DNA of 64,000 bases from an uncultured Draconibacterium sp. (GTDB taxonomy: Bacteria; Bacteroidota; Bacteroidia; Bacteroidales; Prolixibacteraceae). Each line of letters begins with the position of its first letter. Position 1 is the stretch's first letter. The position numbers and the translations under genes are program-made. Of the stretch, positions 1 to 64,000 are shown piece after piece. The DNA lies in assembly GCF_963675585.1 (NCBI RefSeq), contig NZ_OY776414.1:413001-477000 (forward strand), in the 5' to 3' direction. Under the pieces are notes generated by a model. It did no database searches and was not told where the DNA came from. It saw only the letters and a list, made by a program, of their open reading frames with translations.

Positions 1-1949
1 AAACCCAGACGTTTCATAATATTTTCGGCATAAGATTTTAACACGTAAAACGAGGTGCCCTGCTCTTGTACAGCCCAGCTTTCAGCCTCTTTGTTACCGG
101 TTATAAATAAGGCAAGATGTTCTTCTTCCCAGTAATTATTCGCCGGTTTATCTTTTAACTCGGTACCTTTGTAAAAATAGGTATTTCCGAACTCGTAAAA
201 CTTCAGGTTTTTATTCTGACGATTGGCATTGTAAGCAATACTTTCCAACCCTCCAAAAAGTAAAGTCTGGCGCATTCCGTTTAAATCGGCACTCAGCGGA
301 TTGAGCATTTTAACGGTTTGTTCCTCTTTGTAATCCTTTAAACCTTCGTAATAACTAGCTTTAGTTAGCGAGTTCGACCAGATTTCATTAAATCCCTGTG
401 CTGTCAACATTTCTGCAGCCAGGTTTCGAACTTTATCCTTGTTTGGTTTTTCGGCAGTTTGCAACGAAGAGTTTACCAGGGTAGGAATTTCAATGTTGTT
501 GTATCCGTAAATCCGAAGAATTTCTTCAATTACATCAGCCTCGCGTTTTACGTCAACGCGGTAAGGTGGAACCAGCAGCGAAAGGCCTGTTTCTGTTTCG
601 TTTTCAATTTTTATTTCAAGCGAAGTGAGAATGTTTTTGATCATTTCCACACCCAAATCCTTACCAATTAAACGAGTAACGTTTGCATAGGTAATTTCAA
701 CTTTAAAATCTTCAATTGGTTCCGGATAAATATCCACAATTTCAGAAGAAATGGTTCCGCCGGCGATTTCTTTTATCAAAAGAGCAGCGCGCTTTAAGGC
801 ATAAATTACACCATTCGGATCAACTCCACGTTCGAAACGGAACGATGCATCGGTATTTAAACCATGGCGACGAGCAGTTTTGCGAATAAAAACCGGATCG
901 AAACAGGCACTTTCAAGGAAAATACTTTTAGTAGAATTTTTAACTCCCGATTTAATTCCTCCAAAAACACCACCAATACACATGGCTTCTTCGGTATTGC
1001 AAATCATTAAGTCGGCAGCATCCAATTCACGTTCAACTTCGTCTAAAGTTGTAAATTTAGTTTGTGCAGGCATGGTTTTTACTACCACTTTGTTGCCGGT
1101 AATCTCAGCAGCATCAAATGCATGCAAAGGCTGTGCTGTTTCAAAAAGTACGTAGTTGGTAATGTCTACCACATTATTAATTGGCGATAAACCAATCATT
1201 TTTAAACGGTTCTGCAACCATTCGGGCGATTCTTTAATTTCAACATTCGATATGGTGACTCCTGCGTATCGCGGACACGCTTCCGGATTTGCTACTTCAA
1301 CAGGAATTTCCAAATCATGATTGTCAACTTTAAAATCAGCAACCGAAGGTTTGGTGTATTCAATGTCCTGTGTTTTTTTCAAGAAAGCTGCCAAATCGCG
1401 GGCAACACCAATGTGCGAAGCTCCGTCGATGCGGTTGGGAGTAAGATCAATTTCAATCACCCAATCCGATTTAACATTGAAAAAATCTTTGGCCGGAGTA
1501 CCTACTTTTGCATGTTCATCCAACACCATAATGCCGTCGTGGTTGGTTCCCAAACCAATTTCATCTTCGGCACAAATCATTCCCATCGATACTTCGCCTC
1601 TGATTTTCGATTTTTTAATCTGAAACTCATTGTCGCCATCGTATAAAGTAGTTCCAACTGTTGCAACAACAACTTTTTGCCCGGCAGCCACATTGGGCGC
1701 ACCACAAACAATGGGCAACAATTCGTTGCCACCAACATTTACGGTGGTTTTACTTAAATGATCAGAATTTGGATGTGCTTCGCAGCTTACCACCTCGCCA
1801 ATCACCAGGCCTTGTAATCCGCCTTTTATGGTTTCAACCTCTTCCAAACCGCCAACTTCCAAACCGGTTTGTGTTAGTATGTCGCAAATCTCTTCGGGCG
1901 ACTGTTCCAGTTTAATGTAATCTTTTAACCAGGAATATGATATCTTCAT
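1..1949 (-). CDS. pheT: Phenylalanine-tRNA ligase beta subunit (C-terminus beyond window)
   Basis: Beta chain of the cytoplasmic alpha2-beta2 PheRS that charges tRNA-Phe. The frame is open from ATG at 1949 (MKISYSWLKDYI, the typical PheT start) to base 1, about 649 codons. An OB-fold tRNA-binding domain lies near residues 40-150 (HPNSDHLSKTTVNVG), followed by the B3/B4 editing region and the B5 domain (about 400-470, with YPEPIEDFKVEI), then the start of the catalytic-like core. Bacteroidota PheT is about 820 residues, so roughly 170 residues including the FDX-ACB anticodon-binding domain lie outside the window. Nothing looks broken. The 5' leader holds a long imperfect inverted repeat. Identification is very secure. 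Confidence 0.96.
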   Translation of the reverse strand, partial: MKISYSWLKDYIKLEQSPEEICDILTQTGLEVGGLEEVETIKGGLQGLVIGEVVSCEAHPNSDHLSKTTVNVGGNELLPIVCGAPNVAAGQKVVVATVGTTLYDGDNEFQIKKSKIRGEVSMGMICAEDEIGLGTNHDGIMVLDEHAKVGTPAKDFFNVKSDWVIEIDLTPNRIDGASHIGVARDLAAFLKKTQDIEYTKPSVADFKVDNHDLEIPVEVANPEACPRYAGVTISNVEIKESPEWLQNRLKMIGLSPINNVVDITNYVLFETAQPLHAFDAAEITGNKVVVKTMPAQTKFTTLDEVERELDAADLMICNTEEAMCIGGVFGGIKSGVKNSTKSIFLESACFDPVFIRKTARRHGLNTDASFRFERGVDPNGVIYALKRAALLIKEIAGGTISSEIVDIYPEPIEDFKVEITYANVTRLIGKDLGVEMIKNILTSLEIKIENETETGLSLLVPPYRVDVKREADVIEEILRIYGYNNIEIPTLVNSSLQTAEKPNKDKVRNLAAEMLTAQGFNEIWSNSLTKASYYEGLKDYKEEQTVKMLNPLSADLNGMRQTLLFGGLESIAYNANRQNKNLKFYEFGNTYFYKGTELKDKPANNYWEEEHLALFITGNKEAESWAVQEQGTSFYVLKSYAENIMKRLG

Positions 1950-1977
1950 TTCACTAAAATTGTTTACTTAATATCGT

Positions 1978-2059
1978 GTTCGATGTAACTCCCGATGAAA
2001 TTAAAATCAACTCTTCAGAAAAATAGTTGATTAAATTTCATGTTCGTTTCATCTCGAAT
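1978..2059. repeat. Long imperfect inverted repeat in the pheT leader
   Basis: ATGAAATT..AATCAACT at 1995-2012 pairs with AGTTGATTAAATTTCAT at 2025-2041 around a 12-base loop. The pairing extends outward, less perfectly, from TTCGA near 1979 to TCGAA near 2055. Transcribed with pheT it would form a hairpin of about 80 nt just upstream of the start codon. It may be a decayed MITE-like repeat or a leader structure; there is no U-run typical of an attenuator and no T-box sequence that I recognise. Confidence 0.5.
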
Positions 2060-2205
2060 GATTTTTCTGTCGTTTTTAGAATCCGACAAAAGTAAGGATT
2101 TTTATCAAAAATTCTTTGGCAATTCTGAATTACAAGAGATAGTTTGATTAAAGTTTAGTAATTGAATTGATTTGTATGGATATTACAAATTCCTTAACTT
2201 GAATT

Positions 2206-2757
2206 ACCGTTGGCTTCAGCCAACGGTGTACAAAAAAGTTCGAATTGGCTTTAGCCACATAAAATCACAAGAATGTCATATACCCGAATATTGATTCATT
2301 GCGTTTGGACAACGAAAGATAGGAAAAGGACGATACTTCCAGTAATCCGAAAAGAACTAATTCAACACTTTATAGAATACGCTAATGCAAAAGAAATTCA
2401 TCTTTTAGAAGTAAATGTTTGGGAAAATCATTGTCACGCATTAATTAGTTTAGGACGGAATCAAACAATTGCTGAAATAATGAGAATGATGAAAGGCGAA
2501 AGTTCACATTGGTTAAATAACAGTGGGAAATTGCCGTTTAAATTTTTATGGCAAGATGATTATTATGCTGTATCTGTTAGTGAATCCCACATGAAAGCTG
2601 TTTACAGATATATTAGAGGACAGGAGGTGCATCATAAAAAAATGAGCTGGGAAGAGGAATTAAATCTGTTTTTAGCAAAGTATCCAAATTCTTGAATTCA
2701 GGGATGCGACTAAAGTCATTAACTATTGTTCCAATAGCCGTTGGCTAAAGCCAACGG
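2206..2757 (+). mobile_element. REP-associated tyrosine transposase element with palindromic ends
   Basis: A unit of about 550 bp. The left end has an outer hairpin ACCGTTGGC-TTCA-GCCAACGGT (2206-2227) and an inner one TGGC-TTTA-GCCA (2246-2257). The right end has an inner GACT-AA-AGTC (2708-2717) and an outer CCGTTGGC-TAAA-GCCAACGG (2738-2757). The two ends are therefore inverted doublets of the same palindrome, as in REP/BIME units linked to RAYT transposases. No target duplication or long terminal inverted repeat is seen, which fits HUH single-strand transposition. Confidence 0.75.
2273..2695 (+). CDS. REP-associated (IS200-like) tyrosine transposase
   Basis: Y1-type HUH single-strand transposase of 140 residues. 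The HUH pair is H53-C-H55 within WENHCHALISL, where many relatives have a bulky residue between the histidines. The likely catalytic tyrosine is Y113, in YRYIRGQEVHHKK, with Q117 four residues on. The C-terminal QE-HHKK..WEEE pattern is typical of RAYT/IS200-like proteins in Bacteroidota. The gene sits between two pairs of short palindromes that are the probable substrates. Length is normal and the frame is intact, so it may be active or domesticated. Confidence in the family is high; RAYT versus plain IS200 rests on the flanking palindromes. Confidence 0.88.
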   Translation: MSYTRILIHCVWTTKDRKRTILPVIRKELIQHFIEYANAKEIHLLEVNVWENHCHALISLGRNQTIAEIMRMMKGESSHWLNNSGKLPFKFLWQDDYYAVSVSESHMKAVYRYIRGQEVHHKKMSWEEELNLFLAKYPNS

Positions 2758-2889
2758 TAAATTATTCTCTATAATACAGGTTTTCTTATAAACATTCCAG
2801 CACCTGCCATTTATGTGAATTCTATCATATCAGGAAGTCTGAGAAATCAGTATCTTGCGCAGCAAATTAAAACCACAAAAATTTTGAAA

Positions 2890-5010
2890 ATGAAAAAACT
2901 GCTATTTTTTATTTTTATTGCCGGTTTGGCATTGAGTTCGTGCCAAAACCAGAAAAAAGAAAGTAATTCTGATATGGAAAATCCGTTTTTTGTAGAGTGG
3001 AATACTCCCTTTGGTGTTCCGCCATTTGATGAAATTAAGGTGGAGCATTATGTGCCTGCTGTAAAAGAAGGAATTAAACAACAGGAAGCTGAAATTGAAG
3101 CAATAGTTTCGAACCCGGAAGCTCCTACATTTGAGAATACAATTTTGGCTTTTGATAAGTCGGGTGCCTTATTAACAAAGCTAAATGGCGTTTTTGGCCC
3201 TTTAAGCAGTGCTGTTACCAACGACGAAATGCAAGCCGTTGCGCGTGAATTATCGCCATTGCGGACTGCGCATTACAATAATATTTCGATGAATGCAGGT
3301 TTGTTTGAACGCATTAAAGCGGTTTACGACCAACGCAATGAGCTGGGATTTGACCAGGAACAAATGCGTGTTGTTGAGAAGTTTTATTCCGATTTTGAGC
3401 GCGGTGGTGCCAATCTTTCTGCTGAAGACCAGGAAAAACTGAAAGCCATTAATATTGAGTTGTCGGGATTGTACCTTGAATTTGGTGAAAACCTGCTGGC
3501 CGAAACCAATAAAAACTACAAACTGGTAATCGACAATGAAGAAGATTTAGCCGGACTTCCGGAAGATGTTATTGCAGGTGCAGTTGTTGCAGCCGAAAAA
3601 GCCGGTGAAGCCGGTAAATGGGTTTTTACAATGGCTAAACCAAGCTGGATCCCTTTCCTTACCTTCTCCGAAAAACGCGATTTGCGCGAGCAGTTGTACC
3701 GCGGTTATTTTATGCGTGGCGACAACGACAATGAAAATGACAACAAAGAGATCATCAAAAAAATTGTTCCCTTGCGCGACCAAAAGGCAAAATTGCTGGG
3801 ATTTGAAAACTTTGCAGCTTATAAAGCCGATGTAAACATGGCAAAAACGCCTGAGGCAATTACTGATTTTCTGATGGAACTTTGGAAACCTTCGTTGGAA
3901 ATGGCCAAACAGGACGTGGCAGATATGCAGAAAATCATCGATGCCGAAGGTGGTAATTTTAAACTGGCATCGTGGGACTGGTGGTATTATTCAGAAAAAC
4001 TGCGCAAAGCAAAATTCGATTTGGATGAAGCTGAAGTAAAACCATATTTTAGTTTGGATAATGCCAAAAAAGGAATCTTTTACGTGGCTAAAAATCTGTA
4101 TGGTTTGGAATTTGTAAAACGCGACGACCTGCCAACTTACCACGAAGAAGCAGAGGCTTACGAAGTGAAAGAAGCCGATGGTTCGCTGCTTGGTGTATTG
4201 TACATGGATTTTCATCCAAGAGACGGCAAAAGAGTAGGAGCATGGTCAACACAATTCCGCAGTGCCACCTACACCGATGGAAAACGTATTCCTACAATTG
4301 GTTCAATTGTAATGAACTTTACTCGCCCGGCAGGCGATACACCTGCCTTATTGAGTTTCGATGAGGTGTCAACTTTGTTCCACGAATTCGGACATGCTTT
4401 GCACGGATTATTTGCTGATGGTCCTTACGATAGAACAGCAGGAAGTGTACCACGTGATTTTGTTGAACTTCCGTCGCAAATTATGGAAAACTGGGCAGCT
4501 GATCCTGAAGTGATTAAAGTGTATGCAAAACATTACGAAACCGGAGAACCTATTCCTGACGCATTATTGACAAAATTAATTAACGCCGGAACGTTCAACC
4601 AGGGCTTTATTACAGGTGAATATGTGGCTGCTTCGTTGTTGGATATGGATTACCATACAACCGCCGACGTAAATATTACCGATGTAAATAAATTCGAAAA
4701 CGACGCGATGGCTGGAATCGGAATTATTCCTGAATTTTTACCACGTTACCGCAGTACTTATTTCTCGCATATATTTTCGGGCGACGGATATTCTGCCGGT
4801 TACTACGTTTACATTTGGGCGGCTGTTTTAGACAGCGATGCTTTTGATGCGTTCAAACTAAGTGGCGATATTTTTAACAAAGAATATGCAGCAAAATTCC
4901 GCACACTTCTCGAAAAATGTGGATCGGATGAAGGAATGGTGATCTACGAAAACTTCCGTGGACAAGCACCATCGAAAGAGCCATTGTTGAAAAAACGTGG
5001 TTTGTTATAG
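2890..5010 (+). CDS. M3 family metallopeptidase, dipeptidyl carboxypeptidase-like lipoprotein
   Basis: Zinc peptidase of the thimet oligopeptidase/Dcp family, 706 residues, probably cleaving short peptides in the periplasm or at the outer membrane. The zinc site HEFGH is at residues 498-502 and the third ligand is probably E526 (VELPSQIMENW). An in-frame ATG lies 75 bases upstream (2815), but 2890 is preferred because it begins a clean lipoprotein signal MKKLLFFIFIAGLALSSC with the lipidated Cys at 18. Family features such as the region after HEFGH and the substrate-binding tyrosines (SGDGYSAGYYVYIWA) are present. The gene stands alone, followed by a rho-independent terminator. Classical Dcp is cytoplasmic, but lipoprotein versions are common in this phylum. 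Confidence 0.93.
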   Translation: MKKLLFFIFIAGLALSSCQNQKKESNSDMENPFFVEWNTPFGVPPFDEIKVEHYVPAVKEGIKQQEAEIEAIVSNPEAPTFENTILAFDKSGALLTKLNGVFGPLSSAVTNDEMQAVARELSPLRTAHYNNISMNAGLFERIKAVYDQRNELGFDQEQMRVVEKFYSDFERGGANLSAEDQEKLKAINIELSGLYLEFGENLLAETNKNYKLVIDNEEDLAGLPEDVIAGAVVAAEKAGEAGKWVFTMAKPSWIPFLTFSEKRDLREQLYRGYFMRGDNDNENDNKEIIKKIVPLRDQKAKLLGFENFAAYKADVNMAKTPEAITDFLMELWKPSLEMAKQDVADMQKIIDAEGGNFKLASWDWWYYSEKLRKAKFDLDEAEVKPYFSLDNAKKGIFYVAKNLYGLEFVKRDDLPTYHEEAEAYEVKEADGSLLGVLYMDFHPRDGKRVGAWSTQFRSATYTDGKRIPTIGSIVMNFTRPAGDTPALLSFDEVSTLFHEFGHALHGLFADGPYDRTAGSVPRDFVELPSQIMENWAADPEVIKVYAKHYETGEPIPDALLTKLINAGTFNQGFITGEYVAASLLDMDYHTTADVNITDVNKFENDAMAGIGIIPEFLPRYRSTYFSHIFSGDGYSAGYYVYIWAAVLDSDAFDAFKLSGDIFNKEYAAKFRTLLEKCGSDEGMVIYENFRGQAPSKEPLLKKRGLL

Positions 5011-5023
5011 TATGTTACTAATG

Positions 5024-5067
5024 GTCATCGCATCACTATAAGTAAAGAATAATTGTGATACGATGAC
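5024..5067. repeat. 13-bp inverted repeat downstream of the M3 peptidase gene
   Basis: GTCATCGCATCAC (5024-5036) pairs with GTGATACGATGAC (5055-5067) with a single non-Watson-Crick pair and an 18-base loop. It lies between the stop codon and the terminator, so it would form an mRNA 3' hairpin, possibly a stability element. Confidence 0.55.
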
Positions 5068-5078
5068 TTAGGATATTT

Positions 5079-5107
5079 AAAAAAGGTTGCTTCGGCAGCC
5101 TTTTTTT
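5079..5107 (+). terminator. Rho-independent terminator of the M3 peptidase gene
   Basis: An AAGGTTGC-TTCG-GCAGCCTT stem-loop with one G-U pair, preceded by an A-run and followed by seven T residues, 70 bases after the stop codon. Confidence 0.88.
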
Positions 5108-5120
5108 ATTCCCCATCCGT

Positions 5121-5219
5121 GTCATTTCGAAGAAGGTACGACTGAGAAAGCGGTTAATCAATTGAGAACAGTACTATCTGGTTTTATCGATACAGATTCC
5201 TCACTTTGTTCGGAATGAC
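5121..5219. repeat. MITE-like intergenic inverted repeat
   Basis: GTCATTTCGAA at 5121-5131 is the near-perfect reverse complement of TTCGGAATGAC at 5209-5219, enclosing about 77 bases that hold a second, weaker pairing. Elements starting and ending with GTCAT..ATGAC are common interspersed repeats in Bacteroidota intergenic DNA. A related-looking element lies at 20148-20231. Confidence 0.55.
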
Positions 5220-5232
5220 AAAGGTTCGGACA

Positions 5233-5258
5233 CAAAAAAATCCGGGTTTCCCCGGATT
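5233..5258 (-). terminator. Terminator of the DUF4252 gene
   Basis: AATCCGGG-TTTC-CCCGGATT is an 8-bp perfect stem at 5239-5258. On the minus strand it is followed by a run of seven T (the A-run at 5234-5240). It lies about 50 bases past the stop codon at 5306. Confidence 0.8.
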
Positions 5259-5269
5259 CTCTTTATTTC

Positions 5270-5304
5270 TTTCTCGTTACTCGTAGCTCAAAGCTCGTAG
5301 ACTT
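5270..5304. repeat. Degenerate heptamer array, consensus TAGCTCG
   Basis: Five adjacent 7-base units: TTTCTCG, TTACTCG, TAGCTCA, AAGCTCG, TAGACTT. They are in exact 7-base phase and end one base before the stop codon of the minus-strand DUF4252 gene. The consensus differs from that of the longer array at 7123-7199, but the period is the same. Confidence 0.55.
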
Positions 5305-5305
5305 G

Positions 5306-5809
5306 TTATTCATCAAAGTCACCCACGTCAACATTAACGGCTTTTGTAATTTTTCCAATATTAGCCGGATCAATTATTCCGCTGATGCTGATGAGTGCAT
5401 TGTCGTCGCCACCAACAACCAGCAGTAAATCTGATATTTTTCCGTTACCTGCATCTTTGGCCAGGAAGCGAACTACCTCGTCATCTTCGGTAACTTCCAT
5501 TAAAACCTCAAAATCGTTGTTTTTAAAGAACCCATCCTTTTCCAATTCTTTGTAAAAATCAATGTTTTTGTTTAGCTCGTCGTCTTCAACGGTAAGTACA
5601 CGAATTCCATTTAAGCTCGATAACATACTTCCCAGTTCTTCATCGCCGGTTTCAATCTGGCTGGCAAAACCCAGCAGCTTACCCGAAATGTTTACAGTGG
5701 TAAATCCTTTTTGGTTGGCGTATTTGTCGAATAATTTATCGACAGGAGATTTTTGTGCAAGCACTGCCATTGGCAATACAAATGCTAAGATTAAAATTAA
5801 TTTTTTCAT
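5306..5809 (-). CDS. DUF4252 domain exported protein
   Basis: A 167-residue secreted protein whose function is unknown. It has a Sec signal peptide MKKLILILAFVLPMAVLAQ (about 19 residues) and then an all-DUF4252 body with the usual features: VDKLFDKYANQKGFTTVNISG near the start, FYKEL at mid-length and a Gly/Asp-rich LLLVVGGDDNALISISG near the end. It lies 107 bases downstream of an anti-sigma-like gene that overlaps an ECF sigma gene, an arrangement I recall as common for DUF4252 in Bacteroidota. That makes it a likely target or part of the sigma regulon. A clear terminator follows it. Confidence 0.87.
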   Translation of the reverse strand: MKKLILILAFVLPMAVLAQKSPVDKLFDKYANQKGFTTVNISGKLLGFASQIETGDEELGSMLSSLNGIRVLTVEDDELNKNIDFYKELEKDGFFKNNDFEVLMEVTEDDEVVRFLAKDAGNGKISDLLLVVGGDDNALISISGIIDPANIGKITKAVNVDVGDFDE

Positions 5810-5916
5810 GATATTTTCTTTTTAATTGTTGTTTTTATTTGTTTTTCGTCGCGGTATCATGTTTCAAGTTGCATGCTTACAGAAATTCAATGCCGCTATG
5901 TTTTTTTCTATTTTAT

Positions 5917-6480
5917 TTACAAACTGTCAATTTCTGAGTGTTGATCTTGTTTTACCTGGTTTAAACTTTCAACTCCTTTGTAAAATTCAATTACCGGTTC
6001 TGTACTTTTTTTAATCGATTTATTCGCTTTTTTTAGCTTGTCGAAATTCGATAACTCAGCCAGTCCTTTGTTGTATTTTCCCGAAATAAAACCTAAGGTT
6101 TGTGTGGCATAAGCATAAGCTTCATCCGGATTTTTAAAGGTGTCGTCAAATGGTTTTTGTTGTTCCTGGTACACCAAAAAACTTCCTAAAACAATGATGA
6201 TTGAAGCTGCAATTCCGGTCACCATTTTCCACATCGAGCGGTATTTTGTTTTCTCCTGGTGTTCGTTTTCCAGAATAAAATCCATTACATCTTCTTCAAT
6301 GGTTTCTTCGCCGGCAACGCTTGCCAGTTCCGAAATTCCTCCAAAAAACTCAGCATATTCCGCCACTTCTTCTGCTATATTTCCCGCCTGGAAATACTCC
6401 TCAAGCCTTCTTTCTTCTGCTTCAGTGCTTTCGCCGTTAAAGTAGCGTTGCAGTAAATATTTTACTTCTTTCGTTTCCAT
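5917..6480 (-). CDS. Putative single-pass anti-sigma factor
   Basis: A 187-residue protein that probably sequesters the ECF sigma factor encoded just upstream, with which it overlaps by 44 bases. The N-terminal 75 residues are acidic and helical (YFNGESTEAEERRLEEYF), resembling the cytoplasmic anti-sigma domain of many Bacteroidota regulators; the HxxxCxxC zinc motif of ZAS proteins is absent. A transmembrane helix spans about residues 84-104 (MVTGIAASIIIVLGSFLVY). The periplasmic tail of about 80 residues carries YAYATQTLGFISGKYNKGL and has no recognised domain. Function is inferred from topology and gene order, not from a diagnostic motif. Confidence 0.72.
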   Translation of the reverse strand: METKEVKYLLQRYFNGESTEAEERRLEEYFQAGNIAEEVAEYAEFFGGISELASVAGEETIEEDVMDFILENEHQEKTKYRSMWKMVTGIAASIIIVLGSFLVYQEQQKPFDDTFKNPDEAYAYATQTLGFISGKYNKGLAELSNFDKLKKANKSIKKSTEPVIEFYKGVESLNQVKQDQHSEIDSL

Positions 6481-6979
6481 CGTTGTTCATTTTTAAAAAT
6501 TCATCACGCACTTTTTTGCGTGCTCTCGAAAGATTTACCCGTATGGCATTTACTTTCAAGTCGGTTGCTTCCGCAATTTCTTCGTACGAAAGCTGTTCTA
6601 CATCCCTCAGTTGCATTACCGTCCGTTGTAAGTCCGGTAACTTGTCGATCAGCCGTTTTATCTGACTGGCCGATTCACTTAATTCAACTTTTGAATGAAC
6701 GTCAACTGTTTTTTCTTTCAGCTTCCTGTCGGTTTCAGCATCAATCGGAACAGTTTTATTGGCTCGTATCACATCTAAACAGCGGTTTCGTGTCATTCGC
6801 ATGGTAAATGCTTCCATGTTTTCCACTTCATCCAGCGAATCCCGTTTTTGCCAAAGCTTCAGAAACACGTCCTGAACCACGTCACGCGCCAGGTCTTCAT
6901 CTTTTAAAAAGTGAGTTGCAAAGCGCAATAACTTTTTACTGACCGGTAATACGTTTATTTTAAAATCTTTGGCAACCAT
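6437..6979 (-). CDS. ECF-type RNA polymerase sigma factor
   Basis: A 180-residue sigma-70 family protein that has only regions 2 and 4. Region 2 (about 15-75) contains DLARDVVQDVFLKLWQ and the promoter -10 recognition helix around FTMRMTRNRCLDVIR. Region 4 (about 108-162) has LPDLQRTVMQLRDVEQLSYEEIA followed by the helix-turn-helix VNAIRVNLSRARKKVR. The start at 6979 puts a short lead before region 2, normal for the family. The 3' end overlaps the putative anti-sigma gene by 44 bases, so the two are probably translationally coupled. Upstream, 6980-7516 holds repeats and presumably the promoter, which may be autoregulated. Confidence 0.93.
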   Translation of the reverse strand: MVAKDFKINVLPVSKKLLRFATHFLKDEDLARDVVQDVFLKLWQKRDSLDEVENMEAFTMRMTRNRCLDVIRANKTVPIDAETDRKLKEKTVDVHSKVELSESASQIKRLIDKLPDLQRTVMQLRDVEQLSYEEIAEATDLKVNAIRVNLSRARKKVRDEFLKMNNDGNERSKIFTATLL

Positions 6980-7122
6980 GTGCTGTTTTCTTTCTTGTGC
7001 GCCTCTTTTAGGCTGTTTTCAAAGTTAAGACGCGGGTTTTACAAAAGCATTACATCGGTTAAGAAAAATTATTGAAAAATGGCAAAATTGTTTAAAGAAG
7101 GCAGAAGTTAGAAGGCAGAAGT

Positions 7123-7199
7123 ATCAAGCGTCAAGCGTCAAGCATCAAGTTTCCAGCATCCAGAATCGAGTATCCAGTATCAAGTATCGAGTATCAAGA
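7123..7199. repeat. Array of eleven phased heptamers, consensus ATCAAGT
   Basis: Eleven consecutive 7-base units without a single indel: ATCAAGC, GTCAAGC, GTCAAGC, ATCAAGT, TTCCAGC, ATCCAGA, ATCGAGT, ATCCAGT, ATCAAGT, ATCGAGT, ATCAAGA. Just before it GAAGGCAGAAGT-type units (about 7097-7122) and just after it CTAACTA twice (about 7211-7224) continue the repetitive character. It lies upstream of the sigma gene on its 5' side. The function is unknown. Confidence 0.75.
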
Positions 7200-7282
7200 C
7201 AAATGTATGGTACTAACTACTAACTACTTTCTTCGAATATACTTAATATCGGGCTAGCAAAGCTATATCCAGCGCGAGCAAG

Positions 7283-7449
7283 GCTCTATCCCTGTTTTTT
7301 GTCCTGCCAAACAGGGATATGTACTACATATCTTTGGATATTGACTCAAAAAAGTGGGCTGGCAACACCGTAGCCATGGATATTGTGTTGCCGGCCAAAG
7401 ATATTACCATCCTATCCAAAGCAGGCAATCCTCTAGCCAGGGATAGAGC
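7283..7449. repeat. Nested inverted repeats in the 537-bp spacer 6980-7516
   Basis: The outer arms are GCTCTATCCCTG (7283-7294) and CAGGGATAGAGC (7438-7449), a perfect 12-bp match. An inner perfect 11-bp pair TATCCCTGTTT (7287-7297) and AAACAGGGATA (7309-7319) shares the left arm, giving two alternative pairings. A third pair is GGCTGGCAACAC / GTGTTGCCGGCC (about 7358-7396). GGATAT/ATATCC words recur through 7245-7490. A plus-strand open frame over this stretch runs into the antisense of the next gene and is not credible as a gene. Confidence 0.65.
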
Positions 7450-7516
7450 TTTAAAAAAGTGGGATATTGCCATCATATCTCAGGGTATAATAGATAAGAA
7501 AGCCGTTTTTACGGAG

Positions 7517-8851
7517 TTAGTTTACCTGAGGAATTGGAATGATCCAAACATCTTTTTCCAAATCAACAGTGCCGCCCATTTCTTCTTTTACCGAGCGATC
7601 GATTACCGCAAGACCGGTTTGTGCCATCTTTTCGAAGGTGTCGATTCCTCCGTCAGGAAAATTCTGACGTGTACGGTGAATGTTGAATTTGTTGGAGAAG
7701 GTACGGCCAAAAGCGTGTTCAACAGCTTCTTTCCCTAGCATAAAACCGAGCATTCCGCCCCAGGTTGAAGTTGGATTGTCGGAATCCCAACCGGTCAAAA
7801 CTCCAATCTTTATGGTTTCAACAATGTCGCCTTCGCCGTAAAATAAACTCACCAAACTGGCTGCAAAATTAATTCCTGCGGCAAAACAACCATTGCAGTA
7901 ACGGTTCTCCGAAGTTATTTTGTAGCCATCTTCCTGGTTCACCTGGTAGCGTTCGTAAATTTCATCACGGGCTTGTTCCCACGGAATACCGGCCTGGTAA
8001 CGACTCAAAACAAAATCGTACATTTTTGCAGCATACGAATCATTGGGTAAGTAGTTTCGCGCCTGGTTTGCCATGGATAAAATCTGTTGTTTTGGCGTAG
8101 CTGATTTGTCAACTGTTGATGCAAGTGAATGCATAACAACATAAAATTCCGAAATCCATGCCGCGTTTTCCTGTGCTGTTGTCCGAATGGGGAGATAAGC
8201 CATTTTTAAGGCAACATCGGGTCGGGCAGGAGCAAGCAGGCCAAATATCTCAGTGGTAAGTTGTGCATCAATCATTTCATATTCTGGATTGTTTTTGGGA
8301 TCGCTGGTTTCGGGTGGCAACATTCCCTCTTTCATCAAATCAAAAGCCTTCTGATTCGATACCCACAAGTAATTTTCTTCTTCAGCTTTAATATGTTTCA
8401 GCCATCCATTCCGGATTTGTTCAGCAGACAAAATACTGGTTTGCCTGGTGTACAATAAATGCTGGTACATGTATTCGATGTCGGTATCATCATCGGCGCC
8501 CCAAACGTCGTTCTCATTCCGAAAAACAAAATCAATAGTTGCCGATAAATTGCTGGGTATTCCTTCTCCCCAAATACTGGCTTGGTCCGGCTTTCCCCAG
8601 TCATCGCGGGTATAAAAATCACCGGTTTTTGGTTCGCCAACATTCCCGATTTTATCCATTTCTGTTACCAGGCCTGTCCAGTTGGCAATACATTCCCCAA
8701 GCCAGAAACCATACAGCTTATTGGCATAATCGGCCCTGGAAATACTTATGTAATTTTTGTCAGAAGCTGTTTCAGTATTCTTATTCTTAACCGCATTTTT
8801 ACATGAAACCAGCGCGGTTACTACAATTAGGAACGAAATAAATTTTTTCAT
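7517..8851 (-). CDS. ADP-ribosylglycohydrolase-family lipoprotein
   Basis: A 444-residue DraG/ARH-fold protein, expected to cleave an N-glycosidic bond on a ribosyl or similar group with two metal ions. The lipobox ALVSC puts the lipidated Cys at 17, so the enzyme is outside the cytoplasm, unlike classical DraG. Metal-site motifs are ADDDTDIEY (from residue 119) near the N-terminus and GWDSDNPTST (D356, D358) near the C-terminus; the usual DxDT is altered to DSDN. GECIANWTG replaces the usual GDALG-type N-terminal loop. It overlaps the gntP-like gene by 4 bases and is the last gene of a nif3-like/gntP/ARH operon. The substrate is unknown; a nucleoside-like or other N-glycoside is more plausible than ADP-ribosylated protein (inference). 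Confidence 0.85.
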   Translation of the reverse strand: MKKFISFLIVVTALVSCKNAVKNKNTETASDKNYISISRADYANKLYGFWLGECIANWTGLVTEMDKIGNVGEPKTGDFYTRDDWGKPDQASIWGEGIPSNLSATIDFVFRNENDVWGADDDTDIEYMYQHLLYTRQTSILSAEQIRNGWLKHIKAEEENYLWVSNQKAFDLMKEGMLPPETSDPKNNPEYEMIDAQLTTEIFGLLAPARPDVALKMAYLPIRTTAQENAAWISEFYVVMHSLASTVDKSATPKQQILSMANQARNYLPNDSYAAKMYDFVLSRYQAGIPWEQARDEIYERYQVNQEDGYKITSENRYCNGCFAAGINFAASLVSLFYGEGDIVETIKIGVLTGWDSDNPTSTWGGMLGFMLGKEAVEHAFGRTFSNKFNIHRTRQNFPDGGIDTFEKMAQTGLAVIDRSVKEEMGGTVDLEKDVWIIPIPQVN

Positions 8852-10194
8852 ACGACAAGTAAACTTAAAATGTAAACAACTATCATCGATCCAATTCCCT
8901 GTATTAAAGTAGCGGTGGTTTGTGTCCGGTAGCCCGTTTTTACATCCATACCCGAGAACTGTGTAACCACCCAGAAGAAGCTGTCGTTGGCATGCGAAAT
9001 GGTCATAGCACCCGCGCCGGTTGCCATAACTGCCAGCACTTTGCCGTTTAACGAGTCGAGACCAATACTTGCAAGCAAGGGGGCAATTAATGCCGAAGTT
9101 GCTACCAATGCAACGGTTGACGAACCTTGTGCCGTTTTAAATGCGGCGGCAATGATAAACGGTAGAAATATTCCCAGTTCGTAACCCGATAAAAGCGTTC
9201 CGAGCGAGTCGCCAATTTGTGTTTCTTTTAAAATGGTACCAAAGGCGCCACCGGCTCCTGTAATCAAAAGAATGGGAGCGGCGGCAGTTATGCCGTCACC
9301 AATCCAGCCGGTAAGTGTTTCTTTATTAAATGCCGGGAAAAGTAAAAACGTTAGAAGAAGGCCGGCGAGTAATGCATTTACGGGTTGGCCAATAAAATTC
9401 AGAAAGCTATAAATTGCACCTTCTCCAAAGGGAAGAGTGGGGTAGGTTGCTACAGATCGCAAAGCAATCAGGACAATGGGAACAAATATGGGCAATACTG
9501 ATTTCCATCCGGAAGGAAGCGAAATACCTGCAAACTCAGAATTACTTTCTGTAAGCTGATCTTCATCTACTTTGTATTTCGGGCCAATAAACGATGCCCA
9601 AACATATCCGATAAGCATGGCAAAAACGGCCACTACCAAGCCAAATAGAATTACCTGCCCCAACTGGTTTTCAAGGCCCAGGTTTCCGGCAGCGGCAATC
9701 GGCCCCGGAGTGGGAGGAACAAAGGTATGTGTGGCATACAATCCACTTGCCAGTGCCAGCGAAAGAGCAACCGACGACCGGCCCGTTTTTACAACCATCG
9801 ATTTTCGGATGGAAGAAAGAATAACAAATGCCGAATCGCAGAAAACAGGAATGGAAACAAGATAACCAATAATGGCCATTGCCAGTCCGGGGAAACGTTT
9901 GCCAACCACTTTTAGCACCAGTTCGGCAAGTTTAACAGCAGCATTCGATTTTTCAAGAATGGTTCCGATTATGGTACCAAGAATAATAACAATTCCGATA
10001 TAGGCCATAATATTGCCAAAGCCTGTGGCAATAATACCTGCTATTTTATCCATGGGTAAACCGGCCATTGCTCCGGCAACATACGATGCCAAAAGCAAAG
10101 CAATAAACGGGTGCATTTTTAATTTGGTTGTTCCCAAAATAATAAACAGCACCGAAACAGCCAGTACAATCAGTAACCAGTACGTTTCAGCCAT
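8848..10194 (-). CDS. GntP-family gluconate/organic acid permease
   Basis: A 448-residue inner membrane symporter, probably proton-coupled, of the GntP family (gluconate, lactate, fructuronate and related acids). It has about 12-14 hydrophobic segments and family motifs such as VFCDSAFVILSSIRK, the following THTFVPPTPGPIAAAG (close to the family signature) and the C-terminal HANDSFFWVVTQFSGMD. Length matches the family (about 440-450). It starts 5 bases after the Nif3-like gene and overlaps the glycohydrolase gene by 4 bases, so the three are one transcript. The substrate would be a sugar acid or a product released by the neighbouring exported enzymes; the sequence does not define it. Confidence 0.93.
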   Translation of the reverse strand: MAETYWLLIVLAVSVLFIILGTTKLKMHPFIALLLASYVAGAMAGLPMDKIAGIIATGFGNIMAYIGIVIILGTIIGTILEKSNAAVKLAELVLKVVGKRFPGLAMAIIGYLVSIPVFCDSAFVILSSIRKSMVVKTGRSSVALSLALASGLYATHTFVPPTPGPIAAAGNLGLENQLGQVILFGLVVAVFAMLIGYVWASFIGPKYKVDEDQLTESNSEFAGISLPSGWKSVLPIFVPIVLIALRSVATYPTLPFGEGAIYSFLNFIGQPVNALLAGLLLTFLLFPAFNKETLTGWIGDGITAAAPILLITGAGGAFGTILKETQIGDSLGTLLSGYELGIFLPFIIAAAFKTAQGSSTVALVATSALIAPLLASIGLDSLNGKVLAVMATGAGAMTISHANDSFFWVVTQFSGMDVKTGYRTQTTATLIQGIGSMIVVYILSLLVV

Positions 10195-10199
10195 GGCAA

Positions 10200-11045
10200 T
10201 TATAATTCAGTGAAGTTCAGTTCGTTTTCAATAAAATGGATGGGTGTGTTTTTTACAAAACCCTGTAACCATTCGGCACAATATTCCATACCGGCTTCTT
10301 CCGATTTTACGTGCCCCAAAAACAGAACGGCTTTGTTTTTTCCCTGGGTCGCTGCATCGTTAACATACGAGTATGTTTCCCATTCAGATGCTTCGCCGGC
10401 AACCATCACTTCAACGTTGTCCTGACCAAGCATTTTAATGTGACGCGATCCTCCGGGAGCACCAACTGCCAGACCCACTTTTGTGAATTCCATATCAGGA
10501 TTTCCCACCAAACGTACACTTTCCAATCCCAGCTTTTCTTTTAAACTTTCAGTAAAATCGGAAATGTTTGTTTTTGGCATTTCGAAATACAGAGGAGAGT
10601 TGTTTACTGCATATTTTCTCCATCCGAGTTTGTTTAACATCCCTTCGTAAATTCCATCGGGACTAGTGCTGTGGATATGATCGTGAAAACGAAATACAGT
10701 TAAATGGTTGTCGTCAATAAATTTTCTTTTCGCCTTGTAAACGGCATCTTCGGTCAAACTTTCAGTTTTATCGAGATGGCTGTAAAAAATAGGTTCGTGC
10801 GTAATAATAAAATTACAACCCATTTTAACTGCACGTTCTAAGGTTTTCATATCGGCAAACATACATACGGCAATTCCCTTAATTTCCGACTTCGGATCGC
10901 CTGCTTTAAAGGTGTCAACGGTTTCGTCCATCCATTGGCAGCTTACGTTTTTTTTAATTAAGGCAACAATATCTTCCGGTGTTTGTGTTTTTTGTGCAAA
11001 TGAAAAGAAAGGAATAATAAGCAGAATAATCAATATTGATTTCAT
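10200..11045 (-). CDS. Exported Nif3-like dinuclear metal-centre protein
   Basis: A 281-residue member of the NIF3/YbgI (GTP cyclohydrolase I type 2-like) family. Metal ligand regions are FIITHEPIFYSH, FRFHDHIHST and LGHVKSEEAGMEY, which match the family's THHP, H-x-D/H and G-H-x-SE motifs. It begins with an apparent Sec signal peptide (MKSILIILLIIPFFSFAQ), unusual because most Nif3 proteins are cytoplasmic. It is the first gene of a probable operon with the gntP-like permease (5-base gap) and the glycohydrolase lipoprotein. A metal-dependent hydrolase acting on the same extracytoplasmic substrate as the glycohydrolase is a reasonable guess, no more. Confidence 0.85.
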   Translation of the reverse strand: MKSILIILLIIPFFSFAQKTQTPEDIVALIKKNVSCQWMDETVDTFKAGDPKSEIKGIAVCMFADMKTLERAVKMGCNFIITHEPIFYSHLDKTESLTEDAVYKAKRKFIDDNHLTVFRFHDHIHSTSPDGIYEGMLNKLGWRKYAVNNSPLYFEMPKTNISDFTESLKEKLGLESVRLVGNPDMEFTKVGLAVGAPGGSRHIKMLGQDNVEVMVAGEASEWETYSYVNDAATQGKNKAVLFLGHVKSEEAGMEYCAEWLQGFVKNTPIHFIENELNFTEL

Positions 11046-11093
11046 TGGTTTAGATTTAATTTATTCAGCTTAAAAGTAATGGAAAATTGTGTT

Positions 11094-11170
11094 GGGGCAA
11101 AAAACAAAACGCAGATAAAAATCGCTCACAATAAAATTGTGTACATGAGCAAAATAATTATCTGCGTTTT
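11094..11170 (-). terminator. Terminator after the yccF operon, with a cruciform-like core
   Basis: AAAACGCAGATAA (11106-11118) and TTATCTGCGTTTT (11158-11170) are perfect 13-bp arms. They enclose two smaller helices, GCTCA/TGAGC and CACAAT-AAA-ATTGTG. On the minus strand the structure follows the yccF stop codon by about 10 bases and ends in a T-rich tract, as a terminator should. Confidence 0.75.
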
Positions 11171-11179
11171 AAGGGCAAA

Positions 11180-11548
11180 TTAAACCAACCTTCGTCCGAA
11201 AGGAGTCAGAGCCAGCGATGCCATTTTAAAGTGCTGACGTGCCCAGGGAATTCCAATAATTGTAATGCCCAAAAGCAGTCCGAAAAAAACATGAGTAAGC
11301 ATGATCCACACGCCGCCAATAAAAAACCACAATATATTCATGATGGTTGACAGGCAGCCGGGAGCGTAATCCATGTATTCAATTTTTTGCCCAAATGGCC
11401 ACAGTGCAAGAATCCCAAGTTTGAATGATTGGATGCCAAATGGAATACCAACAATTGTTATACAAAGTGCCAGACCAGCCAGCATGTACTCTAAAAATAT
11501 GGCAAAACCGCCAAATACTAACCAAATAATGTTTCCCAGAATTTTCAT
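11180..11548 (-). CDS. yccF: YccF domain inner membrane protein
   Basis: A 122-residue protein with two YccF repeats, each a glycine-rich hydrophobic hairpin. The first has NIIWLVFGGFAIFLEYM and GLALCITIVGIPFGIQSFKL; the second has NILWFFIGGVWIMLTHV and GLLLGITIIGIPWARQHFKM. Four transmembrane segments are expected. The duplicated IGIP/VGIP turn and the C-terminal LTPFGRRLV are typical. Function is unknown across the family. It overlaps the upstream PD40 lipoprotein gene by 4 bases (ATGA), so the two are co-transcribed, and a strong hairpin follows. Confidence 0.93.
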   Translation of the reverse strand: MKILGNIIWLVFGGFAIFLEYMLAGLALCITIVGIPFGIQSFKLGILALWPFGQKIEYMDYAPGCLSTIMNILWFFIGGVWIMLTHVFFGLLLGITIIGIPWARQHFKMASLALTPFGRRLV

Positions 11549-12552
11549 TTTGTATCTTTTTCAGTGAATATTGCTTGTTTTTTTAAGTCTTCAATAAAAT
11601 CCGCTTTTATCCAGTAGATATTTGAATTGCCGTTTTCCGGTGAATTGTGCAGGAGCTGCAAATTTTCGTAAGTCAGCGATTTAATTCCATTCAAGTTTGT
11701 ACCGGACGACATAAAAAAGAGGAATTTGCCATCGGGTGAAAAGCCGGCTGAGTATTGATGTGTTGTGGGTGTGTTTATTTGGTCTCCCATATTTTGGGCT
11801 TCGCTCCACCCTTTTTCTTTATCGAAAAATGAGATGTAATAATCGGTACCACCATACGAATCTGGCATTCCGATACACGGTATAATCATAAAACTTTCGT
11901 CTTTGGCAATGGTGGTGTTAAACCTTGCCCGGCCACAATTTACTTCTTTGGGTAGCAAAACCGGTTTTTCATATTTGCCATTTCTATACTCCGATTTATA
12001 GATGAAATTTTGTTGGTTTATTTCGCGTGTGAAATACAAATTGCCGTTTTCTGCAACACTCGGATAAAACTCAGGGTATTTCGAATTAATGGTTGTATCG
12101 AGTTTATAAGGAGTTCCCCAGCCATCATTTTCTCTGTCTGCTGTCCAGATATCAGTCACAAAGCGATTGGCATCGGTAATTTCATTTCCCATGTTCGATA
12201 CAAAAAACAGTTTTGTTCCATCGGGAGAAATAAATGGTTCAATAAAAATATATTCCGCATTTTGTGCAAACGAAACTACTTCCGGATCGGTCCATCCGTT
12301 TTCCGTTTGTTTGCAGAACAATATTGTTGAAAAGGAAGAGTTACCAATATTTTTACCAAAGTAAATTTCTTTCCCGTCGGGAGTGAAAGTAATATCGCGG
12401 GTTGCAATTCCATCGTTAATGATACCCGGAGCAAAAAGTTGAGCCGAATCTCCCGGTAATTCCTGCCCCAGATAAGGACCTGTAACTTTATTGTTTTTAG
12501 TGCAGCAAGCTGAAAGAGACACGATAAGAACCAGAATTAATAGATGTTTCAT
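11545..12552 (-). CDS. PD40 (WD40-like) beta-propeller lipoprotein
   Basis: A 335-residue exported protein. The lipobox region LSACC places the lipidated Cys at 16. The body consists of TolB-type PD40 blades, recognisable by repeated F-x-P-D-G-K signatures: ITFTPDGKEIYFG, FISPDGTKLFFVSN and FSPDGKFLFFMSS. Such propellers usually bind proteins or sugars; no catalytic domain is seen. It overlaps yccF by 4 bases, a pairing I do not know from elsewhere. The start at 12552 is supported by the signal peptide. The divergent region 12553-12765 separates it from the YjbQ gene. Confidence 0.84.
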   Translation of the reverse strand: MKHLLILVLIVSLSACCTKNNKVTGPYLGQELPGDSAQLFAPGIINDGIATRDITFTPDGKEIYFGKNIGNSSFSTILFCKQTENGWTDPEVVSFAQNAEYIFIEPFISPDGTKLFFVSNMGNEITDANRFVTDIWTADRENDGWGTPYKLDTTINSKYPEFYPSVAENGNLYFTREINQQNFIYKSEYRNGKYEKPVLLPKEVNCGRARFNTTIAKDESFMIIPCIGMPDSYGGTDYYISFFDKEKGWSEAQNMGDQINTPTTHQYSAGFSPDGKFLFFMSSGTNLNGIKSLTYENLQLLHNSPENGNSNIYWIKADFIEDLKKQAIFTEKDTK

Positions 12553-12737
12553 TTGTGTTTTTTTGTATTGGTGTTAAAACCATTCGAAAATTACGATTTC
12601 TAAACCATACTTCTGAAAAATAAAAGGCGAATAAAGGAATTAATGGGATAAACCCATTGATTTTCGCGCTTTTGTTATTTCAAGCTCTATTACCGGGGAA
12701 TGAAGTCTGGCGATAAGGCTTTTCGTAATTTACTTTG

Positions 12738-12745
12738 TACATTTG
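12738..12745 (+). promoter_or_regulatory. Possible Bacteroidota -7 box for the YjbQ gene
   Basis: TACATTTG fits TAnnTTTG and lies 20 bases before the start codon, which would give a leader of about 14 bases. No good TTTG -33 box is seen at the expected distance, so this is weak. Confidence 0.3.
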
Positions 12746-12765
12746 CCGGGTATATTTAACTGGAT

Positions 12766-13176
12766 ATGATTGAACAAAAAGAAATAACCTTACCCCGGTT
12801 TAACAGAGGATACCATTTAATTACTTCGTTAATTGAAAACAATTTACCCGGATTACCGGAAAAAGGATTGCTGCACATTCTTGTTAAACATACATCGGCA
12901 GGAATTACCTTAAATGAAAATGCTGATCCTTCGGTTCGGACTGATTTCGAGAGTTTTGTAAATAAAATGATTCCGGAAAATGATCCGGTGTACATTCATA
13001 CTTACGAAGGGAGCGACGATATGCCGGCACATTTAAAATCGTCAGTAATTGGTGCCGAAATAACTATTCCAATATCGAATCATCGATTAAATTTAGGTAC
13101 CTGGCAAGGAATCTATTTCTGCGAATTTCGGAACTATGGAGGTTCCAGAAAAGTAGTACTTACAGTTTATAGTTAG
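12766..13176 (+). CDS. yjbQ: YjbQ/UPF0047 family protein
   Basis: A 136-residue single-domain member of the secondary thiamine-phosphate synthase-like family (YjbQ, UPF0047), a small beta protein that forms trimers. Family signatures are LHILVKHTSAGITLNENADP near residues 40-60, the region around DDMPAHLKSSVIG, and LGTWQGIYFCEFR near the C-terminus. The conserved histidines and Asp that make the putative active site are present. Some members can suppress thiamine-phosphate synthase loss, but the true role is uncertain. It appears monocistronic. Confidence 0.93.
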   Translation: MIEQKEITLPRFNRGYHLITSLIENNLPGLPEKGLLHILVKHTSAGITLNENADPSVRTDFESFVNKMIPENDPVYIHTYEGSDDMPAHLKSSVIGAEITIPISNHRLNLGTWQGIYFCEFRNYGGSRKVVLTVYS

Positions 13177-13184
13177 TGTATATT

Positions 13185-13267
13185 TCCTCAATTACGCACT
13201 TCCTCAAATCCTCATTTACGCACTACCTCACTTCCTAAATTACTACTTCCTAAATCACTTCCTCTTT
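13185..13267. repeat. Degenerate octamer/16-mer array, TCCTCAAT-TACGCACT
   Basis: Phased 8-base units run from 13185 to 13240 (TCCTCAAT, TACGCACT, TCCTCAAA, TCCTCATT, TACGCACT, ACCTCACT, TCCTAAAT), then units of 7, 8, 4 and 8 bases. It fills the spacer between two convergent genes. Confidence 0.6.
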
Positions 13268-13269
13268 CA

Positions 13270-14184
13270 TCATTCTTCTTCTTTTGCCGCTTCCCAGCCA
13301 AAGTCAACATATTCCCAGCTAAAATCATCGCCCGAAATATTCACTTTCAAGAATCCTTCTTCCATGCCAAAACGCGGGCCTCTCCACCATTGTGCCGAAA
13401 CTGCACCGCCGGTAATGTAATGTATTCCGTTGTAGTTGATGTCTTCTAAAAAGTGCAAGTGCCCCTGCAAAACAATTTTGGTGTTGTATCTTTCCAAAAT
13501 ATCAATTACTTCGTTGGCATTGGTTACAATTTCTTTTACACCCATAGCTTCTGTTGGGCCTTGCATTATCTGTGCACCAATACTAAGCAAGGGAATGTGT
13601 ATACTCACAATGATTGGTTTATCACCTGCCTTTTTCAAATCTTTTTCGAGCCACTTAAGTTGTTTCTCATCCACATAGCCAAAGTAATTTCTGTCGTCGG
13701 TAAACCCAATTCCATCGAGCACCACAAAATGCCAGTTTTTATGATCGAAGGAATAATAGCGTTTAGCCAGCCTGTTTTCGTACATGTTTTTCGCATATTC
13801 CTTGTGTTTTGGCGAAACTCCGCTTTTTTCGTACAATCCAAAAATTTCGTGGTTTCCCATTGTGCTGTACAAGGGCATTTCAAGGTTTTTAATGTATTCA
13901 TCAAAGAGGGTGTACGCACTGTCCCCGCCTTCGTACGAAACTTCCAAAGCATCCATAATATTATCGCCGCCGGTTAATACAAAATCCGGAGCAATTTTAT
14001 TTATGGTATCAATGGCCTGCAAAAAACCAACAGTGGCTTCCCGCTCCCGTGTTAAATGGATATCGGTCATAAAAACGAATGAAAACGAATCATTCTTTTT
14101 GGGTGTTTGAGTTTCTTTTTCTCCCTGAAAGCCAAAACTAATTATACCAACAAATAGTAAGAAAAGGATATGTTTCATTGCCAT
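13270..14184 (-). CDS. Exported calcineurin-like metallophosphoesterase
   Basis: A 304-residue phosphoesterase with a complete set of binuclear-metal motifs in order: MTDIHLTRE (D-x-H), GGDNIMD (GD), GNHE, SIHIPLLS (H) and QGHLHFLE (GHxH). The N-terminus MKHILFLLFVGIISFGF is a signal peptide; the true start may be the second ATG, two codons in (14178). It probably hydrolyses phosphomonoesters or diesters in the periplasm; the substrate cannot be told from sequence. It is convergent with yjbQ and divergent from the fucosidase gene. Confidence 0.9.
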   Translation of the reverse strand: MAMKHILFLLFVGIISFGFQGEKETQTPKKNDSFSFVFMTDIHLTREREATVGFLQAIDTINKIAPDFVLTGGDNIMDALEVSYEGGDSAYTLFDEYIKNLEMPLYSTMGNHEIFGLYEKSGVSPKHKEYAKNMYENRLAKRYYSFDHKNWHFVVLDGIGFTDDRNYFGYVDEKQLKWLEKDLKKAGDKPIIVSIHIPLLSIGAQIMQGPTEAMGVKEIVTNANEVIDILERYNTKIVLQGHLHFLEDINYNGIHYITGGAVSAQWWRGPRFGMEEGFLKVNISGDDFSWEYVDFGWEAAKEEE

Positions 14185-14263
14185 GAATTTTTTAATTGAT
14201 AGTAGTGCTCTTCAACACAAAGAAAAGGATTCTTTTTAAAATAGATATATTGCCAGAATATTT

Positions 14264-14271
14264 TACTTTTG
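14264..14271 (+). promoter_or_regulatory. Possible -7 box for the fucosidase gene
   Basis: TACTTTTG matches TAnnTTTG 50 bases before the start codon of the GH29 gene. The upstream -33 region is AT-rich without a clear TTTG. Confidence 0.28.
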
Positions 14272-14320
14272 AAAATAATTACGAAAGTTTATAGTGTAAA
14301 AGTAATCTTATTATAAAGGT

Positions 14321-15646
14321 ATGAAAAAGTTAGTAGTATTCATGTTGAACTGTATGGTCGTGTTTCAGGTTTTTGCACAGAACATGAACAATGAAAAAGA
14401 AAGCCGGATGCAATGGTTTGAAGATGCAAAACTTGGCATTTTTATTCATTGGGGAATTTATTCGGTTAACGGGATTGACGAAAGCTGGTCGTTTTTTAAC
14501 GATTACATTTCGTACGACGATTATATGAAACAACTTGATGGTTTTACCGCACAGAACTACAATGCAGTAGCCTGGGCAAAATTGATAGCTGAAAGTGGCG
14601 CAAAATATTCGGTGCTAACAACAAAACATCACGATGGAGTTGCTCTTTGGGATACAAAATGTGGCGATTTAAGTGTGGTGAAAAGTTCGCCGGCAGCTAC
14701 TGATTTGGTGGCTCCGTTTGTTAAAGAGCTTCGAAAAAATAATCTCAAAGTCGGATTGTATTATTCCTTACTGGACTGGTCGCACCCTGATTATCCAAAC
14801 AAAACACGAAAAATTAAACGGTATGAAACTGACTCGCTTAAGTGGGATCGTTTTGTTGATTTTAATTTCTGTCAGCTCGAAGAATTATCGAAACAGTTTA
14901 AACCCGATTTATTTTGGTTCGATGGCGACTGGGAACAATCGGCTGAAAAGTGGAACGCGAAAGAGTTAAGTGAAGATTTGCGCGACTGGAATAAAAACGT
15001 GATTTTAAACAGCCGGATTCAGGGGTACGGCGATTATGCAACTCCGGAGCAGGGATTGCCAATTACGCGCCCGGATAACCGTTACTGGGAATTGTGTATG
15101 ACCATGAACGATAGTTGGGGATATCAGCACAACGATAAAAATTACAAAACACCCAATCAGGTCATACGTATTTTGGTTGATTGTATTAATAAAGGTGGAA
15201 ACTTACTGCTGGATATCGGCCCCAAACCCGATGGAACAATACCCGAAGAACAGATTGCTATATTAAAAGAGTTGGGCAGGTGGACAAACAAACATGCAGA
15301 AGCTATTTACGGCACATGTGCAGGAATTCCTTTTGAACATTATTATGGACCAAGTGCATTAAGTAAAAACGGTGATATTTTGTATTTGTTTGTGCCTCAT
15401 ATTCCCCGGGGACCATTGGTTTTAAAAGGAATAAAAAACAAAATTAACCGAATGTGGGTGGTCGGAAATGGCACAAAACTAAACTGGGACGTGAAAATGA
15501 AACAATACTGGAGTTCTGTTCCGGGCATTGTTTACATCGACGTTCCTGAAAAAGTGCTCGATGACCAGGTTACTGTTATTGCCGTACTACTCGACGGTAA
15601 AGTTGATTTGTACCGCGAAAAGGGGCAGGTGATAGAAAGTAACTAA
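14321..15646 (+). CDS. Alpha-L-fucosidase, glycoside hydrolase family 29
   Basis: A 441-residue exported GH29 enzyme that releases alpha-L-fucose by a retaining mechanism. The signal peptide is MKKLVVFMLNCMVVFQVFAQ. The catalytic (beta/alpha)8 domain begins with WFEDAKLGIFIHWGIYSV and includes YSVLTTKHHDGVALWDT and VGLYYSLLDWSHPDY. The nucleophile is D201 in FWFDGDWE. The order NLLLDIGPKPDGTIP marks the end of the barrel, and about 100 residues of beta-sandwich follow. The acid/base residue cannot be fixed by eye because it varies in GH29. No SusC/SusD genes are near, so it is a stand-alone enzyme rather than part of a PUL. Confidence 0.94.
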   Translation: MKKLVVFMLNCMVVFQVFAQNMNNEKESRMQWFEDAKLGIFIHWGIYSVNGIDESWSFFNDYISYDDYMKQLDGFTAQNYNAVAWAKLIAESGAKYSVLTTKHHDGVALWDTKCGDLSVVKSSPAATDLVAPFVKELRKNNLKVGLYYSLLDWSHPDYPNKTRKIKRYETDSLKWDRFVDFNFCQLEELSKQFKPDLFWFDGDWEQSAEKWNAKELSEDLRDWNKNVILNSRIQGYGDYATPEQGLPITRPDNRYWELCMTMNDSWGYQHNDKNYKTPNQVIRILVDCINKGGNLLLDIGPKPDGTIPEEQIAILKELGRWTNKHAEAIYGTCAGIPFEHYYGPSALSKNGDILYLFVPHIPRGPLVLKGIKNKINRMWVVGNGTKLNWDVKMKQYWSSVPGIVYIDVPEKVLDDQVTVIAVLLDGKVDLYREKGQVIESN

Positions 15647-15654
15647 CCAGATTC

Positions 15655-16080
15655 TTAAATTATTTTTAAAGTAGTTCCACTTTTTACAACCGAATATTTT
15701 TTCAGATTACTGGTGGCCGGACCATTGGTAACAATTCCTGCAGTTGTGAATTTTGAACCATGACAAGGACAAGGCACCGAACCGTCAGCATGATTGTATT
15801 CCACATCGCAACCCTGGTGTGTACATTTTCGCGACAAGGCAGTATAACTGGAATCTCCTGATCGAAAAACGATTAAATTACCTGAATAAATGAAGCCGCC
15901 AACATTTTGTAATTCGGCACTTGCCGTTGCGGTGAGATCGATAATAATTTCATTTGAAGGATCAGGATCATTGGGTTCCAAATCATCTCCGTCTTTCGAG
16001 CACGAATTAAATAAAACAGGTGCTGTTAAAAGTATGCTTCCGCCAAGTGCAAATTGTTTGATAAATTCTTTTCTTTCCAT
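15655..16080 (-). CDS. Rieske [2Fe-2S] lipoprotein
   Basis: A 141-residue membrane-anchored iron-sulfur protein. The cluster ligands are C86-T-H88 and C104-x2-H107. C91 and C106 are in position for the extra disulfide seen in cytochrome bc1-type Rieske proteins, which suggests a high-potential centre. The N-terminus has a hydrophobic segment ending at LFNSC, a possible lipobox with Cys 27, followed by an acidic Asp/Pro linker (residues 29-43). No twin-arginine motif is present (MERKEFIKQF), although folded Rieske proteins often use Tat. No cytochrome b or other partner is next to it. It converges on the fucosidase gene with an 8-base gap. Confidence 0.9.
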   Translation of the reverse strand: MERKEFIKQFALGGSILLTAPVLFNSCSKDGDDLEPNDPDPSNEIIIDLTATASAELQNVGGFIYSGNLIVFRSGDSSYTALSRKCTHQGCDVEYNHADGSVPCPCHGSKFTTAGIVTNGPATSNLKKYSVVKSGTTLKII

Positions 16081-16150
16081 TCTGAACAGTTTAAGTTTTT
16101 ATAAAAACACTTAATAGTATGAATTTGTTCGAATGGAAAATTTTCGGAGT

Positions 16151-19100
16151 TTAGTTGCCTTGTTTATTGGTATAGCTTCCAACTGGTTCGATTTCGTTTT
16201 GGTTTAAATACCATAAAAAACCGGTTACACTTTTAAAGCCTGTTTCCAGCAGTGTTTCTGCATAAGCTTGCACCTGTTTGTTGTATTTTTTGTTTTTCTC
16301 CCCTGTTTTGTAATCGACTACAATTGCTTTGTCGCCCAAATACATGATCCGGTCGGGGCGAAGTAGCTTTTTAGGGGTGAGTAAATCGCGTTCATTCAGA
16401 ATTTTATAAGTGCCGTCAAACCATTGTTTTACTTCATCCATCTCCAGGTTTTTAAGTAAGGTGGTTTGGATTTCATCCAGTTCTTTTTTATCAATTTTAC
16501 CATCGTGAAAAGCTTTAAAACAGGCCTTTTCAATATCTTGGCCGGTTTCAATTTCCGATAAAATTTCATGTACCAGTTTCCCGATATTTTTTACTGAATG
16601 ATGTTTGTCTTCCTCCTGAAAAAAGTCTTCTCCCGAAAGACGAAGTTTTATTTTCTCACTAAAATCTTTAAAACGATAATTTTTTATTATTGACGAATTT
16701 TGTTCTTCTTCAATGGTATTGCTTTTAGGAAGTACTCCGTATTCAAAAACCTGGTTTTCTTCGTCTAGACAATCCTGAAAAAGCTGAGTTGATGATTGCT
16801 GTTTTAAAGCTTTGTACAACAAATAGCCCAGTGGTTTTTCCGATGTGGAGTTGTTCGATTTGCTTTCAACAGCCTCCGGGCAGTTGACAATTAATGCTGA
16901 TTTGGCTCGCGTAAACGCCACATAAACCAGATTTAAAGTATCGATGTAATTGTTTACTTTTTCGCTGTAATAAACCGGGGCAAATTCCGATGCCTCCATG
17001 GTTTTGCCTGCTTTTACCGGTAACAACGGAAACTGGTTGAAAGGAGCATTTTGCGATGTACACCAAAGCAAAGGTGCGTTGGTGCCACTCCAGCTGGTTT
17101 CCCAGTTCAGGTAGGGCAGGAGCACAGCTTTAAACTCAAGACCTTTTGATTTGTGCACGGTTAACAAACGGACTGAGTTAACTTTGTCGTTTACATTTAC
17201 CGATGCATTGTAGCCTTTTTCTTTCCACCAAAACAGCAGGTTTGACAGGTCGTTTGAAAGCGATGTTTTAAGCTCGCCTGCTTTATCAATCAAAGTTTGC
17301 AGAAAGGGCAATTCCGCTTCAAAATAGAATAATCCGAAAAGCGAACAAATTTGAGTAATGGTTTCGTCGAGCGATGACAGAAGTACCTTGGCTTTTGCAG
17401 TGTTTAATTTTTCACCCAGCTCGCCATCAAATTGTTCTTGAAAGTTTGCTTCCAAATGCCACGTGCTGTAATCGGTAAAATCGAGCGTGTTTTGGCCCTT
17501 ATTGGAGCCTGGCGAAACTCCCCGTTTTTGTAATTCGGGTTTTAGCCAGCTGTACCAGAGTTGCAACAAGGAAGCCTGAATAATTTCATTGTCGGGATCG
17601 ACTAAATACTGAATGGTTTCGATTACAAAAAGCACTCCTTTTGATGCATGCAAAAACAGCGATTCGTTGGATAGAACCGATAAATTATATTGTTTATTTT
17701 CAGGAAGTTTTGCCGCAGCTAAAAAGGCTTCTATTATTTCTGTCCCTTCGCGGTTTTTTCGAATCAGGATTGCAATTTCTTCGGCTTTTATTCCATTGTC
17801 CTGCAAGTATTTCACCTGTTCTACCAAACGTTTGGTCGACTCTTCGCGAAACTCATCTTTAGGTAAGAAGTTTGCCTGAATGTAACCCACCTTGTCGGCA
17901 TCCGGTTTTCCCGGTTCTTGTTTGTATGAATCGTAGACTTTATTGAATTTTTCCAGCGAAGTTTGATTGTCATTTAATCCATTGAATAAATAGTCTTCAA
18001 AAGTGTTTTTAAGGTTTTCGAAAACAGCGTTGTTAAAATGGATAATATTTAAATCGCTTCGCCAGTTTTTTTCGAGTGTAAAATCCTGTTTTTGTGCCGG
18101 CGAAAAATCGGTATCCAGTTGCTCGGCCAGAATATTCCAGTCGCTGTTTCTCCAGCGGTAAATCGATTGTTTTACATCACCAACAATCAGGTTTTCGTGT
18201 CCCTCGGCCAGCGAGTTTACCAGCAATGGTTTAAAGTTTTTCCATTGCAAACCCGAAGTGTCCTGAAACTCGTCGAGCATAAAATGTTTGTAGAAATTGC
18301 CAATTTTTTCGTACACAAACGGCGATTCACTTTCTCCGATAATTTTGCTCAACAAGAGGTTCGAGTCCGACATTTGAAGAATTCCCTTCTCTTTTAGTAA
18401 CAGCTGAATTTCTTCTTTTAAATCGGTAAGAATACCCAGCATCCTGAATTGGCTTAATACGGCCAGTGTGGTATTGTAACGTTCCCAGTTCTGGTTAAAA
18501 TAGCTTATTATTTCAATTAGTTTGGGCTGAAGCTGAAGTTGTGCCAGCTGCAAAATCTCAGCACGTTTTTTACTGGTCTTCGAACTCCATTTTTCAACAT
18601 CTTCGGCATGTTGAAGTATGGTTTGCGTAAAATTTGGCAGAACTCCGTTCGATAGTTTTACAAAAAAAACACCGATGCTTCTGGTGGCTCCACCCGAAAA
18701 ATCGGCAGGAAGTAATCCGGCACCTTCCATTAGTGAAACTGCTTCGCGGCCTTGTTTTTTCAAAGTACTCTCGAAGTCACTTTTTATCAGGCGAAGCTCT
18801 TTCCCAAATTCTTTCAGATTCGTACGATTGTAAACCGAGTCTCCCTCTTCAGGAAAAAACACCTGGAAACTTTCCTTAAAAAGTTCTCTTCCCAGGTTTT
18901 TTATGTCGTCGTCGATGCGTTGGCTCCTGTTGTTTTCAATTTTTTCTTTGCTGTATTCGCGCAGCCATTTTAGCAGATTGGCGTCATCACTTATTTTCGA
19001 AAACATCCGGTCAACGGCTTCTTGTAGTATAATATCGCTATCCAGTTCAACCGTAAAATTTGGCGAAATTCCCAATTCTCGATTAAACGATTTTATTACT

Positions 19101-19432
19101 TTCTGAGTAAACGAATCGATGGTATTTATTGAAAAACGATTGTAATCGTGCAGGATGTTTTTTAGTACCTGTTTGGCGCGTTGTCTGATAAACTGTTCCG
19201 AAAGGTTGTTGCCTTTTTGCAGCGCCGCAACATAGTCCGATTCGGCGTTATTTGCCAACTGAAACAGCGTTTCCAAAATCCGGCTTTTCATTTCGTTTGT
19301 TGCCTTGTTGGTAAACGTTACTGCCAGAATATGTTTGTAATTAAACGGATTTTCAAGAATCAGTTTTAAGTATTCAACCACGAGTTGAAAGGTTTTTCCC
19401 GATCCGGCAGAAGCTTTGTAAACAGTAAGCAT
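16151..19432 (-). CDS. AddA/RecB-like UvrD-family helicase-nuclease
   Basis: A 1093-residue ATP-dependent DNA helicase/exonuclease for double-strand break resection. The Walker A motif ASAGSGKT is at residues 7-14 and motif II is DEFQD. SVRLLTVHKSKGLEFKAV is motif V-like and YVAFTRAKSALIV motif VI. The C-terminal RecB-type nuclease has VHEIL, RPDRIMY (D1027) and VVDYKTGE (D1040, K1042). Length is normal for Bacteroidota AddA-like proteins. An AddB partner is not in the window. The upstream gene at 19488 is co-oriented (55-base gap). Confidence 0.93.
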   Translation of the reverse strand: MLTVYKASAGSGKTFQLVVEYLKLILENPFNYKHILAVTFTNKATNEMKSRILETLFQLANNAESDYVAALQKGNNLSEQFIRQRAKQVLKNILHDYNRFSINTIDSFTQKVIKSFNRELGISPNFTVELDSDIILQEAVDRMFSKISDDANLLKWLREYSKEKIENNRSQRIDDDIKNLGRELFKESFQVFFPEEGDSVYNRTNLKEFGKELRLIKSDFESTLKKQGREAVSLMEGAGLLPADFSGGATRSIGVFFVKLSNGVLPNFTQTILQHAEDVEKWSSKTSKKRAEILQLAQLQLQPKLIEIISYFNQNWERYNTTLAVLSQFRMLGILTDLKEEIQLLLKEKGILQMSDSNLLLSKIIGESESPFVYEKIGNFYKHFMLDEFQDTSGLQWKNFKPLLVNSLAEGHENLIVGDVKQSIYRWRNSDWNILAEQLDTDFSPAQKQDFTLEKNWRSDLNIIHFNNAVFENLKNTFEDYLFNGLNDNQTSLEKFNKVYDSYKQEPGKPDADKVGYIQANFLPKDEFREESTKRLVEQVKYLQDNGIKAEEIAILIRKNREGTEIIEAFLAAAKLPENKQYNLSVLSNESLFLHASKGVLFVIETIQYLVDPDNEIIQASLLQLWYSWLKPELQKRGVSPGSNKGQNTLDFTDYSTWHLEANFQEQFDGELGEKLNTAKAKVLLSSLDETITQICSLFGLFYFEAELPFLQTLIDKAGELKTSLSNDLSNLLFWWKEKGYNASVNVNDKVNSVRLLTVHKSKGLEFKAVLLPYLNWETSWSGTNAPLLWCTSQNAPFNQFPLLPVKAGKTMEASEFAPVYYSEKVNNYIDTLNLVYVAFTRAKSALIVNCPEAVESKSNNSTSEKPLGYLLYKALKQQSSTQLFQDCLDEENQVFEYGVLPKSNTIEEEQNSSIIKNYRFKDFSEKIKLRLSGEDFFQEEDKHHSVKNIGKLVHEILSEIETGQDIEKACFKAFHDGKIDKKELDEIQTTLLKNLEMDEVKQWFDGTYKILNERDLLTPKKLLRPDRIMYLGDKAIVVDYKTGEKNKKYNKQVQAYAETLLETGFKSVTGFLWYLNQNEIEPVGSYTNKQGN

Positions 19433-19487
19433 AAAATGGTTTAACGTTTAGAGTTTAAAGATAGTGATTTAGGAATTGTATCGGGAC

Positions 19488-20060
19488 TTAAAATCCCGGT
19501 CCGAATCCCTGGTGCTGACCAACACTTATACTGGTTTCAATTTTAATGTTTTTCGAAACTTTATATTGCAAAAACATAGTGGAACCATAGGTGTCGAAAT
19601 AGCTGGAATTTTGGTTGGGGAAGGGTGCTGCATTTAACGAATTGGCTCCGTAACTGTATCCTCCCAACACAAATTTATCGCCCAGTTGATAGGCTGCGTT
19701 GCTTAAAATTTGTCCGTTGTGGTAAAATGGCGAATGAGCGGCAAAAGGTCCGGAAGTAATTCCTACAAACGTTAAACTGCTGAGAGGAAATATTTCCATG
19801 TTAATGGTGTAGCGTTCGCGGTATTGCAGGCCAGCGTCAAACTCGGGGAGTTTAATATCTTCTAAAAGATAATCGTTGCCGAAACTTCCTGTAATAAATT
19901 GGTAGTATTCAAGTTGACGGTATTTTACTATTTCCGACGAGTCCACCTCGCCAATGTCAATTTTTAGGTCTTGTTGAGCCGTAACATTCAAAACCAAAAC
20001 CGTAAAAAGAATTCCTGCAATGTATTTTATCTGAATCAACCTCATAAACATATTCCTCAA
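19488..20060 (-). CDS. Exported protein of unknown function, possible outer-membrane beta-strand protein
   Basis: 190 residues with an N-terminal signal (YIAGILFTVLVLNVTAQ). I do not recognise the family. After a charged stretch (DIGEVDSSEIVKYRQLEYYQF) the body alternates aromatic and polar residues with many Gly/Ser, as in small beta-barrel or adhesin-like surface proteins. The C-terminus ends SVGQHQGFGPGF, with a terminal Phe, a feature of outer-membrane barrels. The start may be M1 or M6. It lies upstream of the AddA-like gene, but this context does not suggest a role. Confidence 0.6.
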   Translation of the reverse strand: MRNMFMRLIQIKYIAGILFTVLVLNVTAQQDLKIDIGEVDSSEIVKYRQLEYYQFITGSFGNDYLLEDIKLPEFDAGLQYRERYTINMEIFPLSSLTFVGITSGPFAAHSPFYHNGQILSNAAYQLGDKFVLGGYSYGANSLNAAPFPNQNSSYFDTYGSTMFLQYKVSKNIKIETSISVGQHQGFGPGF

Positions 20061-20147
20061 AATTAATTTATTTTAAGAATAGTTTAGTAAGGTAGTGTAA
20101 AAAATGAATGTTTCTATTTAAAGCACCTTGGCAACCATATGTGTTAC

Positions 20148-20231
20148 GTCACCCTAAATTTATTTCAGGGTCTAACTAATAAAATGTTGCTTTTTATAAA
20201 TAGCAAGATGCTGAAACAAGTTCAGCATGAC
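20148..20231. repeat. MITE-like intergenic repeat with 26-bp imperfect arms
   Basis: GTCACCCTAAATTTATTTCA-type left arm (20148-20173) against the AGATGCTGAAACAAGTTCA-type right arm (20206-20231). About 18 of 26 positions pair. The GTCA..TTTCAGGGTCT / AGATGCTGAAA..TGAC form is a familiar interspersed element of Bacteroidota. It is placed where the dapA operon transcript would end. Confidence 0.65.
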
Positions 20232-20273
20232 GATCAAAGCACGGTTATTACTCAACATGGAAATTCATTCCAT

Positions 20274-21152
20274 TTATTTAAGCTTTAAATAAGCTGTTTT
20301 AATTTCGTTGTAAAGCGGATCGCTGATTTTATACAGAGGCAAACGAAGAATATTTTCAATGGTTCCCTGTATGTTCATCAAAGCTTTAATTCCACCCGGG
20401 TTTCCTTCTCTGAATAGCAACTGGAACATTTCAATCAATTCAAAATGAATTTTCCGTGCAGCATCTAAATCTTCGGCTAACGCAAAATGCATTAATTGAC
20501 TAATTTTTGCAGGCAATGCATTGCCCATTACTGAAATAACGCCTTTGCCTCCAATTGATGAAATGGTAAGCGCAAGTAAATCGTCGCCCGATATTAAAGT
20601 AAAGTTATCAGGAGTATATTTTACAATTTTTGTCATTTGCGAATGTTCGCCCGACGCTTCTTTTATAGCAACAATTTTATCTGAAGCTTCGGCCAAACGA
20701 CCAACAGTTGTGGCTTCAAGATTTACACCGGTGCGCGATGGCACATTGTACAAAATAACCGGTACAGGACTGGCTTTTGCAATTTCAAGGTAGTGGCGGT
20801 ACATTCCTTCCTGCGAAGGTTTGTTGTAGTAGGGAGTAACCACTAAAATTCCATCAACTCCTTCGTAATTAAATTTGTCGATTTGTTTGCACATGCTGCG
20901 GGTATCGTTTCCGCCCATGCCAACAACTACCGGAAGACCGGCCGATTTTTCTTTGATGAGTTCAACTACCTGTGCCTTTTCATCTTTCGATAATGTAGCT
21001 GTTTCAGCTGTTGTGCCCAAGGCTACTAAATAATCCATGCCACCATTAACCTGGTTGTCGATTATTGTTTCCAGTGCTTTGTAATCTACCTGGTTATCGG
21101 TGGTAAAAGGTGTAATTAAAGCGACTCCTGCGCCTGTAAAAAGCTGACTCAT
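20274..21152 (-). CDS. dapA: 4-hydroxy-tetrahydrodipicolinate synthase
   Basis: A 292-residue TIM-barrel class I aldolase that condenses pyruvate with aspartate semialdehyde, the first step of the lysine/diaminopimelate branch. The Schiff-base lysine is K164 in VAIKEASG. Y135 in PVILYNVPSRTG and T47-T48 in the GTTAE motif match the catalytic triad, and R140 the substrate carboxylate-binding residue. Length is typical. It is the last gene of the ligA operon and its start shares one base with the stop of the preceding gene (21152), implying translational coupling. Confidence 0.97.
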   Translation of the reverse strand: MSQLFTGAGVALITPFTTDNQVDYKALETIIDNQVNGGMDYLVALGTTAETATLSKDEKAQVVELIKEKSAGLPVVVGMGGNDTRSMCKQIDKFNYEGVDGILVVTPYYNKPSQEGMYRHYLEIAKASPVPVILYNVPSRTGVNLEATTVGRLAEASDKIVAIKEASGEHSQMTKIVKYTPDNFTLISGDDLLALTISSIGGKGVISVMGNALPAKISQLMHFALAEDLDAARKIHFELIEMFQLLFREGNPGGIKALMNIQGTIENILRLPLYKISDPLYNEIKTAYLKLK

Positions 21153-21667
21153 CAGTTTGAATTTTTATTTAGCTGCGCAAGATAGAAAATTTGTTGCTTG
21201 GCGAGGTACATTGCATCTTGATTTTCGCCAATTTTAATATTTAAATCGAAATAGTTTTCATCGTTTGGCGAACAACCAATTTTAAATTTAGCTTTTGACA
21301 AAGCTGTTACGTAATCAACGGCAAAGTTTGGCTCCAGTGCGATGTTCAATAATACGTCGAAACGTACTTCAAGAAAATCGCCGACTTTTTCCGGTTTGGG
21401 AATTCCCCACCAATTTAAATCAACCACTGTTAACGAGTTGGCTTCAACGGGTGGATTTGAATCGGCATCGAATATGCAATATTCGCGAAAAATTGCGCCT
21501 TGTTTGTTAAAATGCTCCCTTAAAAATTGTACCACCGGCTTTTCCGAAGGTTGCCAGATAACACCCACTTTGCTGTGTTTAACAAGTGTTGGAACCTCTG
21601 GTATTCTATTCTGGCCTGCTATTAACTTTGCCAGTTTTCGGTATGCATATTTTTCTTTAAATCCCAT
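21152..21667 (-). CDS. DUF6913-like conserved cytoplasmic protein
   Basis: A 171-residue soluble protein without signal peptide, probably the Bacteroidota family now called DUF6913 (name from memory). It has conserved-looking blocks TVVDLNWWGIPKPE and DVLLNIALEPNFAVDYVTALSKAK and a C-terminal KIGCSPNDENYFDLNI. The order ligA / exported protein / this gene / dapA is tight (gaps 19 and 21 bases, then a 1-base overlap). The function is unknown; the persistent link with dapA that I recall hints at cell-wall or lysine metabolism. Confidence 0.75.
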   Translation of the reverse strand: MGFKEKYAYRKLAKLIAGQNRIPEVPTLVKHSKVGVIWQPSEKPVVQFLREHFNKQGAIFREYCIFDADSNPPVEANSLTVVDLNWWGIPKPEKVGDFLEVRFDVLLNIALEPNFAVDYVTALSKAKFKIGCSPNDENYFDLNIKIGENQDAMYLAKQQIFYLAQLNKNSN

Positions 21668-21688
21668 GAAGCATTTTTTTGCTGACCT

Positions 21689-22258
21689 TTATTTATTCTT
21701 CTTTTTGGTCGGTTTACAGGTTTTACAATAATCTTCCAGTTTTGCCAATTCTTCATCGGTCCAGTTCAGCCAGCGGGTTATTACCTCCGAGCTCTGTCCA
21801 TGAAACGTTTCACTTTCAACATCCGAAAGAATTCCGGCGTGTTCTGCTGCAACTTCTTTATAAAGTGTTGCCGGACCTTTGGTTAATAATCTGCTCCGCT
21901 CTTCAAAAAATTTCTGACGGAGTTTACGTGCCTGCAACTCGTACAAGTTAAAAATAAGCTGCTGGTAACGTAGTAAACGAATGGTGCCTGGCGCCTCTCC
22001 TTTGTCAAAATAAGAAGCATCTTTCTGAAAATAGCAACTTACATTTTTATTTAAATTGCGAGTGGTGATTAAATTAATTCCACCCATTTCGTACTCCACA
22101 TAAAAACTACCCATGGCGGTTTGCATGGCTCCTGTGTTTGGTGCTTTTGCCAGGTAATCTTCCACTTTTAACTCGTAATCAGCCGACCATTCGAGTTCGT
22201 TTTGCGCAAAACTTAAAGCGGGTAAAAGCAATAAAAGAAGAAATATATATTTTGTCAT
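21689..22258 (-). CDS. Exported protein of unknown function
   Basis: 189 residues with a clean Sec signal peptide MTKYIFLLLLLLPALSFAQ. I do not recognise the family. The mature part begins LEWSADYELKVEDYLA, has a beta-rich N-terminal half, then a basic helical half (ELQARKLRQKFFEERSRLL), and ends in DYCKTCKPTKKKNK with two cysteines three residues apart (C-K-T-C). The W-x-x-D-Y start is reminiscent of exported DUF922-like proteins, but the metalloprotease motif is not there. It lies between ligA and the DUF6913-like gene in one operon. Confidence 0.7.
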   Translation of the reverse strand: MTKYIFLLLLLLPALSFAQNELEWSADYELKVEDYLAKAPNTGAMQTAMGSFYVEYEMGGINLITTRNLNKNVSCYFQKDASYFDKGEAPGTIRLLRYQQLIFNLYELQARKLRQKFFEERSRLLTKGPATLYKEVAAEHAGILSDVESETFHGQSSEVITRWLNWTDEELAKLEDYCKTCKPTKKKNK

Positions 22259-22277
22259 TTCAGTTTTCAGTTTACTG

Positions 22278-24311
<2,034 letters not shown>

Positions 24312-24496
24312 TCAATATTCTTATCTCGATAATGTACCTCAAAGAAATCTTTTGTTTTGAAACAGATTTCTCCTCATCCTTCTTCGAAAAGACAATTTTG
24401 GTGTGTGAGATTGGCTAAAAATAGTCAAAGATTTTCTATTCGTTTAAACAATTTAAGGTTGAAATGTCTTTTAGTTTTAAACAAAACAAAATCGTT

Positions 24497-25081
24497 ATGG
24501 CATTTACTCTTAAAACAGGTTCGCAAGCAATTGATTTTAACCTGCCTGCAACCGATGGAAAAAGCTATTCGCTCCAAAGTTTTAGCAATTCGAAATACCT
24601 TGTATTGTTTTTTACATGCAACCATTGTCCGTATGTAATTAACAGCGATGAGCTTACTCGAAAAACCGCGGAACAATTCAGAGAAATAGGAGTTGAATTT
24701 GTTGCCATTAATTCCAATAGTAAAAATACATACGAAGAGGATGATTTTGAAAGTATGGTAGAGCGTATGAATAAGCACAAATTCCCGTGGAAATATTTAT
24801 ACGACGAAAGCCAGGAAGTTGCGTTGGGATACGGTGCTTTGCGTACCCCTCATTTTTTTGTTTTCGATGACAAACGACGGCTGGTTTATACCGGACGCGC
24901 TGTTGACAGTCCCAGAGATCTTACCAAAGTAACTGTGAACGATTTGGAACGAACTCTCGAGGAGTTGGTTTCTGGAAAAAGTATTTCGGTGCCGGTAACC
25001 AACCCGATTGGTTGTAATGTAAAATGGGAAGGCAAAGACAAAAAATGGATGCCCCCCGAAGCCTGCGATTTGGTTTGGTAG
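24497..25081 (+). CDS. Thioredoxin-fold (AhpC/TSA-like) redox protein
   Basis: 194 residues from ATG 24497. An ATG 33 bases upstream (24464) is in frame, but homologues of this type start at MAFTLKTG. Thioredoxin-like fold with [16 protein letters not shown], typical of peroxiredoxin/TlpA-like proteins, and the active-site pair C41-N-H-C44 in [19 protein letters not shown] contains the cis-proline region. A C-terminal extension has the conserved [20 protein letters not shown] with two further cysteines. No signal peptide, so it is cytoplasmic. Probably a thiol-disulfide reductase or peroxidase; the substrate is unknown. Confidence 0.9.
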
Positions 25082-25214
25082 AAATGTCGCCACTTAATTT
25101 GCGCACAATGTTAGTTTATTCGGGGAATGTCTCCTCTTTAAAAATTAAATTTCTCGTCATATATTTTCAACTGAGATTTTCCCCGCGTATTGTTTCTTTC
25201 GCGACTTCTGCAAT

Positions 25215-25249
25215 GGAATATAGCTGATTTTTTATCTCAGTAATATTCC
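25215..25249. other. Interrupted hairpin in spacer 25082-25433
   Basis: GGAATAT..CTGA and TCAG..ATATTCC pair around an AT-rich loop. The rest of this 352-base spacer before the polysaccharide locus holds no gene that I can support; only this hairpin and a possible -7 box near its end are visible. Confidence 0.4.
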
Positions 25250-25406
25250 GAAAAGCTGGGAAATTTTGTCGTAGTAATTCTCATTTATTTCTTCGTTTTC
25301 TGAGCGCGGGTAGGCATTTCTGAAGTTGTGTATAAGCAATTTACTGAATGTTGGCTTTTTTGTGTTTTTTGTGGTATCTTTTTAATCGTCAATGGGATAC
25401 GAATGA

Positions 25407-25414
25407 TATATTTG
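25407..25414 (+). promoter_or_regulatory. Possible -7 box for the exopolysaccharide locus
   Basis: TATATTTG fits TAnnTTTG, 20 bases before the first start codon of the locus (25434). The -33 region is T-rich without a clear TTTG. Confidence 0.33.
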
Positions 25415-25433
25415 CTTAAGACACATAATAATA

Positions 25434-25817
25434 ATGAACAAACCAATTACTATGAAAAAAGTATTAGTTGTCGATGACAAACCTTCCATTAGCCGCCTGA
25501 TTGTCCAGTTTTTAAGTCAAACATTCGAAGTTGTAACCAAGGAAGATGGGCTTGAAGCCATGGCATGGTTGCAGGCAGGAAACATTCCTGACATGATTCT
25601 TACCGATTTGGAGATGCCGAATATGAATGGAATAGAGTTGATAACCAAGGTGAAAGAAAGTGGTTATTTCAGTGATATTCCAATTGTTGTACTAAGTAGC
25701 AAAGATAGTAGCAACGATCGTATTACCTGCTTGAAACTGGGTGCAGAAGATTATTTGATGAAGCCTTTTAATCCTGAAGAATTACTTATTCGGATGGAAA
25801 GGATTTTGAACAAGTAG
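25434..25817 (+). CDS. Single-domain response regulator (CheY-like)
   Basis: A 127-residue stand-alone receiver. The phosphoacceptor is D58 in LTDLEMPNMNG, the acidic pair is D14-D15 in VVDDKPS, and the C-terminal GAEDYLMKPF carries the conserved Lys-Pro. There is no output domain. An alternative start is M7 (25452). It heads the exopolysaccharide locus, 85 bases before a sugar transferase whose N-terminus is a degenerate receiver. A kinase that could phosphorylate it is not adjacent on this strand. It may control synthesis by protein contact (inference). Confidence 0.93.
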   Translation: MNKPITMKKVLVVDDKPSISRLIVQFLSQTFEVVTKEDGLEAMAWLQAGNIPDMILTDLEMPNMNGIELITKVKESGYFSDIPIVVLSSKDSSNDRITCLKLGAEDYLMKPFNPEELLIRMERILNK

Positions 25818-25902
25818 TCATTTTATTTTGTGCACACATTCCTGTTGTGGCAATCAGTTTTACTGGTACATATTACCATTGTAACTTTTAATTTGTAAGA
25901 AG

Positions 25903-27105
25903 ATGAAAAAAAAGGAGTTTGAATCGTTACTTTATATTGGTTCTGATGAGGCGGTAATAAAGGCTTTTGAAGAACAATCCTTCGCTATTCAGTTTTATAC
26001 TCAGCCAAATCCATTAAAAGCATCAGCATGGCTCAGGGAGAATGAAATGGTAAGCGGCATCATTTGCGAAAGGGAACTTCCGGGGATGAACGGACTTGAT
26101 TTTCAAATTTCCTTTGTAAAGGAATTCGACAACAATCAGCAAATCCCGTTTATTTTATTGGTGTCGGAAAAAAACAGCGAATTGGTAAAAAGAGCGTTTC
26201 AGCAAAAAATCGATGATATTTATGTTCATCCGGTTAAGGCAGACACACTTGTTAAACGATTTGAGTTTCTGGTTTCAAATAAATCGCAAATGGCAATTCT
26301 TTCGATGCCAAAAAGCGAAATGGAGAAAAAGGTGTATAAAACGCCATTCTTTAAACGAACTTTTGATATTGTAACTTCAAGCGTAGCGCTTTTGTTGTTA
26401 TCGCCACTCTTGCTCATTTTTGTTATTGCCATTCGTTTGGAGTCGAAAGGAAAAGTATACTACATTTCGAAAAGGGTAGGGACCGGGTATAAGGTTTTTA
26501 ACTTTTTAAAGTTACGTTCCATGTATCCCGATGCCGATAAAAGGTTAAAGGAATTTCAACATCTGAACCAATATACAAAAGGTGACGATTCGGAAAAGAC
26601 GAATTCGGAAAAAGAGGCTGTAAGTGAAAAAGTGGAAGCAAGCACAGGTAATACCGTTCTTTTTGGAGACGATATTAGTATTGAAGAAAATGCACACATT
26701 AAACAGCAAAAAAATAAACAGGAAAGTGCATTTGTAAAATTTGAAAACGATCCGCGAATAACAAAAGTTGGGCACATCATCCGTAAACTAAGTATCGACG
26801 AATTACCACAGCTTATTAATGTAATTAAAGGTGATATGTCGATTGTTGGAAACCGCCCCTTGCCTTTGTACGAAGCCGAATTGCTTACCACCGACGATTG
26901 GACAGATCGTTTTAACGGGCCAGCCGGTATTACGGGGCTTTGGCAGGTAGAAGCCAGGGGCAAAACTTCGAAAATGTCGCCCGAAGAAAGAAAGCAACTC
27001 GATAATACCTATGTAGAAATTGCCAACAGCAGGTTTTCATTCTGGAAAGACCTGTGGATTATTATTCGCACATTCCGCGCTGTTTTTCAAAAAGAAAATG
27101 TTTAG
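25903..27105 (+). CDS. Pseudo-receiver fused to polyprenyl-phosphate sugar phosphotransferase
   Basis: 400 residues. Residues about 1-130 have the shape of a receiver (REC) domain, but the phosphoacceptor Asp is E56 (CERELPGMNG) and the usual Lys-Pro is H109-P (YVHPVK), so it is probably phosphorylation-independent. From about 145 it is a WcaJ/PglC-like phosphoglycosyl transferase with one membrane helix (155-178), KLRSM, DPRITKVGHIIRKLSIDELP, KGDMSIVGNRP and the GLTGLWQ-like GITGLWQ. This enzyme loads the first sugar phosphate on undecaprenyl phosphate. An acidic Lys/Glu-rich insert (about 225-275) precedes the DPRIT block. It overlaps the next gene by 8 bases. Confidence 0.92.
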   Translation: MKKKEFESLLYIGSDEAVIKAFEEQSFAIQFYTQPNPLKASAWLRENEMVSGIICERELPGMNGLDFQISFVKEFDNNQQIPFILLVSEKNSELVKRAFQQKIDDIYVHPVKADTLVKRFEFLVSNKSQMAILSMPKSEMEKKVYKTPFFKRTFDIVTSSVALLLLSPLLLIFVIAIRLESKGKVYYISKRVGTGYKVFNFLKLRSMYPDADKRLKEFQHLNQYTKGDDSEKTNSEKEAVSEKVEASTGNTVLFGDDISIEENAHIKQQKNKQESAFVKFENDPRITKVGHIIRKLSIDELPQLINVIKGDMSIVGNRPLPLYEAELLTTDDWTDRFNGPAGITGLWQVEARGKTSKMSPEERKQLDNTYVEIANSRFSFWKDLWIIIRTFRAVFQKENV

Positions 27106-27853
27106 CAAAATGAATCTACCAAGAATAATAGCATTTAGTATCGTACTTTTTGTATCAACTTCGGGTTGGGCGCAAACGTACGATGAGCTTTTGGCAAACA
27201 CATCAAGCGGTATTGATTTTGCTGACCGGCTGCCACCACTTGCTGAGTTGCAGGCTCAAGCCATTGAAAACTCGCCAATTTTTAAAATGCTCGATGCCGA
27301 TGTTTCCATTGGAGAATACAAAGTAAAAGAAGAAAAACGCGAGTGGATGCACTCCATGGGAATTGAAAGTGGAGCACGATATGGTTTATTTGATAATTTA
27401 ATTATTACACAGGATTTAGGACTGGTTGAAAGTAACACGCAAACAACCGAACAAACAAGATATTATGTGGGAGCTTTTATAAAAATCCCAATATCGGCAA
27501 TAATCGATAACAGCAATGTGAAAACTGCGGTGGCCGAAAAAGAAAAACTCCGTTACCAGCGTGAAGCCCGCATACAGGAACTCAGACAATTGATTATTGT
27601 AAGGTACAACAATGTAATACTCGAATACAGAGGTATTCTTATAAAATCAAACGCTGTGGAAAGTTACAGAGTACAACGTTTAAGAGCCGACGAAGATTTT
27701 AAAAACGGAAAAATAAACGTTTACGAATACGCCCGTTTGGAAGACATGTTGTCGAAAGCCGTTTTGTCGCTGGAAGAAGGAAAACTAAACTTTACAACAG
27801 CTTTTCAAATATTGGAAGAAACCGTTGGAGTTAAAATAAATTTAAAAAACTAA
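27098..27853 (+). CDS. Short TolC-family-like exported protein of the polysaccharide locus
   Basis: 251 residues from ATG 27098 (ATG 27110 is also possible), with signal peptide IIAFSIVLFVSTSGWAQ. The mature part resembles one half of an outer-membrane efflux protein: ADRLPPLAELQAQAIENSP at the start, a beta-rich stretch (SGARYGLFDNLIITQ), then a long coiled coil (AVAEKEKLRYQREARIQELR) and an amphipathic helix pair to the end. TolC proteins have two such repeats and about 420-470 residues, so this one is half length. It may form an export channel with the copolymerase encoded next (1-base gap). A classic Wza-type export protein is not seen in the locus. Confidence 0.75.
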   Translation: MFSKMNLPRIIAFSIVLFVSTSGWAQTYDELLANTSSGIDFADRLPPLAELQAQAIENSPIFKMLDADVSIGEYKVKEEKREWMHSMGIESGARYGLFDNLIITQDLGLVESNTQTTEQTRYYVGAFIKIPISAIIDNSNVKTAVAEKEKLRYQREARIQELRQLIIVRYNNVILEYRGILIKSNAVESYRVQRLRADEDFKNGKINVYEYARLEDMLSKAVLSLEEGKLNFTTAFQILEETVGVKINLKN

Positions 27854-27854
27854 A

Positions 27855-30083
27855 GTGAACTTATTATTCTTCATACGACTGTTATTAAAACACCTGGTGT
27901 TGTTGGTGCTATTGCCAATTGTTTTGGCAGCCATGGCGTTTTTTTTAACGCAGGACCAGCCCAAAGAATACATTTCGAGTACACGTGTTTATACCGGAAT
28001 TACAACCGGTTCTTCAATTGTGTCGCTCGAAAGTTCGAAAGTTGACCTTTTTGCAACCCGAACCGCTTTTGATAACCTGATAAATATTATCAATGCCCGC
28101 AGCACCATGGAAGAGGTGAGTATGAAATTACTTGCAACTCACTTGATGCTCGACAAACCACAGGTTGAAATCATTTCGGCTGAATCGTACAATAAATTAA
28201 TGAAAATGGTTCCCCAGAGCGTAAAAGATCTGGTGGTAAAAGGCGATTTGGAGGCTACTCTGAAAAATTTCAGAGAATTAAAGGACAGCGATTACAACAA
28301 CTTTATTTACAAACTTATTAATTACGATCATCCGTATTACAGCAGTCAGAAAATCTCCTCAAAAATAAAAGTTCGTCGTGTTCAGTCGAGCGATTTAATT
28401 GATATCACCTATCAATCGAGCGACCCGGGAATTTGTAAGGGAACACTCGAAATTCTGACCACTGTTTTTATCAACGAATACACCAACATCAAGGTAAATC
28501 AATCTGACGCAGTAACAAAGTATTTTGAGGCGCAGATTGATATGGCAAACGAAAAATTAAATACAGCCGAAAACGAATTGCTGGAGTTTAACCGCTCAAA
28601 CATCATTATAAATTATTACGAGCAAACCAAACATATTGCTGCCGAAAAAGAATTGTTCGACATGCGGTATTTGGAGATTAAACTTTTAAATGCCGGAGCA
28701 AAATCGGTAATTGTCGCGCTCGAGAATAAAATGTCAGCACTTCAAAAACAACGCATAAACAACGAAACAATAGCCAATTTAAGGAGTGATTTGTCGCGGG
28801 TAAACATGGATATTGCCATGAAAACCTTTGAAGAAAAAACAGATTCTACCCGCGAATCGGCGCTTGTAAAGGAAATTGGTGATTTGCGTTCAAAATCGTA
28901 CAGTATTGAAAAAGAGTTGAAGCAGGCAGTTCAGGATCAGTATAACACAGAATACAGTACCGAGGGAGTATCTACCACATCCATTCTGGAAGACTGGATT
29001 GATAAAGTGATTGAACTGGAAGCAACCAAAGCACAATTAAAAGTAGCTGAACTGCAGGAAAAACAGTTCGATCGATTGTTTAAAAACTATGCACCACTGG
29101 GAGCAACCATGAAACGTCTTGAACGAAAAATAGACGTGGCCGAACGCGAATACCTATCATTGCTTCACAGTTTGGGAGTGGCCAAATTGAATCAGCAGAG
29201 TGTTGAAATGAACTCGAACCTTAAAATTGTTACCAAGCCATTGTTCCCAATTGTTGCGCAACCCAGTAAGCGAAAGTTTTTACTGGTAATTGCTTTTATG
29301 ATTGGTTTTTTAATTCCGGCATTTGTAATTATTGTACTCGAGTTTCTGGATCAGAATATAAAAACTGCGCCACGTGCAGAAAATATGATCGGTTTGTCCG
29401 TAGCATCGATATTTCCGAAACTTGTAAATACGGGTAAAAAACTTGATGTAGAGTTTATAAAAAATAAAGGCCTCGATATTATTGCGCGGCGTTTAATACT
29501 AAATACTGAAGAGAAAACAGAAAAGGGCAAACCCGATACAAATATTCTTTTTAGCAGTCTCGAAAGTGAAGGAAAAACCACGCTGGCAACATTATTACTC
29601 GAAAAACTTGCCGCCGTTGGCTACGATGTTTTGTTTTTAACTTATAACGAAATTTCGGCGATTCCAGGAGTTGAAACGCGTATTTATTCCATCGGGAAAT
29701 CGTACCATCGTGCAGAAAATATAGAAGATTTGGATGCTGATTTGGAAGGGCTTATTTTAAATCAGTACGATTACATTTTTATTGAAATTCCCGGTGTTTT
29801 ACACCATACCTACCCAATAAACTTATTTAAAAATATCGACCATTCATTTTTGGTAACACGGGCAAACCGGGCGTGGACCAAATCCGATTCGTTTGCATTA
29901 AAAGATATTGTTGAATTTACAAAAGATAAAAAACCACAAGTATTGCTTAACGGAGTTGAGATGCTGGAAATGGAAACTGTAATCGGAGATCTTCCTAAAC
30001 AAAGATCATTGATTCGCCGGGTATTGAAAAATATTCTTCGTCTCCATTTTTTCACCAAAAATAAGCTGACAAAAAAGAAATAG
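27855..30083 (+). CDS. Wzz/Wzc-like polysaccharide copolymerase with degenerate kinase domain
   Basis: 742 residues starting at GTG 27855, one base after the preceding stop. TM1 at about residues 12-31, a large periplasmic Wzz-type region with coiled coils (about 200-460), TM2 at about 474-496, then a cytoplasmic BY-kinase-like ATPase domain. A Walker A-like SSLESEGKTT (K574) is present. The Walker A' motif, normally an Asp-rich LLIDADLR, reads LFLTYNE, and the tail has no tyrosine cluster (RRVLKNILRLHFF..KK). It should set chain length and link polymerase to export, but may not autophosphorylate. The class is secure; loss of kinase activity is inferred. Confidence 0.88.
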   Translation: MNLLFFIRLLLKHLVLLVLLPIVLAAMAFFLTQDQPKEYISSTRVYTGITTGSSIVSLESSKVDLFATRTAFDNLINIINARSTMEEVSMKLLATHLMLDKPQVEIISAESYNKLMKMVPQSVKDLVVKGDLEATLKNFRELKDSDYNNFIYKLINYDHPYYSSQKISSKIKVRRVQSSDLIDITYQSSDPGICKGTLEILTTVFINEYTNIKVNQSDAVTKYFEAQIDMANEKLNTAENELLEFNRSNIIINYYEQTKHIAAEKELFDMRYLEIKLLNAGAKSVIVALENKMSALQKQRINNETIANLRSDLSRVNMDIAMKTFEEKTDSTRESALVKEIGDLRSKSYSIEKELKQAVQDQYNTEYSTEGVSTTSILEDWIDKVIELEATKAQLKVAELQEKQFDRLFKNYAPLGATMKRLERKIDVAEREYLSLLHSLGVAKLNQQSVEMNSNLKIVTKPLFPIVAQPSKRKFLLVIAFMIGFLIPAFVIIVLEFLDQNIKTAPRAENMIGLSVASIFPKLVNTGKKLDVEFIKNKGLDIIARRLILNTEEKTEKGKPDTNILFSSLESEGKTTLATLLLEKLAAVGYDVLFLTYNEISAIPGVETRIYSIGKSYHRAENIEDLDADLEGLILNQYDYIFIEIPGVLHHTYPINLFKNIDHSFLVTRANRAWTKSDSFALKDIVEFTKDKKPQVLLNGVEMLEMETVIGDLPKQRSLIRRVLKNILRLHFFTKNKLTKKK

Positions 30084-30150
30084 GACGCGCAGTTTTACTC
30101 ATCTGAAAACAGGGATACTTGAATCTTTATACCATTGAAATCTTGTATAA

Positions 30151-31686
30151 ATGAAAGTTAATCAATTAAAGGCAGGAGCTGTACTCTCATACGTTGTAAT
30201 GGGAATAAGTAATTTGGTTGGATTACTTTATACGCCATACATGTTACGTATGATGGGGCAAAGCGAATATGGAATGTATTCGCTGGTGGCATCGGTTGTT
30301 GCCTATCTTACCATACTCGATTTGGGATTTGGAAACACCATAATACGGTACACAGCCAAATTCAGAGCCGAAGGCAAAGTGAAAGAGCAGGAAACCATGT
30401 TTGGGATGTTTATTGTATTGTACATGGGAATTGGTGTGATTGCCTTTATTCTTGGAATGGTACTTTATTTGAATATCGATTCGATTTATGGGAACTCTTT
30501 AACCGCTGAAGAACTTCATAAAACGCATATTTTAATGCTTTTAATGGTGTTTAACCTGGCCTTTACTTTTCCACTCAGCATTTTTGGATCGATAGTAACA
30601 GCTTATGAAAAATTTGTCTTTCAAAAAGTATTACAAATAGCCCGCATTGTTTTAAATACACTCATTATGATTGTATTGCTCGAAATGGGGTACCGTGCAA
30701 TTGCAATGGTTGCTTTAATTACCTTTTTTAATTTATCGAGTCTTTTGCTCAATTTCTGGTATTCGAAAAACAAGTTGAAAATAAAAATCAGGTTCGGAAA
30801 CTTCGACTGGAAGTTTTTTAAAGAACTGGCCGGATATTCCTTCTATATTTTTCTGGGAGCAATTATCGATCGTTTGTTTTGGAGTTCGGGGCAGCTTGTT
30901 TTAGGAGCGTATATTGGAACTGCAGCTGTTGCAATTTTTGCAGTTGGAATTCAGCTGGAACAAATGTATATGGGATTTTCAACGGCAATTTCGGGTGTGT
31001 TTTTACCAAAAGTTACTGCAATGGCCACCAACGAAAAATCAAATAAGGAAATTTCAGATTTGTTTATCCGCACCGGTCGTATACAGTTTGTGGTTATGGC
31101 GTTTATTTTAACCGGCTTTATTTTGTTTGGTCACCAGTTTATTCTTTTATGGGCCGGCGACGACTACAACGATACCTACACAATTGCATTGTGGTTTTTT
31201 ATACCGCTTACCATCCCTTTAATTCAAAACATTGGAATAACAATTTTACAGGCTCGGAATCAAATAAAGTTCAGAGCACTTTTATACATTTCAATTGCTG
31301 CGGCGAGTTTAATCGGGCAACTGCTTCTGGTTAAAAAGTACGGCGGAATTGGGTGTGCAATAGCCATCGGTTCATCGCTGGTTATCGGGCACATTGTAAT
31401 AATGAATATTTACTATCACAAAAAACAATACATCGATATCCCAAAATTTTGGCTCGAAATTGGAAAAATGTCAGTAACTCCGGCTGTACTTGGTATATTA
31501 ACTTACATCATATTGGTGTACATCGAGTTAAATACTCCGTTTCGTCTGGCGCTTGGAATTGGACTCTTTTCGGCGCTTTACATTCCTTCTTTTTGGCTGA
31601 TTTCGATGAATAATTACGAACGCGATTTATTGTATAAGCCATTAAAAAAGGTAAAAGGTAAAGTGTTTGCATTGATTGGAAAATAA
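30151..31686 (+). CDS. Wzx-type polysaccharide flippase
   Basis: A 511-residue polytopic membrane protein of the MOP superfamily (polysaccharide transport family) with about 12-14 hydrophobic segments. It starts with the family-like GAVLSYVVMGISNLVGLLYT and has QSEYGMYSLVASVVAYLTIL, then LFWSSGQLVLG in the middle. It would flip lipid-linked repeat units across the inner membrane before Wzy polymerisation. Located between the copolymerase and the modification genes of the same transcript. Confidence 0.93.
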   Translation: MKVNQLKAGAVLSYVVMGISNLVGLLYTPYMLRMMGQSEYGMYSLVASVVAYLTILDLGFGNTIIRYTAKFRAEGKVKEQETMFGMFIVLYMGIGVIAFILGMVLYLNIDSIYGNSLTAEELHKTHILMLLMVFNLAFTFPLSIFGSIVTAYEKFVFQKVLQIARIVLNTLIMIVLLEMGYRAIAMVALITFFNLSSLLLNFWYSKNKLKIKIRFGNFDWKFFKELAGYSFYIFLGAIIDRLFWSSGQLVLGAYIGTAAVAIFAVGIQLEQMYMGFSTAISGVFLPKVTAMATNEKSNKEISDLFIRTGRIQFVVMAFILTGFILFGHQFILLWAGDDYNDTYTIALWFFIPLTIPLIQNIGITILQARNQIKFRALLYISIAAASLIGQLLLVKKYGGIGCAIAIGSSLVIGHIVIMNIYYHKKQYIDIPKFWLEIGKMSVTPAVLGILTYIILVYIELNTPFRLALGIGLFSALYIPSFWLISMNNYERDLLYKPLKKVKGKVFALIGK

Positions 31687-31717
31687 GAATAGGAAAAACC
31701 ATTAATCAGGATTTAGT

Positions 31718-32716
31718 ATGGGAGTTAAAGATAAAATACGACGTGTGCTGCCCAAACAGGTAATGTACCAGTATTATTTAAGGTCGGCCAAAAAAGCTTG
31801 TCTTCCCGATTTAAAAAGACGTGTTTACGACAAAGTATACAACGATTCGAAAGCCGAAAAGGTAAAACGAAATTTGACACTGGCCTATCACATTGTTGAA
31901 AAAGGACTGACAATGCCTGAGCCGCGACCGGGATTTGGCCGGGCTGTTGTTCTTGACCTGGGAAGAACAATTTTTGAATACGATTCGATGAAACTGCCGC
32001 AAACCGAGCTCGAATTTAAACAGTCGGTGTCGGTATTAAAAGAATACAAAGCATTTCATAAACAAATCGGATTTCAATTGGATGAAGAAGTGCAGCAAAT
32101 GTTGGATAAAGTTGAAATTTCATATCAAACCATTGAAGGAGACAAACAATTGCACATTTCAAAGGATGATTATTTTTCGGCAATAAACGAGCCTTTCGAT
32201 CATTTTTGTAAATCGCGTTACTCGGTACGAAATTATACCACCGAAGAAATTCCGTTGGAAGTGCTGTACGAGTGTATTGATTTGGCACAAAAGTCTCCGT
32301 CATTTTGCAATCGTCAGCCAAGCCGCGTGCACATTGTAAAATCGCCCGAAAAAAAGGAGCAGATTTTGGCCATTCAAAACGGAAACCGCGGATTTGGGCA
32401 CCTTGCTGAGACTTTGCTTGTAATTACTTCGATAATTTCAACAACAAAAGATATTCACGAACGAAACGAAAATCATTTAAATGGAGGCATGTTTAGTATG
32501 ACATTGCTAAATGCTTTACATTTTAAAAAGATAGGAGCCTGCTCGTTAAACTGGAGCGTATCGGAAGACAGGGAAATAAAAATGCGTAAGATTTTAAACC
32601 TGGCTGCAAACGAAATTCCACTACTAATTATTTCATGTGGGTATGTGCCCAACGAGCTTGCCATTGCATCGTCGCCGCGAAAAACAGCAAGGGAAATAAC
32701 CCAAAGTCATATTTAA
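31718..32716 (+). CDS. Nitroreductase-family flavoprotein of the polysaccharide locus
   Basis: 332 residues. The C-terminal part (about 165-332) is a nitroreductase domain: RYSVRNYTTEEIPLEVLYE, then SPSFCNRQPSRVHIV (FMN-binding region) and the C-terminal SCGYVPNE. About 160 residues precede it, with the basic helical DLKRRVYDKVYNDSKAEKV and HIVEKGLTMPEPRPGFG. Such long nitroreductases recur in exopolysaccharide loci next to pyruvyl transferases, but their reaction is not known to me. It is 31 bases after the flippase and 11 bases before the pyruvyl transferase. It probably modifies a glycan precursor or cofactor by FMN-dependent redox chemistry (inference). Confidence 0.87.
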   Translation: MGVKDKIRRVLPKQVMYQYYLRSAKKACLPDLKRRVYDKVYNDSKAEKVKRNLTLAYHIVEKGLTMPEPRPGFGRAVVLDLGRTIFEYDSMKLPQTELEFKQSVSVLKEYKAFHKQIGFQLDEEVQQMLDKVEISYQTIEGDKQLHISKDDYFSAINEPFDHFCKSRYSVRNYTTEEIPLEVLYECIDLAQKSPSFCNRQPSRVHIVKSPEKKEQILAIQNGNRGFGHLAETLLVITSIISTTKDIHERNENHLNGGMFSMTLLNALHFKKIGACSLNWSVSEDREIKMRKILNLAANEIPLLIISCGYVPNELAIASSPRKTAREITQSHI

Positions 32717-32727
32717 TTGAATCGCTC

Positions 32728-33870
32728 ATGAAGATTGGAATAGTAACATTGCCATTTAACTGGAACTACGGAGGTATTTTACAAACCTATGCACTTCAGC
32801 ATGCATTAAAAGAATTGGGGCACGAGGCTGTAACAATTAACCGGAACACCGTTTTAATGCCTTTTAAAATGAAGGTGTTGTCGTTTGTGCGCAGGGCAAT
32901 TTTACGCGTAGTTTTCCGAAAAGATGTGGTGTTGCGAACCTGGCCAACAAAACATGAAGAGAAGTTAATCAGACAGCATACCGACCGTTTTATCGCCGAA
33001 CATGTTGCCACTACCGATCTGTTTCGATCGGAAGCCGGTTTTAAAACCATTGAGAAATATGGATTTGAAGCCTATGTTTCGGGAAGCGATCAGGTGTGGA
33101 GGCCTAAATATTCACCAAGTTTAAAAAATCATTTTCTGGGCTTTTTAGCAAACAATTCACATGCAAAACGAATTTCGTATGCCGCTTCTTTTGGAGTAGA
33201 CAATTGGGAGTTTAATGAACAGGATACCAAAGTTTGTAGCGATCTGGCTCAAAAATACAAAGCCATTTCAGTGCGTGAAGACTCAGCTATTGATTTGTGT
33301 AAAAAACAGTTGGGGGTTGATGCACAACTTGTTCTGGATCCAACCATGTTGGTGCTAAAAGAAAACTATATCGCACTGGTTGAAAAAGATGGTATTGAAA
33401 AAATGCCCGGATCGCTGCTTAACTATGTGCTGGATTTAACACCCGAGAAAGAGCAGTTTATAAACGAAGCAGCCAGACAACTCGGGCTGGTTGCTTTTTC
33501 GTCAACAGCAAAAGGATCTTTTCGCGATTTGGGAAAAAATAAACTCAACGATTGCATTTTTCCTCCCATAACTCAGTGGCTGAGAAGTTTTATGGATGCC
33601 GAATTTGTAATAACCGATTCATTTCACGGAACGGCTTTTTCAATCATTTTTAATAAACCTTTTATTTCCATCGGGAACAAAAAGCGGGGAATTACACGGT
33701 TCAGTTCATTGCTGAAAATGCTGGGTTTGGAAGACCGTTTAATTTTTGATTTTGGAGCCGATTCGCTAAATAAATTAAACAATACCATTGATTTTGAAGC
33801 AGTAAATAAAAAACTGGAAACACAGAAAAAAGAGTCGTTCAACTTTTTGCGAAACGCGCTGGCCGACTAA
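32728..33870 (+). CDS. Polysaccharide pyruvyl transferase
   Basis: 380 residues from ATG 32728 (MKIGIVTLPFNWNYGGILQT); a longer in-frame extension to 32635 would overlap the nitroreductase gene and lacks similarity. Pyruvyl transferases use PEP to add a ketal pyruvate to sugars. Family features: the N-terminal GxxLQTYALQHAL, SGSDQVWRP, the SYAASFG block, SVREDSAIDLCKK, LVLDPTML and the late TDSFHGTAFSIIFNKPF with its conserved His. Length is normal. It implies an acidic, pyruvylated polymer. Confidence 0.92.
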   Translation: MKIGIVTLPFNWNYGGILQTYALQHALKELGHEAVTINRNTVLMPFKMKVLSFVRRAILRVVFRKDVVLRTWPTKHEEKLIRQHTDRFIAEHVATTDLFRSEAGFKTIEKYGFEAYVSGSDQVWRPKYSPSLKNHFLGFLANNSHAKRISYAASFGVDNWEFNEQDTKVCSDLAQKYKAISVREDSAIDLCKKQLGVDAQLVLDPTMLVLKENYIALVEKDGIEKMPGSLLNYVLDLTPEKEQFINEAARQLGLVAFSSTAKGSFRDLGKNKLNDCIFPPITQWLRSFMDAEFVITDSFHGTAFSIIFNKPFISIGNKKRGITRFSSLLKMLGLEDRLIFDFGADSLNKLNNTIDFEAVNKKLETQKKESFNFLRNALAD

Positions 33871-33888
33871 AAATGAAGAACAAAAAGA

Positions 33889-35379
33889 ATGGCAGGGGTA
33901 TTTGATAAACAATATGGCAGCGATTTATTAAAAAATCCGATCTATTTAACTGCATTGGTAGTTGTAGTTTTGGGCCTGGGATACTTGACTGCGCAAGGCG
34001 GTATGGTTTCGGGTATAGGAATTATGGCCATGCCTTTTCTTATCACTTACTTGTATTTCATTTTTATGATCCCACGAATTGGGATTGTTACCATTTATAT
34101 TCTGAATTTTGTTGCCATTGGATTGGCGCGATACGTAAAAGGTGTGCCGCTTGGTTTAAGTATTGACGGTAATTTTATTTTGATTTATGCCGCTTTGTTT
34201 TTTTCAAATTTCTTTAAAAAGGTACCCTGGAAAAATGCAAAAAACGATCTGGTTTTATTGGCCGTAATTTGGTATGGTTATGCTTTGTTTCAGCTTGTAA
34301 ATCCCGAAGCAGTAAGTCGTGTGGCATGGTTTTACGCCATGCGGGGCGTTTCGTTGTACATGCTTTTTTGTGTACCCCTCATTTTTATCCTTTTTAATAC
34401 AAAACAAGACCTCGAACAGTTTCTGAAAATCTGGGCCATTATGTCTATTCTGGGCACCATGAAAGGCATAATGCAAAAGTTTATGGGAGTTGATGCCTGG
34501 GAGCAAGCCTGGCTCGATGCCGGAAGTGCAAGTACTCATATTTTATTCGGAAAACTGCGTGTGTTTTCGTTTTATTCCGATGCAGGGCAATTTGGAGCTG
34601 CGCAGGGGCAGGCCGGTGTGGTTTTCCTGATTCTGGCACTTGGCGAAAAGCATTCGAAAAAAATTAAAGCACTTTATTATACAGCGGCAATACTTGGTTT
34701 GTACGGATTAATGATTTCAGGAACACGTGGTGCAATGGCAGTTCCCGTAATGGGCTTTGCAATTTATATCGTTCTAAAAAAGAACATCAAAGTTATGATT
34801 TTGGGCGGTTTATTGGGGCTGTCTGTCATCGTGTTTTTTAAATACACTACAATATTGCAGAGCAATTATTCGGTGGCACGAATGCGAACGGCATTTAACC
34901 CCACCGAAGATGCATCGTACCAGGTTCGGCGCGCAAATCAGCAGAAATTGGCAGGCTACATGGCTTCCCGGCCCTTTGGTGGTGGTATCGGATCGGCGGG
35001 AAACTGGGGATTACGATTCACTCCAAACTCCTTTTTAGCCAACACTCCAACCGACAGCTGGTATGTTATGATCTGGGCCGAGCAAGGAGTAATTGGTCTG
35101 GTACTCCACCTGTTCATCTTGTTTTACATTTTATTAAAGAGTATTTATCTCATCATGTTTAAAATAAAAGACGATGAAATTCATGGAATAATGTGTGCCC
35201 TTACCAGCGGCTACTTCGGTATTATGGTGGCCTCATACGGGAACGGAGTTTTGGGGCAAATGCCAACCGGAATAATTATTTATACGAGCATGGCTTTTCT
35301 GTTTTTAGGGCCAAAGCTTGAGCAGGATAAAATTAACGCAGCAAACAACAAAAAGGAAATGGAGGCTATTGGTGTGTGA
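33889..35379 (+). CDS. O-antigen ligase/Wzy-like polysaccharide polymerase
   Basis: A 496-residue polytopic protein with about 11-12 hydrophobic segments and a large extracytoplasmic loop (about 310-400) that contains the RANQQKLAGYMASRPFGGG and PNSFLANTPTDSWYVMIWAE blocks typical of the Wzy_C/O-antigen ligase family. As Wzx and Wzz-like genes are in the same transcript it is most likely the polymerase that joins repeat units. It lies 18 bases after the pyruvyl transferase gene. Confidence 0.88.
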   Translation: MAGVFDKQYGSDLLKNPIYLTALVVVVLGLGYLTAQGGMVSGIGIMAMPFLITYLYFIFMIPRIGIVTIYILNFVAIGLARYVKGVPLGLSIDGNFILIYAALFFSNFFKKVPWKNAKNDLVLLAVIWYGYALFQLVNPEAVSRVAWFYAMRGVSLYMLFCVPLIFILFNTKQDLEQFLKIWAIMSILGTMKGIMQKFMGVDAWEQAWLDAGSASTHILFGKLRVFSFYSDAGQFGAAQGQAGVVFLILALGEKHSKKIKALYYTAAILGLYGLMISGTRGAMAVPVMGFAIYIVLKKNIKVMILGGLLGLSVIVFFKYTTILQSNYSVARMRTAFNPTEDASYQVRRANQQKLAGYMASRPFGGGIGSAGNWGLRFTPNSFLANTPTDSWYVMIWAEQGVIGLVLHLFILFYILLKSIYLIMFKIKDDEIHGIMCALTSGYFGIMVASYGNGVLGQMPTGIIIYTSMAFLFLGPKLEQDKINAANNKKEMEAIGV

Positions 35380-35441
35380 CCAGGAATCCATTCAACAGAT
35401 ATAAATCAAATAACGAAAATTAAATCAAAATACCATTTATC

Positions 35442-36392
35442 ATGTATTACAGAAATATTGCAGACTTAAATCAGATTATATTAAAGCGACTTGATGTTTT
35501 ACCTCGCGATTTCGATTTAATTGTTGGAATACCCCGAAGCGGAATGCTGCCGGCAAATTTGCTGGCCCTGTATTTAAACAAACCTTATACCGATATCGAT
35601 TCGTTTTTAAACGGGCACATTTACAAAGCAGGCGAACGAGGACAGTTTTTTGATATAAAAAGCTTTAAAAAGGTGTTGGTTGTAGACGATAGTATTGCCT
35701 CCGGATCGGCTTTGAAAAAAAGCAAAGAACGCTTGAAGGTTATGGAAAAGGACTTTGATTTAAGTTATTGCGCCATTTACCTGGTTCCGGGGAAAGAGAA
35801 AATGGTAGACTATTATTTTGAGGCTGTTCCGATTCCTCGTTATTTTCAGTGGAATGTATTTAACCATACCACTTTGGAAAAAGCCTGTTTCGATATTGAT
35901 GGTGTTTTGTGTGTCGATCCGACTCCGGAGCAGAACGATGATGGACCGATTTACACCGACTTTGTGTTAAATGCACCACCACTCTATATTCCGGGTGCAA
36001 AAATTGGCACAATTGTTACCTCGCGTTTGGAAAAATACCGGCCACAAACCGAAGCCTGGTTAAAAAAATACAACATCAGGTACAACGATTTGGTAATGAT
36101 CGACCTTCCGAACATGGAAGCACGTCAGAAATTAAATAACCACGCACAACATAAAGCAAAAGCATACTTATCGAAACCCTATGTATTGTTTATTGAAAGC
36201 TCGCTTTCGCAAGCGCTGGAAATTAACCGGATAACAAAAAAACCTGTTTTGTGTACCGAAAATTTCGAAATGATTTTTGAAGCACAGTCGATGGCTTACA
36301 ATTTTAAAAGTGGAAAATACTTTCCGTTTTTAAGAAAAGCGGCGCTAAAAGTGAGGGATAAATTAAGGGCAATGAAAGCGGCTAAAGCATAA
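35442..36392 (+). CDS. Phosphoribosyltransferase-HAD fusion protein
   Basis: 316 residues. Residues 1-140 form a type I phosphoribosyltransferase: the PRPP loop VLVVDDSIASGSA spans 78-90 and VGIPRSGMLPANLLA resembles the pyrophosphate loop. Residues about 147-260 look like a HAD hydrolase: motif I FDIDGVLC with D151 and D153, motif II IVTSRLEKYRP, and a possible motif III lysine in KAKAYLSKP. The motif IV Asp pair is replaced by FIESS. It might transfer and dephosphorylate ribose-5-phosphate groups on a glycan or lipid precursor, but its substrate is unknown. Its place among glycosyltransferases makes a role in the polymer likely. Confidence 0.85.
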   Translation: MYYRNIADLNQIILKRLDVLPRDFDLIVGIPRSGMLPANLLALYLNKPYTDIDSFLNGHIYKAGERGQFFDIKSFKKVLVVDDSIASGSALKKSKERLKVMEKDFDLSYCAIYLVPGKEKMVDYYFEAVPIPRYFQWNVFNHTTLEKACFDIDGVLCVDPTPEQNDDGPIYTDFVLNAPPLYIPGAKIGTIVTSRLEKYRPQTEAWLKKYNIRYNDLVMIDLPNMEARQKLNNHAQHKAKAYLSKPYVLFIESSLSQALEINRITKKPVLCTENFEMIFEAQSMAYNFKSGKYFPFLRKAALKVRDKLRAMKAAKA

Positions 36393-36453
36393 CATTCGGG
36401 CAACAAAAATGCCTGTAAACGAATTCAGAATAAGAACCGGTAAAACTTAGTAT

Positions 36454-37641
36454 ATGGCTGATTCTAAAAATATAGTTTGCGTTTCGAATACAACCTGGGA
36501 GGGATTTTATACCAAATCAACAGTACAATTGATGTCGCTTTTGGCAAAATCGAACCGGGTTTTGTTTGTGGAATATCCTTTTACAATTAAAGATTTAATT
36601 TCAACCATTCTTGGAAAAGCAAGGGCTCCGGTAGCCCGAATGCTGGGTTTTAAACCACGCGTGCACAAAAAAATAAGCACGTTTAATACCGAAGTTTTTC
36701 AGTTAATTGTTCCTCCAATGTTTCCTTTTGCTGCATTTGGGCCGGGATTAAGTAACTTCTTTTTAAAACTAAATGCCGCCATTTATGCCCGATCGGTAAA
36801 ACGGGCCATGAAAAAACTGGGCATGAACGAACCGATGGTTGTGAATGCGTACAACGCAATTTATGGAAACCATTTATTAGGCAAATTCAACGAAAAATTA
36901 CACGTGTTTTACTGTTACGATGGTCCCGATGTTCGACGTTATGGTGTACGAGCTGAGCAGGCCGATCAAAAACTGGCGCAAAATGCCGATGGTTTAATTG
37001 TAACTTCCGATTTTTTGGCCGACTCTATGCGGCATTTAAGCGCCGATGTGAGTGTGGTTAAAAATGGAGTTGATTTTAAATTGTTTAATGCCGAAGCAAA
37101 AAGCAGCCCTCGAAAAACTTCAAAAAAGAAAGTGGGATATATTGGTAGCATCGATCATCGTTTCGATTTTGAAACAGTTGAATATTCAATTCAGAAATTA
37201 CCCGATTATGAATTCGAATTTGTTGGCGATCAGATGAACAAAGAAGTTGCCGAAAAACTGGCTAACTATCCGAATGTTACTTTCTATCCTCCGGTTAAGG
37301 CACACGAAGTGCCTGCTTTACTGCGCAATTGCGATGTGGGTTTAATACCCTATTTATGTACAGAGTACACTAAAAATATTTACCCGCTAAAAATTAACGA
37401 ATACCTTTCAGTAGGAGTGCCGGTGGTTTTAACCTCTTTTGCTTCATTACCCGATTTTGAAGGGATTGTATCGTTTGCAAAAAACAAACAAGCGTTTTTT
37501 CAGGCAATTATTGATGAGGTACAAAACGATGATGAAGCCAAAATTGCAAAACGAATTGAATTTGCCGAAAATACTTCATGGGAAAACAGGGCTTTGTTGT
37601 TTGAACAAACTTTGGAGAACTACTTAAAAAATAAAAATTGA
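36454..37641 (+). CDS. Glycosyltransferase, GT-B fold (GT4-like)
   Basis: 395 residues, cytoplasmic. The N-terminal domain starts IVCVSNTTWEGFYTKSTVQL; the C-terminal Rossmann domain begins KKVGYIGSIDHRFDFETVEY, and the donor site contains YPLKINEYLSVGVPVV, a divergent form of the E-x7-E motif. VFYCYDGPDVRRYG is like the DxxD region in related EPS transferases. The donor and acceptor are unknown. Part of the polysaccharide transcript. Confidence 0.87.
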   Translation: MADSKNIVCVSNTTWEGFYTKSTVQLMSLLAKSNRVLFVEYPFTIKDLISTILGKARAPVARMLGFKPRVHKKISTFNTEVFQLIVPPMFPFAAFGPGLSNFFLKLNAAIYARSVKRAMKKLGMNEPMVVNAYNAIYGNHLLGKFNEKLHVFYCYDGPDVRRYGVRAEQADQKLAQNADGLIVTSDFLADSMRHLSADVSVVKNGVDFKLFNAEAKSSPRKTSKKKVGYIGSIDHRFDFETVEYSIQKLPDYEFEFVGDQMNKEVAEKLANYPNVTFYPPVKAHEVPALLRNCDVGLIPYLCTEYTKNIYPLKINEYLSVGVPVVLTSFASLPDFEGIVSFAKNKQAFFQAIIDEVQNDDEAKIAKRIEFAENTSWENRALLFEQTLENYLKNKN

Positions 37642-37660
37642 CCCATTTAAATATCGAATT

Positions 37661-38869
37661 ATGGAAATAGTAAAAAGTATAGTTACAGTTGTTGAGTTTA
37701 TTCTGATTATTTATTTGGGATTTGCAGCTGTTTACGTGTTTATTTTTGCTTTCGCGAGTATTTTTCCATACCGTCAGAAGCAGCCTGAAACGAGTGTTCA
37801 GCGAAAAATGGCTGTTTTAATACCCGGTTATAAAGAAGATGCGGTAATTGTAGATGTGGCCAAAGAAGCACTGGCACAGGATTATCCGGCCGGGAAATAC
37901 GATGTGGTGGTAATTGCCGATTCGTTTCAGCCCGAAACATTGGAAAAACTAGCCGCATTACCCATAAAATTGGTTGAGGTATCCTTTGATGTAAGTACCA
38001 AATCAAAGGCGCTGAATAAGGCCATGGCTGATATAGGCGACGCATACGAGGTTGCAGTAATACTCGATGCCGATAATGTGATGGCAAGCGACTTTCTGTC
38101 CAAAATTAATCAGGCTTTTGACAATGGATTTACAGTTGTACAGGGACACCGTATTGCAAAAAATACCAATACTTCGTTTGCTTTACTCGATGCTATTAGT
38201 GAAGAGTTAAACAATTATATATTTCGAAAAGGACACCGTGTTTTAGGTTTTTCTTCGGCTTTAATCGGCTCGGGAATGGCTTTCGATTACTCCTTTTTTA
38301 AAACTACCATGGCCAATGTTAATGCAATTGGCGGATTCGATAAGGAGCTGGAATTAACCCTTTTACGCGACGGTAATAAAATCGAATACGTACACGATGC
38401 TTTGGTGTTGGACGAAAAAGTTCAAAAATCGGAAGTGTTCGAAAAACAACGAAAGCGCTGGTTGTCAGCCCAGTTTGTTTATTTCGGGCGTTATTTCTTT
38501 CCCGGCGTGTACCATCTCTTTTTTAAAGGCAACATCGACTTTTTCGATAAAGTTTATCAAATGGTATCTCCACCGCGTATTTTGCTGGTTGGACTGGTAA
38601 CAATTATCACAGCCTTTTATGCTTTGGTGGCTATCGTATTTCCGGAAAGTAACTTTTTGTATTTCTCGATTGATGAATGGTGGATCGTTTTTGTGTTGGT
38701 AGTGCTGGCTTTTCTGTTTAGCATTCCGCGAAAATTTTATACCGCAAAAACACTTGTTGCAATTTTCACATTGCCAAAAGCATTCTTTTTAATGTTTGCT
38801 TCGCTGTTTAAATTAAAAGGAGCAAACAAACGATTTATTCATACCGAACACGGAGTTAATAACAACTAA
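37661..38869 (+). CDS. Membrane glycosyltransferase family 2 (processive-type motifs)
   Basis: 402 residues. One N-terminal membrane helix (about 7-32), a GT-A catalytic domain with MAVLIPGYKEDAVIV, the metal site VILDADNVMAS, and EKQRKRWLSAQ, which fits the QxxRW motif of processive GT2 enzymes such as cellulose or hyaluronan synthases; then three C-terminal membrane helices (about 305-380). It may add the sugar at the membrane to the lipid-linked oligosaccharide. The gene follows the GT4-like gene by 19 bases. Confidence 0.9.
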   Translation: MEIVKSIVTVVEFILIIYLGFAAVYVFIFAFASIFPYRQKQPETSVQRKMAVLIPGYKEDAVIVDVAKEALAQDYPAGKYDVVVIADSFQPETLEKLAALPIKLVEVSFDVSTKSKALNKAMADIGDAYEVAVILDADNVMASDFLSKINQAFDNGFTVVQGHRIAKNTNTSFALLDAISEELNNYIFRKGHRVLGFSSALIGSGMAFDYSFFKTTMANVNAIGGFDKELELTLLRDGNKIEYVHDALVLDEKVQKSEVFEKQRKRWLSAQFVYFGRYFFPGVYHLFFKGNIDFFDKVYQMVSPPRILLVGLVTIITAFYALVAIVFPESNFLYFSIDEWWIVFVLVVLAFLFSIPRKFYTAKTLVAIFTLPKAFFLMFASLFKLKGANKRFIHTEHGVNNN

Positions 38870-38880
38870 ATCAGTATATT

Positions 38881-40029
38881 ATGAAAATAGGTATTGAAGG
38901 ACAACGTCTTTATCGCAAGAAAAAACATGGCATGGATATGGTGGCGCTTGAGTTGATTAAAAATCTTCAACTTATTGACCAAACCAATGAATATGTTGTT
39001 TTTGTAAAACCCGATGAAGACAATACCTGTATTCCAACAGCCAGCAATTTTAAAATTGTAGAGTTGGGTGGGGGACCCTATCCAACCTGGGAGCAGTTCG
39101 CTCTGCCAAAGGCTGCCAAAGCCGAAGGCTGCGACATTCTGCATTGTACCAGTAATACCGGGCCAATTCGTTCATCAGTGCCGTTGATAACTATTTTGCA
39201 CGATATTATTTACCTCGAAAGTGTAAGTATTTTTAAAAAGGCCGGAACCTGGTATCAAAAAATTGGAAATATGTACCGACGTTGGGTTGTTCCGCCGGTT
39301 GTAAAACGAAGTAAACGGGTTGTAACGGTTTCCAATTTCGAGAAAGAACGCATTAAAAATTTTATGGGACTAGGCGAGAACCTGGTTGCCATTTATAACG
39401 GCGTTGGAGAACACTTCAAAAAGATAACAGATGAAAGTGTACTGACGGCAGCCAAACAAAAGTACAATTTGCCCGATAAATTTTTGTTTTTTCTGGGGAA
39501 TACCGATCCTAAAAAGAATACGCCAAATGTGCTAAAGGCATTTGCCGAGTTCAACGAAAAAAGTGCAGTAAAGTACAAATTAGTGATGCTTGATTACGAA
39601 GAAAACGCCCTGCAAAAAATCTTAAACGACATTGGTCATTCCGAAATCCGCAAAGATATTTTTCTGACCGGATACGTGGTGAATACCGATTTGCCGGCTA
39701 TTATCAACCAGTGTAAAGTCTTTCTCTATCCATCGTTGCGCGAGAGTTTTGGTATTCCTATTCTGGAAGGTATGGCATGCGGAGTGCCTGTAATTACATC
39801 CAACACTTCATCGATGCCCGAAATTGCCGGCGATGCCGCATTCATTGTTGATCCGCATAAATCGGATGAAATAAAGTTGGCGATTGAGAAGATTCTGGAA
39901 GATGATAAACTGAACGAACAGCTGTGTGAAAAAGGCGTTGAAAGAGCAAAACGTTTTTCCTGGCGAATTATGGCCGAACAAAACCTGAAATTGTACCAGG
40001 AAGTGTACAACGAGATACATAAATCGTAA
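38881..40029 (+). CDS. Glycosyltransferase family 4
   Basis: 382 residues with the GT-B fold. It starts MKIGIEGQRLYRKKKHGMDM (the glycine-rich acceptor loop) and has FLGNTDPKKNTPNVLKAF as the start of the donor domain. The E-x7-E signature is clear in RESFGIPILEGMACGVPVI. A typical GT4 retaining enzyme, like mannosyl- or galactosyltransferases in exopolysaccharide loci. Donor unknown. Confidence 0.94.
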   Translation: MKIGIEGQRLYRKKKHGMDMVALELIKNLQLIDQTNEYVVFVKPDEDNTCIPTASNFKIVELGGGPYPTWEQFALPKAAKAEGCDILHCTSNTGPIRSSVPLITILHDIIYLESVSIFKKAGTWYQKIGNMYRRWVVPPVVKRSKRVVTVSNFEKERIKNFMGLGENLVAIYNGVGEHFKKITDESVLTAAKQKYNLPDKFLFFLGNTDPKKNTPNVLKAFAEFNEKSAVKYKLVMLDYEENALQKILNDIGHSEIRKDIFLTGYVVNTDLPAIINQCKVFLYPSLRESFGIPILEGMACGVPVITSNTSSMPEIAGDAAFIVDPHKSDEIKLAIEKILEDDKLNEQLCEKGVERAKRFSWRIMAEQNLKLYQEVYNEIHKS

Positions 40030-40070
40030 GCAACTTATTTTAAAATTTGAAAACCCGTAATTAAAAGAAT

Positions 40071-41261
40071 ATGAAAACATTGGAAGTTATTTTTTGGACC
40101 GCATTGTTTATTGTATTTTATTCCTATCTGGGATATGGTATTTTACTTTACATCATTATAAAACTGCGCCGGATTTTAGGAATTGCAAAACCATTTAGCG
40201 GGAATGATGATTACGAGCCGGAAGTAACCCTTTTTGTGGCAGCTTATAACGAAAAGGATTATGTGGATGAAAAAGTAAAAAACTCATTTTCACTGGCCTA
40301 TCCAAAAGATAAAGTCCATCATGTTTGGGTTACGGATGGTTCCGATGACGGAACTCCTGATATTCTTCGGAATTACGAAGGATTGGATGTGTATCATGAA
40401 GATGCGCGTGGTGGAAAAATTGGTGCCATGAACCGGGGAATGAAATTTGTAAAAACGCCGATTGTAATTTTTTCGGATGGAAATACAACACTGGGAGAGA
40501 ACTCAATTCAGGAAATTGTAAACTTGTTTAAAGATCCGAAAGTTGGCTGCGTATCAGGCGAAAAACGAATCATAAATAAAGATGCTGATGCCGCGGCAGG
40601 AGCCGGAGAAGGCATTTATTGGAAATATGAATCGACCCTGAAAAAATGGGATGCAGAATTGTATTCGGTGGTAGGCGCTGCCGGCGAACTTTTTGCAATC
40701 AGAACAGAACTTTGGCAGGAAGTTGAAAAAGATACACTGCTTGATGATTTTATCATTTCGCTGCGCGTTGCAATGTCGGGGCACACCATTCAGTACAATC
40801 CCGAAGCGTATGCCATTGAAACCGCATCGGCCAATGTAAAAGAGGAGTTAAAACGTAAAATCCGAATTTCAGCCGGTGGAATTCAGTCGGTTGTTCGATT
40901 GCGTTCGCTACTGAATGTTTTTAAGTACGGAACCCTGTCGTTTCAGTACATTTCGCACCGCGTATTACGCTGGACTTTAACACCTTTGTTGCTTTTATGT
41001 ATCATTCCCATAAACTTTTTATTGGCATATAATTCAGGAATGAATATTCAGAACATTTACACCTTATTGTTTTACGGTCAAATCCTGTTTTATGCAGCTG
41101 CTTTACTTGGTTGGTTTCTCGAAAATCGAAAAATTAAAATCAAGATATTATTTATTCCGTACTACTTTTTTATAATGAATCTATCGGTATATCTTGGTTT
41201 CAGAAGGTACTTAAAAGGAAGCCAGTCGGTAAACTGGGCTCGGGCTAAACGAGGTGTTTAG
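40071..41261 (+). CDS. Membrane glycosyltransferase family 2
   Basis: 396 residues. An N-terminal membrane helix (about 6-28), GT-A domain with EVTLFVAAYNEKDYVDEKV, HHVWVTDGSDDGTPDIL and FSDGNTTLG, then LLDDFIISLRVA for the catalytic base region, and three C-terminal membrane helices (about 300-375). There is no QxxRW motif (KRKIRISAGG instead), so single-sugar transfer is more likely. It is the last glycosyltransferase of the locus, 125 bases before the beta-helix gene. Confidence 0.92.
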   Translation: MKTLEVIFWTALFIVFYSYLGYGILLYIIIKLRRILGIAKPFSGNDDYEPEVTLFVAAYNEKDYVDEKVKNSFSLAYPKDKVHHVWVTDGSDDGTPDILRNYEGLDVYHEDARGGKIGAMNRGMKFVKTPIVIFSDGNTTLGENSIQEIVNLFKDPKVGCVSGEKRIINKDADAAAGAGEGIYWKYESTLKKWDAELYSVVGAAGELFAIRTELWQEVEKDTLLDDFIISLRVAMSGHTIQYNPEAYAIETASANVKEELKRKIRISAGGIQSVVRLRSLLNVFKYGTLSFQYISHRVLRWTLTPLLLLCIIPINFLLAYNSGMNIQNIYTLLFYGQILFYAAALLGWFLENRKIKIKILFIPYYFFIMNLSVYLGFRRYLKGSQSVNWARAKRGV

Positions 41262-41386
41262 TTAAATATCAGGCTTTTTAACCTGCTGATTAGGAAAAAA
41301 ATCCGTACTTCTTTCAAGGTAATTCGTAACTTAGTAGCATAATATTTTGCCTAATTAAGTTCGTAACTGTTATTAAACTATACCTT

Positions 41387-43870
41387 ATGTTGATTGAAGT
41401 GCCACAAACCAGAGAGCATAAAGTACGAATTGGCCATTTGATGGTTTTTGTACTAATCTCATTTCTTCCGTTTTTAGTCTCGGCTACCGATATTGAAAAC
41501 AATAAAAAGTACTTTATTGACGCAAATTCCTCGTACTATGTAAACCTTGAAACATGGGTGGATGCGCCTAACGGAGGCGATACCATCTATATTTCATCGG
41601 AACGAACCAAACCTCTGAGGTTTCAGTTTATTACCGGCGAACAGAATAATCCGGTTGTAATTATTAACACAGGCGGACAGGTTGATATTAGCAGTGAAAC
41701 TACCTGGGGTGCAATGGTTTTTGAAAATTGCCGCTACATAAAAGTAACAGGCGAAGGTGATGAGCATTATAAATATGGTTTTAAACTGGCAGCAGAAAGT
41801 TGTGGATTGGCTTTTGTAGAGTTAAGTTCCGATTGTGAGGCTGCTTTTGTAAAAATCAGTCACGATGGTTTTTTCGGAATAATGGCAAAAAAAGATTATG
41901 GAGGCTATCCACCTTCTCCAATCCCTGTTTTTTCAAATTTACATATTCACGATTGTTTTGTAGAGAACGTAGTTGAGGGAATGTATCTGGGTGAAACCAA
42001 AAGTCCCGGAATGGAATTTAAACATGTTCGTATTTACAACAACATTGTACGAAATACCGGAAGGGAATCGATGCAGATTGCAAATATGGTTGAAGATGTT
42101 GAAATTTACAATAACACACTTTTAGATGCAGGAAGGACAAACGAAGACCAGCAGAATAACTTGTTGCAAATTGGCGATAATTCAGTAGCCAAAGTGTACA
42201 ACAACATTATGATGGGAGCACCCGGGTGTGGTTTGATTTCGTTTGGAATGGGCGACAACATTTACACCAACAATTACCTGAGTACCTGTAAAGGAATATT
42301 TCTGGATGAAAGAAAGTTTACCAACGAAGAAGCTCCTATCGAAATTAGAGAAAACTATTTTACCAATAACATCGACAGAGGTTGGGTGATCCGCAATATG
42401 AACCAGTACAATCCTTTGTTAATTGCTGATAATTTATGGGATGCCGATTTCGACTTTTACCTCAACGATTCGGGGAACGACGAGAATTATACCTTAAGCA
42501 ATAATACGCATACCGAAATAGCTCCGATTCTATTTACAAACGTAGCTGAAAACGATTATTCATTGTCGTTGGGAAATCCGGCTGCATATTCGAATTTAGG
42601 AGCGCCAGGCGGGCCTGAGTTTTTTGGAGTTATTAACGACCCAACAATTGATGAGCCTGTTTCGGAACAAATTGTACTAAATGCCGATATGATTGTTGAT
42701 GAAGTTGTTGGTGGCAGCCTTTGGCCTGCATCTTATTTGGTCGACGAGCAAACATTAACTCCCGAAGCCGGGGAACATCCAATAAGCCAATCGTGGAAAC
42801 CCTATTGGAATATGAACAATGGCCCATATCATATTTACGTTGATTTAGGTGCTGAATATTTTTTAACAACCATTGCGCTGCACGATATGCACGATACCAA
42901 AAATCTGGAGGTATCGATAGGTGAGCCCGGCAATTGGCAACCCTTGTTCACCGAGACTTGCGACAAATACAAAACCTGGAAAGAACATGAAGTAAGCGTG
43001 GCAACGCAGTTTGTACGTTTGAGTATGACCGAAAGCGTTTTTGCTGCAGTAAACGAATTGGTTTTGTTTGGCTATAAAGTTGAACAGCCGGAATCGGTAC
43101 AGATTGAATTGAATCCAGAAATGGTAGTGGATGAAGTGGAAGGTGGAAGTTATTGGTCGGCCGATTATTTAGTAGACGAGCAAAGTCTTACACCGGAAAC
43201 TGAAGAACACCCCACAAGTCAATCGTGGAAGCCATTTTGGAATATGGACAAAGGGCCTTACCATGTTTATATTGATTTGGGTAAAGAATACACAATTACC
43301 GAAATTGCCTTACACGATATGCACAATACCAAAAATCTTGATGTTTCGGTGGGAGAACCCGGAAACTGGGAAGTATTGTTTACCGAAAGTTGCGATAAAT
43401 ACATAACCTGGAAACGGCATGAAACAAACGTAAAAACAAGGTACGTACGTTTAAGTATGAATGAAAGTGTTTTTGCTGCTGTAAACGAAATTGTATTGTA
43501 CGGTTATTCAGATGGGGAAGAGATTATTGCCGAAAAAAGCGCAGCACCAAATTCTGTGGTAAATAACGAAACAGTTACGGCTATTGCAGATGTTATTGAA
43601 GCAAGTCTTGAGGATTTGTTTATTCGTCAAAATCCGGTTCGAAACAGCTTGAAATTAAACATTCCGGATATTCTGAGTACGAACTTCACAATTGAAATAT
43701 TTAGTTTAAATGGTGCCCGTTTGTATTCACAGAATTACACCGATTCACGCACTGCACAATTAAGCATTGATATATCGGAAAGTTGCATTAAAAATGGTGT
43801 TTATTTACTGCGCTATTTAAACGAAACGGGCACAACTAAATGTTTGAAGTTTGTTAAGAATGACTTTTAA
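41387..43870 (+). CDS. Secreted beta-helix protein with two discoidin-like domains and a type IX sorting domain
   Basis: 827 residues. Signal peptide within about residues 1-33 (FVLISFLPFLVSA). Residues about 34-410 form a right-handed parallel beta-helix with repeated NN/YNN turns (RIYNNIVRNTGRESMQIAN, VEIYNNTLLDAG), a fold of polysaccharide lyases and epimerases. Two tandem F5/8 type C-like domains follow (about 428-565 and 573-707), about 70% identical by eye. From about 741 is a T9SS C-terminal domain (RQNPVRNSLKLNI, then NGVYLLRYLN). It is the last gene of the locus, ending at a terminator, and may cut, modify or bind the exported polymer. Confidence 0.88.
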   Translation: MLIEVPQTREHKVRIGHLMVFVLISFLPFLVSATDIENNKKYFIDANSSYYVNLETWVDAPNGGDTIYISSERTKPLRFQFITGEQNNPVVIINTGGQVDISSETTWGAMVFENCRYIKVTGEGDEHYKYGFKLAAESCGLAFVELSSDCEAAFVKISHDGFFGIMAKKDYGGYPPSPIPVFSNLHIHDCFVENVVEGMYLGETKSPGMEFKHVRIYNNIVRNTGRESMQIANMVEDVEIYNNTLLDAGRTNEDQQNNLLQIGDNSVAKVYNNIMMGAPGCGLISFGMGDNIYTNNYLSTCKGIFLDERKFTNEEAPIEIRENYFTNNIDRGWVIRNMNQYNPLLIADNLWDADFDFYLNDSGNDENYTLSNNTHTEIAPILFTNVAENDYSLSLGNPAAYSNLGAPGGPEFFGVINDPTIDEPVSEQIVLNADMIVDEVVGGSLWPASYLVDEQTLTPEAGEHPISQSWKPYWNMNNGPYHIYVDLGAEYFLTTIALHDMHDTKNLEVSIGEPGNWQPLFTETCDKYKTWKEHEVSVATQFVRLSMTESVFAAVNELVLFGYKVEQPESVQIELNPEMVVDEVEGGSYWSADYLVDEQSLTPETEEHPTSQSWKPFWNMDKGPYHVYIDLGKEYTITEIALHDMHNTKNLDVSVGEPGNWEVLFTESCDKYITWKRHETNVKTRYVRLSMNESVFAAVNEIVLYGYSDGEEIIAEKSAAPNSVVNNETVTAIADVIEASLEDLFIRQNPVRNSLKLNIPDILSTNFTIEIFSLNGARLYSQNYTDSRTAQLSIDISESCIKNGVYLLRYLNETGTTKCLKFVKNDF

Positions 43871-43913
43871 ATTACTGATTGCAGCTTGTCAAATCAGCCC
43901 GGATAGAAAATAG

Positions 43914-43951
43914 AAATGGCGGTAACCATTTTATAGTTTACCGCCATTTTT
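43914..43951. terminator. Bidirectional terminator between convergent genes
   Basis: ATGGCGGTAA (43916-43925) and TTACCGCCAT (43938-43947) form a perfect 10-bp stem flanked by A and T runs. It serves the polysaccharide locus on the plus strand and the REC-kinase gene on the minus strand. Confidence 0.85.
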
Positions 43952-43984
43952 ATATATACGTACTGCCATTAGCAGAATATTCGC

Positions 43985-45112
43985 TTATTGTTTGTCGCTT
44001 GCCGGAAGTTCAACAATAAAAGTACTTCCTTTACCAACTGTACTTTCCACCCAAATTTTACCGTTGTTTTTTACAACAAAATCACTACACAACACAAGTC
44101 CTAATCCGCTGCCCGATTCACGGTTGGTACCATAAGTGGTTACATGCTGATTGGGATTAAAAAGTTTTGAAAGATTTTCTTCAGGAATTCCAACTCCGGT
44201 ATCCGATACTTCAATCCGAATGTTATCTCCGGCTTTTTTCGAAACAATTTTAATTGTGCCTTTCTCAGGAGTGAATTTTATTGCATTCGATACCAGGTTT
44301 CTAAATACAATTTTCATTGTGTTTAAATCGGCAAATAGGGTATCCTCATCACTAATTTCGGAGGCGAATTCGATCTGTTTTAAATCCAGGCTGCCTTTGT
44401 TTAAATAGTAAATACTATTTGTAAGGTCTTTTAAAACCAACAGCTCTTTACTTATGTTTAACTTGTTGCTTTGCGACTTTGCCCAACCCAGCAGATTCTC
44501 CAATAATCCAAATACTTCATCGGTGGTTTTTAGCATTATTTTAATGTTTTCCGAAAAAGGATTATCGTCCGGAGCTTCAATCTTCGATAAAAAATCCAGT
44601 GTCATTCGTACGCTACCAAGCGGTGATCTAAGATCGTGCCCGATAACCGAAAACATTTTATCTTTTAAAGCATTTAACTCTTCTAAATGAGCTGTGGTTT
44701 TTTGCAAGGAATCACGTGTGTATTTTAAATCAAGATGAGTTTTAACACGACTGATAAGTTCGTCTTTGTTAAAAGGTTTGGTTATATAATCTACACCTCC
44801 TGCTTTAAATCCTTTTACCAAACTTTCGGTATCATTTAAGGCAGTAATAAAAATTATAGGTATATCCTTATACTCATCTTTCGCTTTAATTAATCTACAC
44901 GTTTCAAAGCCGTCAATTTTAGGCATCATTACGTCCAGCAGAATAATATCGGGCAAGGTTTTTTCAACCATTTCTATGGCCTGCTCTCCATTGGTTGCAA
45001 TTACAATTTTGTAATTAAACGACCGAAGAATAAGCGCTATAATTTTAAGGTTGTTGGGATTGTCGTCAACAATTAAAACTGTGGGAATACTATTTTGTGT
45101 AGTTACACTCAT
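43985..45112 (-). CDS. REC-histidine kinase (receiver at the N-terminus)
   Basis: 375 residues, soluble. An N-terminal receiver with phosphoacceptor D60 (IILLDVMMPKIDG) and YITKPF; a short linker with coiled coil (about 125-150); HisKA with H159 in VIGHDLRSPLG; and a HATPase with N box NLVSNAIKFTPEKG, G1 SDTGVGIPEEN and G2 SGSGLGLVLC. It has no sensor or membrane segment, so it is probably driven through its receiver by another kinase. The paralogue at 51686 has the same layout. It is convergent with the polysaccharide locus. Confidence 0.93.
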   Translation of the reverse strand: MSVTTQNSIPTVLIVDDNPNNLKIIALILRSFNYKIVIATNGEQAIEMVEKTLPDIILLDVMMPKIDGFETCRLIKAKDEYKDIPIIFITALNDTESLVKGFKAGGVDYITKPFNKDELISRVKTHLDLKYTRDSLQKTTAHLEELNALKDKMFSVIGHDLRSPLGSVRMTLDFLSKIEAPDDNPFSENIKIMLKTTDEVFGLLENLLGWAKSQSNKLNISKELLVLKDLTNSIYYLNKGSLDLKQIEFASEISDEDTLFADLNTMKIVFRNLVSNAIKFTPEKGTIKIVSKKAGDNIRIEVSDTGVGIPEENLSKLFNPNQHVTTYGTNRESGSGLGLVLCSDFVVKNNGKIWVESTVGKGSTFIVELPASDKQ

Positions 45113-45137
45113 ATAAAATGCCGCTTAATGAATAAAA

Positions 45138-46088
45138 TTACAAATTTTCTTCCTGAATCAGCTTGTCAAAATATTCAATGGTTTTTGTTAAACCTTCGCG
45201 GAGTGGTATTTTGGGCTCCCAACCGTTTAATTTTTCACGGGCCAGTGTAATATCAGGTTGTCTTTGCGTAGGATCATCCTGAGGTAGCGGCATGTGAATA
45301 ATTTTAGATTTTGAACCGGTTATGTCAATGATTTCACTGGCCAGTTCGAGCATGGTAAATTCGCCCGGATTTCCAATATTAACCGGACCTGTAAATGAGT
45401 CTTCCGTTTGCATCATTCTCACCATTCCTTCCACCAAATCGCTTACATACTGAAAACTTCGGGTTTGCTGGCCATCACCAAAAATAGTAATGTCGTGACC
45501 TTGAAGTGCCTGCATAATAAAGTTTGATACAACTCTGCCATCATCGGGCTCCATTTTCGGACCGTAAGTATTAAAAATGCGAATGATTTTAATTAGTACT
45601 TCGTTTTGTTGATGGTAGTTTACAAATAACGATTCGGCACAACGTTTCCCTTCGTCGTAACACGAGCGGATTCCAATTGGATTTACGCTTCCCCAGTAAC
45701 CCTCAGTTTGCGGGTGAATTTCAGGGTCGCCATACACTTCGCTGGTTGATGCCTGTAATATTTTTGCTTTAATACGTTTGGCTAAACCAAGCATGTTAAT
45801 GGCTCCCATAACCGAAGTTTTAATCGTTTTAATGGGATTGTACTGATAATGTACCGGCGAAGCAGGGCAGGCCAGGTTATAAATTTCATCAACCTCGATA
45901 AAAAAAGGTTGAGTAACATCGTGTCTTATCAATTCAAAATAGGGATTTTCCAGCAAGTGGATGATCTTTTTCTTTTTCCCGGTAAAATAATTATCTAAAC
46001 AAATTACCTCGTTTCCCTCGTTAAGCAATTTCTCGCATAAGTGAGAACCAACAAAGCCGGCTCCACCAGTAACTAATATTCTTTTCAT
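45138..46088 (-). CDS. UDP-glucuronate decarboxylase (UDP-xylose synthase)
   Basis: 316 residues from ATG 46088 ([16 protein letters not shown]); an in-frame ATG at 46124 would overlap the preceding gene by 26 bases and add a non-family extension. Extended SDR enzyme that makes UDP-xylose from UDP-glucuronate. NAD-binding GGAGFVGS at 8-15, active-site Y144-x3-K148 (SCYDEGKRC), and the UXS hallmark [20 protein letters not shown]. It starts 10 bases after the UDP-glucose dehydrogenase gene, which supplies its substrate. High confidence. Confidence 0.95.
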
Positions 46089-46098
46089 AATTTTGGTT

Positions 46099-47427
46099 TT
46101 AGCTTTGTACTGTTTTACGTCCAATTGCGTAGTATGTATACGATTTCTCAGCCAGTTCTTCCGGATCGTAAATGTTTCGTCCGTCGAAAATAAGTTTGTT
46201 TTTCATCAACTTATCCAATACCCTAAAATTAGGCTGTCTGAATTCTGACCATTCAGTAACAACAATCATTGCATCTGCATCAATTGTAGCTTCGTATTCG
46301 TCTTTGGCATACGTAATTTTGTCTCCCAAAATTCGTTCGCTTTCTTCCATTGCAACAGGGTCGTAAGCTACAACCGATGCTCCGGCATCCAATAGTTTTT
46401 CAATAATAACAAGTGACGGAGCTTCACGCATGTCGTCGGTTTTTGGTTTAAATGCCAATCCCCACATGGCAAATCGTTTGCCTTTTAAATTCCCCTGGAA
46501 ATGAGTGTTTATTTTATTAAACAATACTGATTTTTGACGGTAGTTAACCGATTCAACCGCTTTTAAAATATCTAGTGAGTAGTTGTGTTCGTCGGCAGTA
46601 CGAATAAGCGCCTGCACATCTTTAGGAAAACACGAACCTCCGTATCCGGTTCCGGGATAAATAAATTTATGACCGATTCTGGCATCGGAGCCAATTCCTT
46701 TTCGCACCGAATCAACATCGGCACCAACTATTTCGCAAAGGTTTGCAATGTCGTTTATAAAACTAATTTTTGTTGCAAGCATCGAATTGGCTGCATATTT
46801 GGTCATCTCCGAAGAGGTAATATCCATAAACAATATTGGATGACCGTTAAGCAAGAAAGGTTTGTACAATCTTTGCATTACTTTCTGTGCTTTTTTCGAT
46901 TCGGTTCCAATAACAATTCGGTCCGGTTTCAGGAAATCTTCAACCGCACTACCTTCTTTTAAAAATTCGGGATTTGAGGCAACATCAAAAGAAATATCTG
47001 CACCCCGTTTATCCAGCTCGCCTTGAATAGCGGCTTTTACTTTTACTGCAGTTCCAACCGGAACAGTACTTTTGGTAACAATTACCATATAATGGTCGAT
47101 GTGTTTTCCGATTTCGCGCGCAACACCCAAAACATATTTTAAATCGGCACTACCATCTTCGTCGGGTGGTGTGCCCACTGCGATAAATATCGCGTCGGAA
47201 TCTTCCAGACTATCTTTCAGACTTGTTGTAAAAAGCAATCTGCCTTTTTCTGCATTCTTTTTATAAATGTCTTCTAAACCTGGTTCATAAATGGGAATTA
47301 TACCATTGTTCAGATTTTTAATTTTTTTCTCATCAATGTCAACGCAAGTAACATTAACTCCGGTTTCGGCAAAACATGTTCCTGAAACTAATCCAACATA
47401 GCCTGTTCCAACCACTGATATTTTCAT
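46099..47427 (-). CDS. ugd: UDP-glucose 6-dehydrogenase
   Basis: 442 residues. Oxidises UDP-glucose to UDP-glucuronate with two NAD+. N-terminal Rossmann motif [12 protein letters not shown] at 5-16; catalytic thiol C266 in [18 protein letters not shown] and the Lys/Asn set (K209 in EMTKYAANS) present; C-terminal [13 protein letters not shown]. Length is normal. The gene forms an operon with the decarboxylase and provides precursors for the nearby polysaccharide locus (context). Confidence 0.97.
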
Positions 47428-47534
47428 AGGAATAAATTTAAGATTGTAATTATCAGATAATTAAATTATTGTGTATTTATGTACAAGTTTAAGGATAATC
47501 TTTCTATAAATAAACTTTTTTTTTGGCGAATTTC

Positions 47535-47575
47535 TCTCAGTAAATGGATGATTGTTTCTCAGTAAAATGATGGTG
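47535..47575. promoter_or_regulatory. Direct repeat in the ugd/H-NOX divergent spacer
   Basis: TCTCAGTAAATGGATGATT (47535) and TCTCAGTAAAATGATGGTG (47557) are two similar 19-base words 22 bases apart, about two helical turns. They lie in the 299-base region between the divergent ugd and H-NOX genes and could be an operator. Nothing else is recognised in that spacer. Confidence 0.4.
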
Positions 47576-47726
47576 AATACTGCTATTCTGCTTATTCTGA
47601 AGAAAAGTTTATTTCCTTTTTAACGAAGGTTGCATTCGTTGTGCAAAACTCTTATCTTCAACGATAAAATTTTTGAAATTGAATTGTACGTATTAACATA
47701 ATAAATACAATTTAAATTGTGGAAGT

Positions 47727-48272
47727 ATGAAAGGATTGGTTTTTCGTGAATTCTTAAGCATGGTTGAAAAAGAGTATGGCTATGAAACTGTTGATTCAAT
47801 AATCGAATTGTCGCAGATACACAGCAAAGGTGCTTATACGCGTGTTGGAACCTATCCTCACCACGAAATGTTCGCCTTGGTGGAACAATTAAGCAAAATG
47901 GTGGATGTGCCAGAAAAACGTTTGTTGTATCTATTTGGCCGCTTTGCTTTTAACTCATTTCGAAAAGGGTATCCTGCTTTTTTTGAAGGGAAAAAAAGTT
48001 CGTTCGAAATATTTACCGATGTTGAGGGAATCATTCATGTTGAAGTGTTAAAACTCTACCCAGAAGCGGAACTTCCCACATTTGAAACAAATCTGGTAAA
48101 TAATAATGAAATGACAATGGTGTATCGTTCTAGCAGAAAGATGGGAGATTTTGCAGAAGGACTCATTGCGGAATGTATTCAGCATTTTAACGAAAAGGCC
48201 AATGTTGAAAAGAAGGATTTGGAACAAAATGGTTCAGTAGTTTTATTTACAATTAGAATGATGCATGAGTAA
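47727..48272 (+). CDS. H-NOX (heme NO-binding) sensor protein
   Basis: 181 residues, soluble. The haem-nitric oxide/oxygen binding fold: MKGLVFREFLSMVEKEYG at the N-terminus, the proximal haem ligand most likely H104 (GIIHVEVLKL), P117 thirteen residues on, and the diagnostic Y-x-S-x-R motif Y133-R-S-S-R137 that holds the haem propionates. Length matches stand-alone bacterial H-NOX. The 3' end overlaps the next gene, a hybrid kinase, by 8 bases; H-NOX proteins typically control the autokinase of an adjacent kinase when NO binds. The distal pocket is not clear by eye, so NO versus O2 selectivity is inferred from family context. Confidence 0.92.
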   Translation: MKGLVFREFLSMVEKEYGYETVDSIIELSQIHSKGAYTRVGTYPHHEMFALVEQLSKMVDVPEKRLLYLFGRFAFNSFRKGYPAFFEGKKSSFEIFTDVEGIIHVEVLKLYPEAELPTFETNLVNNNEMTMVYRSSRKMGDFAEGLIAECIQHFNEKANVEKKDLEQNGSVVLFTIRMMHE

Positions 48273-51200
48273 AGAGATTGAACTGTTAAAAAAGAAAATT
48301 GCAAGGGAAGAAGCTGCAAGAGAAGAGGCAGAACAACTCCTTGAACAAAAGTCGATGGAACTTTACCACTCCAACGAAAAACTCAAAGACCTGAATACAA
48401 ATTTGGAGAAATTGGTTGAAGCCAGAACTAAAAAATTACAGGAAACCGAGTTGGAGTACCAGTCGATGGTTGAAAGTATCAACGATATGATCTTTCGTCT
48501 CGACATGAAAGGAATCATTACTTTTACCAATCAAATTGCACTCAAAATCATTGGATCCGAAGATGAAGTATTGGTTGGTAAGAATATATTTGAGTTCATA
48601 AATGTTGATGACCGGAAACGTATTTTCAAACATTTTGCAAAGCAATATTTACTTCGAAATTGTATAAATTATTACGAAGTTGAAATCAAATCGAGGTTTG
48701 GTCACAAAATATGGCTTAGGTTAAATGTTCAGTTTTCGGGAAACAGCTGTGAGTTTTGTTTAAAAAAACAAATGGCTTTGGTTGGCCTCGGGCAAGAAAT
48801 TAAGGCTGATCATTCCTGTGCATTTTCTGAAATTATTGTGGTAGCCCACGATATTTCGCAACAAAAAATTGGTCAGGAGAAACTTGAAAAGAGTGAAAAA
48901 CGATACCGGGAGCTAACCGAGTCCTTACCGGAAATGATTTGTGAAGTGGATAGAGACGGAACTTTAATTTATGCAAATCAATTCGCAATCAGTAAGTTTG
49001 GGTACACCAAAGAAGAAGTACTGAACAATAATTTCAACATCATAAATCTCTTTCCTGAAAAAAGCAGAAAACAAGTTTATACAAATATTGGCTTGATTGT
49101 AAATAATGGACAATCAACTTCAACTGAATACCAGGTTATAAAAAAGAATGGCGAATTATTAACTGTAATCGTTTATACTTCACCCATTTGGGATCAGGAA
49201 AAAGTAGTTGGCTTACGTGGTGTAATGTTTGATATTTCCTTGCGAAAACAGCACGAACTGGAAATTGCCAAAAACCTGGAACAACAAGTGCTTTTGTCGG
49301 AAATATCAGTTAGTTACAATGCTTTGTCCGATTTCGAAAACAGAACCAATCAGGTTTTAAAAAAGATAGGCGAATTTTTAAGTGTTAGTAGGGTATACAT
49401 TTTCGAAAATAATGCCAGTGGTGAATTAACAAGTAATACCTACGAATGGTGTAACACCGGAATTGATGCGCAGATAGATGAATTACAGGACATACCTTAC
49501 ACTGTAATTCCTTCGTGGAAAAAAATGCTGAATGAAGACGGGATTGTTTTTTCGCAGAATATTGAAGAACTGCCAACAGATATTTATGAAATACTGGAGC
49601 CCCAGGGCATTAAATCCATTTTGGTTTTGCCGCTGAAAGATCACGGGAAACACATTGGATTTATGGGATTCGATGAGTGTGAAATAAATCGTACATGGAG
49701 TCCGTCGGAGATCGAACTATTACGTACCATTTCCAATCTGGTTTCGAATAATTTTCTTCGACAACGTATTCAGAACGAGTTGATTGAGAGTGAAAAGGAA
49801 AACAGGGTGATTATTGATTCTATTCCCGATGTAATTATTCATGCCAATAGCGACGGAAAGATTAAATCATTAAAATCGGCGCTTAATTCTAATTTGTCAA
49901 ACCTGATTAAAAGCAAAGAGAGCGCTACCATTTTTGAAGCGTTTAACGAAACATTATCAAAACGTTTACTTGATGCCATTTCTGAATGTTTGAAAAAAGA
50001 TAAATACCAATTTGAATTCAAAAATTTAAATTGGGATGAGTTTGAGTATTACGAGGCGCGTTTGGTAAAACTACTCACAAACGAGGTATTAATAATAATT
50101 CGCGATGTAACAGTAATAAAAGAGAACGAAAAACAATTACAGATTGCCAAAAACAAAGCAGAGGAAGCTTCGAAAATGAAGTCGCAGTTTTTAGCAAATG
50201 TTTCTCACGAAATACGCACCCCGCTGAATGCAATACTTGGATTTAGCCAGTGGTTGTTCGAAAATACTGACATTACCTTACACAAAGGATATTTGTCGTC
50301 GATAATAAACAGTGGACGTAATTTGCTCGATGTAATAAACGATATACTCGACCTTTCGAAACTCGAAACGGGATCGATAAATATTGAGTTGAATCCAATG
50401 AATTACAGGGAAGTTATTTCCGATGTAAAACTGGCATTTCAGGAAGAACTTGAACGTAAGGGTTTGCATTTTAATATAACTACCGATAAAGCCTTGCCGA
50501 ATTATATTTTAATGGACGACCTGCGTTTTTATCAGATTATTTATAACCTGGTAAGCAATTCGGTAAAATTTACAGAAAAGGGATACATTCATGTTTTGGC
50601 GGTTGCCACTCAAACCAATGTGGAAGGTGAAATTGACTTAAGAGTATCTATTGAAGACACCGGAATTGGGATACAGGAAAGTAAGCTGAAATCAATTTTT
50701 GAATCGTTTGCGCAGGAAGACGGACAAAGTACCCGTAACTACGACGGAACCGGTTTAGGTTTGGCCATTGTTGAAGGTTTGCTTAAAAAGATGAATGGTT
50801 CGGTTCAGGTTTCAAGCAAGGAAGGAAAAGGAACCACGTTTACTATAACTTTTAGTGGTGTAAAAGTCGATAAGTCAGATTATACTGAAAAGCAGCTAAA
50901 AAGCGAAAAACAACAACCAATGTCGGAGTTGGGACCATGTAAAATAATGATTGTTGACGACATTGATTTTAACATTGAGGTACTTAAAGCTTTAATAAAT
51001 TCCGATCAGGCGACATACATTGACGCATTCGACGGGAACGAAGCACTGGCAAAACTTCAAACAGTTGTTCCTGATATTATTTTTATGGATATAAGAATGC
51101 CGGGAATTGATGGATTTGAGGTAACGCGCATCATCCGAAATGATGAAAAATTGAAAGATATTCCAATCATTGCCTTCTCCGCATCTACTATCAAATCGAG

Positions 51201-51630
51201 GAAAGACATGATTGAACTTTTGTTTGATGATTTCTTGCAAAAACCTGTTTTCAAAAACGATGTTGAAGAAATACTCCGGAAATACATGGCTCCATTTCTT
51301 CAAACCAAAGGTGAAACAGGTTTGAAAGATGCCCAAAGCGATAATGAATTAACAGCCGCTTGTCTTGAAAAGTTACCAGAGGTAATTCAGGTACTGGAGC
51401 AAGAGTTTCTTCCCAAGTGGGAAACCATTAAAGATGGTTTGGTAATATACGAAGTGGAGAATTTTAAAAGCGAACTCTCTGAAATGGCCTATGACAAAGA
51501 GATTACACCTATTTCGGAATATTGCGTTGAGTTGGAACTTGGTCTGCAGTCGTTTGACATTGAATTGATTGAGAAACGATTGTCAGAATTCCCAAAACTT
51601 ATCGAAAATCTAAAAGCAAAATCGATTTAG
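48265..51630 (+). CDS. H-NOX-associated hybrid histidine kinase (PAS-PAS-GAF-PAS-HisKA-HATPase-REC)
   Basis: 1121 residues with no membrane segment. A coiled coil (1-60); PAS (62-200) with an insert containing C162-x2-C165 and H183-x-C185; PAS (about 210-327); GAF (about 345-500); a weak PAS (about 510-615); HisKA with H648 (NVSHEIRTPLNAIL); HATPase (about 745-870, NLVSNSVKFTEKG, GTGLGLAI); REC with D942 (IIFMDIRMPGIDG); and a C-terminal module of about 100 residues like a histidine phosphotransfer domain but without a clear phosphorylatable His. The start overlaps the H-NOX stop. H-NOX probably represses or activates this kinase by contact. The output regulator is not identified. Confidence 0.93.
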   Translation: MSKEIELLKKKIAREEAAREEAEQLLEQKSMELYHSNEKLKDLNTNLEKLVEARTKKLQETELEYQSMVESINDMIFRLDMKGIITFTNQIALKIIGSEDEVLVGKNIFEFINVDDRKRIFKHFAKQYLLRNCINYYEVEIKSRFGHKIWLRLNVQFSGNSCEFCLKKQMALVGLGQEIKADHSCAFSEIIVVAHDISQQKIGQEKLEKSEKRYRELTESLPEMICEVDRDGTLIYANQFAISKFGYTKEEVLNNNFNIINLFPEKSRKQVYTNIGLIVNNGQSTSTEYQVIKKNGELLTVIVYTSPIWDQEKVVGLRGVMFDISLRKQHELEIAKNLEQQVLLSEISVSYNALSDFENRTNQVLKKIGEFLSVSRVYIFENNASGELTSNTYEWCNTGIDAQIDELQDIPYTVIPSWKKMLNEDGIVFSQNIEELPTDIYEILEPQGIKSILVLPLKDHGKHIGFMGFDECEINRTWSPSEIELLRTISNLVSNNFLRQRIQNELIESEKENRVIIDSIPDVIIHANSDGKIKSLKSALNSNLSNLIKSKESATIFEAFNETLSKRLLDAISECLKKDKYQFEFKNLNWDEFEYYEARLVKLLTNEVLIIIRDVTVIKENEKQLQIAKNKAEEASKMKSQFLANVSHEIRTPLNAILGFSQWLFENTDITLHKGYLSSIINSGRNLLDVINDILDLSKLETGSINIELNPMNYREVISDVKLAFQEELERKGLHFNITTDKALPNYILMDDLRFYQIIYNLVSNSVKFTEKGYIHVLAVATQTNVEGEIDLRVSIEDTGIGIQESKLKSIFESFAQEDGQSTRNYDGTGLGLAIVEGLLKKMNGSVQVSSKEGKGTTFTITFSGVKVDKSDYTEKQLKSEKQQPMSELGPCKIMIVDDIDFNIEVLKALINSDQATYIDAFDGNEALAKLQTVVPDIIFMDIRMPGIDGFEVTRIIRNDEKLKDIPIIAFSASTIKSRKDMIELLFDDFLQKPVFKNDVEEILRKYMAPFLQTKGETGLKDAQSDNELTAACLEKLPEVIQVLEQEFLPKWETIKDGLVIYEVENFKSELSEMAYDKEITPISEYCVELELGLQSFDIELIEKRLSEFPKLIENLKAKSI

Positions 51631-51685
51631 ACCACTAGCCGGGGATTGCAGCTGGTTATTCCATTTCGTATTTTGTTTTTTTTGC

Positions 51686-52789
51686 TTACTCTTCCTCTTT
51701 GTATTTTGGAATTGTGAACCAAACTGTAGTACCTTCGCCCAGCGTGCTCTCAACGCCGATTTTTCCACCATTTACTTTTACAAACTCTTTGCACAGTACC
51801 AGTCCCAAACCACTTCCTTGCTCATTGTCGGTTCCGGTAGTAGAAACTTTGGAATCAATACAGAAGAGTTTACTTATGGTTTCGGGTTTAATACCAACCC
51901 CGGTATCAGTAACTTCTGTTCGTATAAAATCGCCGGTGTCTTCAGCACTTACCGTTATTTTACCTCCTTTGTTTGTAAATTTAATTGCATTAGCTATCAA
52001 ATTCCGGATGATCAAAAGTACCATGTTCGAATCACCAACGATAACTTTATCTTCAGTTGCCGATGAGCTAAGTTGAATATCTTTTGCCTGGGCAATATCT
52101 TTTTGTTTTTCGCAAACTTCGATGAACAGATCTTTAATTGCAATTTTTTCGGGATTAAATTTAATTGCACCTGTTTGCGAGCGGGCCCATTTTAGCAGAT
52201 CTTCCAGTAGTCCAAGTGTGTTTTTAGATGTTTTGGCAATGTCGTTTAAAAGCTCGTCAATTTCGTCCTGTGTTAAGTACTCGCGGTTCACCTGAATGAG
52301 TTCAACAAAGCTCATTATTATTCCAAACGCTCCTCGCAAATCATGCGACATAATGGAGAAAAACTTGTTTTTTGTGTTTACCTCTTCTTCAACAATCTGC
52401 TGTGCTTTTTTAAGCGAAAGATGCGTTTTTACACGGGCAAGTAACTCGCCGCCAATAAACGGTTTGGTAACATAATCAACCGCACCCAATTCAAAGCCTT
52501 TTACAATGTCTTCACTTTCTGTTTTTGCTGATAAAAATATTACAGGAATATCTTTGGTTTCAGGATTACTTTTTAAACGCTGACAGGTTTCGTGCCCATC
52601 CATCACCGGCATCATTACATCAAGTAATATTAAATCGGGATGAATTTTGGCAACCGTGTCGAGTGCCTGCTGGCCATTCATTGCAACAGCAAGTTCGCAA
52701 TTAAATTTTGCAAGCAAAGTTCCTAATACCTGTATGTTTTTGGGGACATCGTCAACAATTAGAATGATGGGTTTTTTTGTTGTTTCCAT
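51686..52789 (-). CDS. REC-histidine kinase, last gene of the stressosome-like operon
   Basis: 367 residues from ATG 52789 (METTKKPIILIVDD); an in-frame ATG at 52807 would add six residues and is also possible. Receiver with D57 (LILLDVMMPVMDG), HisKA with H149 in IMSHDLRGAFG, and HATPase with NLIANAIKFTNKG, TDTGVGI and GSGLGLVLC. No sensor domain. Same architecture as the gene at 43985. It follows the RsbT-type hybrid kinase gene by 19 bases, so phosphate may pass from that kinase to this receiver. Confidence 0.92.
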   Translation of the reverse strand: METTKKPIILIVDDVPKNIQVLGTLLAKFNCELAVAMNGQQALDTVAKIHPDLILLDVMMPVMDGHETCQRLKSNPETKDIPVIFLSAKTESEDIVKGFELGAVDYVTKPFIGGELLARVKTHLSLKKAQQIVEEEVNTKNKFFSIMSHDLRGAFGIIMSFVELIQVNREYLTQDEIDELLNDIAKTSKNTLGLLEDLLKWARSQTGAIKFNPEKIAIKDLFIEVCEKQKDIAQAKDIQLSSSATEDKVIVGDSNMVLLIIRNLIANAIKFTNKGGKITVSAEDTGDFIRTEVTDTGVGIKPETISKLFCIDSKVSTTGTDNEQGSGLGLVLCKEFVKVNGGKIGVESTLGEGTTVWFTIPKYKEEE

Positions 52790-52808
52790 TTGCACAATTC
52801 TTAACAAT

Positions 52809-54989
52809 CTATACTTTTAAAAGTCTATCTTCATACCTGTTTACAATCTTTTCGAACTGATTGATGGTGCCGGGGAGTTTTTCCATATCCAGGTTGGCAA
52901 CCTGTTCTTGTATGCCTTCGCTCCAGTTTGTAAGATCGGAAGCACTATATTTTGTTGCAACTTTTTGCACTCGAATTGCAAAGTCGCTAATTTCTGACAG
53001 AATAAATGTGTCGCGAATGGTTTCCCATCTGGGGTGTAAATCTGTTTTAACCTCTTCAATAAAATGGGGTAAACTAGCCATGAGCTCAGCAGTCATTTCC
53101 GGCTCAATCGAATTGTTCGTGTCTTGTTCGTTTGTGTTTGCCTGAAGTTTCTGGTGTTTTAAATGAATACTTAATTCAGAGATTAACTCTTTTCTCGAAA
53201 ATGGTTTTCTCAAATACGCGTCAAATCCCGAGTTTAGTATTAATTCTTTTTCTTCTTTTAGTGCAGAAGCCGTGCAAGCTACAATGGGTATATTTTTATA
53301 TTTTTCGTTTGCTTTCAGAATCGATGTTGCTTCAAAACCATCCATTACCGGCATTTTTAAATCCATCAGAATCAAGTCGGGGAGTGTTGAATCTACTTTA
53401 TCCAGGGCTCGTTGCCCGTTTTCGGCCGTTTCAATCCTGAAATCATAATCTTCTATAAATTTGATAACAAGCTTTCGATTTATGGCAACATCATCAACAA
53501 TCAGAATTGTAGCGGGTTCGAATACAATCTGGGCGTTTAAATCTTTTTGCTCAAAGGCTTCGGCATCACTTAAATCGCCAATCTCCAGGTTGTCAAATTT
53601 TACACAAAATTTACTGCCTTTATCCGGCTCGCTTTCCACCGATAAATTTCCGCCCATCATTGCCACCAAACGTTTTGTAATGGTAAGTCCAAGTCCGGTT
53701 CCGCCAAATTTATTAAGGTTCTGGTTTTTTTGCTGTTCAAAGGCTCCAAAAATATTTTCAATCTGGTCCTGCGGAATTCCAATACCTGTATCCTGAACAC
53801 AAAAACTAACACTTTGTAATTTACTTTCTTCTGTTAACCGGTGGTTGGTTACGCTTAGTTTTACAAAGCCATTGTCGGTAAACTTCATGGCGTTTCCGAT
53901 CAGGTTTATCAGAATTTGTTTTAGCCTGATGTCGTCAATTACAATTGCTTTTGGAATGGAAGGATCAATATCGATTATAAAATCGATTTGTTTCTCCTTC
54001 GATTTGTGCTTGAAAATTTGTCCAACATCGTTGATTAAGGATTTCAGGTTGGCTGATTGGTAGTTCAACTCAGTTTTTCCCGCTTCAATTTTCGATAAAT
54101 CAAGAATGTCGTTAATAATTCCCAATAACGAACTTCCGCTGGATGATATTGCTGTGGCAAAGCCTTTTAGGGTTTTGTCCGTAATTTTGTTTTCCAGTAT
54201 TTCTGCAAATCCAAGAATGGCATTCATGGGAGTACGAATTTCGTGGCTCATGTTAGCTAAAAATTCGCTTTTCGCTTTGTTTGCCATCACCGCTTCCTGT
54301 TTGGCCTTTTCAATGTCAATGGCTTTGTCTTCCAATTCGCGATTTAAAGCCACAACACCTTTGTTGGTTTCTTCCAGTTCCTGGTTAATGGTTTCAATTT
54401 CTTCGTTTCGTTCCTGTAATTTCTGAAGCAGAAAAACCAACTCGTTATTTTGCGAATTGATGGTGTCAACCATACTGGAATCGCCACGTTCCAATGTTTT
54501 CTGAAAAGCATTTTTAATGACAGTAAGACGTTTTCTGTCGAGGTGGGGGGCATAACGGGGCAGCCATTTGGCAATCGTTATCGTTGTTCCTTTGTCTTTT
54601 TCTGTTTCTATTTCAAAATCATCCATCAGGCGTTGCGATCCAATTAACCCAACACCCATTCCATTTTTCGAGTGAAAATTGCCATCCTGAATGGAATTCA
54701 GGTCTTCAATGCCTTTCCCTTTGTCTTTGAAAATTACGGCTATTCCCGATGTTTGCGCTTCCCGTTCCGCTAAAAAGAATTCGATGGTACCTGTTTGTGC
54801 ATGTTCCAATATGTTTCTGCTAAGTTCGGAAACAGCTGTACCAATTCGGATACAGGTTGTTTTATCAAAGTTTATTTCCTGTGCAAGGAGCGAACCAAGA
54901 TTACGTGCCCGAACTACATCCGATTCAAACTGAATCAGGATGGAACCGACACTATGAACTGTAGCGGATAATAAGAACGGTTGCGTCAT
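52809..54989 (-). CDS. RsbT-like ATPase fused to hybrid histidine kinase
   Basis: 726 residues. Residues about 1-145 are an RsbT/RsbW-type HATPase (N59 in [34 protein letters not shown]). A coiled coil (165-240) leads to HisKA with H249 ([13 protein letters not shown]), a second HATPase (about 360-475, [12 protein letters not shown]), and REC (about 500-620, [13 protein letters not shown]). The C-terminal 100 residues resemble those of the H-NOX kinase ([19 protein letters not shown]) but lack a His in the usual Hpt position. Two ATPase domains in one protein is unusual. The start overlaps the phosphatase gene by 38 bases, implying coupling. Confidence 0.9.
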
Positions 54990-56013
54990 CGTTATTTCTC
55001 GAAAAATTAGTAATTAAGTGCTCTGCATTTGCTTGCGGGTGTTTTGTCCAGTCCATCTCGTCGTAACGCCATCGGGAGGTAATTCCATCCGACGAAAAGT
55101 ATAAAAAATCGCCGGGGTTAAAATTGAACTCAAACACTCTTGGTGTTCGCATGTTGTGGCCGATAATTCCTCCGAAAGACAACAGCGTTTTCTTTTCGTT
55201 TGATGAGCATACAAAACCTTCAATATTACCGATCCCGCTAAAGGATAATTTGTTTGAAACGGTATCGATAAGTGCCATTCCTGCCACAGCTCCCCGGGTT
55301 CCCCGAAGCGCATTGTTTACATGCGTCAGTATCGAATTTACAGGTTGCTCTGCTTTAAGTATGATCTGTTCTCTTGCCAGCTGTGAGGCAATGTGTGCTT
55401 CTTTTCCGTGTCCCAACCCATCGATAACAGCTGCAATGGTTTTACCGGCTGAAATGTGATTTACCACATAACAATCGCCGTTTAACACTTCTCCGGGTTT
55501 ACTTCGCGATGAGGCTCCTATTTGTAAATCGCGATTGGTCCCGATCCACTTTTTTGATGGCACCCATTTAAGGGTTCTTATACAATTTGAATAGTTTTCG
55601 AAACCTGAAAGATGGTTTCCGTTTAGTAATGGCAAATCTTTTGGATTTAACTCAAAAATGTCGGAAAAACGACGGATGGAACCTAAGCCGATTCCAAGAG
55701 AAACTTTGTCGGAATAGCCATCTTTAATGGCCTTTTCCAAATCGGGAATCCCATTTCCGGAGTCGCAACACCAAACCTCAATGGCTTTTTGCTGGTCTTC
55801 TGTTTTTACTTCGCACACCAGTATTTTTCCTTTGCCACCACCGTGTTTTATTACATTGGTAACCAGTTCGGTAACCATTATTGCAATTTCACCGGTCTTA
55901 ACTTCGTCGAAACCCAGTTGTTTGGCAAGGCTAACCGATTTTCTTCGGCAAATTCCTATATCCGATTCATTTTCTATCAGAAGTGTTAATATATGATCGC
56001 GACTTATCTCCAT
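54952..56013 (-). CDS. RsbT-like ATPase fused to PP2C/SpoIIE-type phosphatase
   Basis: 353 residues. N-terminal anti-sigma-type HATPase (about 1-150): N53 in [24 protein letters not shown] and [12 protein letters not shown]. The C-terminal part (about 160-353) is a metal-dependent PPM/RsbX-like phosphatase with its acid residues intact: G179-D180, DGLGHG at 198-203, FSSDGIT and NNDDATVLI. It probably dephosphorylates the RsbR/RsbS STAS proteins to reset the switch, as RsbX does. Its start overlaps the RsbT gene by 10 bases. It has no PAS, GAF or membrane sensor. Confidence 0.9.
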
Positions 56014-56429
56014 TTCATTACTCTAACCGTTGTGCCTTTGCCCTTTTCCGATTGAATTTCAAAGTGATCAACCAGGCGTTTGGTTCCCGGGAGTCCATAT
56101 CCCATTCCCATTCCGGATGTATAACCATCACTCATTGCCAGCTCCATGTCTTCTATTCCGGGGCCCTCGTCAATACATGTTACTATAAGAGCTTGCTTGC
56201 CATTAATGTCTCCTCGTTCAATTACAACTTCTCCTCCTCCTGCATAATTGTACATATTTCGAAATAGCTCAGAAACAGCAGTTGTTATTCGGGTTTGTTC
56301 TACTATTCCCATGCGAGCTTCTTTTGCATGGTGACGAACAGTTTGCCGAACTTTAACAATATCGTGCTCGGTTATTACCGGATATCTGCCCAGTTCTTCC
56401 CAGCCGTTGTCAAAACCTATTGTGTTCAT
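56004..56429 (-). CDS. RsbT-like serine/threonine kinase (switch kinase)
   Basis: 141 residues, a single HATPase domain of the RsbT type. N box SELFRNMYNYAGGG, G1 box CIDEGPGIED, and the long G2 box MGMGYGLPGTKRLVDHF typical of RsbT rather than RsbW. In stressosomes it phosphorylates RsbR and RsbS, is then released and activates a downstream partner. Here the possible partners are the two following genes that carry similar domains. The 12-base gap to rsbS is typical of the rsbR-S-T order. Confidence 0.92.
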   Translation of the reverse strand: MNTIGFDNGWEELGRYPVITEHDIVKVRQTVRHHAKEARMGIVEQTRITTAVSELFRNMYNYAGGGEVVIERGDINGKQALIVTCIDEGPGIEDMELAMSDGYTSGMGMGYGLPGTKRLVDHFEIQSEKGKGTTVRVMKWR

Positions 56430-56441
56430 ATGAAGGTGGTA

Positions 56442-56822
56442 TTAAAAATCCTCGTCTTTAAGCCTTTCTTCGAGCATTTCTATGCCTTTCTCCATATTTA
56501 AAGCAGTATCTACTCCCGGCATTTCAAGCCCCAGCTCAACCAGAGTTATGGCAACTGCAGGCTGCATTCCAACTATAACAACGGCTGCATCCATAATAGA
56601 TGCCATCGAAGCCATTCCTGAAAGCATCCGGCCAATAAATGAGTCAACCATTTCAAGTACTGATATGTCGATTAATACACCTTTTGCACCTGTTTTCTCA
56701 ATCTCATTTAAAATTTGCGACTGCAGTTGAATAGCCAGTTTGTCGTGCATATCAACCTGTATAGAGACGATAAGGAAGTCACGAATCTTTATAATCGGTA
56801 TTTTCTTTTCGTGGAAATCCAT
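56442..56822 (-). CDS. RsbS-like STAS scaffold protein
   Basis: 126 residues, single STAS domain. The RsbS phosphosite is in place: S61 in DISVLEMVDSFIGR. GMQPAVAITLVELGLEM is the second conserved block. In Bacillus RsbS makes the stressosome core with RsbR and is phosphorylated by RsbT to release it. The neighbours (RsbR before, RsbT after) make the assignment secure. Confidence 0.93.
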   Translation of the reverse strand: MDFHEKKIPIIKIRDFLIVSIQVDMHDKLAIQLQSQILNEIEKTGAKGVLIDISVLEMVDSFIGRMLSGMASMASIMDAAVVIVGMQPAVAITLVELGLEMPGVDTALNMEKGIEMLEERLKDEDF

Positions 56823-56828
56823 CCTGTT

Positions 56829-57542
56829 TTAATTTTCGTTGTGTTCAATGTCAGCTTTCTCTGTTTTTACTTTGCCTTCGATTAGCTGATTGTTTTTACG
56901 AAGTGCAAAAATCATTGCATCTTGTAAGGTGGCTTTGGTACGAATAACAGATAAATCGATACCAAGGTGTACAATGGTTTGTGCAATGGCAGGACTAATT
57001 CCGGAAATGATACATTCGGCTCCCAGTAAACGTGCTGATGTTACTGTTTTTAATAAATGGTTGGCAACCTGAGTATCAACAGTTGGTACACCGGTAATAT
57101 CAAGAATTGATATGGTACAACCTGTATCTACAATTTTTTGCAACAGGTTTTCCATCATAATCTGTGTACGTTGACTGTCGAGTGTTCCAATTACCGGAAG
57201 AATTAGAATGTTATCCCATACTTTAGAAACAGGACTTGAGAGTTCGAGCAAGTCGTCTTGTTGTCGAACAATTGTACGTTGCTGTTCTTCAATTTTTCCC
57301 AATTTTTCTTCCAATTCAAGACGCATTTTTTTGCTCTGCTTCAACTCGTAAGTTAAGTCTTCAATCAGTATGTTAATTGCTTCTTCAACTCCGGTTAAAT
57401 CATCTTCGATTTCCGATTCAACTCTACCGTCTAAATCCCCTGCTGCCACCGACGACAACACATCCTCAATGTGTTCAATTCGTTGCTGTGCATTTTTAAA
57501 TGTAATATTTTCGCTCATCTCTATCGTTTGCTTTTTAACCAA
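56829..57542 (-). CDS. RsbR-like STAS sensor/scaffold protein
   Basis: 237 residues. The N-terminal part (about 20-105) has a HAMP-like segment (VLSSVAAGDLDGRVES) and a coiled coil (YELKQSKKMRLELEEKLGKIEEQQ), in place of the globin domain of Bacillus RsbR. The STAS domain (about 115-225) has the T157 phosphosite in DITGVPTVDTQ and GISPAIAQTIVHLGIDL, where T189 may be the second one. No haem, PAS or GAF sensor is visible, so the input may come through the coiled coil or a partner. The gene overlaps the preceding STAS-like gene by 22 bases. Confidence 0.9.
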   Translation of the reverse strand: MVKKQTIEMSENITFKNAQQRIEHIEDVLSSVAAGDLDGRVESEIEDDLTGVEEAINILIEDLTYELKQSKKMRLELEEKLGKIEEQQRTIVRQQDDLLELSSPVSKVWDNILILPVIGTLDSQRTQIMMENLLQKIVDTGCTISILDITGVPTVDTQVANHLLKTVTSARLLGAECIISGISPAIAQTIVHLGIDLSVIRTKATLQDAMIFALRKNNQLIEGKVKTEKADIEHNEN

Positions 57543-57883
57543 TTAATACCTTCTTCAACTGTTTTGAAAAAATTACCATTTGTTTTTAGGTTTCCCGTTT
57601 TTAATAAAACTTTGGCAATCATTCGGTTGGCAGCACTTCCTCCAATAAAAGCTACATCGGTAATTTGTGCGTCTCTTAACGACTGGTTGGAAAGTTCACG
57701 TGTTTCGCGGTTTTCAACTTTACTGGTTTTGCTAATTTGAATAACCATTTGTTTGTAGCGTTTCCCCTCTCCAAATTCCATCAGTTTTTTGTGTATAAAG
57801 GGAACGTCTGTTGTGAGGTAATCGCGGGTAAATTCCAGGTGTATGATCTCATCTTCCTGATCATACCATACTTTATGATCCAT
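57521..57883 (-). CDS. SpoIIAA-like STAS protein, first gene of the stressosome-like operon
   Basis: 120 residues from ATG 57883 (MDHKVWYDQEDEIIHLEF); a longer frame up to 57955 is less likely because its extra 24 residues do not look like protein. It resembles the SpoIIAA-like/CRAL-TRIO-type STAS family: IIHLEFTRDYLTTD, RETRELSNQSLRDAQITDVAF, GSAANRMIAKVLLKTG and the C-terminal FFKTVEEGINWLK. No phosphorylatable motif like VDS/VDT is seen. It is upstream of rsbR with a 22-base overlap. It might sense a lipid or ligand, or add to the scaffold (inference). Confidence 0.8.
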   Translation of the reverse strand: MDHKVWYDQEDEIIHLEFTRDYLTTDVPFIHKKLMEFGEGKRYKQMVIQISKTSKVENRETRELSNQSLRDAQITDVAFIGGSAANRMIAKVLLKTGNLKTNGNFFKTVEEGINWLKSKR

Positions 57884-58121
57884 AATATATGTATTTTGTT
57901 GTGTGTATATTATCAAAAGTTGTTGTTTGTAATGTCCTGTGTTTTGATGCGGCAAAATAAGCTTCTATGTTTAAATGATGTCAAGCGTAAAGGTGTAATT
58001 TTAGGTTTCGTTTGCTGATTTTGCTACTTCAAAAAAGCTTAGCCTGCATCAGTAAATTGCTGAGTTGAAGTGGGGGGATTAAAAGTGGCACTAAAACAAT
58101 GCCTTTTAATAAATGTTTGTG

Positions 58122-58129
58122 TAAGTTTG
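58122..58129 (+). promoter_or_regulatory. Possible -7 box for the Cys-rich protein/TonB receptor pair
   Basis: TAAGTTTG matches TAnnTTTG and ends 17 bases before the GTG start at 58147. The region 57884-58146 is otherwise a plain divergent spacer. The -33 site is not clear. Confidence 0.3.
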
Positions 58130-58146
58130 TTTAAGACTAATTTGCA

Positions 58147-58518
58147 GTGAAACAATTTGCTTCTATCATATTGATTATGTCGGTGTTAACCTTTCAGTTT
58201 TCGGAACTGCTTGTGTATGTTTCGTTTAAAATAAACCAGGATTATATTGCTAAAAATCTGTGCGTTGAAAAGGATGTTGAAGGTTCCACGTGTAAGGGGT
58301 GTTGTCATTTAAAGAAAAAAGTAAATGAGCAGCAGAAGCAAAAGGATAAATTGCCACTGAATGAATCGGAAAAACAAAACATTAACTTCTATGCGCACAT
58401 TTGTAATCTGAGTATGGCGCTTAACGAAGAGCAGGTTGAATACTCAATAAAAAAACAGCCGGAATACTTTCAGATTTTCTGTTTTAAAATTTTTCATCCA
58501 CCTAAAATTCAGCATTAA
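58147..58518 (+). CDS. Small Cys-rich protein next to a TonB receptor
   Basis: 123 residues, GTG start. A hydrophobic N-terminus (about 3-25) is either a membrane anchor or a signal. After YIAKNLC (C39) comes C49-K-G-C52-C53-H54, a cluster that could bind a soft metal such as Cu(I), then a Lys/Gln-rich linker. From memory, small proteins of the form NLCxxx..CxxxCHLxK occur before TonB receptors in other Bacteroidota. The gene lies 47 bases upstream of a receptor with copper-type motifs. The function is unknown; metal binding or metal-related sensing is the best guess. Confidence 0.75.
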   Translation: MKQFASIILIMSVLTFQFSELLVYVSFKINQDYIAKNLCVEKDVEGSTCKGCCHLKKKVNEQQKQKDKLPLNESEKQNINFYAHICNLSMALNEEQVEYSIKKQPEYFQIFCFKIFHPPKIQH

Positions 58519-58565
58519 TTTTTCACCCCAAATGTTCTTATTTATAACAATTTAATCATTTCAAA

Positions 58566-60842
58566 ATGAAAATAAAACGTTTCATTTCTGGAATACGAGA
58601 GTACCATATTTTGCTGTTCTTTAGTTTAATGTGTTCGTTCTCGTATGCTCAGGAAAAAACCATTCAGGTAGTGGATGAAGAATCAAAAAAAGGCATTTCA
58701 GATGTTTATTTTCAATACGATAAAACCAGTGGATTTACCAACGAGAGTGGTGAGTTTAATCTTGAATACTTAGAAGGTGTAACACTTTTTTTATCGCACA
58801 TTCAGTACGGGAAAATACCAGTGAGTACCGAAAGTATTGTTGAAGCTTTCCGAAGTGGAATATTAAGTATCAGGGAGGCAAGCAATTTTTTAATGCCGGT
58901 AACTTTGGTTCAGGTACAGCATGGCACGGGCGACAAGAGCAAACTCGATATTTCGGTGCAAAATAAACTGGCGCACGATGCAGGAAATTTACTGGAGGAG
59001 GTTCCGGGAATATCTAGCATTCGAAAAAGCGGTGCATATGGTTTCGATCCTGTTTTACGCGGCTTTAAATACGATCAGCTAAACCTGGTTTTGGATGGCG
59101 TACAGACAGCTTCTGCTGCTTGTCCAAACCGGATGGATCCGGCAGCAAGTCAAATTCCGATAAACATGATTTCGCAGGCTGAAGTTTTAAAAGGTCCACA
59201 CGGTTTACGTTTTGGTAACGCCTTTGGCGGCACGATTAACTTTAAAAGCAGTGCACCCGATTTTAAACAAAAACCAACACCGCTTGGCCGCCTCGGAACC
59301 AGTTACGAAAGTAACGGTAAGATTTACCGAACCGAAGGAGTTGCCGGAGTTGCCGGAAAAAAAATCGACTTTAGATTATTTGGCTCCTATTCAAGCGGTG
59401 AAGATTACACCGATGGCGACGGAGTACAAATAGCAGCAAATTTTAATCGATTGAATTACGGCGGAAAATTGGCTTTCAAATTAAGCGAGACACAGGATTT
59501 GGGTGTGTTCGTATCGAATAATATTGCAAAAGATGTCGACTTTCCGGCTTTACCAATGGATTTGCGTGAGGATAATACATGGTTGTTTAATGCCAGTCAT
59601 TCAGCAAGATTTTATGGCTCGTCGCTCACCTCGTGGAATACCAGTTTGTATGGTACAATGGTAAATCATTTAATGGACAACTTTGATAAGGTAATAGTCC
59701 CAAGAACAGTAGATGCCGAAACTGATGCCGAAACAACAAATTACGGTGGCCGTTCGGAAATGCGTTTTGATTTTGAAAACAGTCACTTGTTTGGTGGAGT
59801 AGATTATCGTTTTGAATCGGCAAAAGGATACCGGACGCGAAATATGTTAATGGGACCAATGGCCGGAAAAGTATTTACCGATAATGTTTGGCAGGATGCA
59901 GAAGTAAATCGGGCCGGATTATTTGGAGAATGGCACATTTCTCAGCCCGGGTTTCAGTTTGTTGTATCCGGACGTGTAGATATGAACAGCTCAAGTGCTA
60001 AAAATCCTGATCCGCGTTTTACTGCCATTTACGACGATCTGGAAGCCACACAGCTGCATCCTTCTGTCAGCGTAGGCGGAACACGATTGTTTAATCCAAA
60101 ATTCTCGTTGGGTTTGTGGGTGGCAATGGCTACACGGAGTCCCGGAATAACGGAACGCTACATCAATCAGTTTCCGGTTGGTTTAGATCCGTACGAAATG
60201 TTGGGTAATCCCGAACTCGATCCGGAGGTTAACAATCAACTCGATTTGGTTTTTAAATACCAAACTCCTGCAGCCGGTGTTACAGTTAATTTATTTACGT
60301 CGGTATTGCGCAACTATATTTCGTCCGAAATACGGGATGATTTAAGCCCTGCATTGCCAACTTCGCCGGGTGTACGACAGTTTGTAAATATAAAGGATGC
60401 AACTATGGCCGGATTTGAAATGAGCTGGACACAGAAAATGGGAACGTTTTTAAGTCACGATGCCAGTTTGGTTTATACCTACGGTAAAAATAAGTTGGAA
60501 GATGAACCGCTGCCTGAAATTCCTCCGCTTGAGTTTCGTTATCGTTTAATGGGCAGCTTTTTAAACGACAAACTTCAACCTGAAATAATGTGGAGATCGG
60601 TGCAAAAACAAGATCGGATTGCCAGTTCGTATGGCGAAACAAAAACGCCGGGATTTAATGTGGTTGATGCAAAAATTTCGTGCTTGTTCAATAAATCCAT
60701 CACTGCAACCGGTGGTGTTCAGAATTTATTTGATGAGGCGTATTACGAGCATTTGGCACGCTCGGTTCGCGGAGCAGAAACCCGGCCTATTTATTCCCCC
60801 GGCAGAAGTTTTTATGTGACATTAACATTTAGCTTTTTATAA
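58566..60842 (+). CDS. TonB-dependent receptor, putative copper importer (OprC/NosA-like)
   Basis: 758 residues with signal peptide ending SFSYAQ, a short carboxypeptidase-regulatory-like domain (about 32-90), a plug (about 130-235, VPGISSIRKSG..DPVLRGF and EVLKGPHGLRFGNAFGG) and a 22-strand-type barrel ending in TLTFSFL. In the plug, C186-P-N-R-M190 matches the C-x3-M motif, and H368-L-M370 the H-x-M motif, of copper receptors such as P. aeruginosa OprC. The spacing is 184 residues from C186 to M370, against 182 from C143 to M325 in OprC as I recall. Cu import is therefore the best hypothesis. It is followed by a terminator. Confidence 0.9.
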   Translation: MKIKRFISGIREYHILLFFSLMCSFSYAQEKTIQVVDEESKKGISDVYFQYDKTSGFTNESGEFNLEYLEGVTLFLSHIQYGKIPVSTESIVEAFRSGILSIREASNFLMPVTLVQVQHGTGDKSKLDISVQNKLAHDAGNLLEEVPGISSIRKSGAYGFDPVLRGFKYDQLNLVLDGVQTASAACPNRMDPAASQIPINMISQAEVLKGPHGLRFGNAFGGTINFKSSAPDFKQKPTPLGRLGTSYESNGKIYRTEGVAGVAGKKIDFRLFGSYSSGEDYTDGDGVQIAANFNRLNYGGKLAFKLSETQDLGVFVSNNIAKDVDFPALPMDLREDNTWLFNASHSARFYGSSLTSWNTSLYGTMVNHLMDNFDKVIVPRTVDAETDAETTNYGGRSEMRFDFENSHLFGGVDYRFESAKGYRTRNMLMGPMAGKVFTDNVWQDAEVNRAGLFGEWHISQPGFQFVVSGRVDMNSSSAKNPDPRFTAIYDDLEATQLHPSVSVGGTRLFNPKFSLGLWVAMATRSPGITERYINQFPVGLDPYEMLGNPELDPEVNNQLDLVFKYQTPAAGVTVNLFTSVLRNYISSEIRDDLSPALPTSPGVRQFVNIKDATMAGFEMSWTQKMGTFLSHDASLVYTYGKNKLEDEPLPEIPPLEFRYRLMGSFLNDKLQPEIMWRSVQKQDRIASSYGETKTPGFNVVDAKISCLFNKSITATGGVQNLFDEAYYEHLARSVRGAETRPIYSPGRSFYVTLTFSFL

Positions 60843-60847
60843 AAAGC

Positions 60848-60885
60848 AAGGATTCCATTTCAATAAAGATGGAATCCTTTTCTTT
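60848..60885 (+). terminator. Terminator of the TonB receptor gene
   Basis: AAGGATTCCAT (60848-60858) pairs perfectly with ATGGAATCCTT (60869-60879), 11 bp, followed by a T-rich tract. The right arm contains an ATG at 60869 in frame with the next gene, which is why that start was not used. Confidence 0.88.
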
Positions 60886-60934
60886 TCCGAAACTTTCTTA
60901 CTTTCGAACTGTTCAAATCATAAATACTTTTTTA

Positions 60935-62251
60935 ATGACTTCAAAATTCCTGCTAATTTTAATTGTAATGGCAATACATATTGGAGCACAAGCTCAAATA
61001 GCTGATAAAATCAAAAAAGAAGCACAAAAACAGGCAGAATATTCGTTTGAACTGTGTAAACATTTGCATCAAAATCCGGAATTATCATTTCAGGAATTTG
61101 AAACTGCAAAACGAATGGCGAAAGAACTGTATGAGCTTGGTTTTGAGGTGACCGAAAATTTTGGTGGGAACAGCGTTGTTGGTGTTTTCAGAAATGGCGA
61201 TGGTCCCACTGTTTTATTACGCACCGATATGGATGCTTTGCCCATTGAGGAAAAAACTGCTTTGCCATTTGCGAGTACAAAAACCGCTGATTTAAATGGC
61301 GATGATGTTGCTGTAATGCATGCCTGCGGACACGACATACATATGTCGACATGGACAGGAACAGTGCGCACATTAATGGCTTTAAAAGAGGAATGGAAAG
61401 GGACACTGGTAGTGATTGCACAGCAGGCCGAAGAGTATAGTGGTGGCGCTGGAGAAGCCATTGAAGCCGGATTATTCAAAAAATTTCCAACACCCGATTA
61501 CGCATTGGCTTATCATATTAATCCTGAATTGGAAAGTGGACAGATAGGTTTGGTAGGAGGACCTGTTTTTGCAGGTGTAAAAACCACTGAAATTACTGTT
61601 TTCGGGAAAGGTGGGCATGGTGCTTATCCACAAAAATGCATCGATCCGATTGTTATTGCTTCGAGGATTGTTATGGACCTGCAAACCATTGTAAGTCGCG
61701 AAATAAGTCCGCTGGAGCCTGTTGTTGTTACTGTTGGTTCCATTCATGGTGGTACTCGCCCAAATATAATTCCTGATGAGGTTAATTTGGAACTTACGCT
61801 TCGTTATTATTCAGAAGAGGCCATTGAGCAGGTAATTGCAGCAATAAAACGCATTAGTAATTCAGCAGCAAAAGCTGCCGGCGTGCCCGACGATAAAATG
61901 CCTCTTGTTTTTGTATCACCGGTTGAAACTCCGCCGGTGTTAAATAACGATATGTTAAGTAATCAATTGCAGAAAGCTGCTTCGGGATTAATTGGGTTGG
62001 AAAATATTATTAAAACATCGCCTGAAATGGTGGGCGAAGATTTTGGAAAATATGGCCGTACTGCTGAAAATGTTCCGATATGTTTGATTTGGCTGGGGAG
62101 CACAAGTCAGGAAGAAATGAAAAAGTTAAATGCGGAAAGGAAGAAACCTTATCCGCTTCATTCACCCAGATTAAATCCTGATTATAAAAATACAATTGAA
62201 ACCGGCATTGTTGTGATGACCGGAAATGTAATTGAATTGTTAAAGAAGTAG
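60935..62251 (+). CDS. M20 family amidohydrolase/aminoacylase, exported
   Basis: 438 residues from ATG 60935; the in-frame ATG 60869 falls inside a terminator stem. The signal peptide MTSKFLLILIVMAIHIGAQAQ suits an exported enzyme. M20D-type dinuclear zinc motifs: CKHLHQNPELSFQEFET, the DMDALPIEE region, MHACGHDIH, QQAEEYSGGAG with the EE pair, YHINPELESG and late MVGEDFGKYG. A dimerisation domain insert has FGKGGHGAYPQKCIDP. It removes N-acyl or amide groups from amino acids or peptides, as AbgB or HipO-like enzymes do. The substrate is unknown. Confidence 0.94.
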   Translation: MTSKFLLILIVMAIHIGAQAQIADKIKKEAQKQAEYSFELCKHLHQNPELSFQEFETAKRMAKELYELGFEVTENFGGNSVVGVFRNGDGPTVLLRTDMDALPIEEKTALPFASTKTADLNGDDVAVMHACGHDIHMSTWTGTVRTLMALKEEWKGTLVVIAQQAEEYSGGAGEAIEAGLFKKFPTPDYALAYHINPELESGQIGLVGGPVFAGVKTTEITVFGKGGHGAYPQKCIDPIVIASRIVMDLQTIVSREISPLEPVVVTVGSIHGGTRPNIIPDEVNLELTLRYYSEEAIEQVIAAIKRISNSAAKAAGVPDDKMPLVFVSPVETPPVLNNDMLSNQLQKAASGLIGLENIIKTSPEMVGEDFGKYGRTAENVPICLIWLGSTSQEEMKKLNAERKKPYPLHSPRLNPDYKNTIETGIVVMTGNVIELLKK

Positions 62252-62304
62252 TATCGGCTTGCACCTCGGGCAAATTTATTTCTCCCGTTTTGTAAACAAG
62301 GAGC

Positions 62305-62340
62305 AAAAAAAATCCATCTTTTTGAGATGGATTTTTTTTA
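62305..62340. terminator. Bidirectional terminator between M20 and S41 genes
   Basis: AATCCATCT-TTTTG-AGATGGATT, a 9-bp perfect stem flanked by an A-run on the left and eight T on the right. It suits both the plus-strand M20 gene and the minus-strand protease gene, whose stop is at 62351. Confidence 0.88.
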
Positions 62341-62350
62341 TGCATTTCAT

Positions 62351-64000
62351 TTATTTCTTTACTGCAGGTTTGGAGAACGGAGGCGGGCTAACTTTGATGC
62401 TACCTTGCTCTTCAACCTTTTTAAGAACCTCTTTTACGGCACGCTCCAATTGAGGATCGATATTGTTCTCGAGTGATTTTGCATCCTGACGAACCGGAAT
62501 ATCCGGAGCAACTCCTTCGTTTTCTGCAATCCATTTGTTGTTAATCGGATCGAAAACAGCATTGTCGGGAGCAGTCAGCGCACCGCCGTCAACCAGGCTG
62601 TAATGTACAGAGGATTTCACTAATCCTCCCCACGTTGTAGCACCAATAAGTAACCCTGCATTCTGCTGACGGAATACCCATGGGAAGAAATCGCCTCCCG
62701 ATCCGGCTTGCTCGTTAATTAGCAAAGCTTTTGGTCCTAAAATACCGGCCGGTAAACGGAATGGTTTTCCATTGGGAACTTCGTTGGTTAAACCGGCGCG
62801 CAGGCTTCGAGTCATCAGGTCAACCATATAATCGTCGAGCAAACCACCGCCGTTAAAACGTTCGTCAATTACAGCACCCAGTTTGTCTTGTTGGGCAAAG
62901 AAATAACGGTTGAACGAAACAAAACCGGGGCCGCCGGTATTCGGCACCCAAATGTAAGCCAGTTTACCATCAGAAAGTTCGTCAACTTTTCTTCTGTTGT
63001 CTTCCACCCAGGTTCTCTGGCGAAGTGCATTTTCACTTCGAATCGGTTTAACGGTGATTGTCCAGGCTTCTTTAAAGTCGGCTTTGTTGTTTATGTGCAG
63101 TATTGTTTGTAGGCCGGATGTTCCATCCAAATACTGAAAAGGATCATCGTTGGCAGTAATTTCTTTCCCGTTAATTCCAACAATAAAGTTTCCATCTTCT
63201 ACTTTAAGACCCGGTTCGTCCAGTGGACTTGACAGTTCCGGATTCCAGTCTTCGGTAGTAAATATCCGCTGAATTTTCCAGTGGTTTTGCTCAGCCACCA
63301 AATCTGCGCCCAATAAACCAACTGAGTTACTTTCGGTTTCCGGGTAGTCGCCACCCATTACAAAACTGTGCCCAACCGAAAGTTCACCGTTAACCTGATC
63401 GAGAATATAAGTTAAATCGGCTCTGTGTTTAATGTGTTTTACAAGCGGAGCATAACGATCGTGGACTTTATTCCAGTCGCGGCCATGCATATTCGGATCA
63501 TAAAAGTAATCGCGTTCGTAGCGCCAGGCTTCTTCAAATATCTGATTCCATTCCAACGAACGGTCGAGTTTCATTTTTAAACTTACTTTAATGGCTTTTC
63601 CATCTTTGCCAGAGGCGCCACCGGTGTCCATAATTTTCCACGAAGAACCTGCTTTTGCTAACATTTTTTTACCGTCGGCCGATACGGAAACAGAGCGAAC
63701 ACCGCTAACAAATTCCTTGGCTTCGCGATCTTTTAAGGTGAATTTCTGCAAGGTTAATCCGGAAGAGTTTGGAACCGATTCGCCAATAAATACAGATCCG
63801 GCAGGCCCAGCAACAATTTGGCGATAATTCCTTTTGGGCATTGGTAAATCAATGGTTCGGCTTGCAATGTCTTCAAAGTCAATTTTTATTGATTCATCCT
63901 TTTTTTCGTCCTTGTCTTTATCTTCTTCTTTCCCTTTGTCTTCCTTTTTGTCTTTTTCGTCTTCTTTTTCGTCAGCATCATTTTTGCTCTCTTTTACCTC
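62351..64000 (-). CDS. Tricorn-type S41 protease, C-terminal part (N-terminus beyond window)
   Basis: 550 codons open to the right edge without a start that must be used. The right end encodes a highly charged Lys/Glu/Asp linker (about 40 residues), as is common in exported tricorn-like proteins between the beta-propellers and the peptidase part. Then come the C1 helical domain (YERDYFYDPNMHGRDWNKV), a PDZ domain (GLKVEDGNFIVGINGKEI) and the C2 catalytic domain with FNGGGLLDDYMVDL and the nucleophile Ser in NEQAGSGGDFFPW. Tricorn proteases cut peptides from unfolded protein. The beta-propeller half lies outside the window. Confidence 0.9.
   Translation of the reverse strand, partial: EVKESKNDADEKEDEKDKKEDKGKEEDKDKDEKKDESIKIDFEDIASRTIDLPMPKRNYRQIVAGPAGSVFIGESVPNSSGLTLQKFTLKDREAKEFVSGVRSVSVSADGKKMLAKAGSSWKIMDTGGASGKDGKAIKVSLKMKLDRSLEWNQIFEEAWRYERDYFYDPNMHGRDWNKVHDRYAPLVKHIKHRADLTYILDQVNGELSVGHSFVMGGDYPETESNSVGLLGADLVAEQNHWKIQRIFTTEDWNPELSSPLDEPGLKVEDGNFIVGINGKEITANDDPFQYLDGTSGLQTILHINNKADFKEAWTITVKPIRSENALRQRTWVEDNRRKVDELSDGKLAYIWVPNTGGPGFVSFNRYFFAQQDKLGAVIDERFNGGGLLDDYMVDLMTRSLRAGLTNEVPNGKPFRLPAGILGPKALLINEQAGSGGDFFPWVFRQQNAGLLIGATTWGGLVKSSVHYSLVDGGALTAPDNAVFDPINNKWIAENEGVAPDIPVRQDAKSLENNIDPQLERAVKEVLKKVEEQGSIKVSPPPFSKPAVKK

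Follow-up and report, generated by a model that had tools for sequence, protein, structure and literature searches.

On balance, a seven-gene operon of an uncultured Draconibacterium sp. appears to encode a cytoplasmic stressosome with a two-component output, in which a hybrid histidine kinase is a client of the stressosome. This reading starts from the composition, conservation and homologies of the genes, and the docking, switching, phosphotransfer and reset that it includes are putative. The operon lies in a 64,000-nucleotide stretch of DNA (the window), where all seven genes are on the minus strand with the domains named in the first-pass annotation (open reading frame list; Pfam). They are as tightly packed as it had described, with spacings of -22, +6, +12, -10, -38 and +1 bases (listed starts; first gene from 57883). 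The operon, its proposed docking domain and the adjoining kinase are as follows:

57521..57883, minus strand: DUF7793 protein, first gene of the operon, 120 aa; STAS/SpoIIAA-like fold; Pfam PF25056 above cut-off
56829..57542, minus strand: RsbR-like protein, soluble HAMP-like N-terminus and C-terminal STAS (3.5e-16)
56442..56822, minus strand: RsbS, 126 aa; phmmer 2e-31 to RsbS 6jhk
56004..56429, minus strand: RsbT, 141 aa; Bergerat ATPase motifs present
54952..56013, minus strand: RsbT-type ATPase domain (PF13581, 5e-11) and SpoIIE/PP2C phosphatase (PF07228, 2e-13), 353 aa
52809..54989, minus strand: hybrid kinase, 726 aa; RsbT-type ATPase, coiled coil, HisKA (H249), HATPase, REC (D543) and a helical bundle without a conserved His
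54540..54989, minus strand: residues 1-150 of the hybrid kinase, an RsbT-type domain (PF13581, 8.4e-13); proposed stressosome-docking part
51686..52807, minus strand: REC-HisKA-HATPase kinase, last gene of the operon; REC D57 and H149 (numbered with the ATG at 52789 as start)
48265..51630, plus strand: convergent PAS-PAS-GAF-HisKA-HATPase-REC kinase, adjoining the operon

Translation of RsbR more likely begins at the ATG at 57518 than at the listed 57542, because orthologues begin there, and that of the last kinase probably begins at the ATG at 52789. Residue H249 of the hybrid kinase had been numbered correctly; the receiver aspartate of the last gene is D57 as proposed when counted from the ATG at 52789, but D63 from the listed TTG. 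The C-terminal part of the convergent kinase resembles that of the hybrid kinase; it neighbors five of nine operons and is perhaps associated with the stressosome operon.

RsbR and RsbS would together form the STAS core. Judged from sequence, RsbR combines a putative sensor with a C-terminal STAS domain carrying a predicted phospho-acceptor threonine, T157, which aligns with Listeria T209. Its best PDB sequence matches are the stressosome RsbR-type chains 7o0i_B, 9o3o and 7b0u (3e-33 for 7o0i_B; Listeria RsbR chains at 9e-29 or weaker). RsbS is predicted to be a single STAS domain with an acceptor serine, S61, which aligns with Listeria S56, and its phmmer match is to the B. subtilis protein. 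RsbT contains the N, DxGxG and GxGxG motifs of a small Bergerat-type kinase, and a PDB sequence search with it returned no match. The next protein departs from the single-domain PP2C expected of RsbX in that Pfam detects an additional N-terminal RsbT-type domain; it is probably an RsbX-like reset enzyme, a role suggested by its position. In a tree of RsbT-type (T) domains, those of such T-PP2C proteins form their own clade (100/99).

The first gene had been called STAS-like. Pfam assigns its product to DUF7793 and not to STAS, but the likeness stood at the level of fold, as the AF2 model (mean pLDDT 82.4) is closest to STAS/SpoIIAA structures in the PDB. The N-terminus of the window's RsbR is HAMP-like, a weak label: of the HAMP models, only the related McpB_HAMP_1st matches it, at 0.012, and hhalign gives probabilities of 1-21%. 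Pfam PF00672 (HAMP) reaches 0.056, 0.066 and 0.11 in loci L111, L041 and L125, respectively, and has no match in L131. No RsbRD_N was found by Pfam on the window's RsbR up to E 5. Better evidence comes from a neighbor HMM, with which DUF7793 and the HAMP-like N-terminus co-occur in an ORF set enriched for DUF7793 neighbors. The same pairing is also found with other kinases and with AraC-type regulators. The DUF7793 STAS-fold protein may thus act on the HAMP-like N-terminus of RsbR as the input, which would give this uncharacterized domain a role.

Gene order is shared by the nine genomes that are RsbS-positive among 37 searched in the genus, and chance can be excluded because eight further genomes keep it. 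The core and the kinases occur together in all nine. In keeping with the kinase as a client, one metagenome-assembled genome (G014, 70% complete) yielded no RsbS, and its kinase T domain has lost the glycine motif. It is very improbable that the kinases are merely co-transcribed and that the stressosome output is unlinked, for instance through an RsbW-like gene elsewhere. The genome does contain RsbW-like genes (C1:1049818 and C4:3177980), as well as a solitary STAS gene of 118 aa, yet the constant company of core and kinases, and the RsbT-class domain of the kinase, speak against this. So do the neighbors of the RsbW-like genes, which by eye we take to be ybeY and mnmG for one and an iron-sulfur hydrogenase-like gene for the other. 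The claim that the locus has no sigma-B branch was borne out: at E 0.001 a SigB/F/G model picked up 14 sites genome-wide, all of them short of its cut-off and outside the window, and the operon contains neither RsbV nor RsbW, so that the locus lacks the components of sigma-B partner switching. An ECF-like sigma gene does lie in the window (tblastn match 6482-6943, minus strand), approximately 45 kb from the operon. A conserved sigma target beside the operon, which would have spoken for another output, was sought with five sigma proteins of the genome, and no relative appeared in 37 related stretches.

The hybrid kinase begins with an RsbT-class ATPase whose motifs are intact, and Pfam finds no RsbU_N in it at E 0.01; the kinase may therefore bind RsbS/RsbR itself. 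Docking of RsbT on the kinase N-terminus, as on RsbU, had been suggested at first and is now less likely. In this wiring, which we regard as unlikely though worth weighing, stress would free RsbT from the stressosome, and RsbT would then activate the hybrid kinase by binding its N-terminus or its coiled coil. RsbT acts on RsbU in this way, and RsbU_N kinases exist in stressosome operons according to two reports (PMC12143880; PMC9237108). The modeled kinase has a long helical linker, and T-class ATPases might heterodimerize. However, RsbU_N is missing at E 0.01 from the window's kinase and from the other T-type kinases scanned. It sits instead on kinases that lack T fusions: in the Bacteroidota sample, nine of 14 RsbS loci have a T-PP2C protein and a T-type kinase, and the other five have a single PP2C and an RsbU_N kinase (above cut-off in four). 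None of the 14 loci has both adaptors. A hidden T domain on the kinases of L093-L097 was considered and rejected, as these begin with RsbU_N. Thiorhodovibrio (L047) has RsbU_N on the kinase and a second free T protein, which counts against the kinase as a client.

The kinase as a stressosome client is favored over a kinase activated by free RsbT because its T domain belongs to a cross-phylum clade and because the output kinases of the 14 Bacteroidota loci carry a T-type or an RsbU_N adaptor, never both. Intact kinase T domains of Bacteroidota, Pseudomonadota and Deinococcota form one clade (97/93) that includes one free RsbT from Polyangia and is separate from other free RsbTs and from T-PP2C domains. 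The 13 intact kinase T domains did not form a clade of their own that leaves out the Polyangia RsbT, though such a grouping was not rejected (AU p 0.336); this lack of exclusivity tells against the client model. The chain R-S-T-[T-PP2C]-[T-HK-REC]-[REC-HK], without DUF7793, is present in Stutzerimonas (L044) and on megaplasmid MP1 of Deinococcus radiodurans (L113), a genetically tractable organism. In Xanthomonas (L124) and Variovorax (L115), T-PP2C is kept and the kinase has no T domain, so this domain is not essential. In seven of the nine Bacteroidota T-type kinases, the T domain has lost its ATP motifs and kept its N-terminal part, as expected if docking, and not catalysis, is the common role. 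Such degenerate T domains could not be freed by their own kinase action, which tells against the client model.

A further possibility, that the kinase and phosphatase T domains are Ser/Thr kinases with other STAS proteins, for example DUF7793, as substrates, and so form a second partner switch while a separate input feeds the histidine kinase part, seems improbable. Both fused T domains of the window have intact ATPase motifs, and the DUF7793 fold is STAS-like. Nevertheless, intact T-type kinases occur in eight loci (L044, L090, L113, L114, L117, L118, L121 and L122) without a DUF7793 relative by phmmer, the motif loss in Bacteroidota points the same way, and the constant companion of DUF7793 is rather the HAMP-like N-terminus.

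In the client model, three RsbT-class ATPases would dock on the core: free RsbT, the T-PP2C protein and the hybrid kinase, the last being held at rest on RsbS/RsbR by its own RsbT domain. Phosphorylation of RsbS S61 and RsbR T157 by RsbT would release or re-orient the kinase, the coiled coil would then alter its activity, and H249 could pass phosphate to the REC of the same kinase, to that of the last gene, or to both. Dephosphorylation of the core by the T-PP2C protein would reset the system. The phosphorelay output anticipated by the first-pass annotation stands as far as an RsbRST core joined to two kinases goes, but the HPt His of an H-D-H-D multistep relay was not found in the hybrid kinase. 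An HPt at the C-terminus of the hybrid kinase was rejected, since the helical bundle has no conserved acceptor His and no Pfam HPt match. No DNA-binding regulator is encoded among the operon's genes. The AF2 model of the kinase is a monomer (pTM 0.37) with a poorly predicted linker; among the best 50 structures listed in a full-kinase fold search, most were of histidine kinase type, and the T domain and C-terminal bundle were not covered.

More broadly, and just short of what we would call probable, there may be two old, mutually exclusive wirings from stressosome to histidine kinase: an RsbU_N bound by free RsbT, or an RsbT-domain adaptor that seats the kinase on the stressosome. The second would be a module that spans phyla and has three RsbT paralogues, here with a new input pair, DUF7793 and a soluble HAMP-like domain, common to kinases and AraC regulators.

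Relative to the sigma-B stressosome of Bacillus and Listeria, the operon shares the RsbS/RsbR STAS core, the acceptor positions S61 and T157 and the RsbT kinase, but it lacks RsbU, RsbV, RsbW and sigma B and has S123 in RsbR where Listeria has T175. As had been stated, stressosome modules linked to two-component genes are known as a class: a study of Vibrio vulnificus and other bacteria already describes RSTX modules in which HisKA/REC proteins come next (Heinz et al., 2022, PMC9237108). These resemble the window in having RsbR-RsbS-RsbT, a PP2C and then histidine kinase and receiver genes without sigma B. As described there, the phosphatase is single-domain, the outputs have RsbU_N or no recognized adaptor, and the RsbRs were picked for globin sensors, whereas here phosphatase and kinase each carry an RsbT domain and RsbR has a HAMP-like N-terminus with a DUF7793 gene upstream. 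That study also reports that most downstream proteins considered lack RsbU_N, and it has no positive evidence that RsbT binds the Vibrio kinase (PMC9237108). For signal output from stressosomes without sigma B, a kinase with its own RsbT-class domain offers a direct, testable route. The MP1 operon of D. radiodurans (DR_RS15570-15595) has six genes that match in order and in main domains. It differs in having RsbRD_N on RsbR, no DUF7793 match and a 577-aa kinase that ends soon after REC, without the C-terminal bundle. From gene order, its kinases would be DR_B0028 and DR_B0029, which one report links to an anti-sigma operon (PMC6501615, citing Makarova, 2001). The same wiring in unrelated bacteria suggests how stressosomes could work without a sigma factor. 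No RsbT-histidine kinase fusion was found among the titles and abstract openings listed by literature searches, and an earlier description is possible. The combination of a stressosome with two-component genes is known, and what the operon appears to add to it is the RsbT domains on kinase and phosphatase and the DUF7793/HAMP-like input.

The seven-gene stressosome and kinase operon that the first-pass annotation had described is real. Spanning 57883 to 51686 on the minus strand, the genes run in the order DUF7793, RsbR, RsbS, RsbT, T-PP2C (an RsbT-type ATPase domain, T, fused to a PP2C phosphatase), T-HK-REC (a hybrid histidine kinase with an N-terminal T domain) and REC-HK, and adjacent genes are spaced or overlap by at most 38 bases. 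The window is part of contig C4 of a 6.03-Mb genome, and the closest named matches of the kinase are in Draconibacterium orientale, Maribellus maritimus, a Prolixibacteraceae MAG and a Bacteroidales MAG, which point to Bacteroidota as the phylum. All seven proteins are probably cytoplasmic, because their hydropathy averaged over 19 residues peaks at 1.95, within the STAS domain of RsbS, and reaches 1.56 or less in the others. The operon encodes neither an HPt protein nor a DNA-binding regulator; candidate phosphotransfer residues are H249 and D543 in the hybrid kinase and D57 in the last gene.

Within the genus, 9 of 37 genomes have RsbS, and the whole chain is present in the window and in the eight other loci examined (L052-L059). 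Both kinase genes are also present in the incomplete MAG G014 (locus L060, on the same contig as L039), where the glycine motif of the kinase T domain is gone and the domain has decayed; this MAG (70% complete) gave no RsbS match, and the 2.7 kb upstream of its kinase genes gave no match to rsbT or T-PP2C. Two neighbours adjoin the operon in the window:
58147-60842 (+), divergent gene pair: 123-aa CxxCC-motif protein and TonB receptor
48265-51630 (+), convergent PAS-PAS-GAF hybrid kinase
The divergent pair recurs upstream in six of the eight other genus loci, and the best NCBIfam model for the receptor is TonB-copper, with a score under the cut-off. A convergent PAS/GAF kinase lies downstream in four of the eight (five of nine operons with the window included); the copy in the window and the T-HK-REC kinase share 22% identity over their C-terminal parts (pairwise BLASTP, 1e-12). 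The first-pass annotation had noted that no sigma B-type factor is present. When 37 related stretches were searched with five of the genome's sigma proteins (by reading, two RpoD-type and three smaller ones), none matched at E 1e-3. Within the window, these queries matched a single ECF-like gene at 6482-6943 (-), some 45 kb away from the operon; the tblastn alignments are to two of the small sigma proteins, at 25-28% identity.

At a threshold of E 1e-20, RsbS was found in 14 of 395 sampled Bacteroidota genomes, the window's own counted, and the window was compared with the 13 other loci. Nine of the 14 carry T-PP2C and, after it, a kinase whose N-terminus is of RsbT type. This domain is intact in the window and in L090, where a REC-REC-kinase gene precedes the T-kinase, and degenerate in L085-L089, L091 and L092, all seven being matched at the N-terminus by an HMM trained on the intact T domains of kinases (1e-14 to 4e-8). 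The other five loci (L093-L097) pair a single-domain PP2C with a PAS kinase starting with RsbU_N, whose score clears the Pfam cut-off in four loci and misses it by 0.5 bits in L097. A T domain on these five kinases was considered and rejected, as the T-domain HMM matches only their C-terminal ATPase. Signalling proteins and kinases with RsbU_N are noted in PMC9237108 and PMC12143880, respectively. The first-pass annotation had proposed, by analogy with RsbU, that RsbT docks on the kinase. This seems less likely: RsbU_N, the docking domain of that model, is absent from the window kinase and from the eight other T-type kinases (Pfam, E 0.01), and in the Bacteroidota sample it occurs where T fusions are absent. 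The simplest interpretation makes the kinase itself a client of the RsbR/RsbS core, through its own T domain. A change could then be relayed through the helix joining T to HisKA, which is modelled with low confidence at residues 173-268, the first HisKA helix included.

These classes were resolved in a tree built from 64 T domains: 27 RsbT, 24 T-PP2C and 13 intact T-kinase. Nine degenerate T domains and two kinases without T were dropped beforehand, and the tree omits all T domains of L047, L054-L057, L059, L060, L094, L096, L097 and L116, as well as a second T protein from L045 and, from L120, both the free RsbT and T-PP2C. The T-PP2C domains form one branch (support 100/99), and the kinase T domains share another with one free Polyangia RsbT (97/93); the three class labels require 3 changes, versus 28.6 when shuffled. 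Therefore, the kinase T domain is no recent copy of the neighbouring rsbT. It represents an ancient class shared across phyla, through descent or operon transfer.

On the input side, RsbRD_N was found in ten RsbRs from other loci (nine above the cut-off, L093 below) and is absent from the RsbR of the window and of L041, which carry a short HAMP-like stretch instead. DUF7793, modelled as a STAS/SpoIIAA-like fold, occurs in 17 of 296 sampled genomes of the phylum (above the cut-off in 16). It lies just upstream of a protein with the HAMP-like stretch in 13 of 21 loci and not in the other 8 (ORFs judged by reading), with 8 of the 13 from one family (six genomes). Such pairs, with a soluble HAMP-like N-terminus, are seen in L111:97-1881 (-), L125-L131, L136/L144, L138/L145, L141 and L142. 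Where scanned, the stretch is joined to one of three outputs: STAS in RsbR, a histidine kinase in L111 and L131, and PAS plus an AraC HTH in L125. An HMM built from the eight HAMP-like proteins and run over 2221 ORFs of the loci matched, outside its training set and at E <=0.02, only neighbours of DUF7793; this operon's RsbRs are among them, at 7e-4 to 0.02, and the strongest match beyond that group reached 0.43. As the ORF set is enriched for DUF7793 neighbours, this supports the pairing without proving it, and DUF7793 with the HAMP-like N-terminus is possibly a general input pair.

Sixteen further loci (L041, L044, L045, L047 and L113-L124), a non-random sample that searches brought up and that draws on 12 of 96 RsbS-positive plasmid records, vary in their output. 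An intact T-kinase is present in eight (L041, L044, L113, L114, L117, L118, L121, L122), and L116 and L120 have a kinase whose T is degenerate; two have a kinase without T (Variovorax L115, Xanthomonas L124), and Thiorhodovibrio L047 has an RsbU_N kinase and a second free T protein. The kinase of L045 lies upstream of RsbR, with none recognised downstream, and the L123 record ends before the output genes. On a Streptomyces plasmid, L119:9065-10435 (+) encodes a second PP2C phosphatase that carries a degenerate T domain of the kinase type, which suggests that the T adaptor was swapped between output enzymes.

The first-pass annotation had stated that stressosome modules with two-component output are known, and PMC9237108 bears this out, describing both HisKA/REC output from RSTX modules and the presence of such modules in Bacteroidetes. 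No description of a T-domain adaptor was found among the titles and abstract openings searched. The additions to the known class appear to be the adaptor dichotomy and the DUF7793/HAMP-like input. According to PMC6501615, an anti-sigma operon is presumably co-regulated with two D. radiodurans kinases, DR_B0028 and DR_B0029, the first of which was higher in recovery from vacuum; from gene order, we infer that these are the kinases of L113. In this locus, from D. radiodurans MP1, and in Stutzerimonas (L044), a REC-HK gene comes after an intact T-type kinase, matching the window; another Deinococcus (L118) has the same succession, but its T-kinase lacks REC.
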